64,000 nucleotides of DNA from NCBI RefSeq assembly GCF_017086445.1, contig NZ_CP070968.1, forward strand, positions 434,001 to 498,000. Reading direction: 5' to 3'. The position numbers and the translations under genes are program-made. Within the stretch, counting starts at the first letter, position 1; each line of letters begins with the position of its first letter. Origin of the DNA: Brevundimonas fontaquae (GTDB taxonomy: Bacteria > Pseudomonadota > Alphaproteobacteria > Caulobacterales > Caulobacteraceae). The notes beneath the pieces were generated by a model. The model searched no databases, had not been told where the DNA came from, and saw nothing but the letters and a program-made list of their open reading frames with translations. Below are positions 1-64,000 of this stretch, one piece after another.

Positions 1-107
1 AGGGCCACAAGGTTGCGGCCTCCAAGGATAATCCGGAGTATATCGTCGAGAGCGCCAAGACCGGCGCACGCGCGGCGCACAAGCCGTCGGAGTTGAAGAA
101 GGCATGA
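1..107 (+). CDS. DUF2945 (hypervirulence-associated TUDOR-type) small protein, 3' end only
   Basis: Only the last 34 codons are present; the reading frame enters at base 3 and stops at 105-107. The visible tail reads as a basic, Lys/Ala-rich peptide with the ending ..TGARAAHKPSELKKA, which resembles the C-terminus of the short DUF2945/HVA1 proteins common in alphaproteobacteria. The stop overlaps the next start as ATGA, so the two genes are probably co-transcribed. The family has no established biochemical role. The call rests on a short tail and is moderate. Confidence 0.55.
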   Translation, partial: GHKVAASKDNPEYIVESAKTGARAAHKPSELKKA

Positions 108-1252
108 CCCTGAACGGCCTGTCGCGCGGCGTCGCCCTGTCGGCCCTTGTCCTGTCCGCGCTGTCCATCGCAGGATGCGGGGACAAGGATGCGGCCAAGG
201 TGCCCGCCGCGACCCAGGTCGCCAGTCCGTCTGCACCGGCCGCCGCCGCTCCGGTGCTGCAAATCCGCCCCGAGACCAAAATTTTCCGCGACTGGAGCGC
301 CACCTGCGGCAATGACGGGACCTGCTGGGCCTTCGGTTTTGCGCCCGAGTTCGCCGCCGGCTGGGTCCGCATCAGCCTGGCGCCCGGTCCGAACGCCCAG
401 CCGCAAATCCTCTTCGGCTATTGGCCCGACGGCGAGGCCAAGGGCGCCGGGCCCCTCAGCTTGACCATTGACGGCCGCGCCTATCCGGCCGTGTTGGGCG
501 CGGCGAGCGACGCCGAGACGCCGATCGGGGAAATCCGCGAAGGCGCTCGCGCCGCCCTCGACGCCATGGCTCAGGGCAAGGTCATGATCATTCGCGGCGC
601 CTCGACCCAGGAGGTCTCGCTGCACGGCGCCGCCGCCGCCCTGTTGTGGATCGACGAGAAGCAGGGACGTTTGGATACGCCAACCGCCCTGATCCGACGC
701 GGCGACCGCCCGGCCGCCCTTGTGCCGATTGCGCCGTCGCTGCCGACGGTGACGCCCGCTCCGGCCGTCGATCAGGCCGCGTTTGGCGATCAGAACCAGC
801 GCCTGCCCGCCGCGCTGCGCGCTCGTACCGAGGTCGGCGACTGCCTCAAGGAGTCGGCCATGCCGGCCGTCAGCGACATGGTCATGTCCGCCCGGCTGGA
901 CGCCCGCACCGAGCTGTGGGCCGTGCCCTGCGGATCGGGCGCCTATAACGTCACCCACAACTGGTATCTGACAGGACCGGGCGGTCGCGACCCTCGGCCC
1001 GCAATGCTCGCCGGATCGGAAGGTCCGGGCTCCGATCCCGTTATGCAGGACAACGCGACCGTCAACGGCGCATATGATCCCAAGACCCGCACCCTGTCGG
1101 CCTTCGCCAAGGCGCGGGGCATCGGGGATTGCGGCGCGGCGCAGACCTGGGCCTGGACGGGACAGGGCTTCACCCTGACGCAGGAAAGCGTGATGGGCCA
1201 ATGCGCCGGCGTGCCGTCCGACCTTTGGCCTGTCACTTGGCGCACGCGGTGA
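104..1252 (+). CDS. DUF1176 family lipoprotein
   Basis: 382 residues. The N-terminus is a lipoprotein signal: a hydrophobic stretch followed by the lipobox LSIAGC with the lipidated Cys at residue 25, then an Ala/Pro-rich linker. The mature part begins with the FRDWSATCGNDGTCWAFG signature typical of DUF1176 proteins, with further paired cysteines (for example near CGSGAYN and GDCGAAQTW) that probably form disulfides in the periplasm. DUF1176 proteins are envelope proteins of unknown function. The ATG overlaps the previous stop and the stop overlaps the following GTG start, so this is the middle gene of a tight three-gene unit. Confidence 0.85.
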   Translation: MTLNGLSRGVALSALVLSALSIAGCGDKDAAKVPAATQVASPSAPAAAAPVLQIRPETKIFRDWSATCGNDGTCWAFGFAPEFAAGWVRISLAPGPNAQPQILFGYWPDGEAKGAGPLSLTIDGRAYPAVLGAASDAETPIGEIREGARAALDAMAQGKVMIIRGASTQEVSLHGAAAALLWIDEKQGRLDTPTALIRRGDRPAALVPIAPSLPTVTPAPAVDQAAFGDQNQRLPAALRARTEVGDCLKESAMPAVSDMVMSARLDARTELWAVPCGSGAYNVTHNWYLTGPGGRDPRPAMLAGSEGPGSDPVMQDNATVNGAYDPKTRTLSAFAKARGIGDCGAAQTWAWTGQGFTLTQESVMGQCAGVPSDLWPVTWRTR

Positions 1253-2157
1253 CCGATCCGGAGGTTCTGATCATCGGCGCGGGCCCGGCCGGCCTGACGG
1301 CTGCGACCTATCTGGGCCGCTTTCGTCGGCGGACCCTGGTGGTGGATGGCGGCGCGCCCCGCGCCTGCTGGATCCCGCTCAGCCACAATATGCCGGGCTT
1401 TCCGGCGGGCATCACCGGCGCGGACATCCTGAAGCGGATGCGCGAACAGGCCGAGGAATATGGCGCGGTCGTCGAACCGGATCGCGTCCAGCGCCTGACC
1501 CACGACGGCGACGGCTTCGTCGCTGAGATGGATGGCCGCGTCGTTCGCGCCCGCGCCGTTCTGCTGGCGACCGGGGTCGTCGATCACCATCCGGATCTGC
1601 CCGGCGTCGAAGCGGCGGTGCAAAAGGCGCTGGTCCGCATCTGTCCCATTTGCGACGCCTACGAGGCGACCGACAAGGCCGTGGCCATCATCGGCCAGAG
1701 CGACAAGGGCGCGCGCGAGGCCGCCTTCATGCGCACCTATTCCGACCGTGTGACCCTGATCCATATCGGCGCGCCCGACGCGCTCAGCAGGCGTGACGAA
1801 CTGGACCGGCTCGGCGTTGAACTGATCCTGGCGCCGCTGGACGCGATCGACATCGAGAACGATCGCGTGACGGCCCTGAGCTACGCCGGCCAGAGCCGCG
1901 CATTTGATTTGGTCTATTCAGCGTTGGGCACATCGCCGAACGCCGAACTGGCCCGGGGGCTGGGCGCGCGTCTGGCCGGCGACGGCCGGTTGGAGGTCGA
2001 TCTGCATCAGGCCACCAGCGTGCCGGGCCTGTATGCCGCCGGCGACGTCGTGCGCGGCCTCAACCAGATCGCCGTCGCGACCGCCGAAGCCGCCGTCGCC
2101 GCCACCGACATCCACAATCGCCTGCGCCAGGCCGACGGCCTGACCGTCGCAGATTAA
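1249..2157 (+). CDS. Thioredoxin-reductase-like NAD(P)/FAD-dependent oxidoreductase
   Basis: 302 residues from a GTG that overlaps the preceding TGA (GTGA); longer upstream in-frame extensions lie inside the DUF1176 gene and lack the family start. An N-terminal dinucleotide fold IIGAGPAG (about 8-15) binds FAD. A CPIC pair at Cys132/Cys135, in the context RICPICDAYE, is the redox-active disulfide position of the thioredoxin reductase superfamily. A second nucleotide motif and a C-terminal YAAGDVVRGLNQI segment bind FAD again. The physiological partner is not evident: the family includes thioredoxin reductases, ferredoxin-NADP reductases and orphan flavoproteins. Its stop overlaps the convergent DUF885 stop. 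Confidence 0.85.
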   Translation: MTDPEVLIIGAGPAGLTAATYLGRFRRRTLVVDGGAPRACWIPLSHNMPGFPAGITGADILKRMREQAEEYGAVVEPDRVQRLTHDGDGFVAEMDGRVVRARAVLLATGVVDHHPDLPGVEAAVQKALVRICPICDAYEATDKAVAIIGQSDKGAREAAFMRTYSDRVTLIHIGAPDALSRRDELDRLGVELILAPLDAIDIENDRVTALSYAGQSRAFDLVYSALGTSPNAELARGLGARLAGDGRLEVDLHQATSVPGLYAAGDVVRGLNQIAVATAEAAVAATDIHNRLRQADGLTVAD

Positions 2158-3986
2158 GCCTGGGTCGCGACCCAGCCGTCGACGATCCGTTCCAGCACCG
2201 ACAGGGGCACGCCGCCGGCGGCGAGCGCCGTGTCGTGGAAGCCCTTGATGTCGAACCTGGACCCCAGTGTCGTCTTGGCCTTTTCACGCAGGCGGACCCA
2301 TTCGTTGTGGCCGACCTTGTAGGCGCAGGCCTGGCCCGGCCATCCGCAATAGCGTTCGACCTCGGACGTCGCCGCGCCTTCCTGATCGCCATAGGCCTCC
2401 ATCATGTAGCGGATGCCCTCTTCGCGGCTCCAGCCCTTGGAATGGATGCCGGTGTCGACCACCAGGCGCGCGGCGCGGAACATCAGCGATTGCAGGTAGC
2501 CGATCTGACCCACCGGATCGTTCTCATAGGCGCCCAGTTCGTCGGCCAGCTGTTCGGCATATAGCCCCCAGCCTTCGACGTAGGACGAGAAGCCCAGCAG
2601 GTTCATCAGCAGCGGCGCGGACTCGCTCTCCTGCTGCAAGCTGATCTGCAGATGGTGGCCCGGCGTCGCCTCGTGATAGGTCAGGGTCGGCAGGGTCCAG
2701 GACGGCCATTCCGCCGTGTCCTTCAGATTGATCCAGTATATGCCGGGCCGCGTCCCATCCAGGCTGGGGGAGTTGTAATAGCCCATCGGCGCGCCGGCCT
2801 CGATCTCGGGCGGCACCCGCTTGATCTCGACCTTGGCCTTGGGCAGGCGGCCGAAGGCGTTGGGCAGGCGGGCCTGCATGTCGGCCATCTGGGCGTTCAG
2901 CTTGGCGATCAACTCGGCCTTGCCCGCATCGGTGTCGGCGTAGACGTATTTGGGATCGTCCCCCAGGGCCTTGATCCGCTCGGCGACCGAGCCTTGCGTC
3001 AGGCCTTGCGCCTTCAGCAGAACATCGGCGCGCGCCGTCAGATCCGCCATCTGTTCGACGCCGGTGCGGTGGATCTCGTCCGCCGTCAGCCGGGTCGTGG
3101 TGATGTAGCGCAGGCTGTTGGCGTAATACTGCTCGCCCTGCGGCAGGCGGCGCACCGAGGCCTCGTGCACGGCGTTCGGTTGGGCTGCCTTCAGGACGGC
3201 GTTCTGGGCGGCCAGGGCCGGATAGACCCGCTCGGTCACAAGCCGTTCGACCTGCGCGCCCCAGTCGCCGGTCAGGCCCTTGGCGCGGGCCCGATCCACG
3301 ACCGACTGGGTCAGGGGCGAGGTCGCCGCAGGCGTCGCCAGGACGCCGTCCTGCTGGCGGATCGCCTTGGCCAGGATGAAGTCGGGCGGGATGACGCCCA
3401 GCGCATAGTCTTCCTTCAGACGATCCGTCTCGGCCAGCAGCACGTCGGCGAAGGCGTTGACGCGGGCGACATAGGCGTCGGCGTCGGCGGCCGTCTCGAT
3501 GGTGTGCTGGTTGGCCAGGAAGTCGGGCGTGGACTGATAGGCGCCGCCTTGCTGGCTGACGCGGTACGGATTGGGCCAGCCACCCTGGCCGTAAGGGATG
3601 TCGTAGGTGGCGATCACCCCGTCCAGATTCTGGGTCAGGCTGTCGTAGTAGTTGGCGTTGCGTGCATCGAGTTTGGAGCGGTCGATGCGGGCCAATTCGG
3701 CGCGTTGGCGACGGGTGAAGGCGCGCTGGTCGTCTTCCTCGGCGCGGGTCGGAACGGTCAGCTTGGACTTGGCGGCGGCGCGGTCGCCCTTGTCCAGGCC
3801 GAACATGGTGACGACCTCCGGACTCTTGTCCAGCGTCTGCTCGAACGTTGTGTCCATGAAGGTCTTTAGCTGGGCGGCGGCGTCGCCCTGCGATGCACCG
3901 GCCTGACGAGCGAAGGCCGGGCCGCCCACGGCGACGAGGCCGGCGCCCAGGGCGGCGGACTGAAGAAGACGACGACGATCGAACAT
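2154..3986 (-). CDS. DUF885 family metallopeptidase-like protein, Tat-exported
   Basis: 610 residues. The start chosen is the ATG preceded by a GAGGGG ribosome-binding site, which places a twin-arginine leader MFDRRRLLQSAALGAG at the very N-terminus; an open frame continues further upstream without such a signal. The body carries the DUF885 hallmark YHEATPGHH (His438, Glu439, His444/445), an HExxxGH-type arrangement predicted to bind zinc. DUF885 proteins are thought to be periplasmic peptidases but their substrates are mostly unknown. The stop codon overlaps the converging flavoprotein stop, and the strong pnp terminator lies just upstream, so it probably has its own promoter within about 90 bases. 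Confidence 0.85.
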   Translation of the reverse strand: MFDRRRLLQSAALGAGLVAVGGPAFARQAGASQGDAAAQLKTFMDTTFEQTLDKSPEVVTMFGLDKGDRAAAKSKLTVPTRAEEDDQRAFTRRQRAELARIDRSKLDARNANYYDSLTQNLDGVIATYDIPYGQGGWPNPYRVSQQGGAYQSTPDFLANQHTIETAADADAYVARVNAFADVLLAETDRLKEDYALGVIPPDFILAKAIRQQDGVLATPAATSPLTQSVVDRARAKGLTGDWGAQVERLVTERVYPALAAQNAVLKAAQPNAVHEASVRRLPQGEQYYANSLRYITTTRLTADEIHRTGVEQMADLTARADVLLKAQGLTQGSVAERIKALGDDPKYVYADTDAGKAELIAKLNAQMADMQARLPNAFGRLPKAKVEIKRVPPEIEAGAPMGYYNSPSLDGTRPGIYWINLKDTAEWPSWTLPTLTYHEATPGHHLQISLQQESESAPLLMNLLGFSSYVEGWGLYAEQLADELGAYENDPVGQIGYLQSLMFRAARLVVDTGIHSKGWSREEGIRYMMEAYGDQEGAATSEVERYCGWPGQACAYKVGHNEWVRLREKAKTTLGSRFDIKGFHDTALAAGGVPLSVLERIVDGWVATQA

Positions 3987-4075
3987 GGAACGGCCCCTCG
4001 AAACTGGATGCGGCAATGGAAACCGCATGGGCCGGGGCGGCAAGTGAAATCGCGGACAGCCGGTGCGCCGACCCA

Positions 4076-4109
4076 AAGAAAAAGGCCCGGCGGATCGCTC
4101 CGCCGGGCC
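4076..4109 (-). terminator. Intrinsic terminator of pnp
   Basis: An 11-bp perfect stem (4084-4094 with 4099-4109), tetraloop 4095-4098. Read on the minus strand it is followed by TTTTTCTTT (complement of 4075-4083). It sits about 30 bases past the pnp stop and ends the rbfA-truB-rpsO-pnp direction of transcription. Confidence 0.85.
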
Positions 4110-4135
4110 TCTTTCAGTCTCGATACCGAAGTCGC

Positions 4136-6370
4136 TCAGTCGCGACGACGACGTCCGCGATCGCCACCGCGATCACCGCCGTCACGTTTCGGACGACCGC
4201 CGGTGTCTTCCGACAGGGGCTCTTCGCCGCGCTCGGCGCGCTCGGCGTTGATCTTGGCCGTCAGGTCTTCACCCGTGGCCTGATCGACGACCTTCATCGA
4301 CAGCTTGGTCTTGCCGCGATCGTCGAAGCCCAGGAACTTGACCTTGACCTCTTGGCCTTCCGACAGGACGTCGGCCGGATTGGCGACGCGTTCCAGAGCG
4401 ATCTGCGACACGTGGACCAAGCCGTCCTTGGCGCCGAAGAAGTTCACGAAGGCGCCGAAATCGACGACCTTGACGACCTTGCCGGAGTAGATGGTTCCGA
4501 CTTCCGGCTCCGAGGCGATGGACTGGATCCAGGCCTTGGCGGCGTCGATCTTCTCCTGGTCGTTGGCGGCGACCTTGATGGTGCCGTCATCGCCGATGTC
4601 GATCTTGGCGCCGGTCTTCTCGACGATCTCGCGGATGACCTTGCCGCCCGAACCGATCACTTCACGGATCTTGTCGACCGGGATCTTGACCGTTTCGATC
4701 TTGGGCGCGTGCTCGCCCAGTTCGGCGCGCGGCGCATCCATGGCCTTGGACATCTCGTCCAGGATGTGCAGGCGACCGGCCGAAGCCTGGGTCAGGGCCT
4801 GTTCCATGATTTCCTTGGTGATGCCGGCGACCTTGATGTCCATCTGAAGGCTGGTGATGCCTTCCGCCGTGCCGGCGACCTTGAAGTCCATGTCGCCCAG
4901 GTGGTCTTCGTCACCCAGGATGTCCGACAGGATGGCGAACTCGCCCGACGGCTCCAGGATCAGGCCCATGGCGATGCCCGAGACCGGACGGATCAGCGGC
5001 ACGCCGGCGTCCATCAGGGCCAGCGACGAACCGCAGACCGTGGCCATCGAGGACGAGCCGTTCGACTCGGTGATCTCGGAGACCAGACGGATGGTGTAGG
5101 GGAAGTCTTCCTTGGTCGGCAGCATCGGACGGATCGCGCGCCAGGCCAGCTTGCCGTGACCGATTTCGCGACGGCCGGGCGAACCCATGCGGCCTGCTTC
5201 ACCCACCGAATAGGGGGGGAAGTTGTAGTGCAGCAGGAAGTTCTCTTTGTAGGTGCCCTGCAGGCTGTCGATGTACTGCTCGTCCTCGCCGGTGCCGAGG
5301 GTGGCGACGACCAGGGCCTGGGTTTCCCCACGCGTGAACAGGGCCGAACCGTGGGTGCGCGGCAGGACGCCGACTTCCGACACGATGGCGCGGACCTTAT
5401 CGAGGGCGCGGCCGTCGACGCGGTGCGCGTTCTCGATGATGTCGCGACGCAGGACTTCGGCTTCGCACTCCTTGAAGGCGGCCGAGAACTTGGAACCGTC
5501 GACGCCGTCAGGGTTCTCGTCGGTCTTCACCAGCTTGGCGGCGGCGGCCTTCTTGGCGGCGTCGACGCCCGAACGGCGCTCGTATTTGCCGGCGTGGGTG
5601 TAGGCGCTCTTGATGTCTTCGCCGACCAGCGACTTGATCGAGGCGACGACGTCGGAGTGGTCTTCGGCCTGGAAGTCGAAGGGCTCCTTGGCGGCGTGTT
5701 CAGCCAGTTCGATGATGGCGTCGATCACCGGCTGCATGCCCGCATGCGCGAACATCAGGGCCTCGAGCATCTTCTCTTCCGACAGCTCCTTGGCTTCGGA
5801 TTCGACCATCATCAGGGCGTCTTGCGTACCGGCGACCACCAGGTCGAGGTCCGAGGACGGGATCAGGTCGATGGCGGGGTTCAGCACCAGCTCGCCGTCG
5901 ATCAGGCCGACGCGCGCGGCGCCGATGGGGCCCATGAAGGGCACGCCCGAAATGGTCAGGGCGGCCGAGGCGGCGACCATGCCCAGAACGTCGGGATCGT
6001 TTTCCATGTCGTGCTGCAGCACGGTCACGACGACCTGGGTCTCGTTCTTGAAGCCCTTGACGAACAGCGGCCGGATCGGACGGTCGATCAGGCGGGAAAC
6101 TAGGGTTTCCTTCTCGGACGGACGGCCTTCACGCTTGAAGTAGCCGCCCGGGATCTTGCCGGCGGCGAAGGTCTTTTCCTGATAGTTGACCGTCAGGGGG
6201 AAGAAATCCAGGCCGGGCTTGGGCGCACGGCCATAGACGACGGTGGCCAGAACCACGGTCTCGCCGTAGGTCGCCAGCACGGCGCCGTCGGCCTGGCGGG
6301 CGATGCGGCCCGTTTCCAGGGTCAGCGGGCGGCCGGCCCAGTCGATCGTCTTGCGTTTGATGTCGAACAT
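4136..6370 (-). CDS. pnp: Polyribonucleotide nucleotidyltransferase (PNPase)
   Basis: 744 residues, the usual length. Phosphorolytic 3'-to-5' exoribonuclease and degradosome component. The order is RNase PH domain 1 (starts [21 protein letters not shown]), a helical linker, RNase PH domain 2 with the conserved [10 protein letters not shown] and [19 protein letters not shown] segments, a KH domain ([12 protein letters not shown], about 560) and an S1 domain ([17 protein letters not shown], about 625). The C-terminus is a Gly/Arg/Asp-rich tail ending GRRRRD, a typical RNA- or partner-binding extension. It lies downstream of rpsO on the same strand with a hairpin in the gap, the widely conserved rpsO-pnp arrangement. 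Confidence 0.97.
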
Positions 6371-6668
6371 ATTTCGTCTTTCGTATCCCGGACGGCGTAT
6401 TCCGTGCGGGGTCCCATCATGGGGCGGATGCGTCGGCGTTCTGTCCTTCGATCCAGAGGCCGCCGCGCCATCGCGACGACCGGGAGAGGACCGTCATGGC
6501 CCTCGCAGCTGCGCCGGTAAGTCCTGCGGCGCACAGGTCGTGTCTTTGTCGTCGCGCTTCCGGGGCGGCCAACCGGCAGCCACTTGGCCTGGAAGCGCTT
6601 AGTTGCACAACGAGGCGCGGACGAGACCGCCCGCGCCTCGAAAGCGTATTCTACACTGTTCCGACGCC
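6371..6668 (-). other. rpsO-pnp intergenic region with hairpin
   Basis: About 300 bases without a convincing gene. It contains a perfect 10-bp inverted repeat (6611-6620 with 6631-6640, 10-base loop) about 30 bases after the rpsO stop. On the minus strand only TTGTG follows, so it is a weak intrinsic terminator at best; in other bacteria the rpsO-pnp gap carries an attenuating terminator or processing hairpin, and that role is a reasonable inference here. The remaining roughly 230 bases would be a long pnp leader, where pnp autoregulation acts in E. coli. No other structure was recognised. Confidence 0.55.
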
Positions 6669-6938
6669 TTAGCGGCGCAGGCCCAGTTTGGAGATGAGCG
6701 CCTGGTAGCGACCGGCGTCGACCTTGTTCAGGTGGTCGAGCAGGCGGCGACGTTGCGACACCATCTTCAGAAGGCCACGACGCGAGTGGTTGTCCTTCTT
6801 GTGGGTCTTGAAGTGTTCGGTGAGGTTGGCGATGCGTTCCGACAGGATCGCGACCTGAACCTCGGCCGAGCCGGTGTCGCCAGCGGAGCGGGCGTTATCG
6901 GCGATGATCTCGTGCTTGCGTTCAGCAGTAACCGACAT
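6669..6938 (-). CDS. rpsO: 30S ribosomal protein S15
   Basis: 89 residues, full length. Binds 16S rRNA in the platform of the small subunit. The protein starts [17 protein letters not shown] and contains the conserved [24 protein letters not shown] core and the basic [22 protein letters not shown] helix-loop-helix. The ribosome-binding site AAAGGAC precedes the ATG. It lies between truB and pnp on the same strand; one copy of the short palindromic repeat (6951-6985) sits immediately upstream in its leader. Confidence 0.98.
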
Positions 6939-6950
6939 CGTAGAGTCCTT

Positions 6951-6985
6951 TCTTGGCCTATCGCGCTTCGCGCTACTTGAGGCCG
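6951..6985. repeat. Short palindromic repeat, copy A
   Basis: About 35 bases: GGCC, then CTATCGCGCTTCGCGCTACTTGA, then GGCC. The centre folds as CGCG-CTT-CGCG. It lies in the truB-rpsO gap. Almost the same sequence occurs at 7951-7985 and, inside a coding region, at 30483-30520. Confidence 0.7.
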
Positions 6986-7017
6986 TGGGGTCTCGGCCCT
7001 TGCCGGATGGCGCGGGC

Positions 7018-7947
7018 CTAGAGGTTGAAAACGCGGTCGGGTTCTAGCCGGCCGGCCCGCAACTGACAGAGGGCGACGAGGGTCTGGCCCTGAAAGGCTG
7101 AAACCGTGCGCGAACCGCCGGTGAGACGATCCTTGAGGGTTTCCACCTGACGGGGGAGCAGAACGATCGGGCGTCCCTGCCGAAGCGAGAAGGCGTCCTG
7201 TTCATTCACGGCCAGTTCCGGGATGTCGTCCAGAGCGGTCGCGACGGCAAGCAAGCCTTCCGAGGCGGCGCCCCTATGCACCATTTCCTCCAGAGAATCC
7301 AGAGTGACGGCGTTTTGCGTGCTGAACGGCCCCACGCGCTCGCGTCTCAGGGCGCTGACATGACCCTCGGCGCCGAGGGCGGCGGCCAGATCGCGGGCCA
7401 GCGAGCGGACATAGACGCCCTTGCCGGTGCGGATGGTCAGTTCCACGTGGTCGGCGTCGGGCGCATCCGTCACCTCGGCCGAGTGGATCGTCACCCGGCG
7501 GGCCTGAAGCTCGAACTCCACCCCGTCGCGGGCCAGGTCATAGGCGCGGGCGCCGTCCACCTTGATTGCGGAAAAGCGCGGCGGCGTCTGGTCGATCTCG
7601 CCGACGAAGGCCGGCAGGGTGACCTTCACCTGATCGACGGTCGGGCGCACGTCGGAGCGGCCGATGATCTCGCCCTCGCGGTCCACGCTGTCGGTCGAGA
7701 CGCCCCAGTTGATGGTGAAGCGATAGACCTTCTGCGCCTCCATCATCATCGGCACGGTCTTGGTCGCCTCGCCGAGCGCGATGGGCAGGATGCCGCTGGC
7801 CAGCGGGTCGAGCGTTCCGGCGTGACCGGCCTTCTGGGCGTTGAACAGGCGACGGATGCGGCTGACGGCCTCGGTCGATCCCATCTCGAACGGCTTGTCC
7901 AGGCAAACCCAGCCGTCGACGATGTCGCCCTTCTTCTTGCGGCCCAT
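7018..7947 (-). CDS. truB: tRNA pseudouridine(55) synthase
   Basis: 309 residues. Converts U55 of the tRNA T-loop to pseudouridine. The family signature [17 protein letters not shown] is present near residue 40 and holds the catalytic Asp. Other TruB landmarks are [33 protein letters not shown] and the [18 protein letters not shown] segment. The ATG follows a basic MGRKKKGD start. It lies in the rbfA-truB-rpsO-pnp series with palindromic repeats in both flanking gaps. Confidence 0.97.
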
Positions 7948-7950
7948 TAT

Positions 7951-7985
7951 GCTTGGCCTACCGCGCTTCGCGCTACTTGACGCCG
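7951..7985. repeat. Short palindromic repeat, copy B
   Basis: Near-identical to copy A (GGCCTACCGCGCTTCGCGCT then ACTTGACGCC). It fills almost the entire 43-base gap between rbfA and truB, so the truB ribosome-binding region lies next to or within the hairpin. Confidence 0.7.
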
Positions 7986-7990
7986 GAGGA

Positions 7991-8443
7991 TCACTGATCG
8001 TCCTCGTCGTCGCGGCGCTCCAGGTCGGCGCGGACGCGGGGGTCGTCGAACAGGCGGTCGATGTGGCTGGCGGCGTCGAAGCTTTCGTCGTGGCGGAACT
8101 TCAGGTCGGGCGTGAACTTCATGTCCAGGCGACGGCCCAGCTGGCCGCGCACGAATTTGGCGTGGACATTCAGCGCCTTGATGATCTCGCTCTCGTGGCC
8201 ATTGGTCGGCGCGGCCTCGACGCCGGCGCCGAGAGGCTCGACGAAACAGGTGGCGTGTTTCAGGTCCGGCGACAGGCGCACTTCGGTCACGGTGATGGAC
8301 ACCCCGGCCAGGGCCTCGTCGCGGATATCCTCCTCGCGCAGGATGTCGACCAGGGCGTGACGGATCAGCTCGCCGGCGCGCAGCTGGCGCTGGCTGGGTC
8401 CGGCGGGGCCGGAGGCGTTGCGGGTGTGTTGCTTGTGGGCCAT
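7991..8443 (-). CDS. rbfA: Ribosome-binding factor A
   Basis: 150 residues. Late 30S maturation factor that binds the 16S rRNA 5' domain. The ATG is preceded by AAGGAGAGG; the same frame stays open for over 500 bases upstream but without RbfA similarity. The core reads [19 protein letters not shown], then [25 protein letters not shown] and [21 protein letters not shown], the KH-like RbfA fold. The acidic C-terminus ([11 protein letters not shown]) is a common extension. It heads the truB-rpsO-pnp series; the usual upstream partner infB is not here. Confidence 0.96.
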
Positions 8444-8508
8444 CGGCCTCTCCTTCTTGTTCGCCCGCTGGGGATCGGACCCGGCCGGATAGGCGAAAGT
8501 CGGGCGGT

Positions 8509-9192
8509 CTAGTCCCGCAGCGGGGGTCTGTCCAGTTTTCGCGCCCGGTCGGCGACCCGAACCGAGCGCATCACCTCGCCCGAGGTGATGGCCGGAACAG
8601 GCCGGATCGCCACGCCACCGGCGTTCAGTACGCCGGCCGTCCAGTGATTGCACAAATGCAGGATGGAGAAGGTCTCGCGGCTGGCGAAGAAGCGCGCGTC
8701 GTCGCCGGGCCGCAGGGCTGCGATGCGCGGCCGGCCGTTCGACAGGTCGAGCGAAGCCTCGACGCGCGCGGCCAGACGCTCGAAGCGGGCGCGGCGCAGG
8801 GTCAGAGCGGCGCTGTCTTCGCCATAGGCCAGGCTCGGATCGTCGCGTCGAGGGGCCAGCATCAGCACCGATCGATTGCCGGGATGCAGAAAGGCGCGCG
8901 CCCCGTCGGGCAAGCGATCCGAAATCGGGCTCTGATCGACGTAGAATTTCGCATCGCCCCAGCCGATCAGAATCCACTCGCCGGGCGCCAAGGCTTGGAC
9001 CGCAAGCGCCAGAGGACCGCCGCGGCGTTCCAGCGCGGCGCGCGGGACGGCGATATCGGTGTGAAAGCCGTTGTCGAGCACCTGAATAACGACGGGGTCT
9101 GTCGCCGTCCCATCCGTCGCGCCCGACCGGGTCCAGGTCAGAAGCGCGGCGACCAGTCCGGCCAACGCCGCCAGCACCAGGGCTCGCATCAT
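8509..9192 (-). CDS. DUF2459 / TIGR02117 family protein
   Basis: 227 residues. Starts MMRALVLAALAGLVAALLTWT, a single N-terminal membrane segment or signal peptide, then VVIQVLDNGFHTDIAVPRAAL and WILIGWGDAKFYVD, both typical of DUF2459, and near the C-terminus FSILHLCNHWTAGVLNAGG, which is the strongest family signature. The start ATG overlaps the previous gene's TGA. The biochemical role is not known; the conserved Cys, His and Asn in LCNHW suggest a papain-like hydrolase fold, which is inference only. Confidence 0.8.
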   Translation of the reverse strand: MMRALVLAALAGLVAALLTWTRSGATDGTATDPVVIQVLDNGFHTDIAVPRAALERRGGPLALAVQALAPGEWILIGWGDAKFYVDQSPISDRLPDGARAFLHPGNRSVLMLAPRRDDPSLAYGEDSAALTLRRARFERLAARVEASLDLSNGRPRIAALRPGDDARFFASRETFSILHLCNHWTAGVLNAGGVAIRPVPAITSGEVMRSVRVADRARKLDRPPLRD

Positions 9193-9740
9193 CGGCTGAG
9201 GTCCAGCACGGCGCACAGGCGGTCGTCGCCCAGCAGGGCGCCCGGCGGCGGCCCCTGTCGCACCGGCATCAGGACGAAGCCGTCGCGCCGCACGGCCAAG
9301 GCCAGCCATCCGACGGGATAACCGGCGCACAGCCGCGTGTCGTCGTCAGCCGTGACGCGCCGCACCTCGATCTGGGCCATCGGCGGCACGGCCATGGCGT
9401 CCGTAAAACTTTTGGAGACGCTGGCCTGCTGATCCGCCTGAACCAGCCGATGTGGCGCCGAGGTCAGGCGGCCGCCCGTGGTCGTGCTCAGCGCGCCGCC
9501 GTTCACGTCCAGCGCCATGTCGGACTTGGCCGCGACGTAGCGCCCGGACAGCACGACCTCCCCGACCTCGACCTGTCCGGACAAGAGAGGTCTGGCAGAG
9601 AGGTCGGTAGGAGCGATCAAGCGGTTCAGAGCCGGTTCGACCACCAGGGCGCCCAGCATGAACAGAGCAAAGGCGCCAGCGCCGACCGCCGCGATCCATT
9701 TCAGCGATGGGACGCCGGATGGCGGGGCGGTCGCGCTCAT
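9189..9740 (-). CDS. Membrane-anchored protein of unknown function
   Basis: 183 residues, not recognised. One transmembrane segment at about residues 14-35 (WIAAVGAGAFALFMLGALVV) anchors a periplasmic domain of mixed beta character containing two cysteines (DTRLCAGYP and DDRLCAVLD) that could form a disulfide. The C-terminus is Pro-rich (RQGPPPGALLG) and ends DLSR. Its stop overlaps the start of the DUF2459 gene, so the two are probably translated together and may act together in the envelope. Confidence 0.7.
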   Translation of the reverse strand: MSATAPPSGVPSLKWIAAVGAGAFALFMLGALVVEPALNRLIAPTDLSARPLLSGQVEVGEVVLSGRYVAAKSDMALDVNGGALSTTTGGRLTSAPHRLVQADQQASVSKSFTDAMAVPPMAQIEVRRVTADDDTRLCAGYPVGWLALAVRRDGFVLMPVRQGPPPGALLGDDRLCAVLDLSR

Positions 9741-9795
9741 GCGGCCAGTCTAGCGGAACAGGGGTTGAGGAATGGTCACCCGCCCCCGAAAGCCC

Positions 9796-10479
9796 TTAGT
9801 TGCGGCCGGGCCGGCGGGTCGGATCGCTGAGCTGGAACAGGCGCGCCGACAGGCCGGACGCCGGTTGCAGCGAAGTCAGCTGGGTCCGGGTGCGGGCGCC
9901 CTGAGGATCGGTGATGGTCCACTCTTGCAGACGCATCGGATTGCCGGCGAAGGCCAGCACGACCTGCCCGTCGTTCGGGCGGTTGGAATCCCGCGCCGTG
10001 ATGGCGAAGGCGCCCGAAGCCATCCGGGTCACGCGTTCGATGCGGACGCCTTGGTCCAGCCGGACATTGCGCGCCAGGAAGGTGGACAGTGGGGTGCGAC
10101 CGAGCGGCACCTGCTGGAAGCTGTTAAGACGCGGGTCGTAGCGTTTGACGTTATAGCCGTCCGATACCACCAGCAGACCGGCCGGGTTGGTGTATTCGAA
10201 CCGCATCTTGCCGGGACGCTGCAGGTAGAAGCGGCCCTGGCGCGTCTGTCCGTTCGGGCCCGTTTCGGTGAAGGTGCCTTGCGCCGAGGTCAGGGCCTGC
10301 AGATAGCCCTGCGCCTGTTGAACCACGGCGCGATCCTCGGCCGACAGGTTGGACTGGGCGTGGGCGGCATCGAAGGCGCCCAGCGCGATCAGGCCGGTCG
10401 TCAGGCCGGCGCCCAGCAGCAGGCTGCGGCGGTGCAGATCGGCGGCCGGCAAGGCCAGGGTCTTGGTGCGCGAGGTCAT
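9796..10479 (-). CDS. lolA: Outer-membrane lipoprotein carrier LolA-like protein
   Basis: 227 residues with a signal sequence ending in AAHAQS at about 42-43; the RRSLLLGAG stretch ahead of the hydrophobic core is twin-arginine-like but lacks a full Tat motif. The mature protein has the LolA layout: AQGYLQALTSAQGTFTET, GRFYLQRPGKMRFEY, VVSDGYNVKRYDPR, then a strand-rich C-terminal half. LolA ferries lipoproteins across the periplasm from LolCDE to LolB. It is encoded directly after ftsK in the same orientation, an arrangement I regard as common in Caulobacterales. A roughly 340-base spacer with a palindromic element separates the two. Confidence 0.88.
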   Translation of the reverse strand: MTSRTKTLALPAADLHRRSLLLGAGLTTGLIALGAFDAAHAQSNLSAEDRAVVQQAQGYLQALTSAQGTFTETGPNGQTRQGRFYLQRPGKMRFEYTNPAGLLVVSDGYNVKRYDPRLNSFQQVPLGRTPLSTFLARNVRLDQGVRIERVTRMASGAFAITARDSNRPNDGQVVLAFAGNPMRLQEWTITDPQGARTRTQLTSLQPASGLSARLFQLSDPTRRPGRN

Positions 10480-10661
10480 GAAGTTCGTCTCCCGTTCGGG
10501 ATGGTTGTCGATCCTGCCGTCTTGCCCGGTCGGCTTGGCGTCGGAATGACGCGAGCCTGACCATATTCCGGCGCTGCGATGAAGCCCTGTTCATCGAAAT
10601 GCTGAAGCTTGGACGCGATAGCGGGTCAGACAACGGACATTGGGGGGGACGGTTGCATGGC

Positions 10662-10810
10662 GTCTCCTCCCCACCTGTGGGGAGGGGGACCGCGCGTAGC
10701 GTGGTGGAGGGGGTCTTGAAGGCCCACCCGCGCTCGCGATGATCTGAAGAACCCCTCCGTCACGGCGCGAAGAAGCGCCGCGCCACCTCCCCGCAAAGCA
10801 GGGAGGAGAC
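10662..10810. repeat. Composite inverted repeat (about 150 bp) in the ftsK-lolA gap
   Basis: The 340-base gap between lolA and ftsK contains no gene. Its core is bounded by a perfect 10-bp inverted repeat, GTCTCCTCCC at 10662-10671 and GGGAGGAGAC at 10801-10810. Inside are a CTCCCCAC/GTGGGGAG hairpin near 10667-10685 and a second GC-rich hairpin near 10765-10785. Elements of this look, with CTCCCC arms, recur in intergenic DNA of many alphaproteobacteria (REP/MITE-like). It may also act as a 3' hairpin of ftsK mRNA. The remaining flanks show nothing recognisable. Confidence 0.65.
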
Positions 10811-10819
10811 CGGCTATTT

Positions 10820-13231
10820 TCACACCATCGGCGGCGGGCCGGCCAGGACGTCGCGCTTGCCGGCGTGGTTGGCTGGGCTGACCACGCCTTCCTGCTCCAT
10901 TCGCTCGATCAGGGAGGCGGCGCGGTTGTAGCCGATCTGGAGCCGACGCTGCACGTAGCTGGTCGAGGCCTTGCGGTCGCGGGTGACCACGGCGACCGCG
11001 CGGTCGTACAGGTCGTCGCCCGAGCTGCCGCCGCCGCCTTCGTCATAGCCGTTGTCGCTGTCGCCGTCCGGTTCGTCGGTGATCAGATCCAGATAGTCGG
11101 GCTCGGCCTGGGCCTTCAGGTGTTTGCAGACGTCCTCGACTTCCTTGTCGTCGACGAACGGGCCGTGCAGGCGGGTGATGCGGCCGCCGCCGGCCATATA
11201 GAGCATGTCGCCCTGGCCCAGCAGCTGTTCGCCGCCCTGTTCGCCCAGGATGGTGCGGCTGTCGATCTTGGACGTGACCTGGAAGGAGATGCGGGTCGGG
11301 AAGTTGGCCTTGATGGTGCCGGTGATGACGTCCACCGACGGGCGCTGGGTCGCCATGATCAGGTGGATGCCGGCGGCGCGGGCCATCTGGGCCAGACGCT
11401 GAACCGCGCCCTCGACGTCCTTGCCGGCGACCAGCATCAGGTCGGCCATCTCGTCCATGACCACGACCAGGAAGGGCAGGGGCTCGGGGCGGATCTTCTC
11501 GGACTCATAGACCGGGCGGCCCTGGTCGTCGAAGCCGGTCTGGACCGTGCGTTCGAAATGCTCGCCCTTGGCCTGGGCCTCGCGGGCGCGCTCGTTGTAG
11601 CTGGCGATGTTGCGCACCCCCAGCTTGGACATACGGCGATAGCGATCCTCCATCTCGCGCACCGTCCATTTCAGGGCGACGACGGCCTTCTTCGGATCGG
11701 TCACGACCGGCGCCAGCAGGTGCGGGATGCCGTCATAGACCGACAGCTCCAGCATCTTGGGGTCGATCATGATGAAGCGGCACTCGGCCGGGCTGTGGCG
11801 ATACAGGATCGACAGGATCATGGCGTTGACCCCGACCGACTTGCCCGAGCCGGTGGTGCCCGCGATCAGCAGGTGGGGCATCCGCGCCAGGTCGGCGACA
11901 TAGGGCTCGCCGCCGATGGTCTCACCAAGCGCCAAGGGCAGCAGGTGGCCCTTCTTGTCATATTCGGCGCTGGCCAGAAGGTCGCGCAGATAGACGGTCT
12001 CGCGCTTGGCGTTGGGCAGTTCGATGCCGATGGCGTTTCGGCCCTGGACCACCGAGATGCGACAGGCGCGGGCGGACATCGAGCGGGCGATGTCGTCGGC
12101 CAGGGCGACCACGCGGCCATGCTTCACGCCCGGCGCGGGGACCAGTTCGTACAGGGTGACGACCGGGCCGGGACGGATCTGGTCGATCACGCCGCGCACG
12201 CCGAATTCCTGCAGCACGCCTTCCAGCATCTTGGCGTTCTGTTTCAGCGAATCCTCGTCCACCGAACCGACGCGCTGGGCCGGCTTGGTCAGGATGCCGA
12301 GCGGCGGCAGGTCAAAATCGCCTTCCGGCCGCACGAAGTCGAAGGCCTGTTGGTCCACATCGTCCTTGCGGGGCTTGGGCGCCTTGACCGCGGCGACGCG
12401 CGGCTCGACCGGGCGGGCGGCCGAGGGGCGTGGCGCGGGCTGGACGGCGTCGTCCTCCCACGGCGGCAGGTCGTCATAGGCGGTCTGAGGCGGCTCTTCG
12501 GCATAGGTCGGGGCCAGCGGCGCCTCTTCCGGTGGCGCGGCGCGGGGCGCTCGGGCCTTGGCGGGCGCCTTTTCGCGGGCGGCCAGGGGCTTCGGCTGGG
12601 GCGGCGCGGGTGCGCGCAGCGACTTGCCCCAGTGCAGGGCGTCCAGGAAATCCATGGCGCGCAGGCCGATGGCGAAACCGACCAGCCACAGCCCGGCGAT
12701 CAGGAAGACGAGGCCCGCAATGATGCGGCCGCCGGGAATATGCAGGGCGCCGAGGCCGCGCGCCGCCAGGCCCGTCACGGCATCGCCCCACAGACCGCCC
12801 AGACCGGCGGCGAGCGGCCAGGCGGCGGGCGCGGCCAGGGCGGCGAGCGCGCCGGATAGCAGCAGCACCCCGCCGGTCGCGGCCAGGGCCTTCAACGGCG
12901 TGGGCTTGAGCCTTTGCTGGATCGCATCGCCGACCGCGCGCGCCAGGCCGAAGGCGACCAGCAGCAGGGCGGCCGGCCAGGCTGCGAGACCCAGCGACTG
13001 CATGAACAGATCGGCGAACAGGGCGCCGTTCGCCCCCAGCCAGTTGGTCGTCGGCAGGCTGGATGCGGCATTCAGACTGGCGTCCGCCGGATTCCACGAC
13101 ACCAGGGCGACCAGCAGCAGGGTCGCCAGCAGGGCCTGCAAGACACCTCTGAACCGCACCACGAAGGGCGCGTCCCACAGGATGCGGGCGCTGATCCAGG
13201 CCTGACGGCCGATGACGAGGGCGGTGGACAT
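10820..13231 (-). CDS. ftsK: DNA translocase FtsK
   Basis: 803 residues from the ATG giving [18 protein letters not shown]; an in-frame ATG 48 bases upstream is possible. Four hydrophobic segments occupy roughly residues 25-190, followed by a Pro/Ala/Glu-rich linker to about 300. The motor follows: Walker A GTTGSGKS at 458-465, Walker B VVVMDE at about 589-594, and the [19 protein letters not shown] segment. The C-terminal winged-helix gamma domain ([25 protein letters not shown]) reads KOPS sites and activates XerCD. It acts at the division septum to clear the chromosome terminus. A CtrA-like site lies 57-71 bases upstream. Confidence 0.96.
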
Positions 13232-13287
13232 GAAGGGTCGAACCTTCCGGCGGCTGACGTTCGACCGCCCTTGTCGCACTCACAGGG

Positions 13288-13302
13288 TTAAGGGGCTGTT
13301 TA
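13288..13302 (-). promoter_or_regulatory. Possible CtrA box upstream of ftsK
   Basis: Read on the minus strand: TAAA, seven bases, then TTAACC. The Caulobacter cell-cycle regulator CtrA recognises TTAA-N7-TTAA, so one half matches fully and the other in three of four bases. It sits 57-71 bases before the ftsK ATG. Spotted by eye only. Confidence 0.35.
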
Positions 13303-13371
13303 CCAGCTTGGCCTTGGCGATGGACAAACCGTCCTCTGGACCTTTGGCCGCGACGGCGCGACAAGCCTGTC

Positions 13372-14625
13372 ATGGCTGATACCGAACGCTACGACATCGT
13401 CATCGCCGGCGCGGGGCTGACCGGGGCGGCCTTCGCCCTGGCGGCGGCGCAAGGCGGGTTGAAGGTCGTGATGGTCGATCCGCAGCCGTTCAGCGCCCAG
13501 TTGGCGCCGACCTTCGACGGACGGTCGACCGCCGTGGCCTTTTCGACCTTCCGCATGCTGGACGCGCTTGGCCTAGGCGAAACCCTGCGTCCCCACGCCT
13601 GCCGGATGGACCATATTCTGGTGACGGACGGGCGTCGGCCGGGCGCGGCCAGCCGGTCCGCCTCGCCCGCCTTCCTGCGCTTCGACGCCGACGAGATCGG
13701 CGGCCGCACCGGCGGCGAACCGCTGGGCTATATGGTCGAGAACCGTCGCATCCGTGCGGCCCTGGCCGAGGCGGTGACGCGCGCGGGGATCGCGGTGCGG
13801 GCCCCGGCGACCGTCGCCAGCGTCGCGACCGATGCGGGCAAGGCGGCCGTGACCCTGGCCGATGGATCGACCCTGATCGCCCCCCTGGTCGTCGGCGCGG
13901 AGGGGCGAGGCTCGGCCGTGCGCCGCGCGGCCGGGATCGAGACCGTCGGCTGGGGCTATGGCCAGAGCGGCGTTGTGGCGACGGTGCGGCTGGGTCGCGA
14001 CCATGGCAATGTCGCCCACGAATATTTCCTGCCCAGCGGCCCCTTCGCCATCCTGCCCCTGACGGATCAGCGCGCCAGCCTGGTCTGGACCGAGACGACG
14101 CGGCGGGGCGAGGCGCTGCGCGACGCCTCGGACGATGCGTTCCACGCCCATCTGATGCGGCGGTTCGGAGAGTTTCTCGATGGGGCGACGGTCGAGGGCC
14201 CGCGCTTCGTCTATCCGCTGTCGCTCAGCCTGGCGGAGAAACTGATCGCGCCGCGCATCGCCCTGATCGGGGACGCCGCACACGGAGTGCATCCGGTCGC
14301 CGGCCAGGGTCTGAACATGGGGCTGAAGGATGCGGCCGCTCTGGCCGAGGTGCTGGCCGAGGCCGCGCGCCTGGGCGAGGACATCGGGTCGGAAACCGTT
14401 CTGGAGCGTTACGCCCGCTGGCGCCGGTTCGACAACGCGGCCTTGGCGGCGGGTTTCGACGCCTTCGTACGCCTGTTCTCTAACGACATCGCGCCGGTGC
14501 GTCTGGCGCGCGATCTCGGCATGGCGGCGGTCAACCGGATCGGGCCGTTGCGTCGCGCCTTCATGCAGGAAGCCGGCGGCGCGACGGGGGATTTGCCTAG
14601 GTTGCTACGCGGCGAGGCATTTTAG
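13372..14625 (+). CDS. UbiH/UbiF/COQ6-family FAD-dependent ubiquinone-biosynthesis hydroxylase
   Basis: 417 residues, usual length. N-terminal Rossmann motif VIAGAGLTGAAFALAAA for FAD ADP binding; central DG-type motif LVVGAEGRGSAVRRAAGI; C-terminal second FAD motif ALIGDAAHGVHPVAGQGLN followed by MGLKDAAALAEVL. This is the class A flavin monooxygenase pattern of the UbiH/COQ6 group, which hydroxylates the polyprenyl-phenol ring during ubiquinone synthesis. Which ring carbon it acts on (UbiH, UbiF, UbiI or the broader UbiL/UbiM type) cannot be read from sequence alone. It is transcribed divergently from ftsK. Confidence 0.88.
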   Translation: MADTERYDIVIAGAGLTGAAFALAAAQGGLKVVMVDPQPFSAQLAPTFDGRSTAVAFSTFRMLDALGLGETLRPHACRMDHILVTDGRRPGAASRSASPAFLRFDADEIGGRTGGEPLGYMVENRRIRAALAEAVTRAGIAVRAPATVASVATDAGKAAVTLADGSTLIAPLVVGAEGRGSAVRRAAGIETVGWGYGQSGVVATVRLGRDHGNVAHEYFLPSGPFAILPLTDQRASLVWTETTRRGEALRDASDDAFHAHLMRRFGEFLDGATVEGPRFVYPLSLSLAEKLIAPRIALIGDAAHGVHPVAGQGLNMGLKDAAALAEVLAEAARLGEDIGSETVLERYARWRRFDNAALAAGFDAFVRLFSNDIAPVRLARDLGMAAVNRIGPLRRAFMQEAGGATGDLPRLLRGEAF

Positions 14626-14682
14626 GCCTGCTTAAGCTAACCAATTGAAATCGGAATCAAATTTAGCTTCAGGTCCACAAAA

Positions 14683-14709
14683 TTGACCGTCGCTTCAATC
14701 CGTTATACG
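14683..14709 (+). promoter_or_regulatory. Predicted promoter of a small RNA
   Basis: TTGACC at 14683-14688, a 13-base spacer, then GTTATACG at 14702-14709. This fits the Caulobacter housekeeping sigma-73 pattern (TTGaC-like, 10-14 bases, GCTANAWC) reasonably well. The predicted start would fall at about 14715, right before the first hairpin of the candidate RNA. Confidence 0.45.
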
Positions 14710-14714
14710 CTGAG

Positions 14715-14912
14715 AAATCGTACCGGAGAGGCCATTTCTGACCTCTCCGGTACGCTACTGGTCCCCCAACGGGGCTGCACACTGCGACGGGGTGCCTCCC
14801 AACGCAGTCTGGAAGTTAAGTTATGGTGGCGGTTTCAAGTTGCCTCACCTCCTTCCGGTTCTGAGCCTAAGAGGTCGGCGAGATTGCTATGCGATCTCGC
14901 CGATTCTTTTTT
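14715..14912 (+). ncRNA. Candidate structured small RNA with intrinsic terminator
   Basis: Not recognised as a known family. In order it contains: a 13-bp perfect stem (14719-14731 with 14742-14754, 10-base loop); a CCCC-CAAC-GGGG hairpin near 14763-14774; an ACTGCG/CGCAGT stem (14781-14786 with 14803-14808) enclosing an inner GGG/CCC; about 65 less structured bases; and a strong terminator at 14875-14912. A promoter-like sequence sits immediately upstream. No open frame with a ribosome-binding site was noticed. The 3' part is antisense to the last ~75 bases of the 14835-15356 gene. The alternative is that the stems are 3' structures of ubiH mRNA. Confidence 0.5.
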
Positions 14913-15356
14913 GGGTAGTGAGTAGACAGGCCCATCTTTTCTCAATCGCCCTTGTTGCGACATTCGCCAAGCAATAGGTCCGACACTTTCGCTGGAAGCG
15001 TCAGGCCACCAAACGCGCTGAATTTCAGCAAGAATTATACGCGGTTCGAGTCCGTCGATGCCTGCCTTCTCGGCATTCTCTAAGACTTTTAAGATCATGT
15101 CAGTAACAGCGGGAAGACTTGTCGGTTTTCGGCGTGTCCCACCTGTCGGCAAAAATGCTTCAGGCCTAGGCACAACCGCTCGGGACAAATCAGCGTCGTC
15201 CGCTTCATCATCCACGTGCAGCCTTGCAAGCACCCTTTGGGCTACTTCAAGCTCGGCAGCTTCTGCGCGCAGCGACGCAATGCGAGCGTTCAGGCGATCA
15301 AGCTCATCCTCGATCTCGTCGAGGCGATCGCGCACGATTTCAGCGACGTTAGCCAT
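14835..15356 (-). CDS. Unknown protein: N-terminal coiled coil, C-terminal winged-helix-like domain
   Basis: 173 residues, not recognised. Residues about 7-50 form a heptad-rich coiled coil (IVRDRLDEIEDELDRLNARI and onward). An acidic, Pro-containing linker follows, then about residues 80-150 carry a compact domain (LPAVTDMILKVLENA, IILAEIQRVWW, IAWRMSQQGRLRKDGPVYSLP) whose helix-helix-beta-wing pattern resembles winged-helix DNA-binding modules. Base composition is visibly less GC-rich than the neighbours, suggesting transfer. It stands alone between two conserved genes, so no operon context helps. It could be a regulator, but no function can be assigned. Confidence 0.65.
   Translation of the reverse strand: MANVAEIVRDRLDEIEDELDRLNARIASLRAEAAELEVAQRVLARLHVDDEADDADLSRAVVPRPEAFLPTGGTRRKPTSLPAVTDMILKVLENAEKAGIDGLEPRIILAEIQRVWWPDASSESVGPIAWRMSQQGRLRKDGPVYSLPKKESARSHSNLADLLGSEPEGGEAT
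14875..14912 (+). terminator. Intrinsic terminator of the candidate small RNA
   Basis: Perfect 10-bp stem TCGGCGAGAT/ATCTCGCCGA (14875-14884 with 14894-14903), 9-base loop, immediately followed by TTCTTTTTT on the plus strand. It lies wholly inside the 3' coding end of the opposing gene, which is unusual for chance. Confidence 0.75.
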
Positions 15357-15562
15357 GTTCTCATCATGACGCTATGATAAGGCCAGTCAAGCCGTCATGG
15401 CGCTTTTTGGTGCTGATAACCCACAATATATCGGTCATCTGCGGAATTCTGCATGATTCTTGGTGAGTCAAGTCAGGTTTGGGAAGCGATTGTTAGTAGT
15501 GCTGTGGATAAGTCAGCCTCTAACGTCACGAAAAACTCAGAATCGCCGCTTCATCGCTCGGT
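15357..15562. other. AT-richer gap with a possible operator
   Basis: No gene seen in these 206 bases between the SirB1-like gene and the unknown winged-helix-like gene. A 7-bp inverted repeat, CATGACG at 15365-15371 and CGTCATG at 15393-15399, lies within 45 bases of that gene's ATG and could be an operator for autoregulation. Nothing else stands out. Confidence 0.4.
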
Positions 15563-16378
15563 TCAGTTCAACTGCATTCTCACGCGTTCGAACGTCGTGA
15601 AGCGGCGGGCTTCTTCTGCCCCGTCCAAACCGTGGGCGCGGGACAGGGCCTGAAGCGAGCCGGCCAGCGCGCCCTGTTTCTCGCGCGCCGAGGCGACGTC
15701 CAGCCACGGCCGGTGGTCTTCGGGGTCGAGCAGGGCGCGACGTAGGGCCGACCGCTCGGCGCCCTCATAGTCCCGACCGCGAATGGCGCGGCTAAACAGC
15801 ACGTTCTGCAGGCGGATCAGCGACTGACGATCCGTCACCGGCGCCATCAGGATATCCAGCCGATCCGCGACATGCGGCATCAGACCGGCGCGAAGAGCGC
15901 GGCGAGTCAGTTCGCTGGGCAGGATCAGCCGCCCCTGGCTGAACGGATCCAGGGCTACGGGACCTTCCGGCGTCTCGACGCGAACCATGAAATGGCCGGG
16001 AAAATCGACGCCCGCCGCCGTGATGCCGGCCGCGCGCGCCGCGTGCAGATAGAAGACCGCCAGAACGGCGGACAGGCCGCGCCGACGCTCGGCGACCGCG
16101 ATGATGTCGGTGTTGTCGGGATGGTCGTAATGGATCAGGTCGCCGTTCAGCCGCAGGTCCGCGCACAGGGTTTCGGCCAGGGCCTCGTCGGGACCTTCGC
16201 CGCCGATCCGCTCCTTCAGCCGCTCGCAGGCGTTGCGGGCCAGAGCGCGAACAGGCTCGGGATCACGCAACGGATGGTCATGGATGGCGCAGGCGATCGC
16301 CGCCTCCAGCAGGGGGAAGGCGTCGTCTTCGGCCTGACCGGCGGCGGTCAGGACGGCCTCGGCCTCCTCGCGCGTCAT
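15563..16378 (-). CDS. SirB1-family transglutaminase-like / TPR protein
   Basis: 271 residues. The N-terminal two thirds matches the SirB1 transglutaminase-like pattern: HYDHPDNTDIIAVAERRRGLSAVLAVFYLHAARAAGI followed by DFPGHFMVRVETPEGPVALDPFSQG. The C-terminal third reads as tetratricopeptide helices (RDYEGAERSALRRALLDPEDHRPWLDVASAREKQGAL). The position of the transglutaminase nucleophile is not occupied by an obvious Cys, as is common in this subfamily, so enzymatic activity is uncertain. The role in the cell is unknown. It ends the yraN-rsmI-malic enzyme strand block. Confidence 0.82.
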   Translation of the reverse strand: MTREEAEAVLTAAGQAEDDAFPLLEAAIACAIHDHPLRDPEPVRALARNACERLKERIGGEGPDEALAETLCADLRLNGDLIHYDHPDNTDIIAVAERRRGLSAVLAVFYLHAARAAGITAAGVDFPGHFMVRVETPEGPVALDPFSQGRLILPSELTRRALRAGLMPHVADRLDILMAPVTDRQSLIRLQNVLFSRAIRGRDYEGAERSALRRALLDPEDHRPWLDVASAREKQGALAGSLQALSRAHGLDGAEEARRFTTFERVRMQLN

Positions 16379-16390
16379 GCGATCCCCTTG

Positions 16391-16801
16391 TCAGCGCCTA
16401 TCGACGCCACGAAGATGACGTGGAACGCGCCAGGGAGCCAGCGCCACCATATCAATTCTCAAATCCAGACGTTGCAGACCCGGCCGATTGCGCCGGATCG
16501 CCTCGCCCGCCGCGATCAGTCGATCGTATTGGACCGGCTTCAGCGCGAGCATGGCCGCTTCCATCGTCGCGCGGCGCTTGACCTCGACGACCGCCAGCAC
16601 CGAACCGCGACAGACCAGCAGATCGATCTCGCCGGCCCGGCTCTTCAGACGGAAGCCGAGAACGCGATAGCCGCGCAGGATGAGCCAGAAGGCTGCGATC
16701 CATTCGGCGGCGTGACCGGACTTGAAGGCCATCCCGCCCTTCGCCTGACGCCACGCTGCCTTGGGGCGACGGACCGGCGCGGGACGAGACAGGCGTTTCA
16801 C
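16391..16801 (-). CDS. YraN (UPF0102) family putative endonuclease-like protein
   Basis: 136 residues using the GTG that overlaps the rsmI stop (GTGA); an internal ATG at 16732 would give 113 residues. The conserved core GHAAEWIAAFWLILRGYRVL, then SRAGEIDLLVCRGSVLAVVEVKRR is the nuclease-like EIDL...VEVK pattern of UPF0102. The family has a Holliday-junction-resolvase-like fold but no proven role in most bacteria. Adjacent placement to rsmI is a very widespread gene pair and supports the call. Confidence 0.88.
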   Translation of the reverse strand: MKRLSRPAPVRRPKAAWRQAKGGMAFKSGHAAEWIAAFWLILRGYRVLGFRLKSRAGEIDLLVCRGSVLAVVEVKRRATMEAAMLALKPVQYDRLIAAGEAIRRNRPGLQRLDLRIDMVALAPWRVPRHLRGVDRR

Positions 16802-17670
16802 TTGCCCTTCAGCTCCAGCGCCCGGCGATACAGGGTTTTTCGGTTCAGACCCAAAGCCTTGGCCACCTCGGAGGCGGCGTCGCCGGTGGACAGGGTCTGA
16901 AGGGCGTCGATCAGGGCGGCGTCCGCGTCGGCTTCGGTCGCCTGGATCTCTTCGCCGGGGCCGACGACCACGACGATCTCGCCCTTGGGCGCGTCCAGGC
17001 GCGGATCGACGGCCAATTCGTCCAGCGGCCCGCGCACGCACTCTTCATAGAGTTTGGTCAGCTCGCGGGCGACGGCGGCGGGGCGCGGACCCAGCACGGC
17101 GGCCATGTCGGTCAAACTGTCTTTCAGACGCGGCCCGCTTTCGAAGAAGACCAGGGTCTGGCGCTGACCCTTCAAGGCTTCCAGCGCGGCGGTGCGGCCG
17201 GCCGTCTTGGGCGGCAGGAAGCCGGCGAACAGCACTCGATCGGCCGGCAGTCCGGCGATGCACAGGGCGGCCAGTAGACTTGAGGCGCCGGGGATCGGAT
17301 GGACGGGCAGGCCCTCGGCGATCACCGCGCGGGCGACGACGAAGCCGGGGTCGCTGACCAGAGGCGTGCCCGCATCCGACACGAGGGCCACGACTTGCCC
17401 TTCGCGCAACCGTTCGATCGCCTGTTCGGCGGCGCGGCCGGACGCATGGTCGTCGCAGCGTTCCAGCCGGGCCTTCAACCCATAGGCGCTCAGCAGTTTG
17501 GCGGTGACGCGGGTGTCCTCGGCCAGCACCAGATCGGCGGCGGCCAGCACGTCCAGCGCCCTCAGCGTCATGTCGCGCAGATTCCCGATCGGGGTGGCGA
17601 CCAGATAGAGGCCAGGCTCCACCCGCCGGGGCGGCGGTGCGGCGGGTGGAAAGACCGAGGCTTCGCTCAA
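16798..17670 (-). CDS. rsmI: 16S rRNA (cytidine(1402)-2'-O)-methyltransferase
   Basis: 290 residues. Starts with TTG, overlapping the malic enzyme stop as TTGA; a GTG about 15 codons in is an alternative. The tetrapyrrole-methylase fold is clear: LYLVATPIGNLRDMTLRAL, LAEDTRVTAKLLSAYG, VALVSDAGTPLVSDPGF, VHPIPGASSLLAALCIAGLP and LFAGFLPPKTAGRTAALEAL. A C-terminal helix-turn-helix-like tail (DAASEVAKALGLNRKTLYRRAL) is the usual extension. It modifies C1402 in the ribosomal decoding centre using S-adenosylmethionine. Confidence 0.96.
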   Translation of the reverse strand: MSEASVFPPAAPPPRRVEPGLYLVATPIGNLRDMTLRALDVLAAADLVLAEDTRVTAKLLSAYGLKARLERCDDHASGRAAEQAIERLREGQVVALVSDAGTPLVSDPGFVVARAVIAEGLPVHPIPGASSLLAALCIAGLPADRVLFAGFLPPKTAGRTAALEALKGQRQTLVFFESGPRLKDSLTDMAAVLGPRPAAVARELTKLYEECVRGPLDELAVDPRLDAPKGEIVVVVGPGEEIQATEADADAALIDALQTLSTGDAASEVAKALGLNRKTLYRRALELKGK

Positions 17671-19997
17671 CGTTCGACCACGGCCGCGGGCGGACGCGGC
17701 GCCGAGGTCAGGCCCGAGCCCTGGAAGGCGGGACCGGCGTCATAGGCGGCGAAGGTGGCGGCGGTGATGATTTCGCTGACCGAGGCGCCCAGGGACACGA
17801 TCTGCACCGGCTTCTCCAGACCGACCAGCAGCGGGCCGATCACGGTGGCGCCGCCCAGGGCCTGAACCAGCTTGGTCGAGATGGCGGCCGAATGGATGGC
17901 GGGCATGACCAGGACGTTGGCCGGCTTGGTCAGGCGGTTGAAGGCGTAGGCCGAATGCCCCTTGGGATCCAGCGCGACTTCCGGCGGCATTTCGCCCTCG
18001 TATTCGAAATCGACGCCCTTCTTGTCCAGGATGCGGATCGCCTCGCGCACCTTCTCGGCGCGGTCGCCGGGCGGGTTTCCGAAGGTGGAATAGGACAGGA
18101 AGGCCACGCGCGGATTGCGGCCCAGCTTCCTGACCGTATCGGCCGCCTTGACGGCGATGTCGGCCAACTCCTCGGCGTTCGGCAGTTCGTGGATGGTGGT
18201 GTCGGCGACAAACAGGGTGCGGCCCTTGGCCAGCAGGATCGACAGGCCGATCAGGGTGTCGTCCACGTCCAGCACGCGCTGAACTTCTTTAAGCGCCATG
18301 TTGAAGTTGCGGGTCACGCCCGCGACCATGGCGTCGGCCCGGCCCTTGGCGACCAAGGTGGCGGCGAAATAGTTGCGGTCCTGATTGATCATCCGCTGCA
18401 CGTCGCGGCGCAGATAGCCCCGGCGCTGCAGCTTTTCGTACAGCCAGTCGGTGTCCTCGACATTGTGGTCGGAGACGCGGGCGTTGGTGATCTCTATGCC
18501 CAGCTCGTCGAAGTTCAGACCGGCCTCTGCGGCGTTCTGACGGATCAGATCCTCGCGGCCGACCAGGATCGGCGTGCCCAGGTCGGCCTGTTTGAAGCCC
18601 CAGGCGGCGCGGATGACGGCGGGTTCTTCGCCCTCGGCGAAGACGACGCGCTTGTTCGGCCCGCCGCGCACGGCCGAGCTGATCTTCTGCATCAGCGCGG
18701 CGGACGGATCGACGCGCGAACGCAGCGCGTGGCGATAGGCGTCCATATCCTCGATCTGGACGCGGGCCACGCCGGTGTCCATCGCCGCCTGGGCGATGAA
18801 GGGCGGGATGTACCAGATCAGGCGCGGGTCAAAGGGCGTCGGGATGATGTAGTCCGGACCGAACTTCAGCTTGCGTCCGCGATAGGCGGCGGCGACCTCG
18901 TCCGGCACGTCCTCGCGCGCCAGGGCGGCCAGGGCCTGGGCGCAGGCGATCTTCATCTCGTGGTTCACGCGGCGCGCCCGCACATCCAGCGCGCCTCGGA
19001 ACAGATAGGGAAAGGCCAGGACGTTGTTGACCTGATTCACATAGTCCGAGCGGCCCGTGGCGATGATGGCGTCGGAACGCACAGACTTGACGTCCTCGGG
19101 CGTGATCTCGGGGTCGGGGTTGGCCATGGCGAAGATGATCGGATTGGGCGCCATAGAGGCGACCATCTCCTTGGTGATCGCGCCCTTGGCGGACAAGCCC
19201 AGCACCACATCGGCGCCGACCATGGCCTCGGCCAGAGTGCGCAGGGGCGTATCGGTGGCGTGGGCGGCCTTCCACTGGTCCATGCCGTGGTCGCGACCTT
19301 TGTAGACGACGCCGTCGCGGTCACAGATCACGGTGTTCTCGGCCTTGACGCCCGCGGCCTTCATCAGGGCGATGGAGGACAGGCCCGCCGCCCCGGCGCC
19401 GGCCAGAACGACCTTGATCTCGTCCAGCTTCTTGCCGGCGATATGAACGGCGTTGATCAGGCCGGCGGTCGAGATGATGGCGGTGCCGTGCTGGTCGTCA
19501 TGGAAGACGGGGATGTCCAGCAGGTCCTGAAGCTCGCTTTCGATGACGAAGCATTCGGGGGACTTGATGTCCTCCAGATTGATGCCGCCCCAGGTGTCGC
19601 CGATGTTCTTGACGACGGTGATGAACTCGTCAGGGTCGGTGGTCTTAACCTCGACGTCGAAGCTGTCGACGTCGGCGAACCGTTTGAACAGGACCGATTT
19701 GCCCTCCATGACCGGCTTGGAGGCCATGTGACCCAGGTTGCCCAGGCCGAGGATCGCGGTGCCGTTCGAGATGACGGCGACCAGATTGCCCTTGGAGGTG
19801 TAGTCGTAGGCCTTGTCCGCATCGGCGGCGATGGCCAGGACCGGCACGGCCACGCCCGGCGAATAGGCCAGCGACAGATCGCGTTGGGTCGCCATCGGCT
19901 TGGTCGGCGCCATGGATATCTTGCCCGGCGTCGGGATGCGGTGGAAGTCCAGCGCTTCGTCGTCGGAGAAGGTTTGCTTTTCGGTCTGATCGGGCAT
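17667..19997 (-). CDS. maeB: NADP-dependent malic enzyme with phosphotransacetylase-like C-terminal domain
   Basis: 776 residues, the length of the MaeB fusion type. The N-terminal malic enzyme region runs to about 430: SLAYSPGVAVPVLAIAAD, NGTAILGLGNLGHMASKPVMEGKSVLFK, HDDQHGTAIISTAGLINA and the NAD(P) fold VVLAGAGAAGLSSIALM. The C-terminal 330 residues resemble phosphate acetyltransferase (RVVFAEGEEPAVIRAAW, ADAMVAGVTRNF, LPNAEELADIAVKAADTV), a regulatory and usually non-catalytic domain. It decarboxylates malate to pyruvate, making NADPH. Its stop is fused to the rsmI start. Confidence 0.95.
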   Translation of the reverse strand: MPDQTEKQTFSDDEALDFHRIPTPGKISMAPTKPMATQRDLSLAYSPGVAVPVLAIAADADKAYDYTSKGNLVAVISNGTAILGLGNLGHMASKPVMEGKSVLFKRFADVDSFDVEVKTTDPDEFITVVKNIGDTWGGINLEDIKSPECFVIESELQDLLDIPVFHDDQHGTAIISTAGLINAVHIAGKKLDEIKVVLAGAGAAGLSSIALMKAAGVKAENTVICDRDGVVYKGRDHGMDQWKAAHATDTPLRTLAEAMVGADVVLGLSAKGAITKEMVASMAPNPIIFAMANPDPEITPEDVKSVRSDAIIATGRSDYVNQVNNVLAFPYLFRGALDVRARRVNHEMKIACAQALAALAREDVPDEVAAAYRGRKLKFGPDYIIPTPFDPRLIWYIPPFIAQAAMDTGVARVQIEDMDAYRHALRSRVDPSAALMQKISSAVRGGPNKRVVFAEGEEPAVIRAAWGFKQADLGTPILVGREDLIRQNAAEAGLNFDELGIEITNARVSDHNVEDTDWLYEKLQRRGYLRRDVQRMINQDRNYFAATLVAKGRADAMVAGVTRNFNMALKEVQRVLDVDDTLIGLSILLAKGRTLFVADTTIHELPNAEELADIAVKAADTVRKLGRNPRVAFLSYSTFGNPPGDRAEKVREAIRILDKKGVDFEYEGEMPPEVALDPKGHSAYAFNRLTKPANVLVMPAIHSAAISTKLVQALGGATVIGPLLVGLEKPVQIVSLGASVSEIITAATFAAYDAGPAFQGSGLTSAPRPPAAVVER

Positions 19998-20130
19998 CGG
20001 TCGTCCAGGGCGTCGGCGTGGCTGTAACCGTTCGTGTCCTAGAGGCTGGGACGGGCCGCGCCAACCCTTGACGCCGAGGAAGCCTGCGCAATCGGCCCGG
20101 AGCCTTACCTGCGCGTCAGCGTCAACGCCG

Positions 20131-20961
20131 TCAGATCGACAGCACGCCCGTCCGTTCGATCTCGACCGGTCCGGTCATCAGGACGTGATCGGTCGCGGCA
20201 TCCCAGTCGATGATCAGTTCGCCGCCATCGACGACGACCGTCGCCTTACGTTCGGTCAGGCCGCGCCGCGCGGTGGCGACCAGGGCGGCGCAGGCGCCGG
20301 TGCCGCAGGCCTTGGTCAGTCCGGCCCCCCGCTCCCAGACCCGGAGACGGATGTGGTCCCGATCCAGCACATTGGCGAAGCCGACATTGACCCCTTGCGG
20401 GAACAGCGGGTGATGCTCGACCAGCGAGCCGGACCCCGTGACGAAGCCGTCGTCCTGGCGGTCGGTGAAGAAGACCACGTGCGGATTGCCCATGGAGACG
20501 GCGCCGGGCGTATACAGGATCGGCGCGTCGATCGGCCCGACCTGAAGCTCGATCCCGCGCGTGTCCATCTCTTCGGCCAGCGGAACCTGGGTCCAGTCCA
20601 GGCGGGGCCTGCCCATGTCCACGGTCACGCGGTGGTCGCCCGCTCGGGTGGCGGCGGTCGGGCCGGCCGCCGTATCGATGACGACGCGGTCCGAGGCGTT
20701 GGCCTGCATCAACAGCCAACCGACGCAGCGCAGGGCGTTGCCGCAGGTCTCGACCATCGATCCATCGGCGTTCCAGACCCGCATGAAGGCGTCGGCCGTG
20801 TCTGACGGTTCAATGGCGATCAGCTGATCGAAGCCCTCGCCCGTCTGGCGGTCGCCCAGCGCACGAATCTGGTCCTCGCCGGGAGCGAACGGCTGTTCCA
20901 GCGCATTGACGACGACGAAGTCATTGCCGGCGCCGTTCATCTTGACGAAAGGACGGGTCAT
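20131..20961 (-). CDS. dapF: Diaminopimelate epimerase
   Basis: 276 residues from the ATG giving MTRPFVKMNGAGNDFVVV, the family start; the frame is open a little further upstream. Interconverts LL- and meso-diaminopimelate for lysine and peptidoglycan. Both catalytic cysteines are present in their contexts: ETCGN (Cys73) and KACGTGAC (Cys219). Other family motifs include GEGFDQLIAI and MGNPHVVFF. Only 40 bases separate its start from the divergent channel gene. Confidence 0.96.
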   Translation of the reverse strand: MTRPFVKMNGAGNDFVVVNALEQPFAPGEDQIRALGDRQTGEGFDQLIAIEPSDTADAFMRVWNADGSMVETCGNALRCVGWLLMQANASDRVVIDTAAGPTAATRAGDHRVTVDMGRPRLDWTQVPLAEEMDTRGIELQVGPIDAPILYTPGAVSMGNPHVVFFTDRQDDGFVTGSGSLVEHHPLFPQGVNVGFANVLDRDHIRLRVWERGAGLTKACGTGACAALVATARRGLTERKATVVVDGGELIIDWDAATDHVLMTGPVEIERTGVLSI

Positions 20962-21001
20962 GCAGGCCATATAGGCCCAACCCAGCGTCGCGGAAACCAG
21001 C

Positions 21002-21796
21002 GTGTCCCAGACCGAAACCGACCCCAAGGACAACGGCCTGCGACTGCGCGCCCGGCTGCGATACCTGTATCACGGCAGTCAGCCGCCGGCGGTGCGGTTC
21101 CGGTTGATGGTCATCGTCATCGATCTGGCGATCATCGCCTTCTTCCTGGCCGCGCCGATCCTCAAGAATATGGGCTGGGCCTTCTATGCGCTGGATTACT
21201 TCGTCGCCGCCATTCTGGCTCTCGACCTGGCCGCGCGAGCCTATGCCTACGCCAACGTCAAGGACTGGCTGAAGCGGCCGATCGTCTGGGTCGATCTGTT
21301 CGTGCTGGCGACCCTGTTGTTTCCGGCCTGGCTGTTCAACCTCGGCTTCCTGCGGATGCTGCGGCTGTGGACCCTGCTGAACTCGGACTTCTTCTGGCGC
21401 ACCGTGGGGGCGCGGTTCGACGATACGCGGGTCGAAGGTATCGCGCGGGCCCTGGCCAACCTGATCACCTTCGTCTTCGTGGCGACCGGCTTCGTCTATG
21501 CGACCTTCAGGGGGCACGACGGCATCGCCGGCTATGTGGATGCGCTGTATTTCACGGTGGCCACCCTGACAACGACCGGGTTTGGCGACGTCACCCTGCC
21601 CGGGCCGTGGGGGCGATTGTTGTCCATCGCCGTCATGCTGGTCGGCATCACCCTGTTCCTGCGCCTGGCCCAAGCCCTGATCCGACCGCACAAGGTGCAT
21701 TTCCCCTGCGATCGCTGCGGCCTGCAGAACCACGACCCTGACGCCGTCCACTGCAAGGCGTGCGGCAATCTGCTTTGCATTCCCGACGAGGGATGA
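21002..21796 (+). CDS. Voltage-gated-like potassium channel with C-terminal zinc ribbon
   Basis: 264 residues, GTG start. About six hydrophobic segments: S1 near 36-52, then S2-S3, an S4-like helix with basic residues (FLRMLRLWTLLNSDFFWR), S5 (LANLITFVFVATGFVYATF), pore loop and S6. The selectivity filter is TTTGFGD (190-196), a K+-type sequence with Phe in the usual Tyr/Phe position. After S6 the cytoplasmic tail has CDRC...CKAC (Cys236, 239, 251, 254), a rubredoxin-like zinc ribbon. Ion-channel domain is certain; K+ selectivity is inferred from the filter; the tail's role is unknown. Confidence 0.85.
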   Translation: MSQTETDPKDNGLRLRARLRYLYHGSQPPAVRFRLMVIVIDLAIIAFFLAAPILKNMGWAFYALDYFVAAILALDLAARAYAYANVKDWLKRPIVWVDLFVLATLLFPAWLFNLGFLRMLRLWTLLNSDFFWRTVGARFDDTRVEGIARALANLITFVFVATGFVYATFRGHDGIAGYVDALYFTVATLTTTGFGDVTLPGPWGRLLSIAVMLVGITLFLRLAQALIRPHKVHFPCDRCGLQNHDPDAVHCKACGNLLCIPDEG

Positions 21797-21895
21797 GGCG
21801 GCGCGTCCCGCCGGTGTGACAAAACGGTAAGATCGCACGGCTTGCCGCACGGGAAGGCGTCGTTAAGGTGCCGGCTTCGTTTTAGGGACCTGTCC

Positions 21896-24070
21896 ATGAT
21901 CCGTGCTTCCGCCGTCGCGCTTGCGACGCTTCTCGCCTCCACCAGCCTGACCTCGGTATCCATGGCCCAGACTCCCCCCTCCTCACCCGCTCCGACCTCC
22001 GGCGGTTTCGCGACCAGCGATGCGACCGACCCCTATCTGTGGCTCGAAGAGGTCGAGGGCGAGCGGGCGATGGAGTGGGTGAAGGCCCACAACGAACGCA
22101 CCTTCGCCGTCCTGCAAGGCGATCCGCGTTACGAGACCCTGCACCAGCAGGCGCTGGAGATCGTCCAGGCCCAGGACCGCATCCCGTCGCCTGGCTTCAC
22201 CCACGACGGCCATATCGACAACTTCTGGCAGGACGCCCAGCATGTGCGCGGGCTGTGGCGTCGCACGACGCTGGACAGCTATCGCACCGCCACGCCCGAG
22301 TGGCAGACCATCCTCGACATCGACGCCCTGGCGGCGGCCGAGGGCCAGAACTGGGTCTACAAGGGCTCGACCTGCCTTCAGCCCGAAGAGCGCTACTGCC
22401 TGATCAGCCTGTCGAACGGCGGCAAGGACGCGGTGACCCTGCGCGAGTTCGACACGGTCGAGCGCAAGTTCGTCGACGGCGGCATCACCCTGCCGGAATC
22501 CAAGGGCGGCGCATCCTGGATCGACAAGGACACCCTGCTGATCTCGCGCGACTTTGGTCCCGGCACCCTGACCAACTCGGGCTATCCGATGGTGGTCAAG
22601 CGGATGAAGCGCGGCCAGACGCCCGACCAGGCCGAGACCCTGTTCACCGGCCAGCCGACCGACGTTTCGGTGTCCGGCTATACGCTGCGTGACGCCGACG
22701 GGGTGGTGAAGGCGACGCTGATCAACCGTTCGGTGGATTTCTATTCGTCAGAAACCTGGCGCCTGGGCGACGACGGCGCCCTGACCCAGCTTCAGTTGCC
22801 GGCCAAGTCCGACATCACCGGCCTCGTTCAGGGCCAGCTTCTGGTGTCGTTGAAACAGGACTGGACCGCGCCGTCAGGTCAGGATTTCAAGACCGGCGAC
22901 CTAATCGCCTGGCCGCTGGAGGCCTGGCTGGCCGATCCGGCGACCCCGGCCCAACTGGTGCTGCGTCCGACCGAGCGTCAGGCCATCGAGGGCGTCAACG
23001 TCACGCGCAACCGGCTGGTCGTCGCCCTGTATGACAATGTGCGCGGCTCGGTGCGGGTCTATACTCCCGGTCAAGGCGAATGGTCGCACACGACGCTGGA
23101 CCTGCCCCAGAACGTCTCGGTCGGCGTCGGTTCGGCCTCGGAGAAGGACGACAAGGTCTTTGTCAGCGTCACCGGCTATCTGAACCCGTCCAGCCTGTGG
23201 CTGGCCGATGCGGCGACTGGCGCGGTCGATCAGGTCAAGTCGATGCCGGCCAAGTTCGACGCCGCCGGCATGACGGTCGATCAGCACGAGGCCCGCTCGG
23301 CCGACGGGACAATGATCCCCTATTTCGTGGTGCATAAGGCGGACATGCCGCTGGATGGCTCCAACCCCACGCTGCTGTACGGCTACGGCGGGTTCGAAAG
23401 CTCGCTGCTGCCGGGCTATTCGGCGACGGTAGGCAAGCTGTGGCTGGAGCGGGGCGGCGTGTATGTCATCGCCAACACGCGCGGCGGCGGCGAGTTCGGC
23501 CCGCGCTGGCACGAGGCGGCCCTGCAACAGAACCGACAGCGCGCGCACGAGGATTTCCAGGCCGTGGCCCTGGACCTGATCGCCCGCGACATCACCAGCC
23601 AGCCCAAGCTGGGCATCATGGGCGGCTCGCAGGGCGGGCTGTTCATGGGCGCAATGCTGACCCAGCGACCGGACCTCATCAACGCCGCCGTCATCCAGGT
23701 GCCCCTGTTCGACATGTTGCGCTTCCACAAGCTGCTGGCCGGCGCCTCGTGGATCGGCGAATACGGCGACCCGGATATCCCCGCGCAGCGCGCCTGGATT
23801 CAGCAGTATTCGCCGTATCAGAACCTGCGCGCGGGCCAGCCCTATCCGGAGGTCTTCATCCATACCTCGACCAAGGACGACCGCGTCCATCCCGGTCATG
23901 CCCGCAAGGCGGCGGCGCGGCTGGAGGAACTGGGCTATCCCGTCCTGTTCTACGAGAACGTCGACGGCGGCCACGCGGCCGGGGCGAACCTGCGCGAAAC
24001 CGCGCGTCGTCTGGCGCTGGAATACACCTATCTGTCGCGCCGCCTGATGGACACGCCGGCGCAGGAATAG
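21896..24070 (+). CDS. Prolyl oligopeptidase family (S9) peptidase, exported
   Basis: 724 residues from the ATG giving MIRASAVALATLLASTSLTS; longer in-frame starts lack a signal. A Sec signal peptide ends near SMAQT. The propeller domain (about 45-450) begins DPYLWLEEVEGERAMEWVKAHNERT, the S9A signature. The hydrolase domain carries Ser578 in GGSQGG, Asp661/662 in DDRVHPGH and His693 in GGHAAG. It should cleave short proline-containing peptides in the periplasm. The next gene is a diverged tandem paralogue, separated by a palindromic repeat. Confidence 0.93.
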   Translation: MIRASAVALATLLASTSLTSVSMAQTPPSSPAPTSGGFATSDATDPYLWLEEVEGERAMEWVKAHNERTFAVLQGDPRYETLHQQALEIVQAQDRIPSPGFTHDGHIDNFWQDAQHVRGLWRRTTLDSYRTATPEWQTILDIDALAAAEGQNWVYKGSTCLQPEERYCLISLSNGGKDAVTLREFDTVERKFVDGGITLPESKGGASWIDKDTLLISRDFGPGTLTNSGYPMVVKRMKRGQTPDQAETLFTGQPTDVSVSGYTLRDADGVVKATLINRSVDFYSSETWRLGDDGALTQLQLPAKSDITGLVQGQLLVSLKQDWTAPSGQDFKTGDLIAWPLEAWLADPATPAQLVLRPTERQAIEGVNVTRNRLVVALYDNVRGSVRVYTPGQGEWSHTTLDLPQNVSVGVGSASEKDDKVFVSVTGYLNPSSLWLADAATGAVDQVKSMPAKFDAAGMTVDQHEARSADGTMIPYFVVHKADMPLDGSNPTLLYGYGGFESSLLPGYSATVGKLWLERGGVYVIANTRGGGEFGPRWHEAALQQNRQRAHEDFQAVALDLIARDITSQPKLGIMGGSQGGLFMGAMLTQRPDLINAAVIQVPLFDMLRFHKLLAGASWIGEYGDPDIPAQRAWIQQYSPYQNLRAGQPYPEVFIHTSTKDDRVHPGHARKAAARLEELGYPVLFYENVDGGHAAGANLRETARRLALEYTYLSRRLMDTPAQE

Positions 24071-24082
24071 GTCTTTTTCGAT

Positions 24083-24200
24083 CCTCCCCGCGAAAGCGGG
24101 GACCCAGTGCTTTCGCAAGGTTCGGCGGCTGGGATTGCGTTCACTACGACACGGGCGACGCCGAACGCCCAAAGGTCTGGGTCCCCGCTTTCGCGGGGAT
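24083..24200. repeat. Nested palindromic repeat (MITE/REP-like) between the two S9 peptidase genes
   Basis: About 118 bases. Outer arms are CCCCGCGAAAGCGGGGACCCAG at 24086-24107 (itself a hairpin) and its near-exact reverse complement at 24177-24198. An inner pair, TTCGGCG at 24121-24127 and CGCCGAA at 24159-24165, is nested inside. The GCGAAAGC core is familiar from dispersed intergenic repeats of alphaproteobacteria. No transposase is present. It lies directly after the first peptidase stop and ends 19 bases before the second start. Confidence 0.75.
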
Positions 24201-24218
24201 GAGCGGAAAGTTCAAAGC

Positions 24219-26426
24219 ATGCGTCACCTGATCCTGTCCGCCGCCATTCCGGCGCTTATGCTCGGCGCCTGCGCGAGCAGCCGGAACATGGACGAGTACT
24301 TCGAACCGAGGACTGTCACTTCGGAGACGCCCCCGCCCCACTTCCCCCGCGACCTGACCCCGGCGGGCGTCGCGGCGGCGGACGATCATCTGGCGCTGGA
24401 GCAGGTGGACGGGGCCGAGGCGACGGCCTTCGTCGCTGAGGAGAACCGCAAGTCCCTGGCCGTCCTGACCGGCGATCCGCGCTATGAAACCTTCCGCGCC
24501 GAGGCCCAGGCGATCCTGACTGCGACCGATCGCATCCCCAGTCCGTCCTTCCTGGGCGACGGCATCGGCAACTTCTGGCAGGACGCGACCAATCCCAAGG
24601 GCGTCTGGCGCCGCACGACGCTGGCCAGCTACCGGACCGCGACGCCGCAGTGGGAAACCCTGCTGGACATCGACGCCCTGTCCAAGGCGGAGGGCAAGGA
24701 CTGGGTGTTCAAGGGCGCCGACTGCCTGGCGCCGGACGACACCCGTTGCCTGATCAATCTGTCCGACGGCGGCAAGGATGCGGTGGTCGTGCGCGAGTTC
24801 GACCTGACCACGAAGTCGTTCGTGGACAGCGGTTTCAACCTGCCCGAGGGCAAGCACCGCATCGAATGGCTGGATCGCGACACGCTTCTGGTCGCCACCG
24901 ACTTCGGCGCCGGGACCATGACCGAGTCCGGCTATCCCTTCATCGCCAAGACGCTGAAGCGCGGCCAGACCCTGGCCCAGGCGACCGAGGTCTATCGCGG
25001 CGAACAGTCGGACGGCGGCTACGGCGTCAGCCCCGCCGTCTATCGCGACAAGGACGGCAAGGTGACCGCTGTCATCATCACCCGCCCGCTGGACACCTTC
25101 CGCTCCGAGACCTGGGCCATGGCCCACGACGGTTCGACGATGAAGCTGGCCCTGCCGGATCGGGTCAGCGTCTTCGGCGCCCAGGGAGACCTGCTGATCG
25201 TCTCCAACGACGAGGCCTGGACCTTCAACGGGATCGACTACAAGCCCGGTTCGCTGCTTTCGATTCCGCTGAACAGTCTGCGAAACGACCGCAATGATCT
25301 GAGCATCAGCAATCAGGCCTATCTGATCTATGAACCGGCCGCGCGCCAATCTTTGGGTGACGTGCGAGTTCTGGATCGCCAGGTCGTCGCGTCTCTGTCC
25401 GACAATGTGGCCGGGCGGCTGGCGATCTTCGAGAACCGAGGCGAATTTGGCTGGCGTCGTCAGGACGTGACCGTGCCCCAGAACATCGCCGTGGGTCTGG
25501 GCGATTCCTCCAAGTCGAAGGGCGAGGTCTTCGTCTCGACCCAGGGCTTTCTGACGCCCCCAACTTTGAGCCTGGCTTCAGTCGGTTCGACCGCCCTGAC
25601 CGAGCTGAAATCCGCCCCGGCCAAGTTCGACGCCTCGACCCATGTGGTGGAACAGTACGAGGCCACGTCCGCCGACGGGACCAAGATCCCCTATTTCGTC
25701 ACCCGCCCGCGCGACATGAAGCTGGACGGGTCGAACCCGACCGTCATGCTCGGCTATGGTGGTTTCCAGGTCAGTCTGAACCCGGCCTACAAGCCCGAGA
25801 TGGGCAAGCTGTGGCTGGAGCGGGGCGGGGTCTTCGTCCAGGCCAATATCCGCGGCGGCGGCGAGTTCGGGCCCGACTGGCATCAGGCTGCGCTGGACGG
25901 CGATCGTCAGAAGGCCTTTGACGACTTCGCCGCCGTGGCGCGCGATCTGGAACAGCGCGGGATCACCAGCCCGCGTCGCCTGGGCATCTATGGTCGGTCG
26001 AACGGCGGGGTCCTGACCTCGGTGTCGATCACCCAGCACCCTGAACTGTTCAATGCGGCGGTGATCGAGAGCCCGCTTGTGGACATGCTGCGCTATCACG
26101 AACTGCCGGCCGGGGCGTCGTGGATCGGCGAGTACGGCGACCCGCGCATCCCGGAAGAAGCCGCGTGGATCGCGAAATACTCCGCCTATCAGCAGCTCCG
26201 TCCGGGCCAGCCCTATCCGCGCGTCTATCTGACCACCAATACGCGCGACGACCGCGTTCACCCCGGCCATGCGCGCAAGTTCGCCGCGCGCCTGGGGGAT
26301 ATGGGCTATGACCACCTCTATTATGAGGACACGGCCGGCGGTCACTCCAACGACGCCGACCCTGTCGCCAACGCCCGTCGCTGGGCCCGCCACTATGTCT
26401 ATCTGTCGCAACAGCTGATGGATTGA
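24219..26426 (+). CDS. Prolyl oligopeptidase family (S9) peptidase, lipoprotein
   Basis: 735 residues from the ATG giving MRHLILSAAIPALMLGACASS; lipobox LGAC with the lipidated Cys at residue 18, so it is membrane-tethered, unlike the soluble paralogue upstream. The propeller is shared (for example NFWQDATNPKGVWRRTTLASYRTATPQWETLLDIDAL, closely matching the first protein). The catalytic set is Ser594 in GRSNGG, Asp677/678 in DDRVHPGH and His709 in GGHSND. Probably arose by tandem duplication, then one copy acquired or kept a lipoprotein signal. Confidence 0.93.
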   Translation: MRHLILSAAIPALMLGACASSRNMDEYFEPRTVTSETPPPHFPRDLTPAGVAAADDHLALEQVDGAEATAFVAEENRKSLAVLTGDPRYETFRAEAQAILTATDRIPSPSFLGDGIGNFWQDATNPKGVWRRTTLASYRTATPQWETLLDIDALSKAEGKDWVFKGADCLAPDDTRCLINLSDGGKDAVVVREFDLTTKSFVDSGFNLPEGKHRIEWLDRDTLLVATDFGAGTMTESGYPFIAKTLKRGQTLAQATEVYRGEQSDGGYGVSPAVYRDKDGKVTAVIITRPLDTFRSETWAMAHDGSTMKLALPDRVSVFGAQGDLLIVSNDEAWTFNGIDYKPGSLLSIPLNSLRNDRNDLSISNQAYLIYEPAARQSLGDVRVLDRQVVASLSDNVAGRLAIFENRGEFGWRRQDVTVPQNIAVGLGDSSKSKGEVFVSTQGFLTPPTLSLASVGSTALTELKSAPAKFDASTHVVEQYEATSADGTKIPYFVTRPRDMKLDGSNPTVMLGYGGFQVSLNPAYKPEMGKLWLERGGVFVQANIRGGGEFGPDWHQAALDGDRQKAFDDFAAVARDLEQRGITSPRRLGIYGRSNGGVLTSVSITQHPELFNAAVIESPLVDMLRYHELPAGASWIGEYGDPRIPEEAAWIAKYSAYQQLRPGQPYPRVYLTTNTRDDRVHPGHARKFAARLGDMGYDHLYYEDTAGGHSNDADPVANARRWARHYVYLSQQLMD

Positions 26427-26494
26427 ATGAAGCAGAGAGAGCCTCACGCGAATATGAGGCGCTCCCTTGCAGCCCAGGGACTAAGAACGACGGC

Positions 26495-27250
26495 ATGAAC
26501 ACCAAGGGCTGGATCATCGCGGGCACGGTCATGGCGGGCGCCCTCATGTCCGTCGCCTCGGCGGCCCAGCCGGCGGCGGGGCGTCCGCCGCTTGCGCCGC
26601 GCCATGCGACGGCCAACGGCCCGCCGGTGGTCGTCGAACTGTTCACCGCCCAGGGCTGCGGCGGCTGCATCGAGGCGAATGCGGCGGTGGAGAAGGCAGC
26701 GGCCCAGCCGGGCGTCATCGCCCTGACCTATGGCGTCGACTACTGGGATTATCTGGGCTGGACCGACACCTTCGCCCGGCCGGAGTTCGTTCAGCGCCAG
26801 CGCGCCTATCGCGCCGCCCTGCGCCAGCGCGGCGTCTCGACGCCCCAGGTCGTGATCGACGGCCGACGTCAGGTGTCGGGCGCCCGCAGCGTCGAGCTTG
26901 AAACCGCCATCGGTCAGGAGGCGGTGCGTCAGGCCTGGCCGCCGGAAATCGAATTCCGCGAGAACGGAGCCGGCGTCGGCGTCGGTTCCGGCCGCGCGCC
27001 GGCCGGCGGCGCCGAGGTGGTGGCGGTGACCTATACGCCCGGCCCCCAGGTGGTCGAAGTCCGTCAGGGCGAGAACCGAGGTCAGGCCGTGCGGCACATG
27101 AACGTCGTGCGCGGCGTGACGCGCCTGGGCGAATGGCGCGGCCGCCCGATGCTCTACGCGCTGCCGTCCGCCCGCCCCGGCGAGGCCGTGGCGGTGCTGG
27201 TGCAAGGCAAGACGGACAAGCGTATCCTGGGCGCCGCCGTCAGGGATTGA
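26495..27250 (+). CDS. DUF1223 family thioredoxin-fold protein, exported
   Basis: 251 residues starting at MNTKGWIIAGTVMAGALMSVASAAQP, a signal peptide. The mature region begins PPVVVELFTAQGCGGCIEAN with a CGGC pair (Cys55, Cys58) at the N-terminus of a helix, as in thioredoxin-like DUF1223 proteins. Other conserved blocks are GVDYWDYLGWTDTFA and QRQRAYRAALRQRGVSTPQVVIDGRRQVSG. A periplasmic redox role is plausible but unproved. Its stop is shared with the following start (TGATG). Confidence 0.88.
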   Translation: MNTKGWIIAGTVMAGALMSVASAAQPAAGRPPLAPRHATANGPPVVVELFTAQGCGGCIEANAAVEKAAAQPGVIALTYGVDYWDYLGWTDTFARPEFVQRQRAYRAALRQRGVSTPQVVIDGRRQVSGARSVELETAIGQEAVRQAWPPEIEFRENGAGVGVGSGRAPAGGAEVVAVTYTPGPQVVEVRQGENRGQAVRHMNVVRGVTRLGEWRGRPMLYALPSARPGEAVAVLVQGKTDKRILGAAVRD

Positions 27251-27936
27251 TGTCTAGGCTTATGACGGTCGATCATGCGGCGTTTCAGAATTTGGGCGCC
27301 CACCGTTTTCACGGCGCGGTTTCGGATGACCTCGAGACTCTGTTCACGATCCTCGCTGACCTTCCATCTGATCGCGCGGGCGTGCGCCTACGCGGCATTG
27401 ATCGACTAAGCCGATATTTAGCGCCAGACGGACGGATAGGGGCCGTCGCCGCCGAGGTGCTCGGCGATGCCAGCCGTCCCGTCCGGGCTATTCTTTTCGA
27501 CAAGACGGCTGAAACCAATTGGTCGCTGGATTGGCATCAGGACCGCACGATCTGCGTCGAGCGGCGTGTCGCCGTCGATGGATATGGTCCCTGGTCCATG
27601 AAGGCAGGAATGCAGCATGTCGCTCCGCCTTTCGATTTGCTTGCGCGTATGGTGACCGTGAGAGTGCATCTGGACGATGTCTCCGTGGAGAATGCACCGC
27701 TCTTGATCGCGCCGGGTTCTCACCGTTATGGCCGGGTTGCGATCGGCGATGTGCCTGACCTCGTTCGACAGTGCGGCGTTCATGCTTGCCTCGCCGAGGC
27801 CGGCGATATCTGGCTCTATGCAACGCCGATTTTGCATGCTTCGGACGCCGCAGCACGTCCCACGAGACGGCGTGTTCTTCAGATCGACTATGCGGCCGAG
27901 GAGCTTCCTGGCGATCTGGAATGGCTTGGTGTTTGA
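27250..27936 (+). CDS. Phytanoyl-CoA dioxygenase (PhyH)-like Fe(II)/2-oxoglutarate oxygenase
   Basis: 228 residues; ATG overlaps the DUF1223 stop. The iron-binding facial triad can be placed as His96 and Asp98 (WHQDRT) and His196 (ATPILHASDA), with Arg207/208 (TRRRVLQIDY) for 2-oxoglutarate. MRLHL-like strand MVTVRVHLDD and ENAPLLIAPGSHRYGR are typical PhyH blocks. Codon use is clearly less GC-biased than the flanking genes, hinting at recent acquisition. The substrate is unknown. It could be a hydroxylase of a small acid or amino acid rather than of an acyl-CoA. Confidence 0.75.
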   Translation: MSRLMTVDHAAFQNLGAHRFHGAVSDDLETLFTILADLPSDRAGVRLRGIDRLSRYLAPDGRIGAVAAEVLGDASRPVRAILFDKTAETNWSLDWHQDRTICVERRVAVDGYGPWSMKAGMQHVAPPFDLLARMVTVRVHLDDVSVENAPLLIAPGSHRYGRVAIGDVPDLVRQCGVHACLAEAGDIWLYATPILHASDAAARPTRRRVLQIDYAAEELPGDLEWLGV

Positions 27937-27937
27937 T

Positions 27938-29014
27938 CTAAGCGCCAGCCTTTTTCGCAAAGCTCCACGCCGCGTCGCTGAGCGGACCGACCTGGGCGGC
28001 CATGGTCTTGGCGTGGGCGCTGGCTGCGGTGCCGTCGCGGACCCGGCCGGCGATGCCCTGGCAGATGGCGGTCAAACGGAACAGATTATAGGCGTAGAGC
28101 CAGTCGAGGTTGGCGGGCCGCATGCCTGTCGCAGCGGCGTAGCGTTCGACGGTCTCCTCCACGGACGGGATGCCCAGGGCCTCCAGATCAGCCCCGGCGA
28201 GGCCGTTGCGCAGCGAAGCCGGAATGGCCCAGGCGATCAGCAGATAGGAGAAGTCGGCCATCGGATCGCCCAGGGTCGACAGCTCCCAATCCAGCACGGC
28301 GCGAACCTCTGCTCGATCCGGCGCGAGAATCATGTTGTCGAGACGAAAGTCGCCGTGGACAATGCGGCTGGGGCCTTCGGCCGGGAGGCTTTCGGGCAGG
28401 AAGGCGATCAGCCGGTCCATCGCCGGAACCGGCTCGGTCTCCGACGCATGATACTGCTTCGTCCAGCGGCTGACCTGACGCGCGAAATAGTTTCCGGCCT
28501 TGCCGTATTCGCCCAGGCCGATGGCGGCCGGATCGAAGGCGTGCAGCCGGGCCAGCGTGTCCGTCTGGGCTTCATAGACGGCGCGCCGCTCGGCGGGCGT
28601 CAGGCCGGGCAGTTTCAAGTCCCAGAAGATCCGACCCTCGACCTTGTCCATTACATAGAAGATCGAGCCGATGACGGTTTCGTCCAGGCATAGGGCATGC
28701 GGCTTGGCGACGGGGAAGCCTTGCGCGGCCAGGGCCGAGATGACCTGAAACTCGCGGTCCACGGCATGGGCGCTAGGCAGGAGGACGCCGGGCGGTTTGC
28801 GACGCAGCACATAGGCGGCCGAGGGCGTCACCAGTTCGTAGGTCGGGTTCGACTGGCCGCCCTTGAACTGGCGCACCGTCAGAGGACCGGCGTAGCCCGA
28901 GACATGGGCGCGCATCCAGGCGTCCAGCGCCGCCTCGTCCAGGCGATAGCGCGGATCGACTTCGCGTGTGCCGGAGAAGGCGCTTTGGGCGTCCAGCGGG
29001 GCGGCGTCGGTCAT
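27938..29014 (-). CDS. Aminoglycoside-phosphotransferase-like (ACAD10-type) phosphotransferase
   Basis: 358 residues. Kinase-like fold with a nucleotide-binding N-lobe (QFKGGQSNPTYELVTPSAAYVLRRKPPG), the catalytic loop IVHGDFRLDNMIL and the metal-binding VLDWELSTLGDPMADFSYLL. The pattern matches the phosphotransferase group related to the N-terminal part of human ACAD10/11, which acts in unusual fatty acid or 4-hydroxy acid degradation; those relatives phosphorylate the hydroxyl group of hydroxyacyl-CoA. Its own substrate is not shown by context, as glpK upstream is a separate pathway. It converges on the PhyH-like gene with one base between stops. Confidence 0.85.
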   Translation of the reverse strand: MTDAAPLDAQSAFSGTREVDPRYRLDEAALDAWMRAHVSGYAGPLTVRQFKGGQSNPTYELVTPSAAYVLRRKPPGVLLPSAHAVDREFQVISALAAQGFPVAKPHALCLDETVIGSIFYVMDKVEGRIFWDLKLPGLTPAERRAVYEAQTDTLARLHAFDPAAIGLGEYGKAGNYFARQVSRWTKQYHASETEPVPAMDRLIAFLPESLPAEGPSRIVHGDFRLDNMILAPDRAEVRAVLDWELSTLGDPMADFSYLLIAWAIPASLRNGLAGADLEALGIPSVEETVERYAAATGMRPANLDWLYAYNLFRLTAICQGIAGRVRDGTAASAHAKTMAAQVGPLSDAAWSFAKKAGA

Positions 29015-29051
29015 GCGGCGGTCCTCGTCGTTTCCTTGAGCCGTCCGGATC

Positions 29052-30581
29052 TCACGCCCGGTCCGGCGCGGCGATGATGGCGGCCTTCACCGCCCGACGC
29101 CAGCCGGAAAGCAGACGCTCGCGCTCGTCCGCCTTCATGCGTGGTTTCCAGCAGGCGGGCGCCTCGGCCGGGCGCGCCTCCAAGTCCGGCAAAAGGCCGA
29201 CGCCCAATGCCGCGAGGCGCGCGGCGCCCAGGGCCGTCATCTCCTGAAAGGCCGGACGCTCCACCTCGACCTCGCAGATGTCGGCGATGAACTGCATGGC
29301 GAAACTGTTGGCGGTGACGCCGCCGTCCACCTTCAGCGTCTTCAGCGGCGGGGCGCCGTCGGCGGCCAGGGCGTCGAGCAAATCGCGCGTCTGATAGGCC
29401 AGGGCTTCCAGCGCGGCGCGTACGAAATGGGCCGGACCGGAATCCCGTGTCAGCCCCACGATGGTCCCCCTCGCTTCCGGTTCCCACCATGGTGCGCCCA
29501 GACCCGTGAAGCCGGGGACCATATAGACCCCGCCGTTGTCCTTGAGGGTCTGCGCCATCGCCTCCGACTGGCGCGACTCCGAGATCAGCCCGACCCCGTC
29601 TCTCAGCCACTGGATTGCCGAGCCGGCCGAGAAGATCGACCCCTCCAGGGCATAGGCGGACTGGCCATCGGCCTGATAGCCGAGCGTGCCCAACAGGCGC
29701 CGTGTCGAGGCCACCGGCTCCGCGCCGACATTGGCGACCAGGAAGGCGCCGGTGCCATAGGTGATTTTGGCGTCCCCGGCCTTAAGCGCCCCGTGCCCGA
29801 CCAGGGCCGCCTGCTGGTCTCCGGCCGATCCGGCGATGGGCAGCGGCTGGCCGAACAGCGCCGGATCGCTCTCGCCGATCACACCTGCGCAAGGGACGAT
29901 GTTGGGCAGGGCTTCGCGCGGGATGTCGAACAAGGCGCACAGGTCGTCACGCCATTCGACCGTCCTCAGATCCATCAGAGACGTGCGTGAAGCATTGGTC
30001 GCATCGGTGGCGTGGACCCGACCGCCGGTCAGCTTCCAGATCAGCCAGGCGTCGATCGTGCCCAGCTTGACCTCGCCCTTCGCCGCCCGCTCGCGCGATC
30101 CGGGCACGGCGTCCAGCAGCCATGCAAACTTGGTCGCCGAGAAATAGGGGTCGAGGATCAGGCCGGTCGCGGTCTGGACCCTAGGCTCGTGGCCCTGGGC
30201 GGTCAGGCGTGCCGTGACGTCGGCGGTGCGGCGATCCTGCCAGACGATGGCGCGATGCAGCGGCTCGCCGGTCGCCGCGTCCCAGATCACGGCCGTTTCC
30301 CGCTGATTGGTGATGCCGATGGCGTTGAAGCGGGCGACGCCGCCGACCTTGCGCACCACCTCGCGACAGGTCTGGAGCGTCGCCGCCCAGATTTCGCCGG
30401 CGTCATGTTCGACCCAGCCGGACTTCGGGAAATGCTGGGCCAGCTCGATCTGGCTGACCGCGACGGGCCTCAGGTCCCCTTTTTCTTCGCCTATCGCGCG
30501 TCGCGCTGCTTGAGGCGCGACTTCGAAGGCGATGGCGCGGGTCGAGGTCGTGCCCTGGTCGATGGCGAGGATCAGGCTCAT
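29052..30581 (-). CDS. glpK: Glycerol kinase, with a repeat-derived insertion near the N-terminus
   Basis: 509 residues. Phosphorylates glycerol with ATP. FGGY-family motifs: ILAIDQGTTSTRAIAFE, GWVEHDAGEIWAAT, ITNQRETAVIWD, GSAGDQQAALVGHG, KITYGTGAFLVANVG and the C-terminal DGGVTANSFAMQF. Residues 21-33 (VAPQAARRAIGEE) have no counterpart in the E. coli enzyme, where the same loop between two beta strands has about five residues. These residues are encoded exactly by the short palindromic repeat found in two intergenic gaps. The frame stays open and catalytic motifs are intact, so activity is probably kept. Confidence 0.95.
   Translation of the reverse strand: MSLILAIDQGTTSTRAIAFEVAPQAARRAIGEEKGDLRPVAVSQIELAQHFPKSGWVEHDAGEIWAATLQTCREVVRKVGGVARFNAIGITNQRETAVIWDAATGEPLHRAIVWQDRRTADVTARLTAQGHEPRVQTATGLILDPYFSATKFAWLLDAVPGSRERAAKGEVKLGTIDAWLIWKLTGGRVHATDATNASRTSLMDLRTVEWRDDLCALFDIPREALPNIVPCAGVIGESDPALFGQPLPIAGSAGDQQAALVGHGALKAGDAKITYGTGAFLVANVGAEPVASTRRLLGTLGYQADGQSAYALEGSIFSAGSAIQWLRDGVGLISESRQSEAMAQTLKDNGGVYMVPGFTGLGAPWWEPEARGTIVGLTRDSGPAHFVRAALEALAYQTRDLLDALAADGAPPLKTLKVDGGVTANSFAMQFIADICEVEVERPAFQEMTALGAARLAALGVGLLPDLEARPAEAPACWKPRMKADERERLLSGWRRAVKAAIIAAPDRA
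30483..30520. repeat. Short palindromic repeat, copy C, inside glpK
   Basis: CCTATCGCGCGTCGCGCTGC then TTGAGGCGCGA, within two or three changes of copies A and B. It encodes residues 21-33 of glycerol kinase in frame. Confidence 0.7.
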
Positions 30582-30619
30582 GGTTCTCTCCCGGCTGCGT
30601 CTTGGGCTAAGGGGAGCAT

Positions 30620-31600
30620 ATGACGACGCACCTGCCCAGCTATGAAGGCGTCCTCGACGCCGCCCGCCAGATCGACGGGGTCGCCGTCCGCACGCCCCTG
30701 CTCGAAAGCCCCGCCCTGAACGCAGCGGTCGGTGGGCGGGTTCTGATGAAGGCGGAAAGCCTGCAACGGGCTGGGGCCTTCAAGTTTCGCGGCGCCTACA
30801 ACCGCATCAGCCGGCTGACCGACGAGGAGAAGACGCGCGGCGTAGTCGCCTTCTCGTCCGGAAATCACGCCCAGGGGGTCGCCGCCGCCGCCGCCATGGT
30901 CGGGACGCCGGCGATCATCGTCATGCCGTCGGACTCGCCCAGGGTGAAGGTCGAAGGCGTGATCGGCTTCGGCGGCGAGGTGCGCTTCTACGACCGCTGG
31001 ACTGAAAGCCGCGAGGCGATCGGCGCGGCCATCGCCGCCGAGCGCGGCTCGATCCTGGTTCCGCCGTTCGATGATCCCTTCATTATCGAGGGTCAGGGGA
31101 CGACGGCGCTGGAAATGCTGGATCAGGCGGATGCGCCCTTCGACCAGCTGCTATGCGGGGCGTCCGGCGGCGGGTTGATGGCCGGGATCAACCTGGTCAT
31201 GGCCGAACGCAGTCCTGCGACAAAGGTGTTTGTGGTCGAGCCCGAAGCGTTCGACGACACCGCGCGATCGCTGGCGGCCGGGGAGCGGGTCGGGCGTCCA
31301 CAAGGCGCGCCGTCGATCTGCGACGCCCTGATGTCGCCGATGCCGGGCGTGCTGACCTGGCCGATCAATCGACGGCTAGCGGGGGCGATCACCGTCTCGG
31401 ATGCTGCGGTCGCGGAAGCGATGCGGTTCGCGTTCCGCCATCTCAAGATCGTCCTCGAACCGGGCGGGTCTGTCTCGCTCGCGGCCTTGCTTGCCGGAAA
31501 GATCGGGACGAAAGGACGGACGACGGCCATTGTGCTTTCAGGCGGCAACGTCGATCCGACGCTGTACGCCGAGATCATTGAGGGGCGTTTCGGCGGCTGA
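30620..31600 (+). CDS. PLP-dependent threonine/serine dehydratase
   Basis: 326 residues, catabolic-type length without a C-terminal ACT regulatory domain. The PLP lysine is Lys55 in RAGAFKFRGAYN; SSGNHAQGVAAAAAM is the substrate/phosphate-binding loop; CGASGGGLMAGI is the glycine-rich PLP-phosphate loop; VLSGGNVDP lies at the C-terminus. It should deaminate L-threonine or L-serine to 2-oxobutanoate or pyruvate; related enzymes act on threo-3-hydroxyaspartate or racemise serine, so the exact activity is uncertain. It is divergent from glpK across a 38-base gap. Confidence 0.9.
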   Translation: MTTHLPSYEGVLDAARQIDGVAVRTPLLESPALNAAVGGRVLMKAESLQRAGAFKFRGAYNRISRLTDEEKTRGVVAFSSGNHAQGVAAAAAMVGTPAIIVMPSDSPRVKVEGVIGFGGEVRFYDRWTESREAIGAAIAAERGSILVPPFDDPFIIEGQGTTALEMLDQADAPFDQLLCGASGGGLMAGINLVMAERSPATKVFVVEPEAFDDTARSLAAGERVGRPQGAPSICDALMSPMPGVLTWPINRRLAGAITVSDAAVAEAMRFAFRHLKIVLEPGGSVSLAALLAGKIGTKGRTTAIVLSGGNVDPTLYAEIIEGRFGG

Positions 31601-31662
31601 GGGTCTTTTCTTCGTGACAAGGGTCGGCCAACCTCACATCAAATGAACTGAGGAAACGCACA

Positions 31663-32142
31663 ATGACCAGGGCTAGTGAACTTCAGGCATTGATCGGCCA
31701 GGAGGTCGGGGTGTCGAAATGGTTTGACGTCACCCAGGCCCGCATCGACGCCTTCGCCGATTGCACCGAAGACCACCAGTTCATCCATGTCGATCCGGAA
31801 GCGGCCAGGGCCACGCCGTTCGGCGGAACGATCGCGCACGGCTTCCTGACCCTCAGCCTCGCTTCGGCCATGAGCTATGATGCGGTGGCGCCCCTGGAGG
31901 GCGTCGTGATGGGCGTAAACTACGGCTTTGACAAGCTGCGGTTCCTGGCGCCGGTGCCGGCAGGATCACGCATTCGCGGTCGCTTCAAGCTCATATCCGC
32001 CGACGACAAGGGCGGCGGACGCTGGTTGCTGAAACACGAACTGACCGTCGAGATCGAAGGGGCCGACAAGCCGGCGCTGATTGCGGATTGGCTCGGGATG
32101 CAGATGGTCGATCCCAAAAAACGAGCCATGACGCTCGCATAG
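31663..32142 (+). CDS. MaoC-family (R)-specific enoyl-CoA hydratase
   Basis: 159 residues, single hot-dog domain. Conserved motif DAFADCTEDHQFIHVDPEAA with the catalytic Asp and His of the hydratase-2 site, followed by GGTIAHGFLTLSL. These residues hydrate trans-2-enoyl-CoA to the (R)-3-hydroxyacyl-CoA, feeding fatty-acid breakdown or polyhydroxyalkanoate precursors; the single-domain form is common in alphaproteobacteria. Ribosome-binding site GAGGAAACGCACA precedes the ATG. Neighbouring genes do not fix the pathway. Confidence 0.92.
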   Translation: MTRASELQALIGQEVGVSKWFDVTQARIDAFADCTEDHQFIHVDPEAARATPFGGTIAHGFLTLSLASAMSYDAVAPLEGVVMGVNYGFDKLRFLAPVPAGSRIRGRFKLISADDKGGGRWLLKHELTVEIEGADKPALIADWLGMQMVDPKKRAMTLA

Positions 32143-32190
32143 GTTATAGCGCCGCGCGGTCCTAGATTGTGACGTGTCGAGGGCTGGTGA

Positions 32191-32198
32191 TTAACCAT
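32191..32198 (+). promoter_or_regulatory. Possible CtrA half-site upstream of ompA-like gene
   Basis: The 8-mer TTAACCAT, reported as a CtrA-associated half-site in Caulobacter, 166 bases before the ATG of the OmpA-family gene. Between it and the gene is a 5' leader hairpin (32313-32320 with 32326-32336, 3-base bulge). Chance occurrence of one 8-mer cannot be ruled out. Confidence 0.3.
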
Positions 32199-32363
32199 TC
32201 TGTGGCCTGACCCGAAATTCACGTGTATCATCAAGGCCACGGTCTCAGATTTGCTGGTCGATATCGTCACGTTTCCGCCTCGACCTTATACGGCAAGGCT
32301 GGTAAGACCCGCGTAGGCGGTAGACCCGCCCCCTACTATAACAGAGGCGGAGGGATACCCCCT

Positions 32364-33527
32364 ATGCGTATGAAGACTTTCGTGCTGGCCTCCAGCGCAG
32401 CGGCCGCCTTGGCCCTGTCGGCTGGCGCTGCGTCGGCAGAACCCAATGGTTGGTACGGCGCCATCGACGCCGGCTACCACATGATCGACGATATCAACGC
32501 TGAATCGTCCACGACCGGCGCCAACTGGAACTGGGAAGTGAACGACGGCTGGGCGGCGTTCGCTCGCCTCGGCTATCGCTTCAACCCGAACTGGCGCGTT
32601 GAACTGGAAGGCGGTTATCGCTCGGGCGACATCGGCCGCGTTCGCGCCGTGTCGGGCACGCAGGGCCTGTGCAACTTCACCCCGGCGACGGGCGGTTGCT
32701 TCTCGCCCGAAGGCGACATCGAATCCGCCACCCTGATGGCCAACGTCATCTATGACTTCGGTTTCGAATACTGGGGCGTGCGTCCGTTCGTCGGCCTCGG
32801 CGCCGGTGTGAACCGCGTGTCGACCGACACCATCGGCGCTCTGCGCGCCAACCGCAGCGCCACCTTCACCGCTGACGACAGCTCGACCAAGTTCGCCGCT
32901 CAGGCGATCGCCGGTCTGGCCTGGGCCATCGGCGAACGCGCCAACATCGACCTGACCTACCGGTATCTGACGGGCGACGCCAACTTCGCCTCGACGACGG
33001 TCGGCACCGGTCCTGGCGCCGGGCAGTTCGGCGAATGGGACGGCGACTACGACCAGTCGCACACCGTGACCCTGGGTCTGCGCTACAGCTTCGGTGCGGA
33101 AGACGCTCCCCCGCCCCCGCCGCCCCCGCCGCCCCCGCCGCCGCCGCCTCCTCCGCCCCCGCCGCCTCCGCCGCCGGTCGCTCAGACCCCGGTCGCTCGC
33201 CAGTTCGTCGTCTACTTCGACTGGGATCGCTCGGACCTGACCGCGGAAGCCCGTTCGGTGGTGACGCAGGCCGCCAACTACGCCAAGTCGGGTCGTCCGA
33301 CGCGCGTCCTGATCGTCGGCTACACCGACACCTCGGGTTCGGCCGCCTATAACCTGGGTCTGTCCAACCGTCGTTCGCGCACCGTCGCGGACGCCCTGGT
33401 CGCTCAAGGCGTCAACGGCGGCGTGATCGCCCTCGACGGCAAGGGTGAAACCAACCTAGCCAAGCCCACCGCCGACGGTGTGCGTGAACCGCTCAACCGC
33501 CGCGCGACCATCGACATCAACTTCTAA
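32364..33527 (+). CDS. OmpA-family outer membrane protein with polyproline linker
   Basis: 387 residues. Signal peptide MRMKTFVLASSAAAALALSA ending at ASAEP. Residues about 25-240 form an eight-stranded porin-like beta barrel (WYGAIDAGYHM, AFARLGYRFNPNWRVELEGGY, IYDFGFEYWGVRPFVGLGAGV, HTVTLGLRYSFG). A run of roughly 25 prolines follows (33108-33177), then a C-terminal peptidoglycan-binding OmpA domain with FVVYFDWDRSDLT, VGYTDTSGSAAYNLGLSNRRSRTV and the final GRATIDINF-type end. It should anchor the outer membrane to the cell wall. A strong terminator follows. Confidence 0.94.
   Translation: MRMKTFVLASSAAAALALSAGAASAEPNGWYGAIDAGYHMIDDINAESSTTGANWNWEVNDGWAAFARLGYRFNPNWRVELEGGYRSGDIGRVRAVSGTQGLCNFTPATGGCFSPEGDIESATLMANVIYDFGFEYWGVRPFVGLGAGVNRVSTDTIGALRANRSATFTADDSSTKFAAQAIAGLAWAIGERANIDLTYRYLTGDANFASTTVGTGPGAGQFGEWDGDYDQSHTVTLGLRYSFGAEDAPPPPPPPPPPPPPPPPPPPPPPPVAQTPVARQFVVYFDWDRSDLTAEARSVVTQAANYAKSGRPTRVLIVGYTDTSGSAAYNLGLSNRRSRTVADALVAQGVNGGVIALDGKGETNLAKPTADGVREPLNRRATIDINF
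33108..33177 (+). repeat. Polyproline-coding microsatellite-like tract
   Basis: Tandem CCG/CCC/CCT codons encoding nearly continuous proline between the barrel and the OmpA domain. Such tracts are prone to length change by slippage. Confidence 0.85.
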
Positions 33528-33590
33528 GACTTTCGGAGCCGATCCGGTTCGTCCGGGTTGGCTTCGACCTTCGAAGCCGTCGAAAGACAG

Positions 33591-33624
33591 AACGCCGCTT
33601 CCGAAAGGAGGCGGCGTTTTTCTT
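33591..33624 (+). terminator. Intrinsic terminator of the OmpA-family gene
   Basis: Stem 33591-33602 with 33607-33618 (12 pairs, one G-T), GAAA tetraloop, then TTTTTCTTT. Begins 64 bases after the stop codon. Confidence 0.85.
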
Positions 33625-33663
33625 TGCGCCGTCTCACCTTCTGCGTGATGCGCCCACGCAGCG

Positions 33664-33692
33664 AAAAGGGCGACGCCTCGCGACGCCGCCCT
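33664..33692 (-). terminator. Intrinsic terminator of the OmpA-family lipoprotein gene
   Basis: Read on the minus strand: AGGGCGGCG paired with CGTCGCCCT (one G-T), 8-base loop, then TTTT. It is 25 bases past the lipoprotein stop and faces the terminator of the converging gene. Confidence 0.7.
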
Positions 33693-33716
33693 CAAGCATT
33701 CTGATTTTGACGCCGA

Positions 33717-34391
33717 TCAGCCGGTGAACGGACGGATCAGGATCTCGACCCGGCGGTTCTGCGCCTTGCCTTCGGCTGTGGCGTTGGTGGCCACGGGTTC
33801 GCTGGAGCTCTTGCCGGCGACATAGAGCCGCTGAGCGAGGACACCGCGACGAACCAGTTCGGAAGCGACGCTGCTGGCGCGGGCTTCCGACAGCGGCTGA
33901 TTGATCGCATCACCGCCCGAGGAGTCGGTGTGGCCGATCACGTCCACGGTCGACTGGTCATACTGTTGCAGCACGCGGGCGACGTCCTCCAGCACGGGCA
34001 GGAAGCGCGGGTCGATTGACGATTGGTTGGTGGCGAAGGTCACGTCCGACGGCATCCGCAGCACAAGCAGGTCGCCCTGACGCGCCACGCCGACGCCGGA
34101 GCCGGACAGTTCGGCCTCCATCGCACGCTGCTGACGATCCATATACTGGCCCACTGCGGCGCCGCCCAGCGCGCCAACGCCAGCCCCAATCAAGGCGTTC
34201 TTGCGGCCCTGCTCGCCGTTCGACGTGTTCGTCAGATAGCCGAGAAGCGCGCCGCCGACAGCGCCGGCGATGGCGCCGGTTCCGGTGTTGTTGCGAACCG
34301 GACCCGAGCGGTACGGGTCGGTGGTGGTGCAGGCGGCGGCGCCTAGAAGGGCGGCGATGGAGACGCTGGCGACGATAAACTTGGCGCGCAT
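33717..34391 (-). CDS. YiaD-like OmpA-family lipoprotein with glycine-zipper domain
   Basis: 224 residues. Lipoprotein signal with lipobox GAAAC (Cys21). Next comes a glycine-zipper membrane-associated region (GTGAIAGAVGGALLGYLTNT and IGAGVGALGGAAVGQYMDRQ). The C-terminal half is an OmpA peptidoglycan-binding domain: VTFATNQSSIDPRFLPVLEDV, VIGHTDSSGGDAINQPLSEARA and AQNRRVEILIRP. It tethers the outer membrane to peptidoglycan, in parallel with the OmpA protein converging on it. Confidence 0.92.
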   Translation of the reverse strand: MRAKFIVASVSIAALLGAAACTTTDPYRSGPVRNNTGTGAIAGAVGGALLGYLTNTSNGEQGRKNALIGAGVGALGGAAVGQYMDRQQRAMEAELSGSGVGVARQGDLLVLRMPSDVTFATNQSSIDPRFLPVLEDVARVLQQYDQSTVDVIGHTDSSGGDAINQPLSEARASSVASELVRRGVLAQRLYVAGKSSSEPVATNATAEGKAQNRRVEILIRPFTG

Positions 34392-34553
34392 GGACTAGTC
34401 CTTTTCTCTGATTGCGATCTGGCGCGAAAACGTAGGCTCACTGTGAAGGTTCCAATCTGTATCGGGCATGAACGCCCGTCCGATGGTCCCGCGACGCCCT
34501 GACAAGGGCGCAGATTAGGCGTATGGGAACCGCCGCACCTTTTCAGATCGAGG

Positions 34554-35525
34554 ATGTTCGTGAGCACGATCCTGAACGACAGCCCTGCCGGCCGCGCCAT
34601 CCAGCCGGTCTCGATGACCCAATATGATGTCGATTTCCAAGGGTTCAGCGACGCCCTGGGCGCGTCCTTCTCGCGCTATGGCTTCGCTGTGGTCGCCGAC
34701 CATGGGCTGGACGAGGCGCGCATCGCGGCCGCCATCGACGACGCCAAGGCCTTCTTCGCCCTGCCGGAGGACGTAAAGCGCCAGTACCACCAGCCCGGCA
34801 CAGGCGGCGCGCGCGGTTTGACGCCGTTCGGCGTCGAGGCGGCCAAGGACGCCAAGACGGTCGATCTGAAGGAGTTCTGGCACGTCGGTCGTGAACTGCC
34901 CGAAGGCCATCCCTATCGCCGCTATATGCGCGACAACGTCTGGCCGACCGAGGTCGAGGGCTTCCGCGAGCATCTGTATGGCATGTTCGAAGATCTGGAC
35001 GCATTGGGCGCCAAGATCCTGCGCGCCATCGCCCGCTATCTGAAGCTGGGCGACGACTTCTTCGCCGACAAGGTCGAGATGGGCAACAGCGTCCTGCGCA
35101 TGCTGCACTATCCGCCGGTGCCTGTCGATGCGCCGGGCGTTCGGGCCGGAGCCCATGAGGATATCAATGTCATCACCCTGTTGCTGGGCGCTGAGGAGGC
35201 CGGGCTACAGCTGAAGGAAAAGGACGGCAGCTGGCTGGACATCGCGCCGCCGCCTGGCGCCCTGGTCGTCAACATCGGCGACATGCTGCAGCGGCTGACC
35301 AACCACGTCCTGCCGTCGACCACCCACCGCGTGGTCAATCCGGCGCCCGAGCGCCGCGGGTTCGCGCGCTATTCGACGCCCTTTTTCCTGCACTTCAACC
35401 CAGACTTCCCGATCGAGACCCTGCCCAGCGCCATCACGCCGGACAACCCCGACCGCTATGCCGGTAAGACCATTCTGGCCGAGGATTATCTGACCGAACG
35501 CCTGCGCGAAATCCGCCTGCTCTAG
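34554..35525 (+). CDS. Isopenicillin-N-synthase-family Fe(II)/2-oxoglutarate-dependent oxygenase
   Basis: 323 residues; a GTG two codons later is an alternative start. N-terminal DIOX_N-like region (SFSRYGFAVVADHGLD, FFALPEDVKRQYHQPG, KEFWHVGREL). Catalytic jelly-roll with iron ligands His201 and Asp203 (AHEDINVITLLLG) and His258 (STTHRVVN), then ARYSTPFFLHFNP, where Arg and Ser bind 2-oxoglutarate or substrate. Family members include ACC oxidases, gibberellin oxidases and ethylene-forming enzymes; substrate unknown here. No linked biosynthetic genes are seen. Confidence 0.88.
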   Translation: MFVSTILNDSPAGRAIQPVSMTQYDVDFQGFSDALGASFSRYGFAVVADHGLDEARIAAAIDDAKAFFALPEDVKRQYHQPGTGGARGLTPFGVEAAKDAKTVDLKEFWHVGRELPEGHPYRRYMRDNVWPTEVEGFREHLYGMFEDLDALGAKILRAIARYLKLGDDFFADKVEMGNSVLRMLHYPPVPVDAPGVRAGAHEDINVITLLLGAEEAGLQLKEKDGSWLDIAPPPGALVVNIGDMLQRLTNHVLPSTTHRVVNPAPERRGFARYSTPFFLHFNPDFPIETLPSAITPDNPDRYAGKTILAEDYLTERLREIRLL

Positions 35526-35529
35526 GCCG

Positions 35530-37446
35530 TCAGCGGGAGATCCTCAGTCGGGTGATGTCGCGTCCAATGGCCTGGAAGTCGTTGGACAGATCCGCCCCCG
35601 ACTGCGGCAGGAAGGCCTTGTCCTTGTCGGTGGCGCAACTGCTGAGGATGTTCGCCGCCTCGCTGCCGGGGGTGATCGAGAACCCCACCGTGTAGACGAT
35701 CACGTCCTTCGCCTTCATGCCGGCGCAGAGCTTCGCCGCCTGGTCGAAGGGGTCGCCGTTCGTCGCGTCGCAGGCGATCTTGTCGTAGAGACTGCCTGAC
35801 CCAGAGCCGGCGTTTCGAGCGATCACGCCGCCGCAGTAAGGGGTGTTGAACTCGCCGTCGGTCATCAGAATGACAGCCTTCAGCACCTTGGTCGGCGCAT
35901 AGGCGGCTGCGGGATTTGATGACCACAACCCGTTGAACTGGTTGGATACGGTGTACCATCCCCAGGCGAGGCCGATCTGCCCGGCTGTCGATCCCGTGAC
36001 CGACAGACCATTCACAAGGGTGGTCAGGGTGTCGATGTTGGACGTCAGGGGCTGGATCGTCGCCGCTGGACAGGGATTGCGTGGAGACGCGTAGTTTCGG
36101 CCGACGTAGGCGGAACCGGGGGCCGTGTCGGTATAGGCCGACGACCCTGCGCGCTCACTGACGCAGCTCGTATTGTCGAACACATTGAGGCGATTGTACT
36201 GCGGATCGCGGAAGACACGTTTGACGCAGCCGTCACGGCCGCATTGAACAGAGCCGCCGTTGGAATAGTCGGCGTAGGCGGCGCCCCCGACGGGCAGGAC
36301 GAAGGCATCGTTGGATGTGCGCTCATAGACTTCGAAAAGGCCGCTGTTGTTGTTCAGCGCGCTCATGCCGTTCACGCCGGTGATCTGGACGCCTTCGTCC
36401 TCGGACAGCCCATGGTTGTTTGAGGTGATGGTGATGAAGCAGTCCGAGCGCGTGCACTTGCGGATCTGGCCGCCGGAGCTGTAGCTGCTGTAACCGCTAC
36501 TCGTGTTCAGCGCATACCAGTTGCCGCCGGACTGATATTGCAGGGAGACCTTGTTGGAGTCGATGCGAACGACCCTATAGGCGCGGTTGTTGATCTGGGT
36601 CATGCCGCTGACACCGCTGATCCAGACGTAGTCGTTGGTCGCCAGTCCGTGGCTGTTGGCGGTCACGACGCCGGGTGAGGCGCGCGTGATGCCGGAAATC
36701 GACTTGGCTGAGGCCGCCGCCCACGAGGCGCCGGTGATGCTGGTCGATCCGATCGAAGCGCCGCGCGCGGCGTCGGCGCGCGCCCCCAAGTTCACACCGA
36801 TCGAATAGGGCACGATGGCCATGCGCGAATAGTAGGGCGTCTGTTTCGCCGCCGGTTGAACGACCAGCTTGATCAGCTGGTTCGCCGCGTTCTTCAGATC
36901 GCCGATCCGGTTGTTGCTGCCCATGGAGCCGGTGATGTCGAGCACCAGCGAGACCTCGATGTCCTTGGACGATCGGTTCACCTCGGAGTGGACGCTCACG
37001 GGCAGGGTGTCGTCCAGAATCTTGCCATAGGGCGGCAGGACGACGTTGGCGATCAGGGTCTTCACCTGCACCTGAATGTCGGCGATGACGACCTGCTCCT
37101 TCGTCAGCTCGATCTTTACGGCATCATCGGAAAACGGCTCGACCGAGGCGTTGCGCAGATTGGCTTTCAGGGCCACCAGGGCGACGGTCTTCAGGTCCTT
37201 GGGGTCGGTGTAGGAGGACCGCGCGGCGGCGAGCGTGGCGGCGTCCAGCGCGTCCTGCACCCGCGCCTTGGCCGTCGTCACCCGATTGATGTCGATGCCG
37301 CCCAAGGTCAGCATGATCAGGGCCGGCATCACCAGGGCGAAGATCATCACGACGTTGCCGCGCCGGTCCGAAGCCAGTTGGATCGCCAGCCTGCGCAGGG
37401 CCCGAACCGCTTTTTCGATCCGTGTGGACGCGTTCACAATGATCAT
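35530..37446 (-). CDS. TadG-like pilus assembly protein; VWA domain split by two FCCH-like repeats
   Basis: 638 residues from the first ATG (a TTG two codons upstream is possible). Residues 28-80 form the TadE/G-type prepilin-like transmembrane helix (RRGNVVMIFALVMPALIMLT) and helical stretch. A von Willebrand A domain starts at about 163, with a variant MIDAS motif DITGSM (170-175) and TDGEFN (about 529). Between them, residues 253-305 and 335-395 are two related repeats (xVVTANSHGLATNDYVWISG and ITITSNNHGLSEDEGVQITG) of the FCCH-like beta type, with Cys-bearing segments. It probably acts in Flp-pilus assembly; no other tad genes are in the window. Confidence 0.8.
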   Translation of the reverse strand: MIIVNASTRIEKAVRALRRLAIQLASDRRGNVVMIFALVMPALIMLTLGGIDINRVTTAKARVQDALDAATLAAARSSYTDPKDLKTVALVALKANLRNASVEPFSDDAVKIELTKEQVVIADIQVQVKTLIANVVLPPYGKILDDTLPVSVHSEVNRSSKDIEVSLVLDITGSMGSNNRIGDLKNAANQLIKLVVQPAAKQTPYYSRMAIVPYSIGVNLGARADAARGASIGSTSITGASWAAASAKSISGITRASPGVVTANSHGLATNDYVWISGVSGMTQINNRAYRVVRIDSNKVSLQYQSGGNWYALNTSSGYSSYSSGGQIRKCTRSDCFITITSNNHGLSEDEGVQITGVNGMSALNNNSGLFEVYERTSNDAFVLPVGGAAYADYSNGGSVQCGRDGCVKRVFRDPQYNRLNVFDNTSCVSERAGSSAYTDTAPGSAYVGRNYASPRNPCPAATIQPLTSNIDTLTTLVNGLSVTGSTAGQIGLAWGWYTVSNQFNGLWSSNPAAAYAPTKVLKAVILMTDGEFNTPYCGGVIARNAGSGSGSLYDKIACDATNGDPFDQAAKLCAGMKAKDVIVYTVGFSITPGSEAANILSSCATDKDKAFLPQSGADLSNDFQAIGRDITRLRISR

Positions 37447-37548
37447 CCCCAAGGGCGCAGATCGCCCGGATACCGCCTGAATAGCGATCAGTCTGCCATC
37501 AGGCGGTTAAGGGAAGCCTCAAGCGGAAGAGTTAACCGCGCTTGGAGA

Positions 37549-39444
37549 TCAAGTGGCGCTCCAGCCGCATTGATGGCCGCGGTTCTGTTCCTGAAGCCAG
37601 ACATTGAGCGGTGCGAAATAGTCGGCGATGGCCGAGGCGTCGTTGCCGTCGTCGCCGGTGAAGGCCTTCATCGCCTCCTGCCAAGGCCGCGACTGCCCCA
37701 TTTGCAGCATCGCGTTGAAGCGCTCGCCGACCTCCTTGTTGCCATAGACGGAGCAGCGATGCAGCGGCCCAGTCCAACCCGCCTGCTTGCAAGCCGCTCG
37801 CTGGAACTGAAACTGATAGATCGCCGCCAGGAAGTAGCGGGTATAGGGCGTGTTGCCGGGCACATGGTATTTGGCGCCCGGATCGAAGGCGTTGGCCGGA
37901 CGCGGACCCGGCGGCACCAGGCCCTGGTACTGCAGCATGTCGGCGGTCCAGGCAGTATTGTAAGCGGCCGGCGCCGTCTCGCCCGAGAAGACGTCCCAGC
38001 GCCAGCGGTCGACCATCAGGCCGAACGGTAGGAAGGCGATCTTGTCCAAAGCCATCTTGAGCAGGAAGGGAATGTCCTCCTCGGCGCCCGGCGTGGTCTT
38101 GAGCAGGCCGATCTGGCTCAGATAGGTGGGGGTCAGGGCCGACAGGCCGACGAAGTCGCCGATGGCCTCATGGAAGCCGTCGTTGGCGCCGTTTCGGAAC
38201 AGCATCGGCTGGTTCTTGTAGGCGCGCTGATAGTAGTTGTGACCCAGCTCGTGGTGGACGGTGTAGAAGTCGTCGCCGTTGACGTTGGTGCACATCTTGA
38301 TGCGGATGTCGTCGGCGTTGTCCAAATCCCAGGCCGAGGCGTGACAGACGACTTCGCGGTCGCGCGGGCGGGTGATCTGACTGCGTTCCCAGAAGGTCTG
38401 AGGCAGCGGGTCGAGGCCCAGCGAGACGTAGAAGCCCTCGCCCGTCTTGACCATTTTCGTCGCGTCGTAATCGGCGGCCTTGAGCAGTTCGGTGAGGTCA
38501 TAGCTGGAGGCGCCGCCGCTGGGCGGGGCGACGACGTCGTAGATGTTGCCCCACTGTTGGGACCACATATTGCCCAGCAGATCGGCGCGGATCGGGCCGT
38601 GATCGGGTTGCACCGCGTCGCCATACTTCGCGTTCAACCGAGCGCGCACATAGCAGTGCAGGTTCTCGTAGAAGGGCTTCACCTGGGCCCAAAGCCGGTC
38701 GGTCTCGGCGGCGAAATCGTCGGCGGGCATGTCGTAGCCTGACCGCCACAGGGCGCCGGTGTCGGCGAAGCCCAGCTCACGCGAGCCTTCGTTGGCGATC
38801 TCGACCATGCGGGCGTAGTCGTCGCGCATGACCGGCGAGATGGTGCGCCAGCCTTCGTACAAAGCCTTGGTCTCGGTGGGGTCGCGGCTGTCGGCCAGGA
38901 TCAGCGAGGCCTCGTCCAGCGTGATCGGCTTGCCCTTGAAGTCGAACTTACCGGTCGAATAGGTCGAGTCCAGCCGCGTGGTGATCTGGGCCAATTCCTC
39001 GGCTGCGCCGGGGCGGTTGGGAGCGGGCAGGACCAGGCTGAGCCGCAGCAGGTTCAGCTTGCGGCGCACGACCGGATCGACCTGGACGTCATTGAACTTT
39101 GCCGCCTGATTGGCCAGCTGGACCTGAAGCTCGGTCGCCTCGGCGTTGGCCTTGGACTCCAGCCACATGGTGTCGAAGGTGATGTTGGTGGCGCGCGCCC
39201 ATTGGATGCGGGCGACATATTCGCTGACCTCGGCCCATTTGGTTTCGGCGTCGGCGATGAAGGCGGTCGCGCCCTCGGCGGTGATCGGATAGTCGCCGCG
39301 CATGCCACTGACGGCCGGCGCAGGCGTCGTCGAGGCCGTCTGTTCGACGCCCGGGGCTGCGGCGGCGGGTTCGCTGGTGCTGGCGCAGCCGGCGGCGAAG
39401 GCGAGGGCGCAGACCGCGACGGCGGTCATCATCTGACGCTTCAT
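37549..39444 (-). CDS. M2-family peptidyl-dipeptidase (bacterial ACE-like), lipoprotein
   Basis: 631 residues. Lipoprotein signal with lipobox AAGC, then an Ala/Pro linker. Zinc motif HHELGH in DFYTVHHELGHNYYQRAY, followed by the distal Glu ligand in GANDGFHEAIGDFVGLSA; both match the M2 angiotensin-converting-enzyme family. The substrate-pocket segment RWRWDVFSGE is also typical. It removes dipeptides from peptide C-termini at the cell surface or in the periplasm. Strand-mates on either side appear independent. Confidence 0.93.
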   Translation of the reverse strand: MKRQMMTAVAVCALAFAAGCASTSEPAAAAPGVEQTASTTPAPAVSGMRGDYPITAEGATAFIADAETKWAEVSEYVARIQWARATNITFDTMWLESKANAEATELQVQLANQAAKFNDVQVDPVVRRKLNLLRLSLVLPAPNRPGAAEELAQITTRLDSTYSTGKFDFKGKPITLDEASLILADSRDPTETKALYEGWRTISPVMRDDYARMVEIANEGSRELGFADTGALWRSGYDMPADDFAAETDRLWAQVKPFYENLHCYVRARLNAKYGDAVQPDHGPIRADLLGNMWSQQWGNIYDVVAPPSGGASSYDLTELLKAADYDATKMVKTGEGFYVSLGLDPLPQTFWERSQITRPRDREVVCHASAWDLDNADDIRIKMCTNVNGDDFYTVHHELGHNYYQRAYKNQPMLFRNGANDGFHEAIGDFVGLSALTPTYLSQIGLLKTTPGAEEDIPFLLKMALDKIAFLPFGLMVDRWRWDVFSGETAPAAYNTAWTADMLQYQGLVPPGPRPANAFDPGAKYHVPGNTPYTRYFLAAIYQFQFQRAACKQAGWTGPLHRCSVYGNKEVGERFNAMLQMGQSRPWQEAMKAFTGDDGNDASAIADYFAPLNVWLQEQNRGHQCGWSAT

Positions 39445-39508
39445 GATGGATCTCCTGAACAGCGCGGGCAGGAGAGGTCAGGCCCGGTCGCCCGTCAAGC
39501 GTGACGGT

Positions 39509-40201
39509 TCAGCGGCCGACGACGCAGGTGTTCAGACCCTCGTTGCGCACCGTGCCCATGGCCGCCTGGATGCGCGACGCCCGTCTGCGGACATAGGGGC
39601 CGGGCGCGGCGGCCTCGTAACGGCGCGGGGCCGGCAGGATGGCGGCCAGACGCGCCGCTTCGCGTGGGCTCAGGTCTCGCGCGTCCTTGCCGAACCAGTG
39701 GCGCGAGGCGGCCTGGGCGCCATAGACGCCGGGCGCCCATTCCACCACGTTCAGATAGACCTCCATGATCCGGCGCTTGGACCACACGGCCTCGATCAGG
39801 ACGGTGTAGCCCGCCTCCAGACCTTTTCGGATCCAGTCGCGGCCGGGCCACAGGAAGACGTTCTTGGCCGTCTGCTGGCTGATGGTCGATCCGCCGCGCA
39901 GACGCCCGCCCTCGGCGTTATGGTCCAGGGCCTTCTGGATCGCCTCCATGTCGAAGCCGTGGTGGCTGCAGAACCGGGCGTCCTCGGCGGCGATGGCCGC
40001 ATTGACCAGATTGGGCGAAATCTGGTTCAGACCGCGCCACTGATAGTCCATGCCGTCGCCCCTCGCGAGTTGGCGCAGCATCAGTATGCTGGGCGGCGGC
40101 GGCACGATGGCGACGATCAGCACGCCCGCGACCGGGATCAGGGCCAGGATCAGAAGCGCGGTCAGCACGACGCGGCGCCAGCTTTTACGGCCCGTCGCCA
40201 T
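39509..40201 (-). CDS. mtgA: Monofunctional biosynthetic peptidoglycan transglycosylase
   Basis: 230 residues from the ATG overlapping the WD40 gene stop (TGATG). One N-terminal transmembrane segment (VVLTALLILALIPVAGVLIVAIV), then a glycosyltransferase family 51 domain with catalytic Glu in AAEDARFCSHHGFD, the GGSTISQQTAKNVFLWPGRDW block and EVYLNVVEWAPGVYGAQAAS. It polymerises lipid II glycan strands without transpeptidation. Its start is fused to an upstream WD40-repeat gene. Confidence 0.95.
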   Translation of the reverse strand: MATGRKSWRRVVLTALLILALIPVAGVLIVAIVPPPPSILMLRQLARGDGMDYQWRGLNQISPNLVNAAIAAEDARFCSHHGFDMEAIQKALDHNAEGGRLRGGSTISQQTAKNVFLWPGRDWIRKGLEAGYTVLIEAVWSKRRIMEVYLNVVEWAPGVYGAQAASRHWFGKDARDLSPREAARLAAILPAPRRYEAAAPGPYVRRRASRIQAAMGTVRNEGLNTCVVGR

Positions 40202-41175
40202 CAGAGGATCAACACCCCGGCGGCGCCATCTTCGTCGGCCCATGCGACCTTGTCGACGGCGGGGCTGAGCGACAGGGCGACGATGGCCGGCCCCTTCTCG
40301 GCCTTGACGAAGTTCAGACCCTGGGCTGCCGGATGCGCGACCCAGACCCGACCGTCGGTCAGGCCGGCGGCCAGCAGGCCCTGATCGGCGCGGGCCGAGA
40401 CCAGATTGACCAGGGTCGTGTCGTCATAGCCGATCTCGGTCGCCTCGCGCCCCATTGGTCCGTTCGATCCGATGAAGGGCCACAGGACCGCGCCCTGCGC
40501 GCCCGAGGTCGCCATCAGCTGACCATTTGCCAGGAAGGCCATCGAGCGCACCTTGCCTGGATAGCCGCCCATGCGCAGATTCTTGGCGTCCTTGATGCGC
40601 CAGCCGTGCATCTGATTGTCCTGCATCGTCGTGACGACGAAGGCGCCGTCGGGCGAAAAGGCGACGCCGGTGTGCGATCCGGCCCAGGCCAGCTTCACCG
40701 GTTGCTGTTTCTCGATCCGTGCATACCACAGGGCCGCCCCGCCATAGGTCGAGGTGGCGATGCGCCTGCCCTTGGGCTCGAAGGCGACGCCGGAGACGGT
40801 GCGCTCATGCTGGAAGTCGCGGCGGAAGCCCACCTCCTTGGGGTCGATCACAGACAGGGTGCGGCCGAAGGAAAAGGCGATCAGACCCGAGGCCGGCGAG
40901 GCGTCGATGGCGTCGATCCACTGGTTCTTGGCCGTGGCGAGAACGACCGGGTCCTCGTCGCGACGGGTCCAGACGACCTTGCCGTCATCGCCGCCTGTGA
41001 CGATCCCGTCGCCGGACGGGTGAACGCAGGCGCACAGTACGGCGCCGTCGTGCGCCTCCACCCGCGTCCGGTCCTCGAACCGGATCGAGCCGTCGCCGAG
41101 GGCGAAGACAGCGCCGGTGTTGTCGAACAGGGCGGCGGTGACCTGGGCGTCGAAATCGAAGTTCATAGGCCGCAT
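40201..41175 (-). CDS. WD40-repeat beta-propeller protein
   Basis: 324 residues, no signal peptide. Five to seven weakly conserved WD-type repeats are visible, for example GAVLCACVHPSGDGIVTGGDDGKVVW, VSGVAFEPKGRRIATSTYGGAALW, SHTGVAFSPDGAFVVTTMQDNQMHGW and VRSMAFLANGQLMATSGAQGAVLW. Two starts are possible (41175 and 41166); the first is preceded by AAGGTCGGG. A cytoplasmic scaffold role is typical of such propellers. The stop-start fusion with mtgA suggests coupling to peptidoglycan synthesis, though the mechanism is unknown. Confidence 0.85.
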   Translation of the reverse strand: MRPMNFDFDAQVTAALFDNTGAVFALGDGSIRFEDRTRVEAHDGAVLCACVHPSGDGIVTGGDDGKVVWTRRDEDPVVLATAKNQWIDAIDASPASGLIAFSFGRTLSVIDPKEVGFRRDFQHERTVSGVAFEPKGRRIATSTYGGAALWYARIEKQQPVKLAWAGSHTGVAFSPDGAFVVTTMQDNQMHGWRIKDAKNLRMGGYPGKVRSMAFLANGQLMATSGAQGAVLWPFIGSNGPMGREATEIGYDDTTLVNLVSARADQGLLAAGLTDGRVWVAHPAAQGLNFVKAEKGPAIVALSLSPAVDKVAWADEDGAAGVLIL

Positions 41176-41215
41176 GTAGCGACCCGACCTTGCCGCGTCA
41201 CCTTCTGCTTGCCCG

Positions 41216-42166
41216 CTAGACCGGATCGGTCGGCTTGGGCGTCACTGGCGCCGGCGCGGCCTGCGCCCTTGCGGGTTCGTCGGGCAGGGGAATGAACTCC
41301 AGATCATCGGCGTCCGGCAACGTCATCCGGCCCGCCTTCCAATCGGCTTTCGCCTGATCGATGCGGGCCTGGCTGGAGGCGACGAAGTTCCACCAGATCA
41401 GCCGTTCCCCCACCGGCTCTCCGCCCAGCACCATGACGGTCGACTGGGTCAGGGCCTTGACCGTCGGTTCGGCCGTCGGCTCCAGCACGATCATCTGGCC
41501 CTCGTGGAAGGTGCGGTCGCCGACCTCGATGGAGCCCTTGGCCACATAGAGCGCGCGTTCGCTCATGCCTGCGCTTGGGCCCCCGGCGCGCTTCCCGGAC
41601 GGCGGGGCGGTGCGCACGCCGGGCTGAAGCTCCCAATGGATATAGAACAGCGGCGACGACACCGGCACGGCCGCCTTGGCGCCGTAGGCCTCGCCCGCGA
41701 CCAGCCGCGCGAAAAGGCCGCCGTTCTCGTAGGCCGGCTGGGCGTCCTCGCCCAGGTGATGAAAGGCCGGGTCCATCTCCTCGGCCTCGTCGGGCAGGGC
41801 GACCCAGGCCTGCATGCCGTGCATCGGCCCGCCCTTGCTCTTCTTCAGCGGATCGGTGCGTTCGGAATGGACGATGCCCTTGCCGGCGGTCATCCAGTTG
41901 ACCTCGCCCGGCCGGATCGCCTGATCGTAGCCGAGATTGTCGTGGTGCATGATCTCGCCCTCGAACAGATAGGTCAGGGTCGACAGGCCGATATGCGGGT
42001 GGGGCCGCACGTCGATGGCCGTGGCGCCCGGCGCGAACTCCGCCGGTCCCATCTGGTCCAGGAAGATGAAGGGCCCGACCATCCGCCGCGAATGGAAGGG
42101 CAGGACGCGCCCGACCTCGAACCCGCCCAGGTCCTTGCGGCGTGCGTCGATCACCAGTTCGATCAT
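41216..42166 (-). CDS. Pirin-family bicupin protein
   Basis: 316 residues. The N-terminal cupin carries the pirin signature VGRVLPFHSRRMVGPFIFLDQMGP, the metal-site stretch DVRPHPHIGLSTLTYLFEGEIMHHDNLG and GEVNWMTAGKGIVHSE; the C-terminal cupin follows (YHWELQPGVRT-like region and GSIEVGDRTFHEGQM). Pirins bind iron; some bacterial members have quercetinase activity or affect pyruvate dehydrogenase, but the natural role here is unknown. It ends in a Pro/Ala-rich tail. Confidence 0.93.
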   Translation of the reverse strand: MIELVIDARRKDLGGFEVGRVLPFHSRRMVGPFIFLDQMGPAEFAPGATAIDVRPHPHIGLSTLTYLFEGEIMHHDNLGYDQAIRPGEVNWMTAGKGIVHSERTDPLKKSKGGPMHGMQAWVALPDEAEEMDPAFHHLGEDAQPAYENGGLFARLVAGEAYGAKAAVPVSSPLFYIHWELQPGVRTAPPSGKRAGGPSAGMSERALYVAKGSIEVGDRTFHEGQMIVLEPTAEPTVKALTQSTVMVLGGEPVGERLIWWNFVASSQARIDQAKADWKAGRMTLPDADDLEFIPLPDEPARAQAAPAPVTPKPTDPV

Positions 42167-42187
42167 AATCAGAGCCTTCGCCTGGAG

Positions 42188-42409
42188 TTATTTCCAGCCG
42201 GACTTTCGCAGCTTCTTTTTCAGGTCTGCAATAGCATCGTTCATGACCCGCTCGCCCTCAGTCCGAAGTGCGTGTTGAACGTCTCTGAGCGATCCAACTT
42301 CGGCTTCGCATGAGTTGCAAACCACCTGCTGATCCGGCTCTTCTCTATCGAACCGAAACTCTTTGCCGCCGCAGGTTTTGCATTCTGCGTTGATCGATCC
42401 ATCAGCCAT
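42188..42409 (-). CDS. Small zinc-ribbon protein
   Basis: 73 residues with a good ribosome-binding site (AAAGGAG). Two cysteine knuckles, CKTCGG near residue 10 and CNSCEA near residue 31, define a likely zinc ribbon; the C-terminal half is a charged helix ending LKKKLRKSGWK. The family was not firmly recognised; similar short proteins are annotated as putative zinc-binding proteins. It is in the same orientation as the pirin, 21 bases upstream. Confidence 0.75.
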   Translation of the reverse strand: MADGSINAECKTCGGKEFRFDREEPDQQVVCNSCEAEVGSLRDVQHALRTEGERVMNDAIADLKKKLRKSGWK

Positions 42410-42454
42410 ACGAATCTCCTTTGAGGAGAACGTATCATGAACCGAAAACCGACG

Positions 42455-42943
42455 CTATCCGACGTGAGGCGTGACGATGCCAAGAGGCAGGGCGGTCACA
42501 TTCTTCACCCCGCGCGTGACGATGTGGCTTTCGCAGTCCGAGACGATGCCCAGGGCCAGCAGCTTCTCGCGCAGGAACAGGTCGAAGGCGTGCATGTCCG
42601 AGGTGATGATGCGCAGCACATAGTCCTCGCGCCCCGTGATGGTGGCGCACTGGACCACTTCCGGCCATTTGGCCACGGCGGCCTCGAAGACATTGAGGTT
42701 TTCCGCCGAGGGCAGCATCAGCTTGACGATGGCGTAGACCTCGAAGTCCAAGCCCAGCAGCTGAGCGTTCAGCAGGGTGACGCGCTTGGTGATCAGGCCC
42801 GAGTCTTCCAGCCGCTTGATCCGCCGCCAGCAGGGCGAGGCCGACAGCCCGACGCGATCGGCGACCTCTGCGACCGACAGCCCGGCGTCTTGTTGCAGGA
42901 TATCCAGGATGCGGGCGTCGATGGGGTCGAGTTCGTCGGCCAA
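42455..42943 (-). CDS. Lrp/AsnC-family regulator, probable bkd regulator
   Basis: 162 residues. It begins with TTG, preceded by GGAG at 7 bases; no ATG exists at a suitable place. Residues 5-60 are the AsnC helix-turn-helix (LDPIDARILDILQQDAGLSV, ADRVGLSASPCWRRIKRLEDSG); residues 65-150 are the RAM ligand domain (ATITGREDYVLRIITSDMHAFD). It is divergent from the bkd genes, matching the arrangement of BkdR, an Lrp homologue that activates the bkd operon in Pseudomonas putida. The role in sensing branched-chain amino or keto acids is therefore inferred. Confidence 0.88.
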   Translation of the reverse strand: MADELDPIDARILDILQQDAGLSVAEVADRVGLSASPCWRRIKRLEDSGLITKRVTLLNAQLLGLDFEVYAIVKLMLPSAENLNVFEAAVAKWPEVVQCATITGREDYVLRIITSDMHAFDLFLREKLLALGIVSDCESHIVTRGVKNVTALPLGIVTPHVG

Positions 42944-42980
42944 TGCGTTTCTCCGATTATGATTATCGCGAAATAAAATA

Positions 42981-42992
42981 CCCGATATCGGG
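42981..42992. promoter_or_regulatory. Perfect 12-bp palindrome, candidate operator in the bkd promoter region
   Basis: CCCGATATCGGG, centred in the AT-rich 137-base gap between the Lrp-like gene and bkdA1. Surrounding bases (42955-42980) are unusually AT-rich for this genome. Position suits binding of the divergently encoded Lrp-type regulator, but Lrp sites are usually degenerate, so this could instead belong to another regulator. Confidence 0.45.
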
Positions 42993-43080
42993 ATTGCGCA
43001 AGGTCAAATTGAGCGAGCACCTGCTTAGGGGTCGTGTTATCACACGTCCAGAGGAAACACGGACGGACCCCAGAACGGAT

Positions 43081-44340
43081 ATGGACGCCCGCATGAACGA
43101 CAAAATGAACAAAAAGAACAGCCAGCCCCTGTCCTTGCGCGTGCCGGAGCCGTCCGGCCGTCCCGGCGATACGCCGGACTTCAGCCATCTGCAGATGGAC
43201 CCTGCCGGTGTCGTCGAACGGCCCGAGGTCGGATCGACGCCCTATCAGATGCGCGATCTCGCCTTCCGCCTGATTCGGGTGCTGGACGATGAGGGCGCCG
43301 CGGTCGGTCCTTGGAACCCGCGCCTGGATCCCGAGACGATGCGCCGGGGCCTGAAGGCCATGATCCTGACGCGCGCCTTCGACGACCGGATGCACCGCGC
43401 CCACCGCCAGGGCAAGACCAGCTTCTATATGAAGTGCACCGGCGAAGAGGCCATCGCGGTCGCGCAGGGCATGATCCTGAGCCGCGAGGACATGGGCTTC
43501 CCCACCTATCGCCAGCAGGGGCTTCTGATCGCGCGCGGTTATCCGCTGGTCGCGATGATGAACCAGATCTATTCGAACGCCGAAGATCCGATCAAAGGCC
43601 GCCAACTGCCGATCATGTACTCGGCCAAGGACTATGGCTTCTTCACCATCTCGGGGAATCTCGGCACTCAGGTGCCGCAGGCCGTCGGTTGGGCCATGGC
43701 AAGCGCCTACAAGGGCGACGACAAGATCGCCATCAGCTGGATCGGCGACGGGGCCACGGCCGAGGGCGACTTCCACAACGCCCTGACCTTCGCCTCCGTC
43801 TATCGCGCTCCGGTCATCCTGAACGTCGTCAACAACCAGTGGGCCATCAGCTCCTTCCAGGGCATCGCCGGCGGTCTTGAGACGACCTTCGCCTCCAAGG
43901 CCATCGGCTATGGCCTGCCGGCCCTGCGAGTGGACGGCAACGACTTCCTGGCGGTCTGGGCGGCGACCCAGTGGGCCGAGGAACGGGCGCGGTCGAACCA
44001 GGGGGCGACGGTGATCGAGCTGTTCACCTATCGCGGCGCCCCGCACTCGACCTCCGACGACCCCAGCCGCTATCGCCCCGGCGACGAGCATGAGAAATGG
44101 CCGCTGGGCGATCCGATCGAACGTCTGCGCCAGCATCTGACCGTCATCGGCGAATGGGACGACGAGCGTCACGCCGCCGCGCTGAAGGACGCCGTCGAGA
44201 AGGTCCGCGCCGCCGGCAAGGAATCCGAAGCCATCGGCACCCTGGGCCAGTCGCGCCCCAGCGTGAAGACGATGTTCGAAGAGGTCTATGCGACCGAAGA
44301 CTGGCGCCTGATCGAACAGCGCCGCGAGGTGGGGGTCTGA
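43081..44340 (+). CDS. bkdA1: Branched-chain 2-oxoacid dehydrogenase E1 alpha subunit
   Basis: 419 residues from the ATG giving MDARMNDKMNKK; an ATG four codons later is possible. The thiamine diphosphate motif is GDGATAEGDFHNALTFASVYRAPVILNVVNNQWAIS (GDG...NN). Other blocks: ILTRAFDDRMHRAHRQGKTSFYMKCTGEEAIAV, FPTYRQQGLLIARG and YRGAPHSTSDDPSRYR with the phosphorylation-loop-like serine region. The long N-terminal extension (about 65 residues before the core) is typical of bacterial BkdA1. First gene of the bkd operon: it decarboxylates 2-oxo acids from valine, leucine and isoleucine. Confidence 0.95.
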   Translation: MDARMNDKMNKKNSQPLSLRVPEPSGRPGDTPDFSHLQMDPAGVVERPEVGSTPYQMRDLAFRLIRVLDDEGAAVGPWNPRLDPETMRRGLKAMILTRAFDDRMHRAHRQGKTSFYMKCTGEEAIAVAQGMILSREDMGFPTYRQQGLLIARGYPLVAMMNQIYSNAEDPIKGRQLPIMYSAKDYGFFTISGNLGTQVPQAVGWAMASAYKGDDKIAISWIGDGATAEGDFHNALTFASVYRAPVILNVVNNQWAISSFQGIAGGLETTFASKAIGYGLPALRVDGNDFLAVWAATQWAEERARSNQGATVIELFTYRGAPHSTSDDPSRYRPGDEHEKWPLGDPIERLRQHLTVIGEWDDERHAAALKDAVEKVRAAGKESEAIGTLGQSRPSVKTMFEEVYATEDWRLIEQRREVGV

Positions 44341-44342
44341 CC

Positions 44343-45467
44343 ATGAGCGAGCAAACCACCTTCACAGACGCCGATCGCAACGACGGCGTCGAGCCCGACA
44401 TGGTCGACCAGAACGCCGCCCCCGCCTCGGAAGCGACGGGCGCGGGCGTGGTCTCCATGAACATGATCCAGGCGCTGAACTCGGCCATCGACGTCAAGAT
44501 GGCCGAAGACGCCAACGTCCTGTCGTTCGGCGAGGACGCCGGCTATTTCGGCGGCGTCTTCCGCGTCACCGACAAGCTGCAGCAGAAGCACGGCCTGACC
44601 CGCAGCTTCGACGCCCCGATTTCGGAATGCGGCATCGTCGCCGCCGCGATCGGCATGGGCGCTTATGGTCTGCGTCCCGTCGTGGAGATCCAGTTCGCCG
44701 ACTACATCTATCCGGCCTACGATCAGATCGTCTCGGAAGCGGCCAAGATGCGCTACCGCTCGGGCGGTCAGTTCACGTCGCCGATCACGGTGCGCAGTCC
44801 CTATGGCGGCGGCATCTTCGGCGGCCAGACCCACAGCCAGTCGCCCGAAAGCCTGTTCACCCATATCGCGGGCCTGAAGGTCGTCATTCCATCTAACCCC
44901 TATGACGCCAAGGGCCTGCTGACCGCCGCCATCGAGGATGACGATCCGGTCGTCTTCTTCGAGCCGAAACGCCTCTACAACGGCCCGTTCGACGGCTGGC
45001 ACGAGAAGCCGGTCAGCCCGTGGAAGGCCCAGGATCTGGCCCAGGTCCCGACCGGCAAATATGTCGAGCCGATCGGCAAGGCGCGCGTGATGCGCGAAGG
45101 AAACGACGTCACGATTCTGGCCTATGGCACCATGGTCTGGGTCGCCCTGGCGGGTGCCGAGCACGCGGGCGTGGACGCCGAGGTCATCGACCTGCGCTCG
45201 CTCGTGCCGCTGGACATCGAAGCCATCGAGGCCTCGGTGAAGAAGACCGGCCGCTGCGTTATCGTGCATGAGGCGCCCAAGACCTCGGGCTTCGGCGGCG
45301 AGCTGTCGGCTCTTGTTCAGGAGCGCTGCTTCTATTCGTTGGAGGCGCCGATCGCGCGCGTCACCGGCTGGGACACGCCCTATCCGCACGCTTTCGAATG
45401 GGAGTATTTCCCCGGGCCGCAAAGGGTCGCAGACGCCTTGAAGAGCGTCATGACGGGAGGTCGATAA
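44343..45467 (+). CDS. bkdA2: Branched-chain 2-oxoacid dehydrogenase E1 beta subunit
   Basis: 374 residues from the ATG 2 bases after the bkdA1 stop; the frame is open upstream inside bkdA1 but without similarity. The transketolase pyrimidine-domain motifs are intact: VLSFGEDAGYFGGVFRVTDKL, PISECGIVAAAIGMGAYGLRPV, QFADYIYPAYDQIVSEAAKM and YGGGIFGGQTHSQSPE. C-terminal: EVIDLRSLVPLDIEAIEASV. It forms the alpha2-beta2 E1 tetramer with the preceding product. A roughly 35-residue acidic N-terminal extension precedes the core. Confidence 0.95.
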   Translation: MSEQTTFTDADRNDGVEPDMVDQNAAPASEATGAGVVSMNMIQALNSAIDVKMAEDANVLSFGEDAGYFGGVFRVTDKLQQKHGLTRSFDAPISECGIVAAAIGMGAYGLRPVVEIQFADYIYPAYDQIVSEAAKMRYRSGGQFTSPITVRSPYGGGIFGGQTHSQSPESLFTHIAGLKVVIPSNPYDAKGLLTAAIEDDDPVVFFEPKRLYNGPFDGWHEKPVSPWKAQDLAQVPTGKYVEPIGKARVMREGNDVTILAYGTMVWVALAGAEHAGVDAEVIDLRSLVPLDIEAIEASVKKTGRCVIVHEAPKTSGFGGELSALVQERCFYSLEAPIARVTGWDTPYPHAFEWEYFPGPQRVADALKSVMTGGR

Positions 45468-45468
45468 G

Positions 45469-47124
45469 ATGGGTCGTTTCGTCTTCAAACTGCCCGACGT
45501 GGGCGAAGGCACCGCCGAGGCCGAACTGGTCGGATGGCACGTCAAGGTCGGCGACACGGTCGCCGAGGACCAGATCGTCGCCGACGTCATGACCGACAAG
45601 GCCACGGTCGAGATCACCGCCCCGGTCAGCGGCAGGGTCCTCGCCCTGCACGGCGAACCCGGCGCCATGGTGCCGGTGCGCGGCCCCCTGGTGGAGTTCG
45701 AGGTCGAGGGGGCGGGCAATGCCGATGACGCCCCGACGCCCGTCGCCCCCGCCGCCGCACAGCCGGACCCCGCGCCCGTGATCGCCGAGGCGCCGAAGGT
45801 CGAAACGACGGCAGCCCCCGCTGTCGAGGCGCCGACATCCGGCAATTACGTCTTCAAACTGCCCGACGTCGGCGAAGGCACGGCCGAGGCCGAGCTGGTC
45901 GGCTGGCACGTCAAGGTCGGGGATGCGGTCGAGGAAGACCAGATCATCGCCGACATCATGACCGACAAGGCCACGGTCGAGATCACCTCGCCGGTCGCCG
46001 GAACCGTCGTCGTCCTGTACGGCGAGGCGGGTAAGTCGGTGCCGGTCGGCGGGCCGTTGGTCGCGTTCGATGTCGAGGGTCGGGGCAATGTATCGACGCC
46101 CGTCGCGGCGCCGAAACCGGCCTCCAAGCCGACCGAGAATGCGACGACGGCTTCCGCCGCGATTTCAACGACTGGAAGCGCGACTACAGCGACCGCGCCC
46201 TCCAAGCCCGTTCCCGCCCTGACCGGCCGCGCGCCCGGCGAACGCCCCTCGGCGTCGCCGGCCGTGCGCAATCGTGCGCGGGATCTGGGCGTCGATCTGA
46301 CCTTCGTGCCCGGTTCCGGCCCGGCGGGTCGGATCACGCACGAGGATCTGGACGGCTTCATCGCGCGCGGCGGTTCGCAACCCGCGTCGGCGCCGTCCGG
46401 CGGCGGCTCGACCTATGCGAAGGCGCAAGGGACGACCGAGGTCAAGATCATCGGCCTGCGCCGCAAGATTGCGGAGAAGATGGCCGAGAGCGTGCGCCGC
46501 ATTCCCCACATCACCTATGTCGAGGAAATCGACATGACCGCGGTGGAGGAGCTGCGCGCCCACCTGAACGCGACGAAGTCCAAGGATCAGCCCAAGCTGA
46601 ACGTCCTGCCCTTCATCGCCCGCGCCATCGTGGTCGCCCTGCGCGACCAGCCCCAGATCAACGCCACCTATGACGACGAAGCCGGCGTCCTGACCCAGCA
46701 CGCCCCGGTCCATCTGGGCATCGCCGCCCAGACCCCGAACGGCCTGATGGTGCCGGTGGTCCGCCATGCCGAGGCGCGCGACCCTTACGATACGGCGCTG
46801 GAGATCGCGCGTGTGTCGGGCGCGGCCAAGGACGGTTCGGCCAAGCGCGAAGAGCTGTCGGGTTCGACCATCACCATCACCTCGCTGGGCACGCTGGGCG
46901 GGGTGGTCCATACCCCGATCATCAACCACCCCGAGGTCGCCATCGTCGGTCCCAACAAGATCGCCGAACGGGTCATGGTCAAGGACGGCCAGATGGTCGT
47001 GCGCAAGATGATGAACCTGTCGTCCAGCTTCGATCACCGCATTGTCGATGGGCATGATGCGGCGGTGTTCGTGCAGCGGATCAAGGGACTGTTGGAAAAC
47101 CCGGCGACGCTGTGGATGGGGTGA
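45469..47124 (+). CDS. bkdB: Branched-chain 2-oxoacid dehydrogenase E2 with two lipoyl domains
   Basis: 551 residues. Two nearly identical lipoyl domains, residues 2-80 and 126-203, carry the lipoylated Lys44 and Lys167 in the shared MTDKATVEIT. A peripheral-subunit-binding domain (SPAVRNRARDLGVDLTFVPGSGPAGRITHEDL) follows after a Ser/Thr/Ala linker. The catalytic acyltransferase domain contains SSFDHRIVDGHDA with His523 and Asp527. It transfers the acyl group to CoA and forms the core of the complex. Bacterial Bkd E2 usually has one lipoyl domain, so two is a variant arrangement. Confidence 0.95.
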   Translation: MGRFVFKLPDVGEGTAEAELVGWHVKVGDTVAEDQIVADVMTDKATVEITAPVSGRVLALHGEPGAMVPVRGPLVEFEVEGAGNADDAPTPVAPAAAQPDPAPVIAEAPKVETTAAPAVEAPTSGNYVFKLPDVGEGTAEAELVGWHVKVGDAVEEDQIIADIMTDKATVEITSPVAGTVVVLYGEAGKSVPVGGPLVAFDVEGRGNVSTPVAAPKPASKPTENATTASAAISTTGSATTATAPSKPVPALTGRAPGERPSASPAVRNRARDLGVDLTFVPGSGPAGRITHEDLDGFIARGGSQPASAPSGGGSTYAKAQGTTEVKIIGLRRKIAEKMAESVRRIPHITYVEEIDMTAVEELRAHLNATKSKDQPKLNVLPFIARAIVVALRDQPQINATYDDEAGVLTQHAPVHLGIAAQTPNGLMVPVVRHAEARDPYDTALEIARVSGAAKDGSAKREELSGSTITITSLGTLGGVVHTPIINHPEVAIVGPNKIAERVMVKDGQMVVRKMMNLSSSFDHRIVDGHDAAVFVQRIKGLLENPATLWMG

Positions 47125-47200
47125 TGCCCGTTTTCTAAGCGGGAAAGCGAGGTCCGCCCGCGCCTATGGCTATCACCTCGAATTTGGCGCCATGGCTCTT

Positions 47201-47234
47201 GATGATCCTCTCTCCTCGCCGAGAGAGGATCATC
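47201..47234. repeat. Perfect 14-bp inverted repeat in the bkd operon
   Basis: GATGATCCTCTCTC at 47201-47214, 6-base loop, exact complement at 47221-47234. It ends 8 bases ahead of the GGAAGGG ribosome-binding site of the secreted-protein gene. No T-run follows on the plus strand, so it is more likely an mRNA stability, attenuation or protein-binding element than a terminator. Confidence 0.75.
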
Positions 47235-47255
47235 GGGAATTGGAAGGGTAATGTG

Positions 47256-47714
47256 ATGCGGCAAGTCAAAGTCAAAGCGCTGACCTTCGGCGCCAGCCTG
47301 CTAGCAGCCGTCGGCGTCGTCGCCTCGTCCGCTAACGCCTGCATTCCCGAGCCGCCGCCGGCTTGGTCGTCTCTGCTACGGACCGATGGGCCGGCGCTGT
47401 TCATCGGGCGCGTGACGACCGTGGAGCGTTTGGCTGAACCCAGCCGGACGCCGACCATCGAGGTCATTCAGTCCAAGGCGACCATCGCCAGACTGGAAAC
47501 GCTTCAAGGCGCCCCGCAAGAGACATACACCCTGACCGCTGCAGAAACCGCTCGTCCGTTGGGCGGCTATCAAGGCATGATTTGCGTCGATTTTCAGCGC
47601 GTCAAACCCGGCGACGTCGTACTGGCCATGGAAACCCAAACCGGCGCGGTCCGCGTTTTCGAGCCCCAGCAAGTTCCTCCGCAGTTCAGCACCCGCCTTG
47701 AGGCCTATCGTTGA
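47256..47714 (+). CDS. Small secreted protein of unknown function inside the bkd operon
   Basis: 152 residues from the ATG preceded by GGAAGGG (a GTG one codon upstream is possible). Sec signal peptide ([20 protein letters not shown], then ..SSANA) with likely cleavage before Cys29. The mature protein has strand-rich stretches ([33 protein letters not shown]) and only two cysteines (positions about 29 and 126), so a disulfide is possible. I do not recognise a family. It is cotranscribed by position between E2 and E3, and its stop overlaps the lpdA start as TTGA. The relation to 2-oxoacid metabolism is unclear. Confidence 0.7.
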
Positions 47715-49108
47715 CCCAGACCCTGAAAACCAAAGTCCTGATCATCGGGGCGGGCACCGGCGGCTATGTCGCCGGCATTCGCTGCGGCCAGCTGGGCCTC
47801 GACACCGTGCTAGTGGACGGCGGCGACGGGCTGGGCGGCACCTGCCTGAACGTCGGCTGTATTCCGTCCAAGGCCATCATCCATGCTGCGGGCAAGTTCG
47901 AGACGGTGGCCAAGGCGGCCGGCGGCGGGACACTGGGCATCACGGCGGCGGCGGCGGCCATCGACCTGTCGCAAACGGTCGCATGGAAGGACGGCATCGT
48001 CCGTAAGCTGAACGCCGGGGTCGCGGCCCTGCTGAAGAAGGCCAAGGTCAAGGTCATCAAGGGCTGGGCCGAGTTCGCCGACGCCAAGACCTGCGTGGTC
48101 AAGACCGACGAAGGCGACATCCGTATCACCGCCGAACATGTCATCCTGGCGACGGGGTCCGAGCCGGTCGAACTGCCCTTCCTGCCGTTCGGCGGCGACG
48201 TCATCTCCTCGACCGAGGCGCTGAGCCTGTCGGAGGTCCCCAAGAAGCTGGTCGTCGTGGGGGGCGGCTATATCGGCCTGGAACTGGGCATCGCCTATCG
48301 CAAGCTGGGCGCCGAGGTGGCCATCGTCGAAATGGCCGACCGCATCCTGCCGCTCTACGACAAGGCCCTGACCGATCCGGTCGCCAAATGGCTGGAGAAG
48401 CACGGGGTCGAGCTGCATCTGGGCGCACGCGCCGGGGGCTTCGGCGACGGTAAGCTGTCGATCACGACGAAGGACGGCGAGCCGCTGCAGCTGGACGCCG
48501 ACAAGGTGCTGGTCACGGTCGGCCGGCGTCCGCGCACTCAAGGCTGGGGTCTGGAAAACATGGGCGTGGCCATGGCCGGGCCGTTCGTGAAGATCGACCA
48601 GCGCTGCGCCACCAGCATGAAGAACGTCTGGGCGGTCGGCGATCTGACCGGCGAACCCATGCTGGCCCACAAGGGCTCGGCCCAGGGCGAGGTGGTCGCC
48701 GAAATCATCGCCGGCCACGACCGCATCTTCGATCCCGTCACCATCGCCGCCGTCTGTTTCACCGAGCCGGAAATCGTTTCGGCCGGTCTGGGCCCGAACG
48801 AGGTCGCGGGCCGCGACGATGTGATCCAGTCGGTCTTCCCCTTCGCCGCGATCGGCCGCGCCCTGGCCATCGAGGCGGGCGAGGACGGCGGGTTCGTGCG
48901 GGTGATCGCAAACAAGGGCGATCATCGCATCCTCGGTATCCAGGCGGTGGGCCAGCACGTGTCGGAACTGTCCAACAGCTTCGCCCAGATGCTGGAGATG
49001 GGCGCAGTGCTGGAAGACGTCGCCTGGACGATCCACGTCCACCCGACGCTGGGCGAAGCCTTCCACGAAGCCAGCCTGCGCGCCCTCGGGCACGCCATCC
49101 ACATCTGA
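47711..49108 (+). CDS. lpdA: Dihydrolipoyl dehydrogenase (E3)
   Basis: 465 residues, TTG start overlapping the upstream stop (TTGA). FAD motif [21 protein letters not shown], redox disulfide [11 protein letters not shown] (Cys45, Cys50), NAD motif [16 protein letters not shown], and the C-terminal interface [13 protein letters not shown] with the catalytic His-Glu pair. It reoxidises lipoamide of E2 using NAD+. It closes the bkd operon. Its stop abuts the stop of the convergent SDR gene with no bases between. Confidence 0.97.
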
Positions 49109-49906
49109 TCAGATCCGGTCCAGCCGCTTCGCATGGTTCGCCACCATGCGGAGCGCCAGGCCATCGGGCAGGAAGCGGGCCAGTCCGGCCATGACGTTGT
49201 TCATGACGCCGGGGGTGACGCTGGGACGGTTGGCCTCGCAGGCGTCATGGCCGATGCGCGCCACGCGCGCGGCGTCCATCCACATCCATGCCGGATAGGC
49301 GCTGGAGACCTGCTCGCGCGAGCCGTTGACGTCGTGGAATTCGGTCACGGTGTAGCCGGGGTTCAGCACCGTCACGTGAACGCCGGTTCCCTGCGTCTCC
49401 AGATGCAAGCCCTGCGACGCCTTGATCAGAAAGCTCTTGATCGGCCCATAAAGGGTGTCGCCGCCCGTCGCGGGCATCTGGCCGGCCAGCGAGGCGACGT
49501 TCAGCACCCGGCCGAAGCCGCGCTGGATCATGCCGGGCAGCAACAGCCGCGACAGCTCGACCGGCGCGGTCAGCATGACCTGGATCATGGCGCGGTGCGC
49601 GCTCTGGTCGGTGTCCAGAAAGCCGGTGACCCGGCTAAATCCCGCATTGTTGACCAGACCGTCGACGATCAGGCCGCGGGCCGCGATGGTCGCGACCAGC
49701 CGCTCGGGCGCCGCAGGGTCGGACAGGTCTTCGGGGATTACGGTCCCGATCACGCCGTGGGCGGCGGTCAGTTCGTCGGCCAGAGCCTGCAGCGGGGCTT
49801 GGCGACGCGCTGTCAGGATCACATTCCAGTTCTCGGCCGCATAGGTCCGGGCCAGGGCCGCGCCGATGCCGGCCGAGGCGCCGGTGATCAGGACGGTTCG
49901 ATTCAC
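49109..49906 (-). CDS. Short-chain dehydrogenase/reductase
   Basis: 265 residues from the GTG giving VNRTVLITGASAGIGAALA; the frame is open further but the fold starts here. Classical SDR features: TGASAGIG cofactor loop, LVNNAGF, the catalytic Ser in NVASLAGQ region and YGPIKSFLIK (YxxxK: Tyr and Lys). The tail is long and slightly hydrophobic. It follows the Rrf2-family gene by 7 bases, so they are probably one transcription unit. Substrate unknown. Confidence 0.9.
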   Translation of the reverse strand: MNRTVLITGASAGIGAALARTYAAENWNVILTARRQAPLQALADELTAAHGVIGTVIPEDLSDPAAPERLVATIAARGLIVDGLVNNAGFSRVTGFLDTDQSAHRAMIQVMLTAPVELSRLLLPGMIQRGFGRVLNVASLAGQMPATGGDTLYGPIKSFLIKASQGLHLETQGTGVHVTVLNPGYTVTEFHDVNGSREQVSSAYPAWMWMDAARVARIGHDACEANRPSVTPGVMNNVMAGLARFLPDGLALRMVANHAKRLDRI

Positions 49907-49913
49907 GGCGCGA

Positions 49914-50384
49914 TCAGGCCGCGACGGGGCAGGACTTATGCGGCGCATAGGCCGCCAGCGCGATCGGGTTTTCGGCCAGAAGATCGGCGATGGTGATCTT
50001 GGACAGGGCTTCGGTCGCGGCCTCGTCGGCGGCGGTCAGGGCCTTGGCGACCTGGCGCGGGATATGTTCGCTGATCGGGCAACCCTTGGCGCCGGCCGGG
50101 GGCGAACCGATGTGGGCGCAACCGTTGACGGCCTTCAGCACCTGATCCAGCCGGATGTCCTCGGGCTGCCGCAACAGCCAGGACCCGCCAGTCGCCCCCG
50201 GACGAGTGGCGATCAGCCCGGCCTTGGCCAAAAGGGCGGTCACGCGGCGAACTACGACCGGATTGGTCGGGATCGAGGACGCCAGCACGCCGCTGGGCAT
50301 CGCCTGCGCAGGCCCAAACGCGCCCTTGTGGGCCATATAGGCCAGGGCGTGGGCGGCGACGGGGAAGCGTTGGCTGTCTGACAT
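49914..50384 (-). CDS. Rrf2-family transcriptional regulator
   Basis: 156 residues from the ATG giving MSDSQRFPVAAHALAYMAHKG; the frame stays open 15 codons further. N-terminal Rrf2 winged helix (SIPTNPVVVRRVTALLAKAGLIATRPGATGGSWLLRQP). The sensor loop has cysteines at NGCAHI, GAKGCP and a C-terminal HKSCPVAA, but spacing differs from IscR/NsrR, so iron-sulfur binding is uncertain; a YwnA-type thiol or redox sensor is an alternative. It is divergent from kup and heads the SDR gene, its likely target. Confidence 0.85.
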   Translation of the reverse strand: MSDSQRFPVAAHALAYMAHKGAFGPAQAMPSGVLASSIPTNPVVVRRVTALLAKAGLIATRPGATGGSWLLRQPEDIRLDQVLKAVNGCAHIGSPPAGAKGCPISEHIPRQVAKALTAADEAATEALSKITIADLLAENPIALAAYAPHKSCPVAA

Positions 50385-50552
50385 GGTTCTGTTCCTGATG
50401 CGAAAATAGGCGTTCAGGGGCCGAATCACAAATCGCGCCGCAGAACGCCGAAACCGAATCCGCTCCGGCGCGATTGAAGACCGCGTGGAATGGGCCTAAA
50501 GGCTCGCCGCTTTGAAGGGACCGACGCCGCGTCGGAGACCCGGAGGATACGC

Positions 50553-52529
50553 ATGGCCGGGGACACTCCCCACGACGCGAGCGCTCCCTCGCCCGCGTCG
50601 AACACGCCGGACAAGCCCACCCACGCCACGGGTCCGGACTCCCACATCCCGGGCGGCCAGGCCGTCAAGCATGGCGGCTTCTGGGCCCTGACCATTGGCG
50701 CGATCGGCGTGGTGTTCGGCGACATCGGCACCAGCCCGCTCTACGCGCTGCGTGAGGCGATCGACCATGCACGCACTGGCGTCGGCGGCGACCTGGCCGT
50801 TATCGGCGTCGTGTCGCTAGCGTTTTGGGCGCTGATGGTGGTGGTGACGTTCAAATACGTCTTCTTCCTGATGCGCGCCGACAATAAGGGCGAGGGCGGT
50901 ACCCTGTCGCTGATGGCGCTGGCCCAGTTCGCGGTCGGTCGGCGTAGCGCCTGGATCTTCATCCTCGGCGTTTGCGGCGCGGCCCTGTTCTATGGCGACG
51001 GCATCATCACGCCCGCCATCTCGGTCCTGTCCGCCGTCGAAGGGCTGCAGGACGCGCCGGGTCTGGCTGGGCGGCTGGATTCCTTCATCGTGCCGATCTC
51101 GGCCGGCATCCTGATCGCCCTTTTCCTGGTCCAGTCGCGCGGCACGGCCAGCCTGGCTAAGTATTTCGGCCCGATCACCGCCATCTGGTTCCTGAGCCTG
51201 GGGGCGCTCGGCCTGTATCATATCTTCGACGACGTCAGCGTGCTGCGGGCCCTGTCGCCCCACTACGGAATCCAACTGCTGTTCAACGACGGCTTCCTGG
51301 GCTTCGTGATCCTGGGCAGCGTCTTCCTGGCCGTCACGGGGGCCGAGGCCCTGTATGCCGACATGGGCCATTTCGGAAAGGCGCCGATCCGCATGGGCTG
51401 GCTGGCCTTCGTCCTGCCGTGCCTGACGCTAAACTACCTGGGCCAAGGAGCCCTAATCCTGGACAATCCGGCCGCGTCCGAGAACCCGTTCTGGAACATG
51501 GTGCCGCAGTTCGCCTATTGGCCGATGCTGATCCTGGCGACCGCCGCGACCGTCATCGCCTCACAGGCGGTGATCACCGGCGCCTTCTCGGTGACGCAGC
51601 AGGCGGTGCAGCTGGGCCTTCTGCCGCGCATCGACATCAAGAACACGTCCGAAACCCAGGCCGGTCAGATCTTCGTGCCGGCGGTCAACACCTTCCTGAT
51701 GATCGGGGTGCTGGTGCTGCTGGTCGTGTTCCAGAGCTCGCATAACCTGACCGCCGCCTATGGCGTGGCGGTGACGGGCACCATGCTGGTCAATACGCTG
51801 ATGGCCTATTCGGTCATTCGCAAGGGCTGGAAGTGGCCGATGTGGGCGGTGGCGGGGACCCTTATTCCGTTCGCCTTCATCGACAGCGTCTTCCTGACCT
51901 CCAACCTGCTGAAGATTCCGGACGGGGCGTGGATGCCGCTGGTGCTGGGCGCCCTGTTGGTCGTCGTGATGTGGACCTGGGTGCGGGGGACGCAGATTCT
52001 GACGACCAAGACGCGCAAGGACAGCCTGCCGCTGAACGATCTGATCGAGATGCTTCAGGCCCGTCCGCCGCACCGTGCGCCGGGCATGGCCATCTTCCTG
52101 ACCTCGGATCCCGATGTCGCCCCGGTCGCCCTGATGCACAATCTCAAGCACAACAAGGTGCTGCACGAGAAGAACGTCATCCTGACCGTGCGCACCTCCG
52201 AGCGCCCGCGCGTCAAGGAGGCCGACCGGGTGCGGATGGAGCCGATCAACGACGACTTCAAGAAGGTCACGGTCACCTACGGCTTCATGGAGACGCCGAA
52301 CGTGCCGCGCGCGTTGGGCCTGTGCCGCAAACAGGGGCTGAAGTTCGACATCATGTCGACCAGTTTCTTCCTGGGCCGACGTTCTCTGATCCCGTCGGCG
52401 CGTCAGGGCATGCCGCTGTGGCAGGACAAGCTGTTCATCTTCCTGATGCGCAACGCCGCCAATCCGACGGACTTCTTCCACATCCCGCCCGGCCGCGTGG
52501 TCGAACTGGGTGCGCAGGTGGCGGTATGA
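50553..52529 (+). CDS. kup: Kup-type potassium uptake transporter
   Basis: 658 residues from an ATG with a good ribosome-binding site (CGGAGGATACGC); a longer in-frame stretch has no signal. An N-terminal soluble stretch of about 45 residues, then about twelve transmembrane helices; the Kup signature GVVFGDIGTSPLYALREA opens the membrane part, with YFGPITAIWFLSLGALGLYHI and GAEALYADMGHFGKAPI later. The C-terminal cytoplasmic domain has VPRALGLCRKQGLKFDIMSTSFFLGR. A proton-coupled K+ symporter. Its stop overlaps the rsmB start (ATGA). Confidence 0.96.
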   Translation: MAGDTPHDASAPSPASNTPDKPTHATGPDSHIPGGQAVKHGGFWALTIGAIGVVFGDIGTSPLYALREAIDHARTGVGGDLAVIGVVSLAFWALMVVVTFKYVFFLMRADNKGEGGTLSLMALAQFAVGRRSAWIFILGVCGAALFYGDGIITPAISVLSAVEGLQDAPGLAGRLDSFIVPISAGILIALFLVQSRGTASLAKYFGPITAIWFLSLGALGLYHIFDDVSVLRALSPHYGIQLLFNDGFLGFVILGSVFLAVTGAEALYADMGHFGKAPIRMGWLAFVLPCLTLNYLGQGALILDNPAASENPFWNMVPQFAYWPMLILATAATVIASQAVITGAFSVTQQAVQLGLLPRIDIKNTSETQAGQIFVPAVNTFLMIGVLVLLVVFQSSHNLTAAYGVAVTGTMLVNTLMAYSVIRKGWKWPMWAVAGTLIPFAFIDSVFLTSNLLKIPDGAWMPLVLGALLVVVMWTWVRGTQILTTKTRKDSLPLNDLIEMLQARPPHRAPGMAIFLTSDPDVAPVALMHNLKHNKVLHEKNVILTVRTSERPRVKEADRVRMEPINDDFKKVTVTYGFMETPNVPRALGLCRKQGLKFDIMSTSFFLGRRSLIPSARQGMPLWQDKLFIFLMRNAANPTDFFHIPPGRVVELGAQVAV

Positions 52530-53914
52530 GCACGGAGGGACGGGGCGGGCAGAGCTCGCAGGCGCGCGGCCGTCGCATGGCCACCAAGGGCCGCCCGCGC
52601 CCGGCCTCGGCCGAGGCCGATCAAGGTCCGTCGCAGGACGACATCGGCGTGGAGGCCCGCGTCGTCGCCGGCATCCTGCTGAACGCCGCGCTGGAGAAGC
52701 GCAACGGGCTGGACGAAGCCCTGTCTCAGCCCGCCGCACGCGCGCTGGAGCCGGTGGACCGCGCCTTCGCCCGCGCCGTGGCCATGGCGGCCCTGCGTCG
52801 CCTTGGTGAGATCGACCAGATTCTGGATCGCCGCCTGAAGAAGTCTCCGCCCGAGGCCGTGCGCACCCTGATGCGCGTCGCCCTGGCCCAGACTCTGGTG
52901 CTGGAAACGCCCGCTTTCGCCGCCGTCTCGACGGCGGTGAAACTGGCCGAGCGCGATCCCAAGACCCGACCCTACAAGAATCTGGTCAATGCGGTGCTGC
53001 GCGGGGTTGGGCGCGAAGGTCCCGGCCTGACGACGGCCGAAAGCAATCTGCCGGACTGGATCGCGGCCCGCTGGAAGGCGACCTATGGCGAGGCCGCCCT
53101 AGCGGGTCTGGCCTTGGCCGCGCGCGAAGAACCCGCGACCGATCTCAGCCTGAAGCCGGGCGTGGATCCCGCCGCCGTGGCTGCCGCTGTCGATGGCGAG
53201 GTGCTGACCGGCGGTACGGTCCGCACCGGCCGTCGCGGCGATGTGGCCGGATGGCCCGGTTTCGAGGATGGCGACTGGTGGGTGCAGGACGCGGCCGCCG
53301 CCGTGCCCGGCCGGCTGCTGAATGTGAAGCCCAGCGAGACGGCGCTCGACATGTGCGCCGCGCCTGGAGGCAAGACGCTGCAACTGGCGGCGGCCGGCGC
53401 CACGGTCGTCGCGCTCGACCGTTCGGCCCCGCGTCTGAAACGCCTGACGCAGAATCTTGAGCGGACCGGCCTGACCGCCGAGGTGGTCGCCGTTCCGGCC
53501 GAGGACTGGGAGGACGCCCGCACCTTCGACGCCGTCCTGCTGGACGCGCCCTGCACCGCGACGGGCACCTTCCGCCGCAACCCCGAAGTCCTGCGCGCCA
53601 CCAAACCGGCAGAGGTCGCCAAATTGGCGGACGTCCAGCACCGCCTGCTCGACGCCGCCGCCGAGCGCGTGAAGCCGGGCGGCCGTCTGGTCTATTGCAC
53701 CTGCTCGCTGGAGCGCGAGGAGGGCGAGACCCAGATCATCGCCTTCCTGCGCCGCAACCCCGCCTTCCGCACCGTCGCCGCCGATCCGGCCGCCGTCGGC
53801 GCTCCGCCGGAGGCGCTGACGCCCGAAGGCTGGCTGCGCATCCTGCCCTCCATGTGGGCCGGACACGGCGGACTGGACGGCTTCTTCGCGGCCAGGCTGG
53901 AACGGGTGTCCTGA
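52526..53914 (+). CDS. rsmB: 16S rRNA (cytosine(967)-C(5))-methyltransferase
   Basis: 462 residues from the ATG overlapping the kup stop; upstream open frame is inside kup. N-terminal NusB-like RNA-binding domain (RALEPVDRAFARAVAMAALRRLGEID). The methyltransferase domain has SAM motif DMCAAPGGKTLQLAA, motif IV LLDAPCTATGTFRRNPE (Cys343) and motif VI GGRLVYCTCSLEREEGE with the catalytic Cys393. It methylates C967 of 16S rRNA. Downstream synteny with rpe, heparinase and purH is a familiar alphaproteobacterial layout. Confidence 0.95.
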   Translation: MSTEGRGGQSSQARGRRMATKGRPRPASAEADQGPSQDDIGVEARVVAGILLNAALEKRNGLDEALSQPAARALEPVDRAFARAVAMAALRRLGEIDQILDRRLKKSPPEAVRTLMRVALAQTLVLETPAFAAVSTAVKLAERDPKTRPYKNLVNAVLRGVGREGPGLTTAESNLPDWIAARWKATYGEAALAGLALAAREEPATDLSLKPGVDPAAVAAAVDGEVLTGGTVRTGRRGDVAGWPGFEDGDWWVQDAAAAVPGRLLNVKPSETALDMCAAPGGKTLQLAAAGATVVALDRSAPRLKRLTQNLERTGLTAEVVAVPAEDWEDARTFDAVLLDAPCTATGTFRRNPEVLRATKPAEVAKLADVQHRLLDAAAERVKPGGRLVYCTCSLEREEGETQIIAFLRRNPAFRTVAADPAAVGAPPEALTPEGWLRILPSMWAGHGGLDGFFAARLERVS

Positions 53915-53935
53915 GCAGGAGCGCCTTGCTCCTGC
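53915..53935. repeat. 8-bp perfect hairpin between rsmB and rpe
   Basis: GCAGGAGC, GCCTT, GCTCCTGC beginning immediately after the rsmB stop. Too weak a tail for termination; possibly an RNA-processing or mRNA stability hairpin. Confidence 0.5.
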
Positions 53936-53961
53936 CCGCAACCCGCCTTATCCGGAAGGCC

Positions 53962-54636
53962 ATGGCCGTTACCCCTCTGATCTGCCCGTCGATCCTCGCC
54001 AGCGATTTTGCGCGGCTGGGTGAAGAAGTCCGCGCGCTTGAGGCGGCGGGCGCCGACTGGATCCACGTCGACGTGATGGACGGGCATTTCGTGCCAAACA
54101 TCACGCTTGGCCCCGACATCGTGAAGGCGATCCGACCGCACACGACCCTGCCGTTCGACGTGCACCTGATGGTCGCGCCGGTGGATCCGTGGCTGGAGGC
54201 GTTCCGCGAGGCGGGCGCCGACGTCCTGACCGTTCACCCTGAAAGCGGTCCGCACCTGCACCGCACCCTGGGTCGCATTCGTCAGTTGGGCGCCAAGGCT
54301 GGCATCGTGTTCAATCCGGCGACGCCGCTGTCGATCCTGGAAGAGGTGGTCGATCTGGTCGATCTGGTGCTGATCATGTCGGTCAATCCGGGCTTTGGCG
54401 GTCAGAAGTTCATCGACAGTTCGCTGAAGAAGATCGCGGGCGCGCGGGCCATTCTCGACCGCGCCGGTTCGTCGGCTCACCTCCAGGTGGACGGCGGCGT
54501 GACCTCCGCCAACGCCGCAGCCTGCGTCGCCGCCGGCGCCGATGCGCTGGTCGCCGGCTCGTTCGTGCTCAAGGGCGATTACGCGGCCAATATCGCCGCC
54601 CTGAAAGCCGCGCCGGCTGGTCCGAGCCTCTCGTGA
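53962..54636 (+). CDS. rpe: Ribulose-phosphate 3-epimerase
   Basis: 224 residues from the ATG giving MAVTPLICPSILASDFARLG, with CGGAAGG upstream. TIM-barrel landmarks: DWIHVDVMDGHFVPNITLGP (metal ligands His and Asp), FDVHLMV, LIMSVNPGFGGQKFI and LQVDGGVT near the C-terminus. It interconverts ribulose-5-phosphate and xylulose-5-phosphate in the pentose phosphate pathway. The stop overlaps the heparinase start as GTGA. Confidence 0.97.
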   Translation: MAVTPLICPSILASDFARLGEEVRALEAAGADWIHVDVMDGHFVPNITLGPDIVKAIRPHTTLPFDVHLMVAPVDPWLEAFREAGADVLTVHPESGPHLHRTLGRIRQLGAKAGIVFNPATPLSILEEVVDLVDLVLIMSVNPGFGGQKFIDSSLKKIAGARAILDRAGSSAHLQVDGGVTSANAAACVAAGADALVAGSFVLKGDYAANIAALKAAPAGPSLS

Positions 54637-56480
54637 GCCCGCTCGGCCCCTTCGCCCCGCGGGGGCAGGAAACGACGCTGGACGTCGCCTCGGGTCAGAT
54701 CCCCGGCCTGCCTGGCGCCCCGGTGCGCACGCCGGTGCGGTCGGGCGACACGATCGCAGGCCCGGGCCTGTGGCCCGCCATCGCCGGACGGTTGGCGACG
54801 CGGCAGCTGTGGATCGAGCTTTACGGCCTGCCCGGCTACGGCCTGACGCTGGGGGCGCCGCTGGTTGGGGGCAAGGTGACGGCGTTCGCCGCCACGCCGC
54901 GCGATTTCCGCCCTCATGATCCGGCGCCGGGGCGCAATGTCCTGGCCGGGCGTTTCATGTTGGCGGGCGCCTCGATGGAGGTCGAACCGCCGTCCGATCC
55001 GTGGAACCGGCCCAGTCCCTCGCGGCCATTCGCGGTCGAGCTTCACGCCTTCGCCTGGTTGCCGGGCCTGATGGCACAAGGCGACCGTGGCGCGCGCGAG
55101 GCGCTGCGTCTGACCTTGGCCTGGGCCGACGCCTTTGCACGGTGGTCGCCCTTCGCGTGGGGACCGGAAATCCTGGCCCGGCGGGTCGTCAATCTGGCGT
55201 GCGGCGCACGGCGGATGGGCGCCGTCGCGACCGAGGCCGAGCGGCTGAAACTGGCCGATAGTCTGGCGCGCCAGACCCGACAGCTGCTGCGTCCGCCCGG
55301 CGGTCTGGCCAGCCGGGCCGAGCGGTTGACGGCGGCGGCCATCGGCGGCTGCGTGCTGGCCGGGGCGCCAGGGCAGACCTTGCGCCGCCGCGCGTTGTCG
55401 CGTCTGGACGGCGCCCTGAAGACCACGGTGCAGGCCGATGGCGGACACGCCTCGCGCAGTCCCGAGGCGGGGCTTGAGCTGCTGCTTGACCTGTTGACAC
55501 TGGACGACGCCCTGTCGCAACTGTCCGAACCGACGCCGGAGAGCATCTCGGCCGCGATCGCCCGGCTGACGCAGGGCCTGCGCCCGCTGACCTTGCCCGA
55601 TGGTCGTTTGGCCAGCTTCCAGGGCGGCGGTCCCTCCACCATTGAACGCGTCGCGGCCGCCCGCGCCCACGACGACGAAGCGATGGCCAGGAGCGACGAC
55701 ACGCCTCCAGCGATCGGTTCGGTCGCCGGCCTGACGCGCATCGTCAGCCCCCTGCTCACCATCATCGCCGACACCGCCCCGCCGGCGCGCGACGCCTGGG
55801 GGGCGGCCGCCTGCGCCCAGCCGCTGACGCTGGAGATCGCCTGCGGCAAGGATCGTCTGGTGACCGGCTCGGGGTGGACGCCGGCCTCGACCGACCGCCA
55901 GGCCCTGCGGCTGACGCCGGCCCATTCGACCCTGACCTTGGGCGAGCGATCGCTGAACGAACCGCTGGGCGGCTGGAAGGGTGAGCTCTTGGGCCCGCGC
56001 CTGGTCGGACCGCCGATCCATGTGACCACCGACCTGCGCGACGGCGACGGCGCCGTCTGGCTGGAGATGGAACACGACGGCTGGAATGAGTTGTTCGGCC
56101 TGAACCATCAGCGCCGGCTTTATCTGGACCAGCGCTTGGACGAGTTGCGGGCCGAAGAGAAGCTTTTCCCCACGCCAGGCCGCAAGGAGATGGTGCGCCA
56201 GATTGCGGCCCCCTACGCCATCCGCTTCCATCTGGAGCCGGGAGTGCAGGCCTCTCTGGCGCGCGACCGGCGGTCGATCCTGCTGCGCGGCGCCTCGGGC
56301 CGGGGCTGGTGGTTCAGGACCGACGGACCGGACGTGGCCATCGAGCCCAGCGTCCATATCGACGCCGGCCTGACCCGCCGCTCCCTTCAGATCGTGGTGC
56401 GCGGCTCGGCCCGCACCGACAGCGAGACCAAGATTCGCTGGAAGCTGAGCCCGGCTGGCGCAAGCGGCGAACCGGGCTGA
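54633..56480 (+). CDS. Heparinase II/III family protein
   Basis: 615 residues, GTG start overlapping the rpe stop. The N-terminal half is an alpha-helical toroid-type domain (GPGLWPAIAGRLATRQLWIELYGLPGYG, LLRPPGGLASRAERLTAAAIG). The C-terminal half from about 400 has the heparinase II/III beta-sandwich character, with VHVTTDLRDGDGAVWLEMEHDGWNELFGLNHQRRLYLD. No signal peptide is evident, so it may act in the cytoplasm, unlike secreted lyases. The family cleaves acidic polysaccharides, but the natural substrate in this conserved rsmB/purH neighbourhood is unknown. Confidence 0.85.
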   Translation: MSPLGPFAPRGQETTLDVASGQIPGLPGAPVRTPVRSGDTIAGPGLWPAIAGRLATRQLWIELYGLPGYGLTLGAPLVGGKVTAFAATPRDFRPHDPAPGRNVLAGRFMLAGASMEVEPPSDPWNRPSPSRPFAVELHAFAWLPGLMAQGDRGAREALRLTLAWADAFARWSPFAWGPEILARRVVNLACGARRMGAVATEAERLKLADSLARQTRQLLRPPGGLASRAERLTAAAIGGCVLAGAPGQTLRRRALSRLDGALKTTVQADGGHASRSPEAGLELLLDLLTLDDALSQLSEPTPESISAAIARLTQGLRPLTLPDGRLASFQGGGPSTIERVAAARAHDDEAMARSDDTPPAIGSVAGLTRIVSPLLTIIADTAPPARDAWGAAACAQPLTLEIACGKDRLVTGSGWTPASTDRQALRLTPAHSTLTLGERSLNEPLGGWKGELLGPRLVGPPIHVTTDLRDGDGAVWLEMEHDGWNELFGLNHQRRLYLDQRLDELRAEEKLFPTPGRKEMVRQIAAPYAIRFHLEPGVQASLARDRRSILLRGASGRGWWFRTDGPDVAIEPSVHIDAGLTRRSLQIVVRGSARTDSETKIRWKLSPAGASGEPG

Positions 56481-57112
56481 TGTCGCGCCGTAAGGTCAAT
56501 CTCGTCGATCTTATTGCGGTGCGGCCGATTGTGAATCCCACCCGGATCACCTCATTCAAACTGGTCGGCGATGTGGCGAGCTTCGCCCTTCAAGGCGCGT
56601 CGTGGTGGGGCGAGAATCAAGCGAACATCAACGGCAAGATCGAGTTTCGCTTCGAGGGTGTGACCTCCGGTTCGATCGACCTTTGGGCGCTTTCCGACCC
56701 CGAGTGGGACGAGGCGCTAGACACGTTCCATATGGAGCGTACATCGGACCTCCCTTGGGCCCAGCCGTCAACTGTTTCGATCTTTTGTAATGGATCGATC
56801 CCACGACCGCTGGACGTTTATACTTGCGTTCAGAACTATCTTCTCGACGTCAAAGCGTTGCGCTCGCCTTCGGACATTTTGAATGGCGGCGACAGGCTGT
56901 CGTGGTTTCTGGAAGTGGCTCGTTCGCCTGTGCACCAACTGGCCGTAGCGCCGCCAGCTATTGCCGACTTGATCATCGGCGAACTAAACGATCAGGGCGT
57001 GCCGCACACTGTAACTTTCCCTCCGGGTAGTGGGATTGCGCCGATCTTAGTCCGTATCGGTGATCACGGCTTTTTCTGCGAGCGGGCGACGGCTGAATTC
57101 GATCCAGACTGA
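56480..57112 (+). CDS. Unknown protein between the heparinase-like gene and purH
   Basis: 210 residues, starting at the ATG fused to the previous stop (TGATG). I do not recognise it. No signal peptide or membrane segment; a mixed alpha/beta content is suggested by stretches such as INGKIEFRFEGVTSGSIDLW and LAVAPPAIADLIIGELNDQG. Base composition and codon use are noticeably less GC-rich than both neighbours, which suggests later insertion into the conserved rpe-heparinase-purH neighbourhood. Two cysteines lie near the middle (IFCNGS, VYTCVQN). Translation coupling to the heparinase gene suggests it is expressed. Confidence 0.65.
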   Translation: MSRRKVNLVDLIAVRPIVNPTRITSFKLVGDVASFALQGASWWGENQANINGKIEFRFEGVTSGSIDLWALSDPEWDEALDTFHMERTSDLPWAQPSTVSIFCNGSIPRPLDVYTCVQNYLLDVKALRSPSDILNGGDRLSWFLEVARSPVHQLAVAPPAIADLIIGELNDQGVPHTVTFPPGSGIAPILVRIGDHGFFCERATAEFDPD

Positions 57113-57210
57113 CGAATTGCGCCGCCCCAAACTGTCTCGCAAAAGCTGACGCAGCGTGTCGATGGTGCTAGATGGCGCGCCATCCTCCCCTGCCATCACG
57201 GACGCCGCCC

Positions 57211-58815
57211 ATGCCCGCCGCTCCCGACTTTCCGCCCGCCCCTGACCGGGTCAAGCCGCAACGCGCCCTGATCTCTCTGTCCGACAAGGCCGGGCTGGAG
57301 GACGCGGCGCGCACCCTGCACGATCTGGGCGTCGAACTGGTCTCGACCGGCGGTACGCGCGCGGCGATCGAGAAGCTGGGTCTTCCGGTCAAGGACGTGG
57401 CCGATCTGACGGGCTTCCCCGAGATGATGGACGGCCGGGTCAAGACCCTGCACCCCATCGTTCACGGCGGCCTTTTGGGCGTGCGTGACGCCGCCGACCA
57501 TGCCCAGGCCATGACGGACCACGGCATCGGCGCCATCGATATCGTCTGGATCGACCTTTATCCGTTCGAGAGCACCGTCGCGGCGGGCGGCGCGTTCGAG
57601 GCGGCGGTCGAGAATATCGACATCGGCGGCCCGGCCATGATCCGCTCGGGCTCCAAGAACCACGGCTATGTCACCGTCGCCGTCGACGGCGAGAGCATCG
57701 GCCTGATCCTTGAGGCGCTGAAGGCCGAAGGCTCGACCGATCTGGCCCTGCGCAAACGCCTGGCCGCCCGCGCCTTCGCCCGCACCGCCGCCTATGACGC
57801 CGCTGTCTCCGGCTGGTTCGCCGGTCAAATCGAGGATGCCGCGCCGGCCCGCAAGTCCATCGCGGGCGCCCTGGCCCAGACCCTACGCTATGGCGAGAAC
57901 CCGCATCAAACGGGCGCCTTCTACCGCACCGGCGAGCGCCGTCCGGGCGTGGCCTATGCCGAACAGGTCCAGGGCAAGGAACTGGGGTACAACAATATCG
58001 CCGACGCCGACGCCGCCTATGAGTTGGTCGCCGAGTTCGAACAGCCTGCCGTGGTCATCGTCAAACACGCCAACCCGTGCGGCGTGGCCGTGGGAGGTGA
58101 TCTGTCCGAAGCCTACGCCCGCGCGCTGGAATGCGACGCCGTCTCGGCCTTCGGCGGCGTGATCGCGGTCAACCGTCCGCTTACGGCTGAGGACGCTCGC
58201 GCCATCACCGGCATCTTCACCGAGGTCGTCATCGCCCCTGGGGCCGACGACGAAGCCAAGGCCGTCTTCGCCGCCAAGAAGAATCTGCGGCTGCTGATCA
58301 CCGACGGCCTGCCCGACCCCCACGGCGCGGGAGAGGTATTCCGGTCGGTCGCCGGCGGCTTCCTGGTCCAGAGCCGCGACCGGTCGCTGATCAAGCCGTC
58401 GGACCTGAAGATTGTCACCAAGCGCCAGCCGACCCCGACCGAGATCCAGGACATGCTGTTCGCCTTCACCGTGGCCAAACACGTCAAGTCCAACGCCATC
58501 GTCTATGCCAAGGACGGCCAGACCGCCGGCATCGGCGCCGGCCAGATGAACCGTCGCGACAGCGCCCGCATCGCCGCCATCCGCGCCAAGGAGGCGGGTG
58601 AAGCCAAGGGGCTGACGCAGTCGCTGGCCGAGGGGTCGGCCTGCGCCTCGGAAGCCTTTTTCCCCTTCGCCGACGGCCTCCTGGAAGCGGTCGCGGCCGG
58701 GGCCACGGCGGTGATCCAGCCGGGCGGCTCCATGCGCGACGCCGAAGTCATCGCCGCCGCCGACGAGAAGGGGATCGCCATGGCCTTCACCGGCGTTCGG
58801 GTCTTCCGGCACTGA
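57211..58815 (+). CDS. purH: Bifunctional AICAR formyltransferase / IMP cyclohydrolase
   Basis: 534 residues from the ATG giving [14 protein letters not shown]; an upstream ATG adds 13 Pro-rich residues without similarity. The N-terminal MGS-like IMP cyclohydrolase domain ([49 protein letters not shown]). The C-terminal formyltransferase domain begins near residue 200 with [27 protein letters not shown], the [11 protein letters not shown] catalytic segment and [18 protein letters not shown]. It performs the last two steps of IMP synthesis. A palindromic hairpin follows the stop. Confidence 0.97.
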
Positions 58816-58826
58816 TGCTGGAAAGA

Positions 58827-58872
58827 AAGGCGCTAACGCTCGACGCGCGGCGTCTCGCTGCTTGAGCGCCCT
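58827..58872 (+). repeat. Nested palindrome after purH, possible terminator (repeat copy D)
   Basis: Outer arms GGCGCT at 58829-58834 and AGCGCC at 58865-58870, inner GACGC-GCG-GCGTC at 58842-58854. The right half, CTCGCTGCTTGAGCGCC, resembles the end of the repeats at 6951, 7951 and 30483. A CTTCTTCCCGTTTT tail follows, so it may terminate purH. Confidence 0.5.
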
Positions 58873-58960
58873 TCTTCCCGTTTTAAATCGCGCCTTAACG
58901 TGACTGGACGGCTGTCTTCGGCCGTGATGCTCTGACGCCTTTACTGCGTTGGAGCGTCCC

Positions 58961-59860
58961 ATGACCGTGCTGATCCGCCCCGAAGGCCAGACCGCCGATG
59001 ACCTCAAGCTGAGCCGTCGAACTCTGGGCGCCTTGGGGGGCTTGCTGTTTTCCGGCTATGCGGTCGCGGCCCTGGCCAAGGAAGCCAAGCCCATCACGAC
59101 CGACGCCGAAGGCCTGTCCACCGAGACCGTGACCTATGCCGCGCCGGACGGGTTCCAGCTTCCGGCCTATGTCGCCCGGCCGGCGGGCGACGGGCCTTTT
59201 CCGGTGGTCGTGGTGGTCTCCGAGATCTTCGGCGTCCACGAATATATCCGCGACATTTGCCGCCGTTTGGCCAAGCAGGGATACGCCGCCATTGCGCCGG
59301 CCTTCTTCGTCCGAGTCGAGGATCCCGCGCCGCTGTCGGACATGCAGCGGATCATGCAGATCGTCGGGGCGGCGAACTATGAGCAGGTGATGGGCGACCT
59401 GTCGGCGACGCTGGAATGGGCCAGCCAGCAGTCGTGGTCCAGGGACGGCAAGGTCGGCATCACTGGCTACTGCTGGGGCGGCAAGGTGGTGTGGCAGGCG
59501 GCGGCCCGCTTCGCCGCCATCGGCGCAGGCGTGGCCTGGTACGGCCGCTTGGCGCCCGCCGCAGACGCCACGCCGGTTCAGATCTCATCGGGCCAACCCT
59601 GGCCGGTCGACATCGCCGACGATCTCAAGGCGCCGATGCTCGGCCTGTACGGCGGCAAGGATCAGGGCATCCCGTTGGCCAGCGTCGAACGGATGCGCGA
59701 GGCCCTTGGGCGCGCCGGCCAGACCGGAAGCCAGATCGTCGTCTATCCTGACGCCCAGCACGGCTTCCACGCCGACTATCGCGCCAGCTACTCGGAAGCG
59801 GACGCCAAGGACGGCTGGTCCAAGCTGCTGGAGACGTTCGATAAAGCGTTACAGAATTAG
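58961..59860 (+). CDS. Dienelactone-hydrolase-family alpha/beta hydrolase, possibly exported
   Basis: 299 residues from the ATG giving [32 protein letters not shown]; the SRRTLGAL stretch followed by a hydrophobic segment looks Tat-like, so export is possible. Catalytic triad: Cys171 in GYCWGG, Asp234 in GGKDQGIP, His267 in QHGFHAD. The Cys nucleophile and [17 protein letters not shown] segment are typical of dienelactone hydrolases. Substrate unknown; no linked aromatic-degradation genes appear, so a general esterase role is equally likely. Confidence 0.9.
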
Positions 59861-59914
59861 GACGTTAATGGTGCGAAGGCTGCGGGAAGCAGCCTCGAGT
59901 ATGGGAGGGTAGGC

Positions 59915-62173
59915 GTGAACGGATTGAAGCTTCGCGGAGCGGTGGTCCTGGGTCTGGGGCTGCTGTTTTTACCGCTGGCCGGTTGCGGCGGCGGTGGTGG
60001 AGGCGGCGGCGGCACAATCACGCCTCCCGTTCCCCCGCCCTCCCCGCCCCCGCCTCCGCCCCCACCACCACCGCCTCCGCCTCCTTCGGTCACGTCGAGC
60101 GAGTATCTGCGGAACTACGGCCTGGCCAATATGAAGGTCCAATCCGCCTGGCAGGCCGGGGCGACCGGAGCCGGCGTCACCGTCGCCGTCGTCGACTCCG
60201 GCATCGCCAACACCCTGCCCGAGTTGGAGGGGCGTATTTCCAGCGCGTCGACCGACGTGGTTGTGGGACGCAACACACCCTATGTGGCGTCAAGCAGCCA
60301 CGGCACGCGGGTGTCGGGCGTGATCGCGTCGAACTTCAACGGGTTTGGTACGATCGGGGTGGCGTACAATTCGACCATCCTGTCGATCCGCACCGACATC
60401 TCCGACTGCACGGACAAGAACACGGACGTCTGTTTCAGCAGTTCGGATCTGGTGCGCGCGCTGGACTACGCCGTCGCCAATGGCGTCAAGATCATCAACA
60501 TGTCGCTGGGCGGCGATGGGCGGCTGGGCTCGGCATTCGAGGCGGCGCTGCTGCGCGCGGTCAATTCGGGAGCCGTGATCGTGGCTTCGTCGGGCAATGA
60601 CGGAAACGCCAATCCGGGCTGGCCCGCGCGTTACGCTATCGACCCCCGGTTCGCCGGCAGCGTCATCGCGGTCGGATCGCACGGCGCGACAGATGCGATG
60701 TCCAGCTTCTCGAACCGGGCAGGGGATACGGCTGTCGGCTATATCTCGGCCCCAGGCGAAAAAGTAGTCACCGGCTGTGAAGGCACGTCGTGCAGGGAGG
60801 TCAGCGGCACGTCCTTCTCGGCCCCGCATGTGTCCGGTGCGCTCGCTTTGCTGATGCAGGCCTTCCCCAATCTGACGGCGCGCGCGGCGCTGGATATCTT
60901 GCTGACGACCGCACGCGACGGCGGGGATCCCGGCACGGACATCGTTTATGGGCGCGGTCTGCTGGACATGGCCGGCGCGTTCAGACCGGTCGGAACGACC
61001 TCGACGCCGATGGCGGACGGAAGCTCCATCGTCAGCATCAGCGAACCGGGCAACTTCGTCGGCGCGGCGTTCGGGGACGCTTTCGGCCGACAGACGGCGC
61101 TGAACACGGTGCTCTACGACGCCTACGATCGGATGTTCGCCGTCCAACTGGGCGGCGCCTATCCGACTGCGCCGAGCCGATCCTATCAGGCGGCGCCGTT
61201 CGAGCAGAACACGACGGCGACAACCAGCCTGGCTCTGCCGGACGGCGGGCGGTTGAACCTGATCGCGGCCCAGCCCAGCGCGCGACCTGACCCGATCGCG
61301 CCTCGTCACGATCTGTATGATGCGCCCTGGATGGGGGATGAGCCGCGTCAGGAGGCGATGCTTGACGTCTCCACAGGCCGTATGAACTTTTCGGTCTGGC
61401 AAGGAAAGGGCGGGGCGACATCGCCGTTCAACGGTGCGGCGGGCGACGCTTTCGCCGCCCTGGCCCAGGCCGATCGCGCCGTCCGCGGATCCATGCGGTT
61501 CGGCCCGGTGACGGTCTCGGGCGAGAGCGGCGGCGGCGATCGCCGGATGCCGCTGCGTCGCGTGGAGCAGGACGCCTCAACCTATAGCCGCGCGGCGATC
61601 GGATGGCGCGGAGCGGAGGGCGGTGTGTCGTTCAGCGTCGGCGCTCTCGATGAACGTCTCGGGCCCTTGGGCGCCTTCCTGCCGGGCGGGTCTGACTTCG
61701 CCCTGCCATCACGGACCAGCTTCTATGCCCTGGGCGGCGATTGGACCCTACGGCCGGGCCTGCGCCTGATCGGGGAGGCGGGGATGGGGTCGACCCGGAT
61801 CGAGGGTCGGTTCCTGTCGATGGATCAGGCGGCGATCAGTTCGAACTGGCGGCTGGGCCTGCTGACGGGCTGTTCGATGATCTGCGACCGGATCAGCTTC
61901 ACCCTGGCTCAGCCGCTCAGGATCGAGCGCGGAACCTTCTCGGCCATGCTGGCGGACGTGCCGGTCGAATATTTCGATCCGCTGACCTATTCGCGCCGCA
62001 GCTTCTCGGCGACGCCCAGCGGCCGCCAGATCGACTTCATCGTCGGCGGCGAACGTCGGCTGTGGGATGGGTCCAGCATGACACTGCAAGCGGTCGCCAG
62101 CCGCGAGCCGCGCCATGTCGCAGAAGCGCCGCCGGAGTTCGCCTTGATCGGAGCCTGGCGGCGTCAGTTCTGA
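59915..62173 (+). CDS. Subtilisin-family (S8) peptidase lipoprotein with polyproline linker and barrel-like C-terminus
   Basis: 752 residues, GTG start with GGGAGGG ahead. Lipobox LAGC (Cys25), then a run of glycines, then about 25 prolines (60028-60083). Peptidase domain residues 80-360 with Asp94 (VDSGI), His129 (SSHGTRVSG) and Ser300 (GTSFSAPH). The C-terminal 350 residues lack known catalytic motifs and alternate polar and hydrophobic strands (FSVGALDERLG, FYALGGDWTLRPGLRLIGEAGM, final FALIGAWRRQF), resembling an autotransporter-like barrel. Such lipid-tethered subtilases are probably surface-exposed. Confidence 0.87.
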   Translation: MNGLKLRGAVVLGLGLLFLPLAGCGGGGGGGGGTITPPVPPPSPPPPPPPPPPPPPPSVTSSEYLRNYGLANMKVQSAWQAGATGAGVTVAVVDSGIANTLPELEGRISSASTDVVVGRNTPYVASSSHGTRVSGVIASNFNGFGTIGVAYNSTILSIRTDISDCTDKNTDVCFSSSDLVRALDYAVANGVKIINMSLGGDGRLGSAFEAALLRAVNSGAVIVASSGNDGNANPGWPARYAIDPRFAGSVIAVGSHGATDAMSSFSNRAGDTAVGYISAPGEKVVTGCEGTSCREVSGTSFSAPHVSGALALLMQAFPNLTARAALDILLTTARDGGDPGTDIVYGRGLLDMAGAFRPVGTTSTPMADGSSIVSISEPGNFVGAAFGDAFGRQTALNTVLYDAYDRMFAVQLGGAYPTAPSRSYQAAPFEQNTTATTSLALPDGGRLNLIAAQPSARPDPIAPRHDLYDAPWMGDEPRQEAMLDVSTGRMNFSVWQGKGGATSPFNGAAGDAFAALAQADRAVRGSMRFGPVTVSGESGGGDRRMPLRRVEQDASTYSRAAIGWRGAEGGVSFSVGALDERLGPLGAFLPGGSDFALPSRTSFYALGGDWTLRPGLRLIGEAGMGSTRIEGRFLSMDQAAISSNWRLGLLTGCSMICDRISFTLAQPLRIERGTFSAMLADVPVEYFDPLTYSRRSFSATPSGRQIDFIVGGERRLWDGSSMTLQAVASREPRHVAEAPPEFALIGAWRRQF
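60028..60083 (+). repeat. Polyproline-coding tract in the S8 peptidase gene
   Basis: Near-continuous CCC/CCT/CCA/CCG codons, preceded by a glycine-codon run (59985-60013). Comparable to the tract in the OmpA-family gene at 33108. Confidence 0.8.
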
Positions 62174-62197
62174 GCGACGCCGCCTGACGACTGCGGA

Positions 62198-62833
62198 TCA
62201 GGCCTTGCCGTCGAAGGTGTGAGTCTCGGCGGGGGGGGCGGCGCCATAGGGGTTCGGGGCTTGCGCTCCGGACCCCTTGGCGGCGACGACCACCATGGCG
62301 GGGCGGACGGTGCGGCCGAACAGTTCAAAACCGGACTGCATGGTCTGGATCACCGATCCGCCGGGCACGGTCTCGGACGGCTGTTCCATCATCGCCTGGT
62401 GCAGATGCGGGTTGAAGGTCTCGCCGGCCTCGGGCGCGACGCGCTTCAGGCCGTTGGCGTCGAAGGCTTGCAGCAGCGCCTTCTGCGTCAGCTCCAACCC
62501 GGTCACCAGACCAGCGGTCGCGCCCTCGGCGTCCTTGGGCGCAGCCATCAGGGCGCGTTCCAGATTGTCGGCGACGCTCAGCAGGTCCTTGGCGAAGCGC
62601 TGGATGGCGAAGGCGCGGGCGTCGTTCTGCTGCGTCTCCGAACGGCGCTTCAGATTCTCCATCTCGGCGGCGACGCGCAGGGCGCGGTCCTTCCATTCGT
62701 CACGCTCGGCGATCACGGCGTCCAGCGGCGCCAAATCGTCTGACGGATGGGCGTCCAGGCCGTGTTCGGCGTTGGTTTCGGCCATGTCGGCGTCCACGGC
62801 GTTTAGTTCGTCGTTAAGGGGCTTGTCGCTCAC
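62198..62833 (-). CDS. grpE: GrpE nucleotide-exchange factor of DnaK
   Basis: 211 residues, GTG start overlapping the hrcA stop (GTGA). A long helical N-terminus ([36 protein letters not shown]) leads into the conserved [16 protein letters not shown] and the beta-wing region with [45 protein letters not shown]. It releases ADP from DnaK. It is the second gene of an hrcA-grpE pair, the usual alphaproteobacterial layout. Confidence 0.96.
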
Positions 62834-63930
62834 TTGTCGTTCCCGTCCAGCATCCGGCCCAGCACCCGGGCGGTATAGTCCACCAACGGAATGACACGGG
62901 CGTAGTTCAGTCTTGCGGGGCCTATCACGCCGATGGCGCCCAGAACCCGCTGTCGGCCGCTCATATAGGGCGCCGCGATCACGGCGGAACCCGAAAGTGA
63001 AAACAACCGTGTCTCCGCGCCGATGAAAATGCGCACCCCCTGCGCCGCATCGACGCCGTCCAGCAGGCCGATCAGCTGTTCCTTCTGCTCCAGATCATCG
63101 AAAAGGACGCGGACTCGCTCCAGATCGGCCAGGCCTTCCCGGTCCTGAAGGAGGTTGGCGCGACCCCGCACGATCAGGGCGCGCTCGCGATCCTGCCCGC
63201 CGGACCAGGCGGCGAATCCGTCCTCGACCAGGCGAGCGGCGGTCTGGTCCAGTTCACGCCGTGCGATTTCCAGCTCTTGCGTCATCTCGCGCCGGGCGTC
63301 GGCGAAGGGGCGGCCGCGCAGGCGGGCGTTCAGGAAGTTGGAGGCCTCGACCAGGGTCGAAGGCGTGACGCCGGCCGACAGGGTCATGATGCGGTTTTCG
63401 ACCGTGCCGTCGTCAGCGACGATGACGGCCAGCGCCTGATCTCCGCCCAAGGCGACGAACTCGACATGTTTGACGCCGGAATCCCGCACCGGGCTTGAGA
63501 CGACGCCCGCGCCGCCGGCCAGGCCCGACAGCAGGTTCGAGGCCTCATCCAGCGCCGCCTCGAAGTTCCGGCCGCGCCCGGCGAGCCGCCCGTCGATCTC
63601 GCGACGCTCTTCCTTGGTCAGGTCGCCGACTTCTAGCAGGCCGTCGACGAACAGGCGCAGGCCCGCGTGGGTGGGGATGCGCCCGGCCGAGGTGTGGGGC
63701 GCCGCCAGCAGGCCTGCAAGGGTCAGATCCTGCATGGTGTTGCGGATCGAGGCAGGCGACAGGGCAATGCCGCCCAGCGACAGCGTCCGCGACCCGACCG
63801 GCTCGCCGGTCTCCAGATAGCTTTCCACGATGCGACGGAAGATGTCGCGCGCCCGCGCATCCAGCCCCGCCAGACCCACGAGGGACTGGCCGGCGTCGAA
63901 CGGCGGGTTTTTCGGGGCATACAGGCTCAC
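62830..63930 (-). CDS. hrcA: Heat-inducible transcription repressor HrcA
   Basis: 366 residues from GTG giving [17 protein letters not shown]; no ATG is suitably placed. N-terminal winged helix ([47 protein letters not shown], then [21 protein letters not shown]), GAF-like middle domain and C-terminal dimerisation part ending [22 protein letters not shown]. It represses chaperonin genes at CIRCE operators. No CIRCE sequence is visible in the short upstream stretch here. Confidence 0.96.
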
Positions 63931-63990
63931 GGTTTCAGGATAAGCACCGCCGCCACAGCTTCCAAGGTCAGACTTCCAAGGATCCCTCCC

Positions 63991-64000
63991 ATGCGCCATT
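63991..64000 (+). CDS. rph: Possible start of RNase PH gene, cut by the window edge
   Basis: ATGCGCCATT at the right border after a GATCCCTCCC stretch, divergent from hrcA. In related bacteria rph is divergent from hrcA-grpE and its protein begins MR(P/H)SGRA, which agrees with Met-Arg-His here. Only three codons are visible, so the call is positional inference. Confidence 0.4.

Follow-up and report, generated by a model that had tools for sequence, protein, structure and literature searches.

Two convergent genes, a ubiH-type gene on the plus strand and a transglutaminase-like gene on the minus strand, enclose at this locus a block of DNA with one further minus-strand gene, which codes for a protein of 173 residues (Table 1). 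In the gap behind the ubiH-type gene, the initial annotation had placed an orphan small RNA with its own promoter, four hairpins and a terminator, antisense to the 3' end of the opposing gene. We analysed this proposal in the window, i.e. the whole 64-kb stretch of DNA, and in homologous loci of other genomes.

Table 1. Positions of the genes, predicted elements and tRNA-like domains discussed in the text (window coordinates unless a locus is named)
Feature	Position	Strand	Basis or remark
UbiH-type FAD monooxygenase gene, left flank of insertion	13372-14625	+	
Insert of about 946 bp with 52% G+C, flanked by two convergent genes	14619-15564		Empty or near-empty junction in relatives; composition
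Promoter-like pair, TTGACC-N13-GTTATACG	14683-14709	+	Sole window match to a pattern that was fitted to it
Proposed transcript, if read as cis-antisense RNA	14715-14912	+	Prediction based on the distance to the promoter-like pair and on the T-run
Hairpin 1, with 16 pairs and a GAAA loop on the minus strand, where it folds best; probably terminates the minus-strand gene	14719-14754	-	Folding; weak T-run ATTTCTC behind
Middle part, smaller predicted stems 14760-14776, 14781-14808 and 14809-14857	14760-14857	+	z -0.44, within chance
Hairpin 4 with its T-run, within the codons for the tail of the minus-strand protein; probably a terminator on the plus strand	14873-14912	+	Folding; terminator features
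Gene for 173-residue protein (long N-terminal helix, winged helix, low-confidence tail)	14835-15356	-	
Transglutaminase-like/TPR gene, right flank of insertion	15563-16378	-	
tRNA-like domain	L034:3212-3280; L035:5669-5737; L056:1572-1643; L040:1911-1981	+	Model R1
tRNA-like domain	L057:1500-1569	-	Found independently by model R1

A lineage-specific insertion

In same-genus genomes, the ubiH-type and transglutaminase-like genes almost abut. Our comparison covered this junction in the loci of 29 relatives (L005-L033), 24 of which align on both flanks and the remaining five on the left flank only, and in 20 of the 24 the aligned flanks are separated by no more than eight bases. The block in the window, whose G+C content contrasts with 67% for the whole 64 kb, is a lineage-specific insertion. 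The comparison of the same gap in relatives, which the initial annotation had suggested as a check, therefore meets an empty site that is uninformative for or against a conserved RNA. The junction is also a recurrent insertion site: other inserts of about 43, 186, 332 and 337 bases are found there in four of the 24 relatives (L017, L018, L021, L025), and those of L018 and L025 resemble each other.

The description as an orphan was justified. The sole match of the proposed RNA region in 100 other genomes is a stretch of 36 nt in G088, which sits inside a coding frame and was taken as chance, and a search of plasmid and phage records with the site gave zero matches. A search of 130 other same-genus genomes with the opposing protein was negative at E 0.001, although a profile search found one distant relative in one of them (G029). 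The failure to assign the RNA to 6S RNA, SRP RNA, tmRNA or 5S rRNA is borne out by Rfam 15, which gave no match at the gathering score in the whole window; at a permissive threshold, six sub-threshold hits fell on the site, none of them credible.

Promoter-like pair and hairpins

The elements from which a small RNA gene had been composed are indeed present. TTGACC (14683-14688) is followed on the plus strand by a 13-base spacer and by GTTATACG at 14702-14709, as had been described. The housekeeping promoter consensus of Caulobacter is TTGAC, 10-14 bases and GCTANAWC. The pattern TTGAC-N11-15-GYTATA has one match in the 64 kb, at this very site, and none in 100 shuffles, and TTGAC-N13-16-TATA likewise has one match against 0.05 expected, with matches in five of 100 shuffles; when only the island was shuffled (n=1000), the strict form of the promoter occurred 0.005 times and the looser form 0.055 times. 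However, these patterns were composed after the site had been seen, and the statistics therefore flatter the pair. A generic sigma-70 scan did not list it. We give moderate weight to the promoter-like pair, which is the single piece of evidence that favours a separate RNA.

An 80-codon frame with a TTG start (14683-14925, plus strand) crosses the site, and its start codon coincides with the -35 element. This frame does span the region that had been described as without a convincing open frame, and it has zero Pfam matches. On the same strand, a 13-codon ATG frame, MVAVSSCLTSFRF, is predicted within 14811-14864, with its ATG at 14823 and GGAAG seven bases upstream. We also considered an anti-Shine-Dalgarno reading of CCTCACCTCC (14843-14852, plus strand) and rejected it; this stretch is the complement of the GGEA codons near the C-terminus of the minus-strand gene, and we claim no trans-acting role for it. 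The GGEA residues recur in the homologues P0003 and P0004, and partly in P0002.

The folding was compared with 300 dinucleotide shuffles per segment and strand. The whole 198 nt fold far better than the shuffles on either strand (z -5.7 on plus and -6.5 on minus; a second comparison gave about -5.8), and this is due to the two outer hairpins, which carry the whole signal. The first hairpin has the 13 perfect pairs that had been noted on the plus strand, to which one mismatch and two further pairs can be added (-26.2 kcal/mol, z -7.0), but on the minus strand its stem runs without a break and reaches -32.4 kcal/mol (z -8.9). The last hairpin, within 14873-14905, likewise has the 10 perfect pairs originally described, with a 9-base loop, or 15 pairs if G-T is allowed, and is followed by the T-rich TTCTTTTTT; here the plus strand is preferred, with -25.3 kcal/mol (z -6.2) versus -19.3 kcal/mol (z -5.5). 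The 112 nt in the middle, which contain the two smaller hairpins, do not differ from chance, with z -0.44 on the plus strand, where 97 of 300 shuffles fold equally well or better, and z +0.16 on the minus strand. As hairpins 1 and 4 exceed the shuffles and the middle part does not, the count of four hairpins in the initial annotation is overstated by two.

With its stable G+C-rich stem and immediate T-run, hairpin 4 has the sequence features of a plus-strand intrinsic terminator, and a strong T-run is found only behind this hairpin, on that strand. For a minus-strand terminator, hairpin 1 offers a very stable stem and a weak T-run. The opposite strand preferences of the two hairpins are the pattern of two facing terminators. 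Hairpin 4 is encoded by residues 152-161 in the tail of the minus-strand protein, and the annotated position of the terminator inside the 3' coding end of the opposing gene, and with it the antisense geometry, is real.

The winged-helix family and its coding ends

The structure model of the opposing protein (mean pLDDT 83) has a long helix at residues 4-52, a winged helix at residues 84-146 and a C-terminal tail of low confidence that is probably disordered, and winged-helix proteins are among its top Foldseek matches. A search with the single sequence gave six homologues, and with a profile of 13 sequences at least 734 proteins of the 7993 scored candidates reached E 0.001 or better. Few whole genomes carry the family, with 13 of 385 in the class, 3 of 390 in the family and 4 of 269 in the order, counts that each include the window's own genome. 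PADLOC, PHROGs and NCBIfam returned no convincing match for the protein or for those relatives that were given to each scan. No match was obtained when plasmids and phages were searched with the protein, viral contigs searched with the family alignment yielded no confirmed relatives, and two relatives, L034 and L035, came from genome contigs.

We examined whether hairpins at the coding end are peculiar to the window by counting perfect stems of at least 10 bp in nine nearer family loci, the window included, over the final 183 nt of each gene. Such stems occur in five of the nine (the window, L036, L037, L039 and L040, i.e. four of eight besides the window), and their sequences differ among all five. 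The controls gave one such stem in 174 long-frame ends of relatives, which repeat a few homologous genes, and nine in 1026 windows of equal length. No perfect 10-bp stem was found in the coding ends of L034, L035, L038 and L056, the last of which entered the set through its RNA and not through the family profile, nor in any of 11 more distant loci (L043-L053), where L046 and L053 have such a stem behind the stop codon. By eye, L034 and L056 show imperfect or wide-loop stems, which we left out of the count. In the ten bases behind the stem, the five stem-bearing loci have 8, 5, 3, 6 and 7 T on the antisense side versus 3, 2, 1, 1 and 4 on the sense side.

At the level of codons, the pairable tail of the window (SAR..LAD) is kept via paired changes in P0002-P0004 (SAG..PAD and twice SSR..LDD), and it is not kept in P0005; these closest homologues (P0002-P0005) are known as proteins alone. 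A general codon-pairing test was mildly positive across 121 proteins, with 10 of 121 at p 0.05 or less versus 0 of 119 control segments, and did not reach significance for the tail of P0001, the protein of the window (p 0.44). A comparable antisense promoter pair was looked for in seven homologous loci and was absent from the 300 nt next to the stop codon, the nearest such pairs being 357 nt (L040) and 439 nt (L056) away. As hairpins are found at the same place in four of the eight other nearer loci, and a comparable antisense promoter within 300 nt in none of the seven, hairpin 4 alone does not testify to an RNA gene.

In some distant relatives, we observed a tRNA-like domain that follows the winged-helix gene or overlaps its end; its acceptor stem has seven pairs, the third of them G-U, and it has a T-arm and lacks a normal anticodon arm. 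Over 25 loci, the covariance model R1, built from L034, L035, L056 and L040, found these four sources and L057 (46.9 bits), without further hits up to E 1; its one hit in the genome of the window, at E 0.046, reads like a tRNA-Ala gene (L058). Six sequences, this tRNA included, were aligned by fitting them to the structure, and in this alignment 72 of 72 cells pair, both partners have changed in 6 of 12 pairs, and every sequence has G-U as its third acceptor pair. The L040 copy has a sub-threshold tmRNA match in Rfam (22.9 bits with a gathering score of 47, E 1.5e-5), and plasmids searched with the L035 RNA gave no match. In L034, L035, L056 and L057, the domain adjoins a frame that we take to resemble a small HTH protein, and in all of these but L034 it also has what is presumably an IS1595-type transposase-like frame as a neighbour. 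A C-terminal motif such as PTGSTPVAST, which reads as an in-frame tRNA-like domain or tRNA, is present in 18 of 121 family proteins. Directly behind the gene in L034, L035 and L056, a purine-rich stretch precedes a minigene of the form ATG-AGA-AGA-stop (GACATGAGAAGATAG or -TAA), an arrangement that we also found in L044.

Two facing terminators or an antisense RNA

We favour, at roughly an even chance, an acquired winged-helix gene cassette with two convergent terminators over a dedicated small RNA gene. According to this model, the annotated region would be the 3' end of a small acquired cassette, which carries one minus-strand gene and sits between two convergent genes. Hairpin 1 would end minus-strand transcription of the cassette gene, and hairpin 4 would be a plus-strand terminator within the codons of the protein tail. 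There it could halt polymerase that has started at the promoter-like site or reads through from ubiH, ahead of an antisense passage through the cassette gene. The insertion, the opposite strand preference of both hairpins and the large coding-end hairpins in several homologous genes are observed; we infer that hairpins 1 and 4 terminate transcription in the cell, where they may be of use in shielding the gene from antisense transcription. The model leaves the promoter-like pair unexplained unless it is due to chance or minor, and the weak T-run of hairpin 1 also counts against it, as do the four nearer and 11 more distant loci that have no 10-bp stem, the tail of P0005, and the non-significant pairing in P0001.

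The main rival is a cis-antisense RNA of about 198 nt that would run from the promoter-like pair to hairpin 4 and alter the stability of the winged-helix mRNA, in the manner of convergent antisense RNAs that overlap a 3' end; we regard it as a tentative but serious possibility. Such an RNA would be complementary to the last 25 codons, the stop codon and the 3' UTR of that mRNA; by coordinates, and if the region is transcribed, 14835-14912 covers the coding end and the stop codon, and the remainder falls into the expected 3' UTR. The promoter match is the only one of its kind in 64 kb, but its pattern was fitted post hoc, and the seven homologous loci offer no counterpart within 300 nt. The expected start lies 3-5 bases ahead of hairpin 1, yet this hairpin favours the opposite strand, and the part that follows it is unstructured. 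The plus-strand terminator is strong. An RNA specific to this lineage has no conservation as support. A plus-strand RNA that ends near 14912 is expected from two facing terminators as well as from an antisense RNA.

It is also conceivable, though unlikely, that the coding-end hairpin acts in the sense mRNA, e.g. by stabilising the 3' end or binding a protein, and that the T-run on the plus strand is a by-product of lysine codons. This would agree with large hairpins of unrelated sequence at this place in five of nine nearer loci, and with the tRNA-like domains that follow on the sense strand in L034, L035, L056 and L040, but hairpin 4 is the weaker on the sense strand, and the antisense side is the T-richer one in all five stem-bearing loci. 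We consider it very unlikely that the family as a whole is a mobile two-part module, in which each gene would come with a self-contained structured RNA within or just after its coding end. This RNA would consist of a hairpin in the codons of the tail and, further on, a minigene, hairpin or tRNA-like domain, and in the window it would have turned into an antisense RNA with a promoter of its own, by which the module is controlled. Finally, a degenerate tRNA-like domain on the plus strand, like those behind the distant homologues L034, L035, L040 and L056, appeared promising when about 46 nt (14765-14810) aligned to L035 with a score of 41 versus a shuffle maximum of 31 (n=300), the best of 12 comparisons, but it is extremely improbable, as the same query reaches 41.5 with other segments of the window, from 62501 on the plus strand, the site is absent among the 27 window hits of R1 at E up to 10, its orientation to the gene is reversed, and ARAGORN and Rfam find nothing.

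If the model of two convergent terminators is right, an apparently complete small RNA gene can arise from the terminators of an acquired cassette. If the antisense RNA is real, a cis-antisense regulator would have been acquired jointly with its target. The winged-helix family, in which hairpins are encoded together with a tail that is probably disordered and a tRNA-like domain sometimes follows, would offer a testable example of RNA structure kept inside the coding ends of mobile genes.

Among known systems, RatA, an RNA of 222 nt that overlaps txpA by about 75 nt, and GadY, which overlaps the 3' UTR of gadX, are described in PMC5502269, and PMC6562991 describes SR4, which has four stem-loops and meets the bsrG RNA at the 3' ends. 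An antisense RNA in the window would resemble RatA/txpA, SR4/bsrG and GadY/gadX as an RNA of about 200 nt that runs towards a gene and is complementary to the 3' end of that gene. It would differ in that it is a predicted RNA with two hairpins beyond chance, and in its target: the opposing protein of 173 residues, with its long helix and winged helix, is not a small hydrophobic toxin of the kind that a type I toxin-antitoxin locus would have as its target. With HARE-HTH/winged-helix proteins (PF05066), the family shares the winged-helix arrangement of the model, and 8 of 39 aligned members match PF05066 at E up to 0.01; the window's own protein differs by matching no Pfam family at E 0.01, PF05066 included, and no PDB entry at E 0.001 or better in Foldseek (best 0.037). 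Compared with the intrinsic terminators of convergent genes, the arrangement in the window is unusual in that hairpin 4 lies inside a coding sequence and the T-run of hairpin 1 is weak, and it is alike in having two strong hairpins, one per strand, between convergent frames, with a T-run behind hairpin 4.
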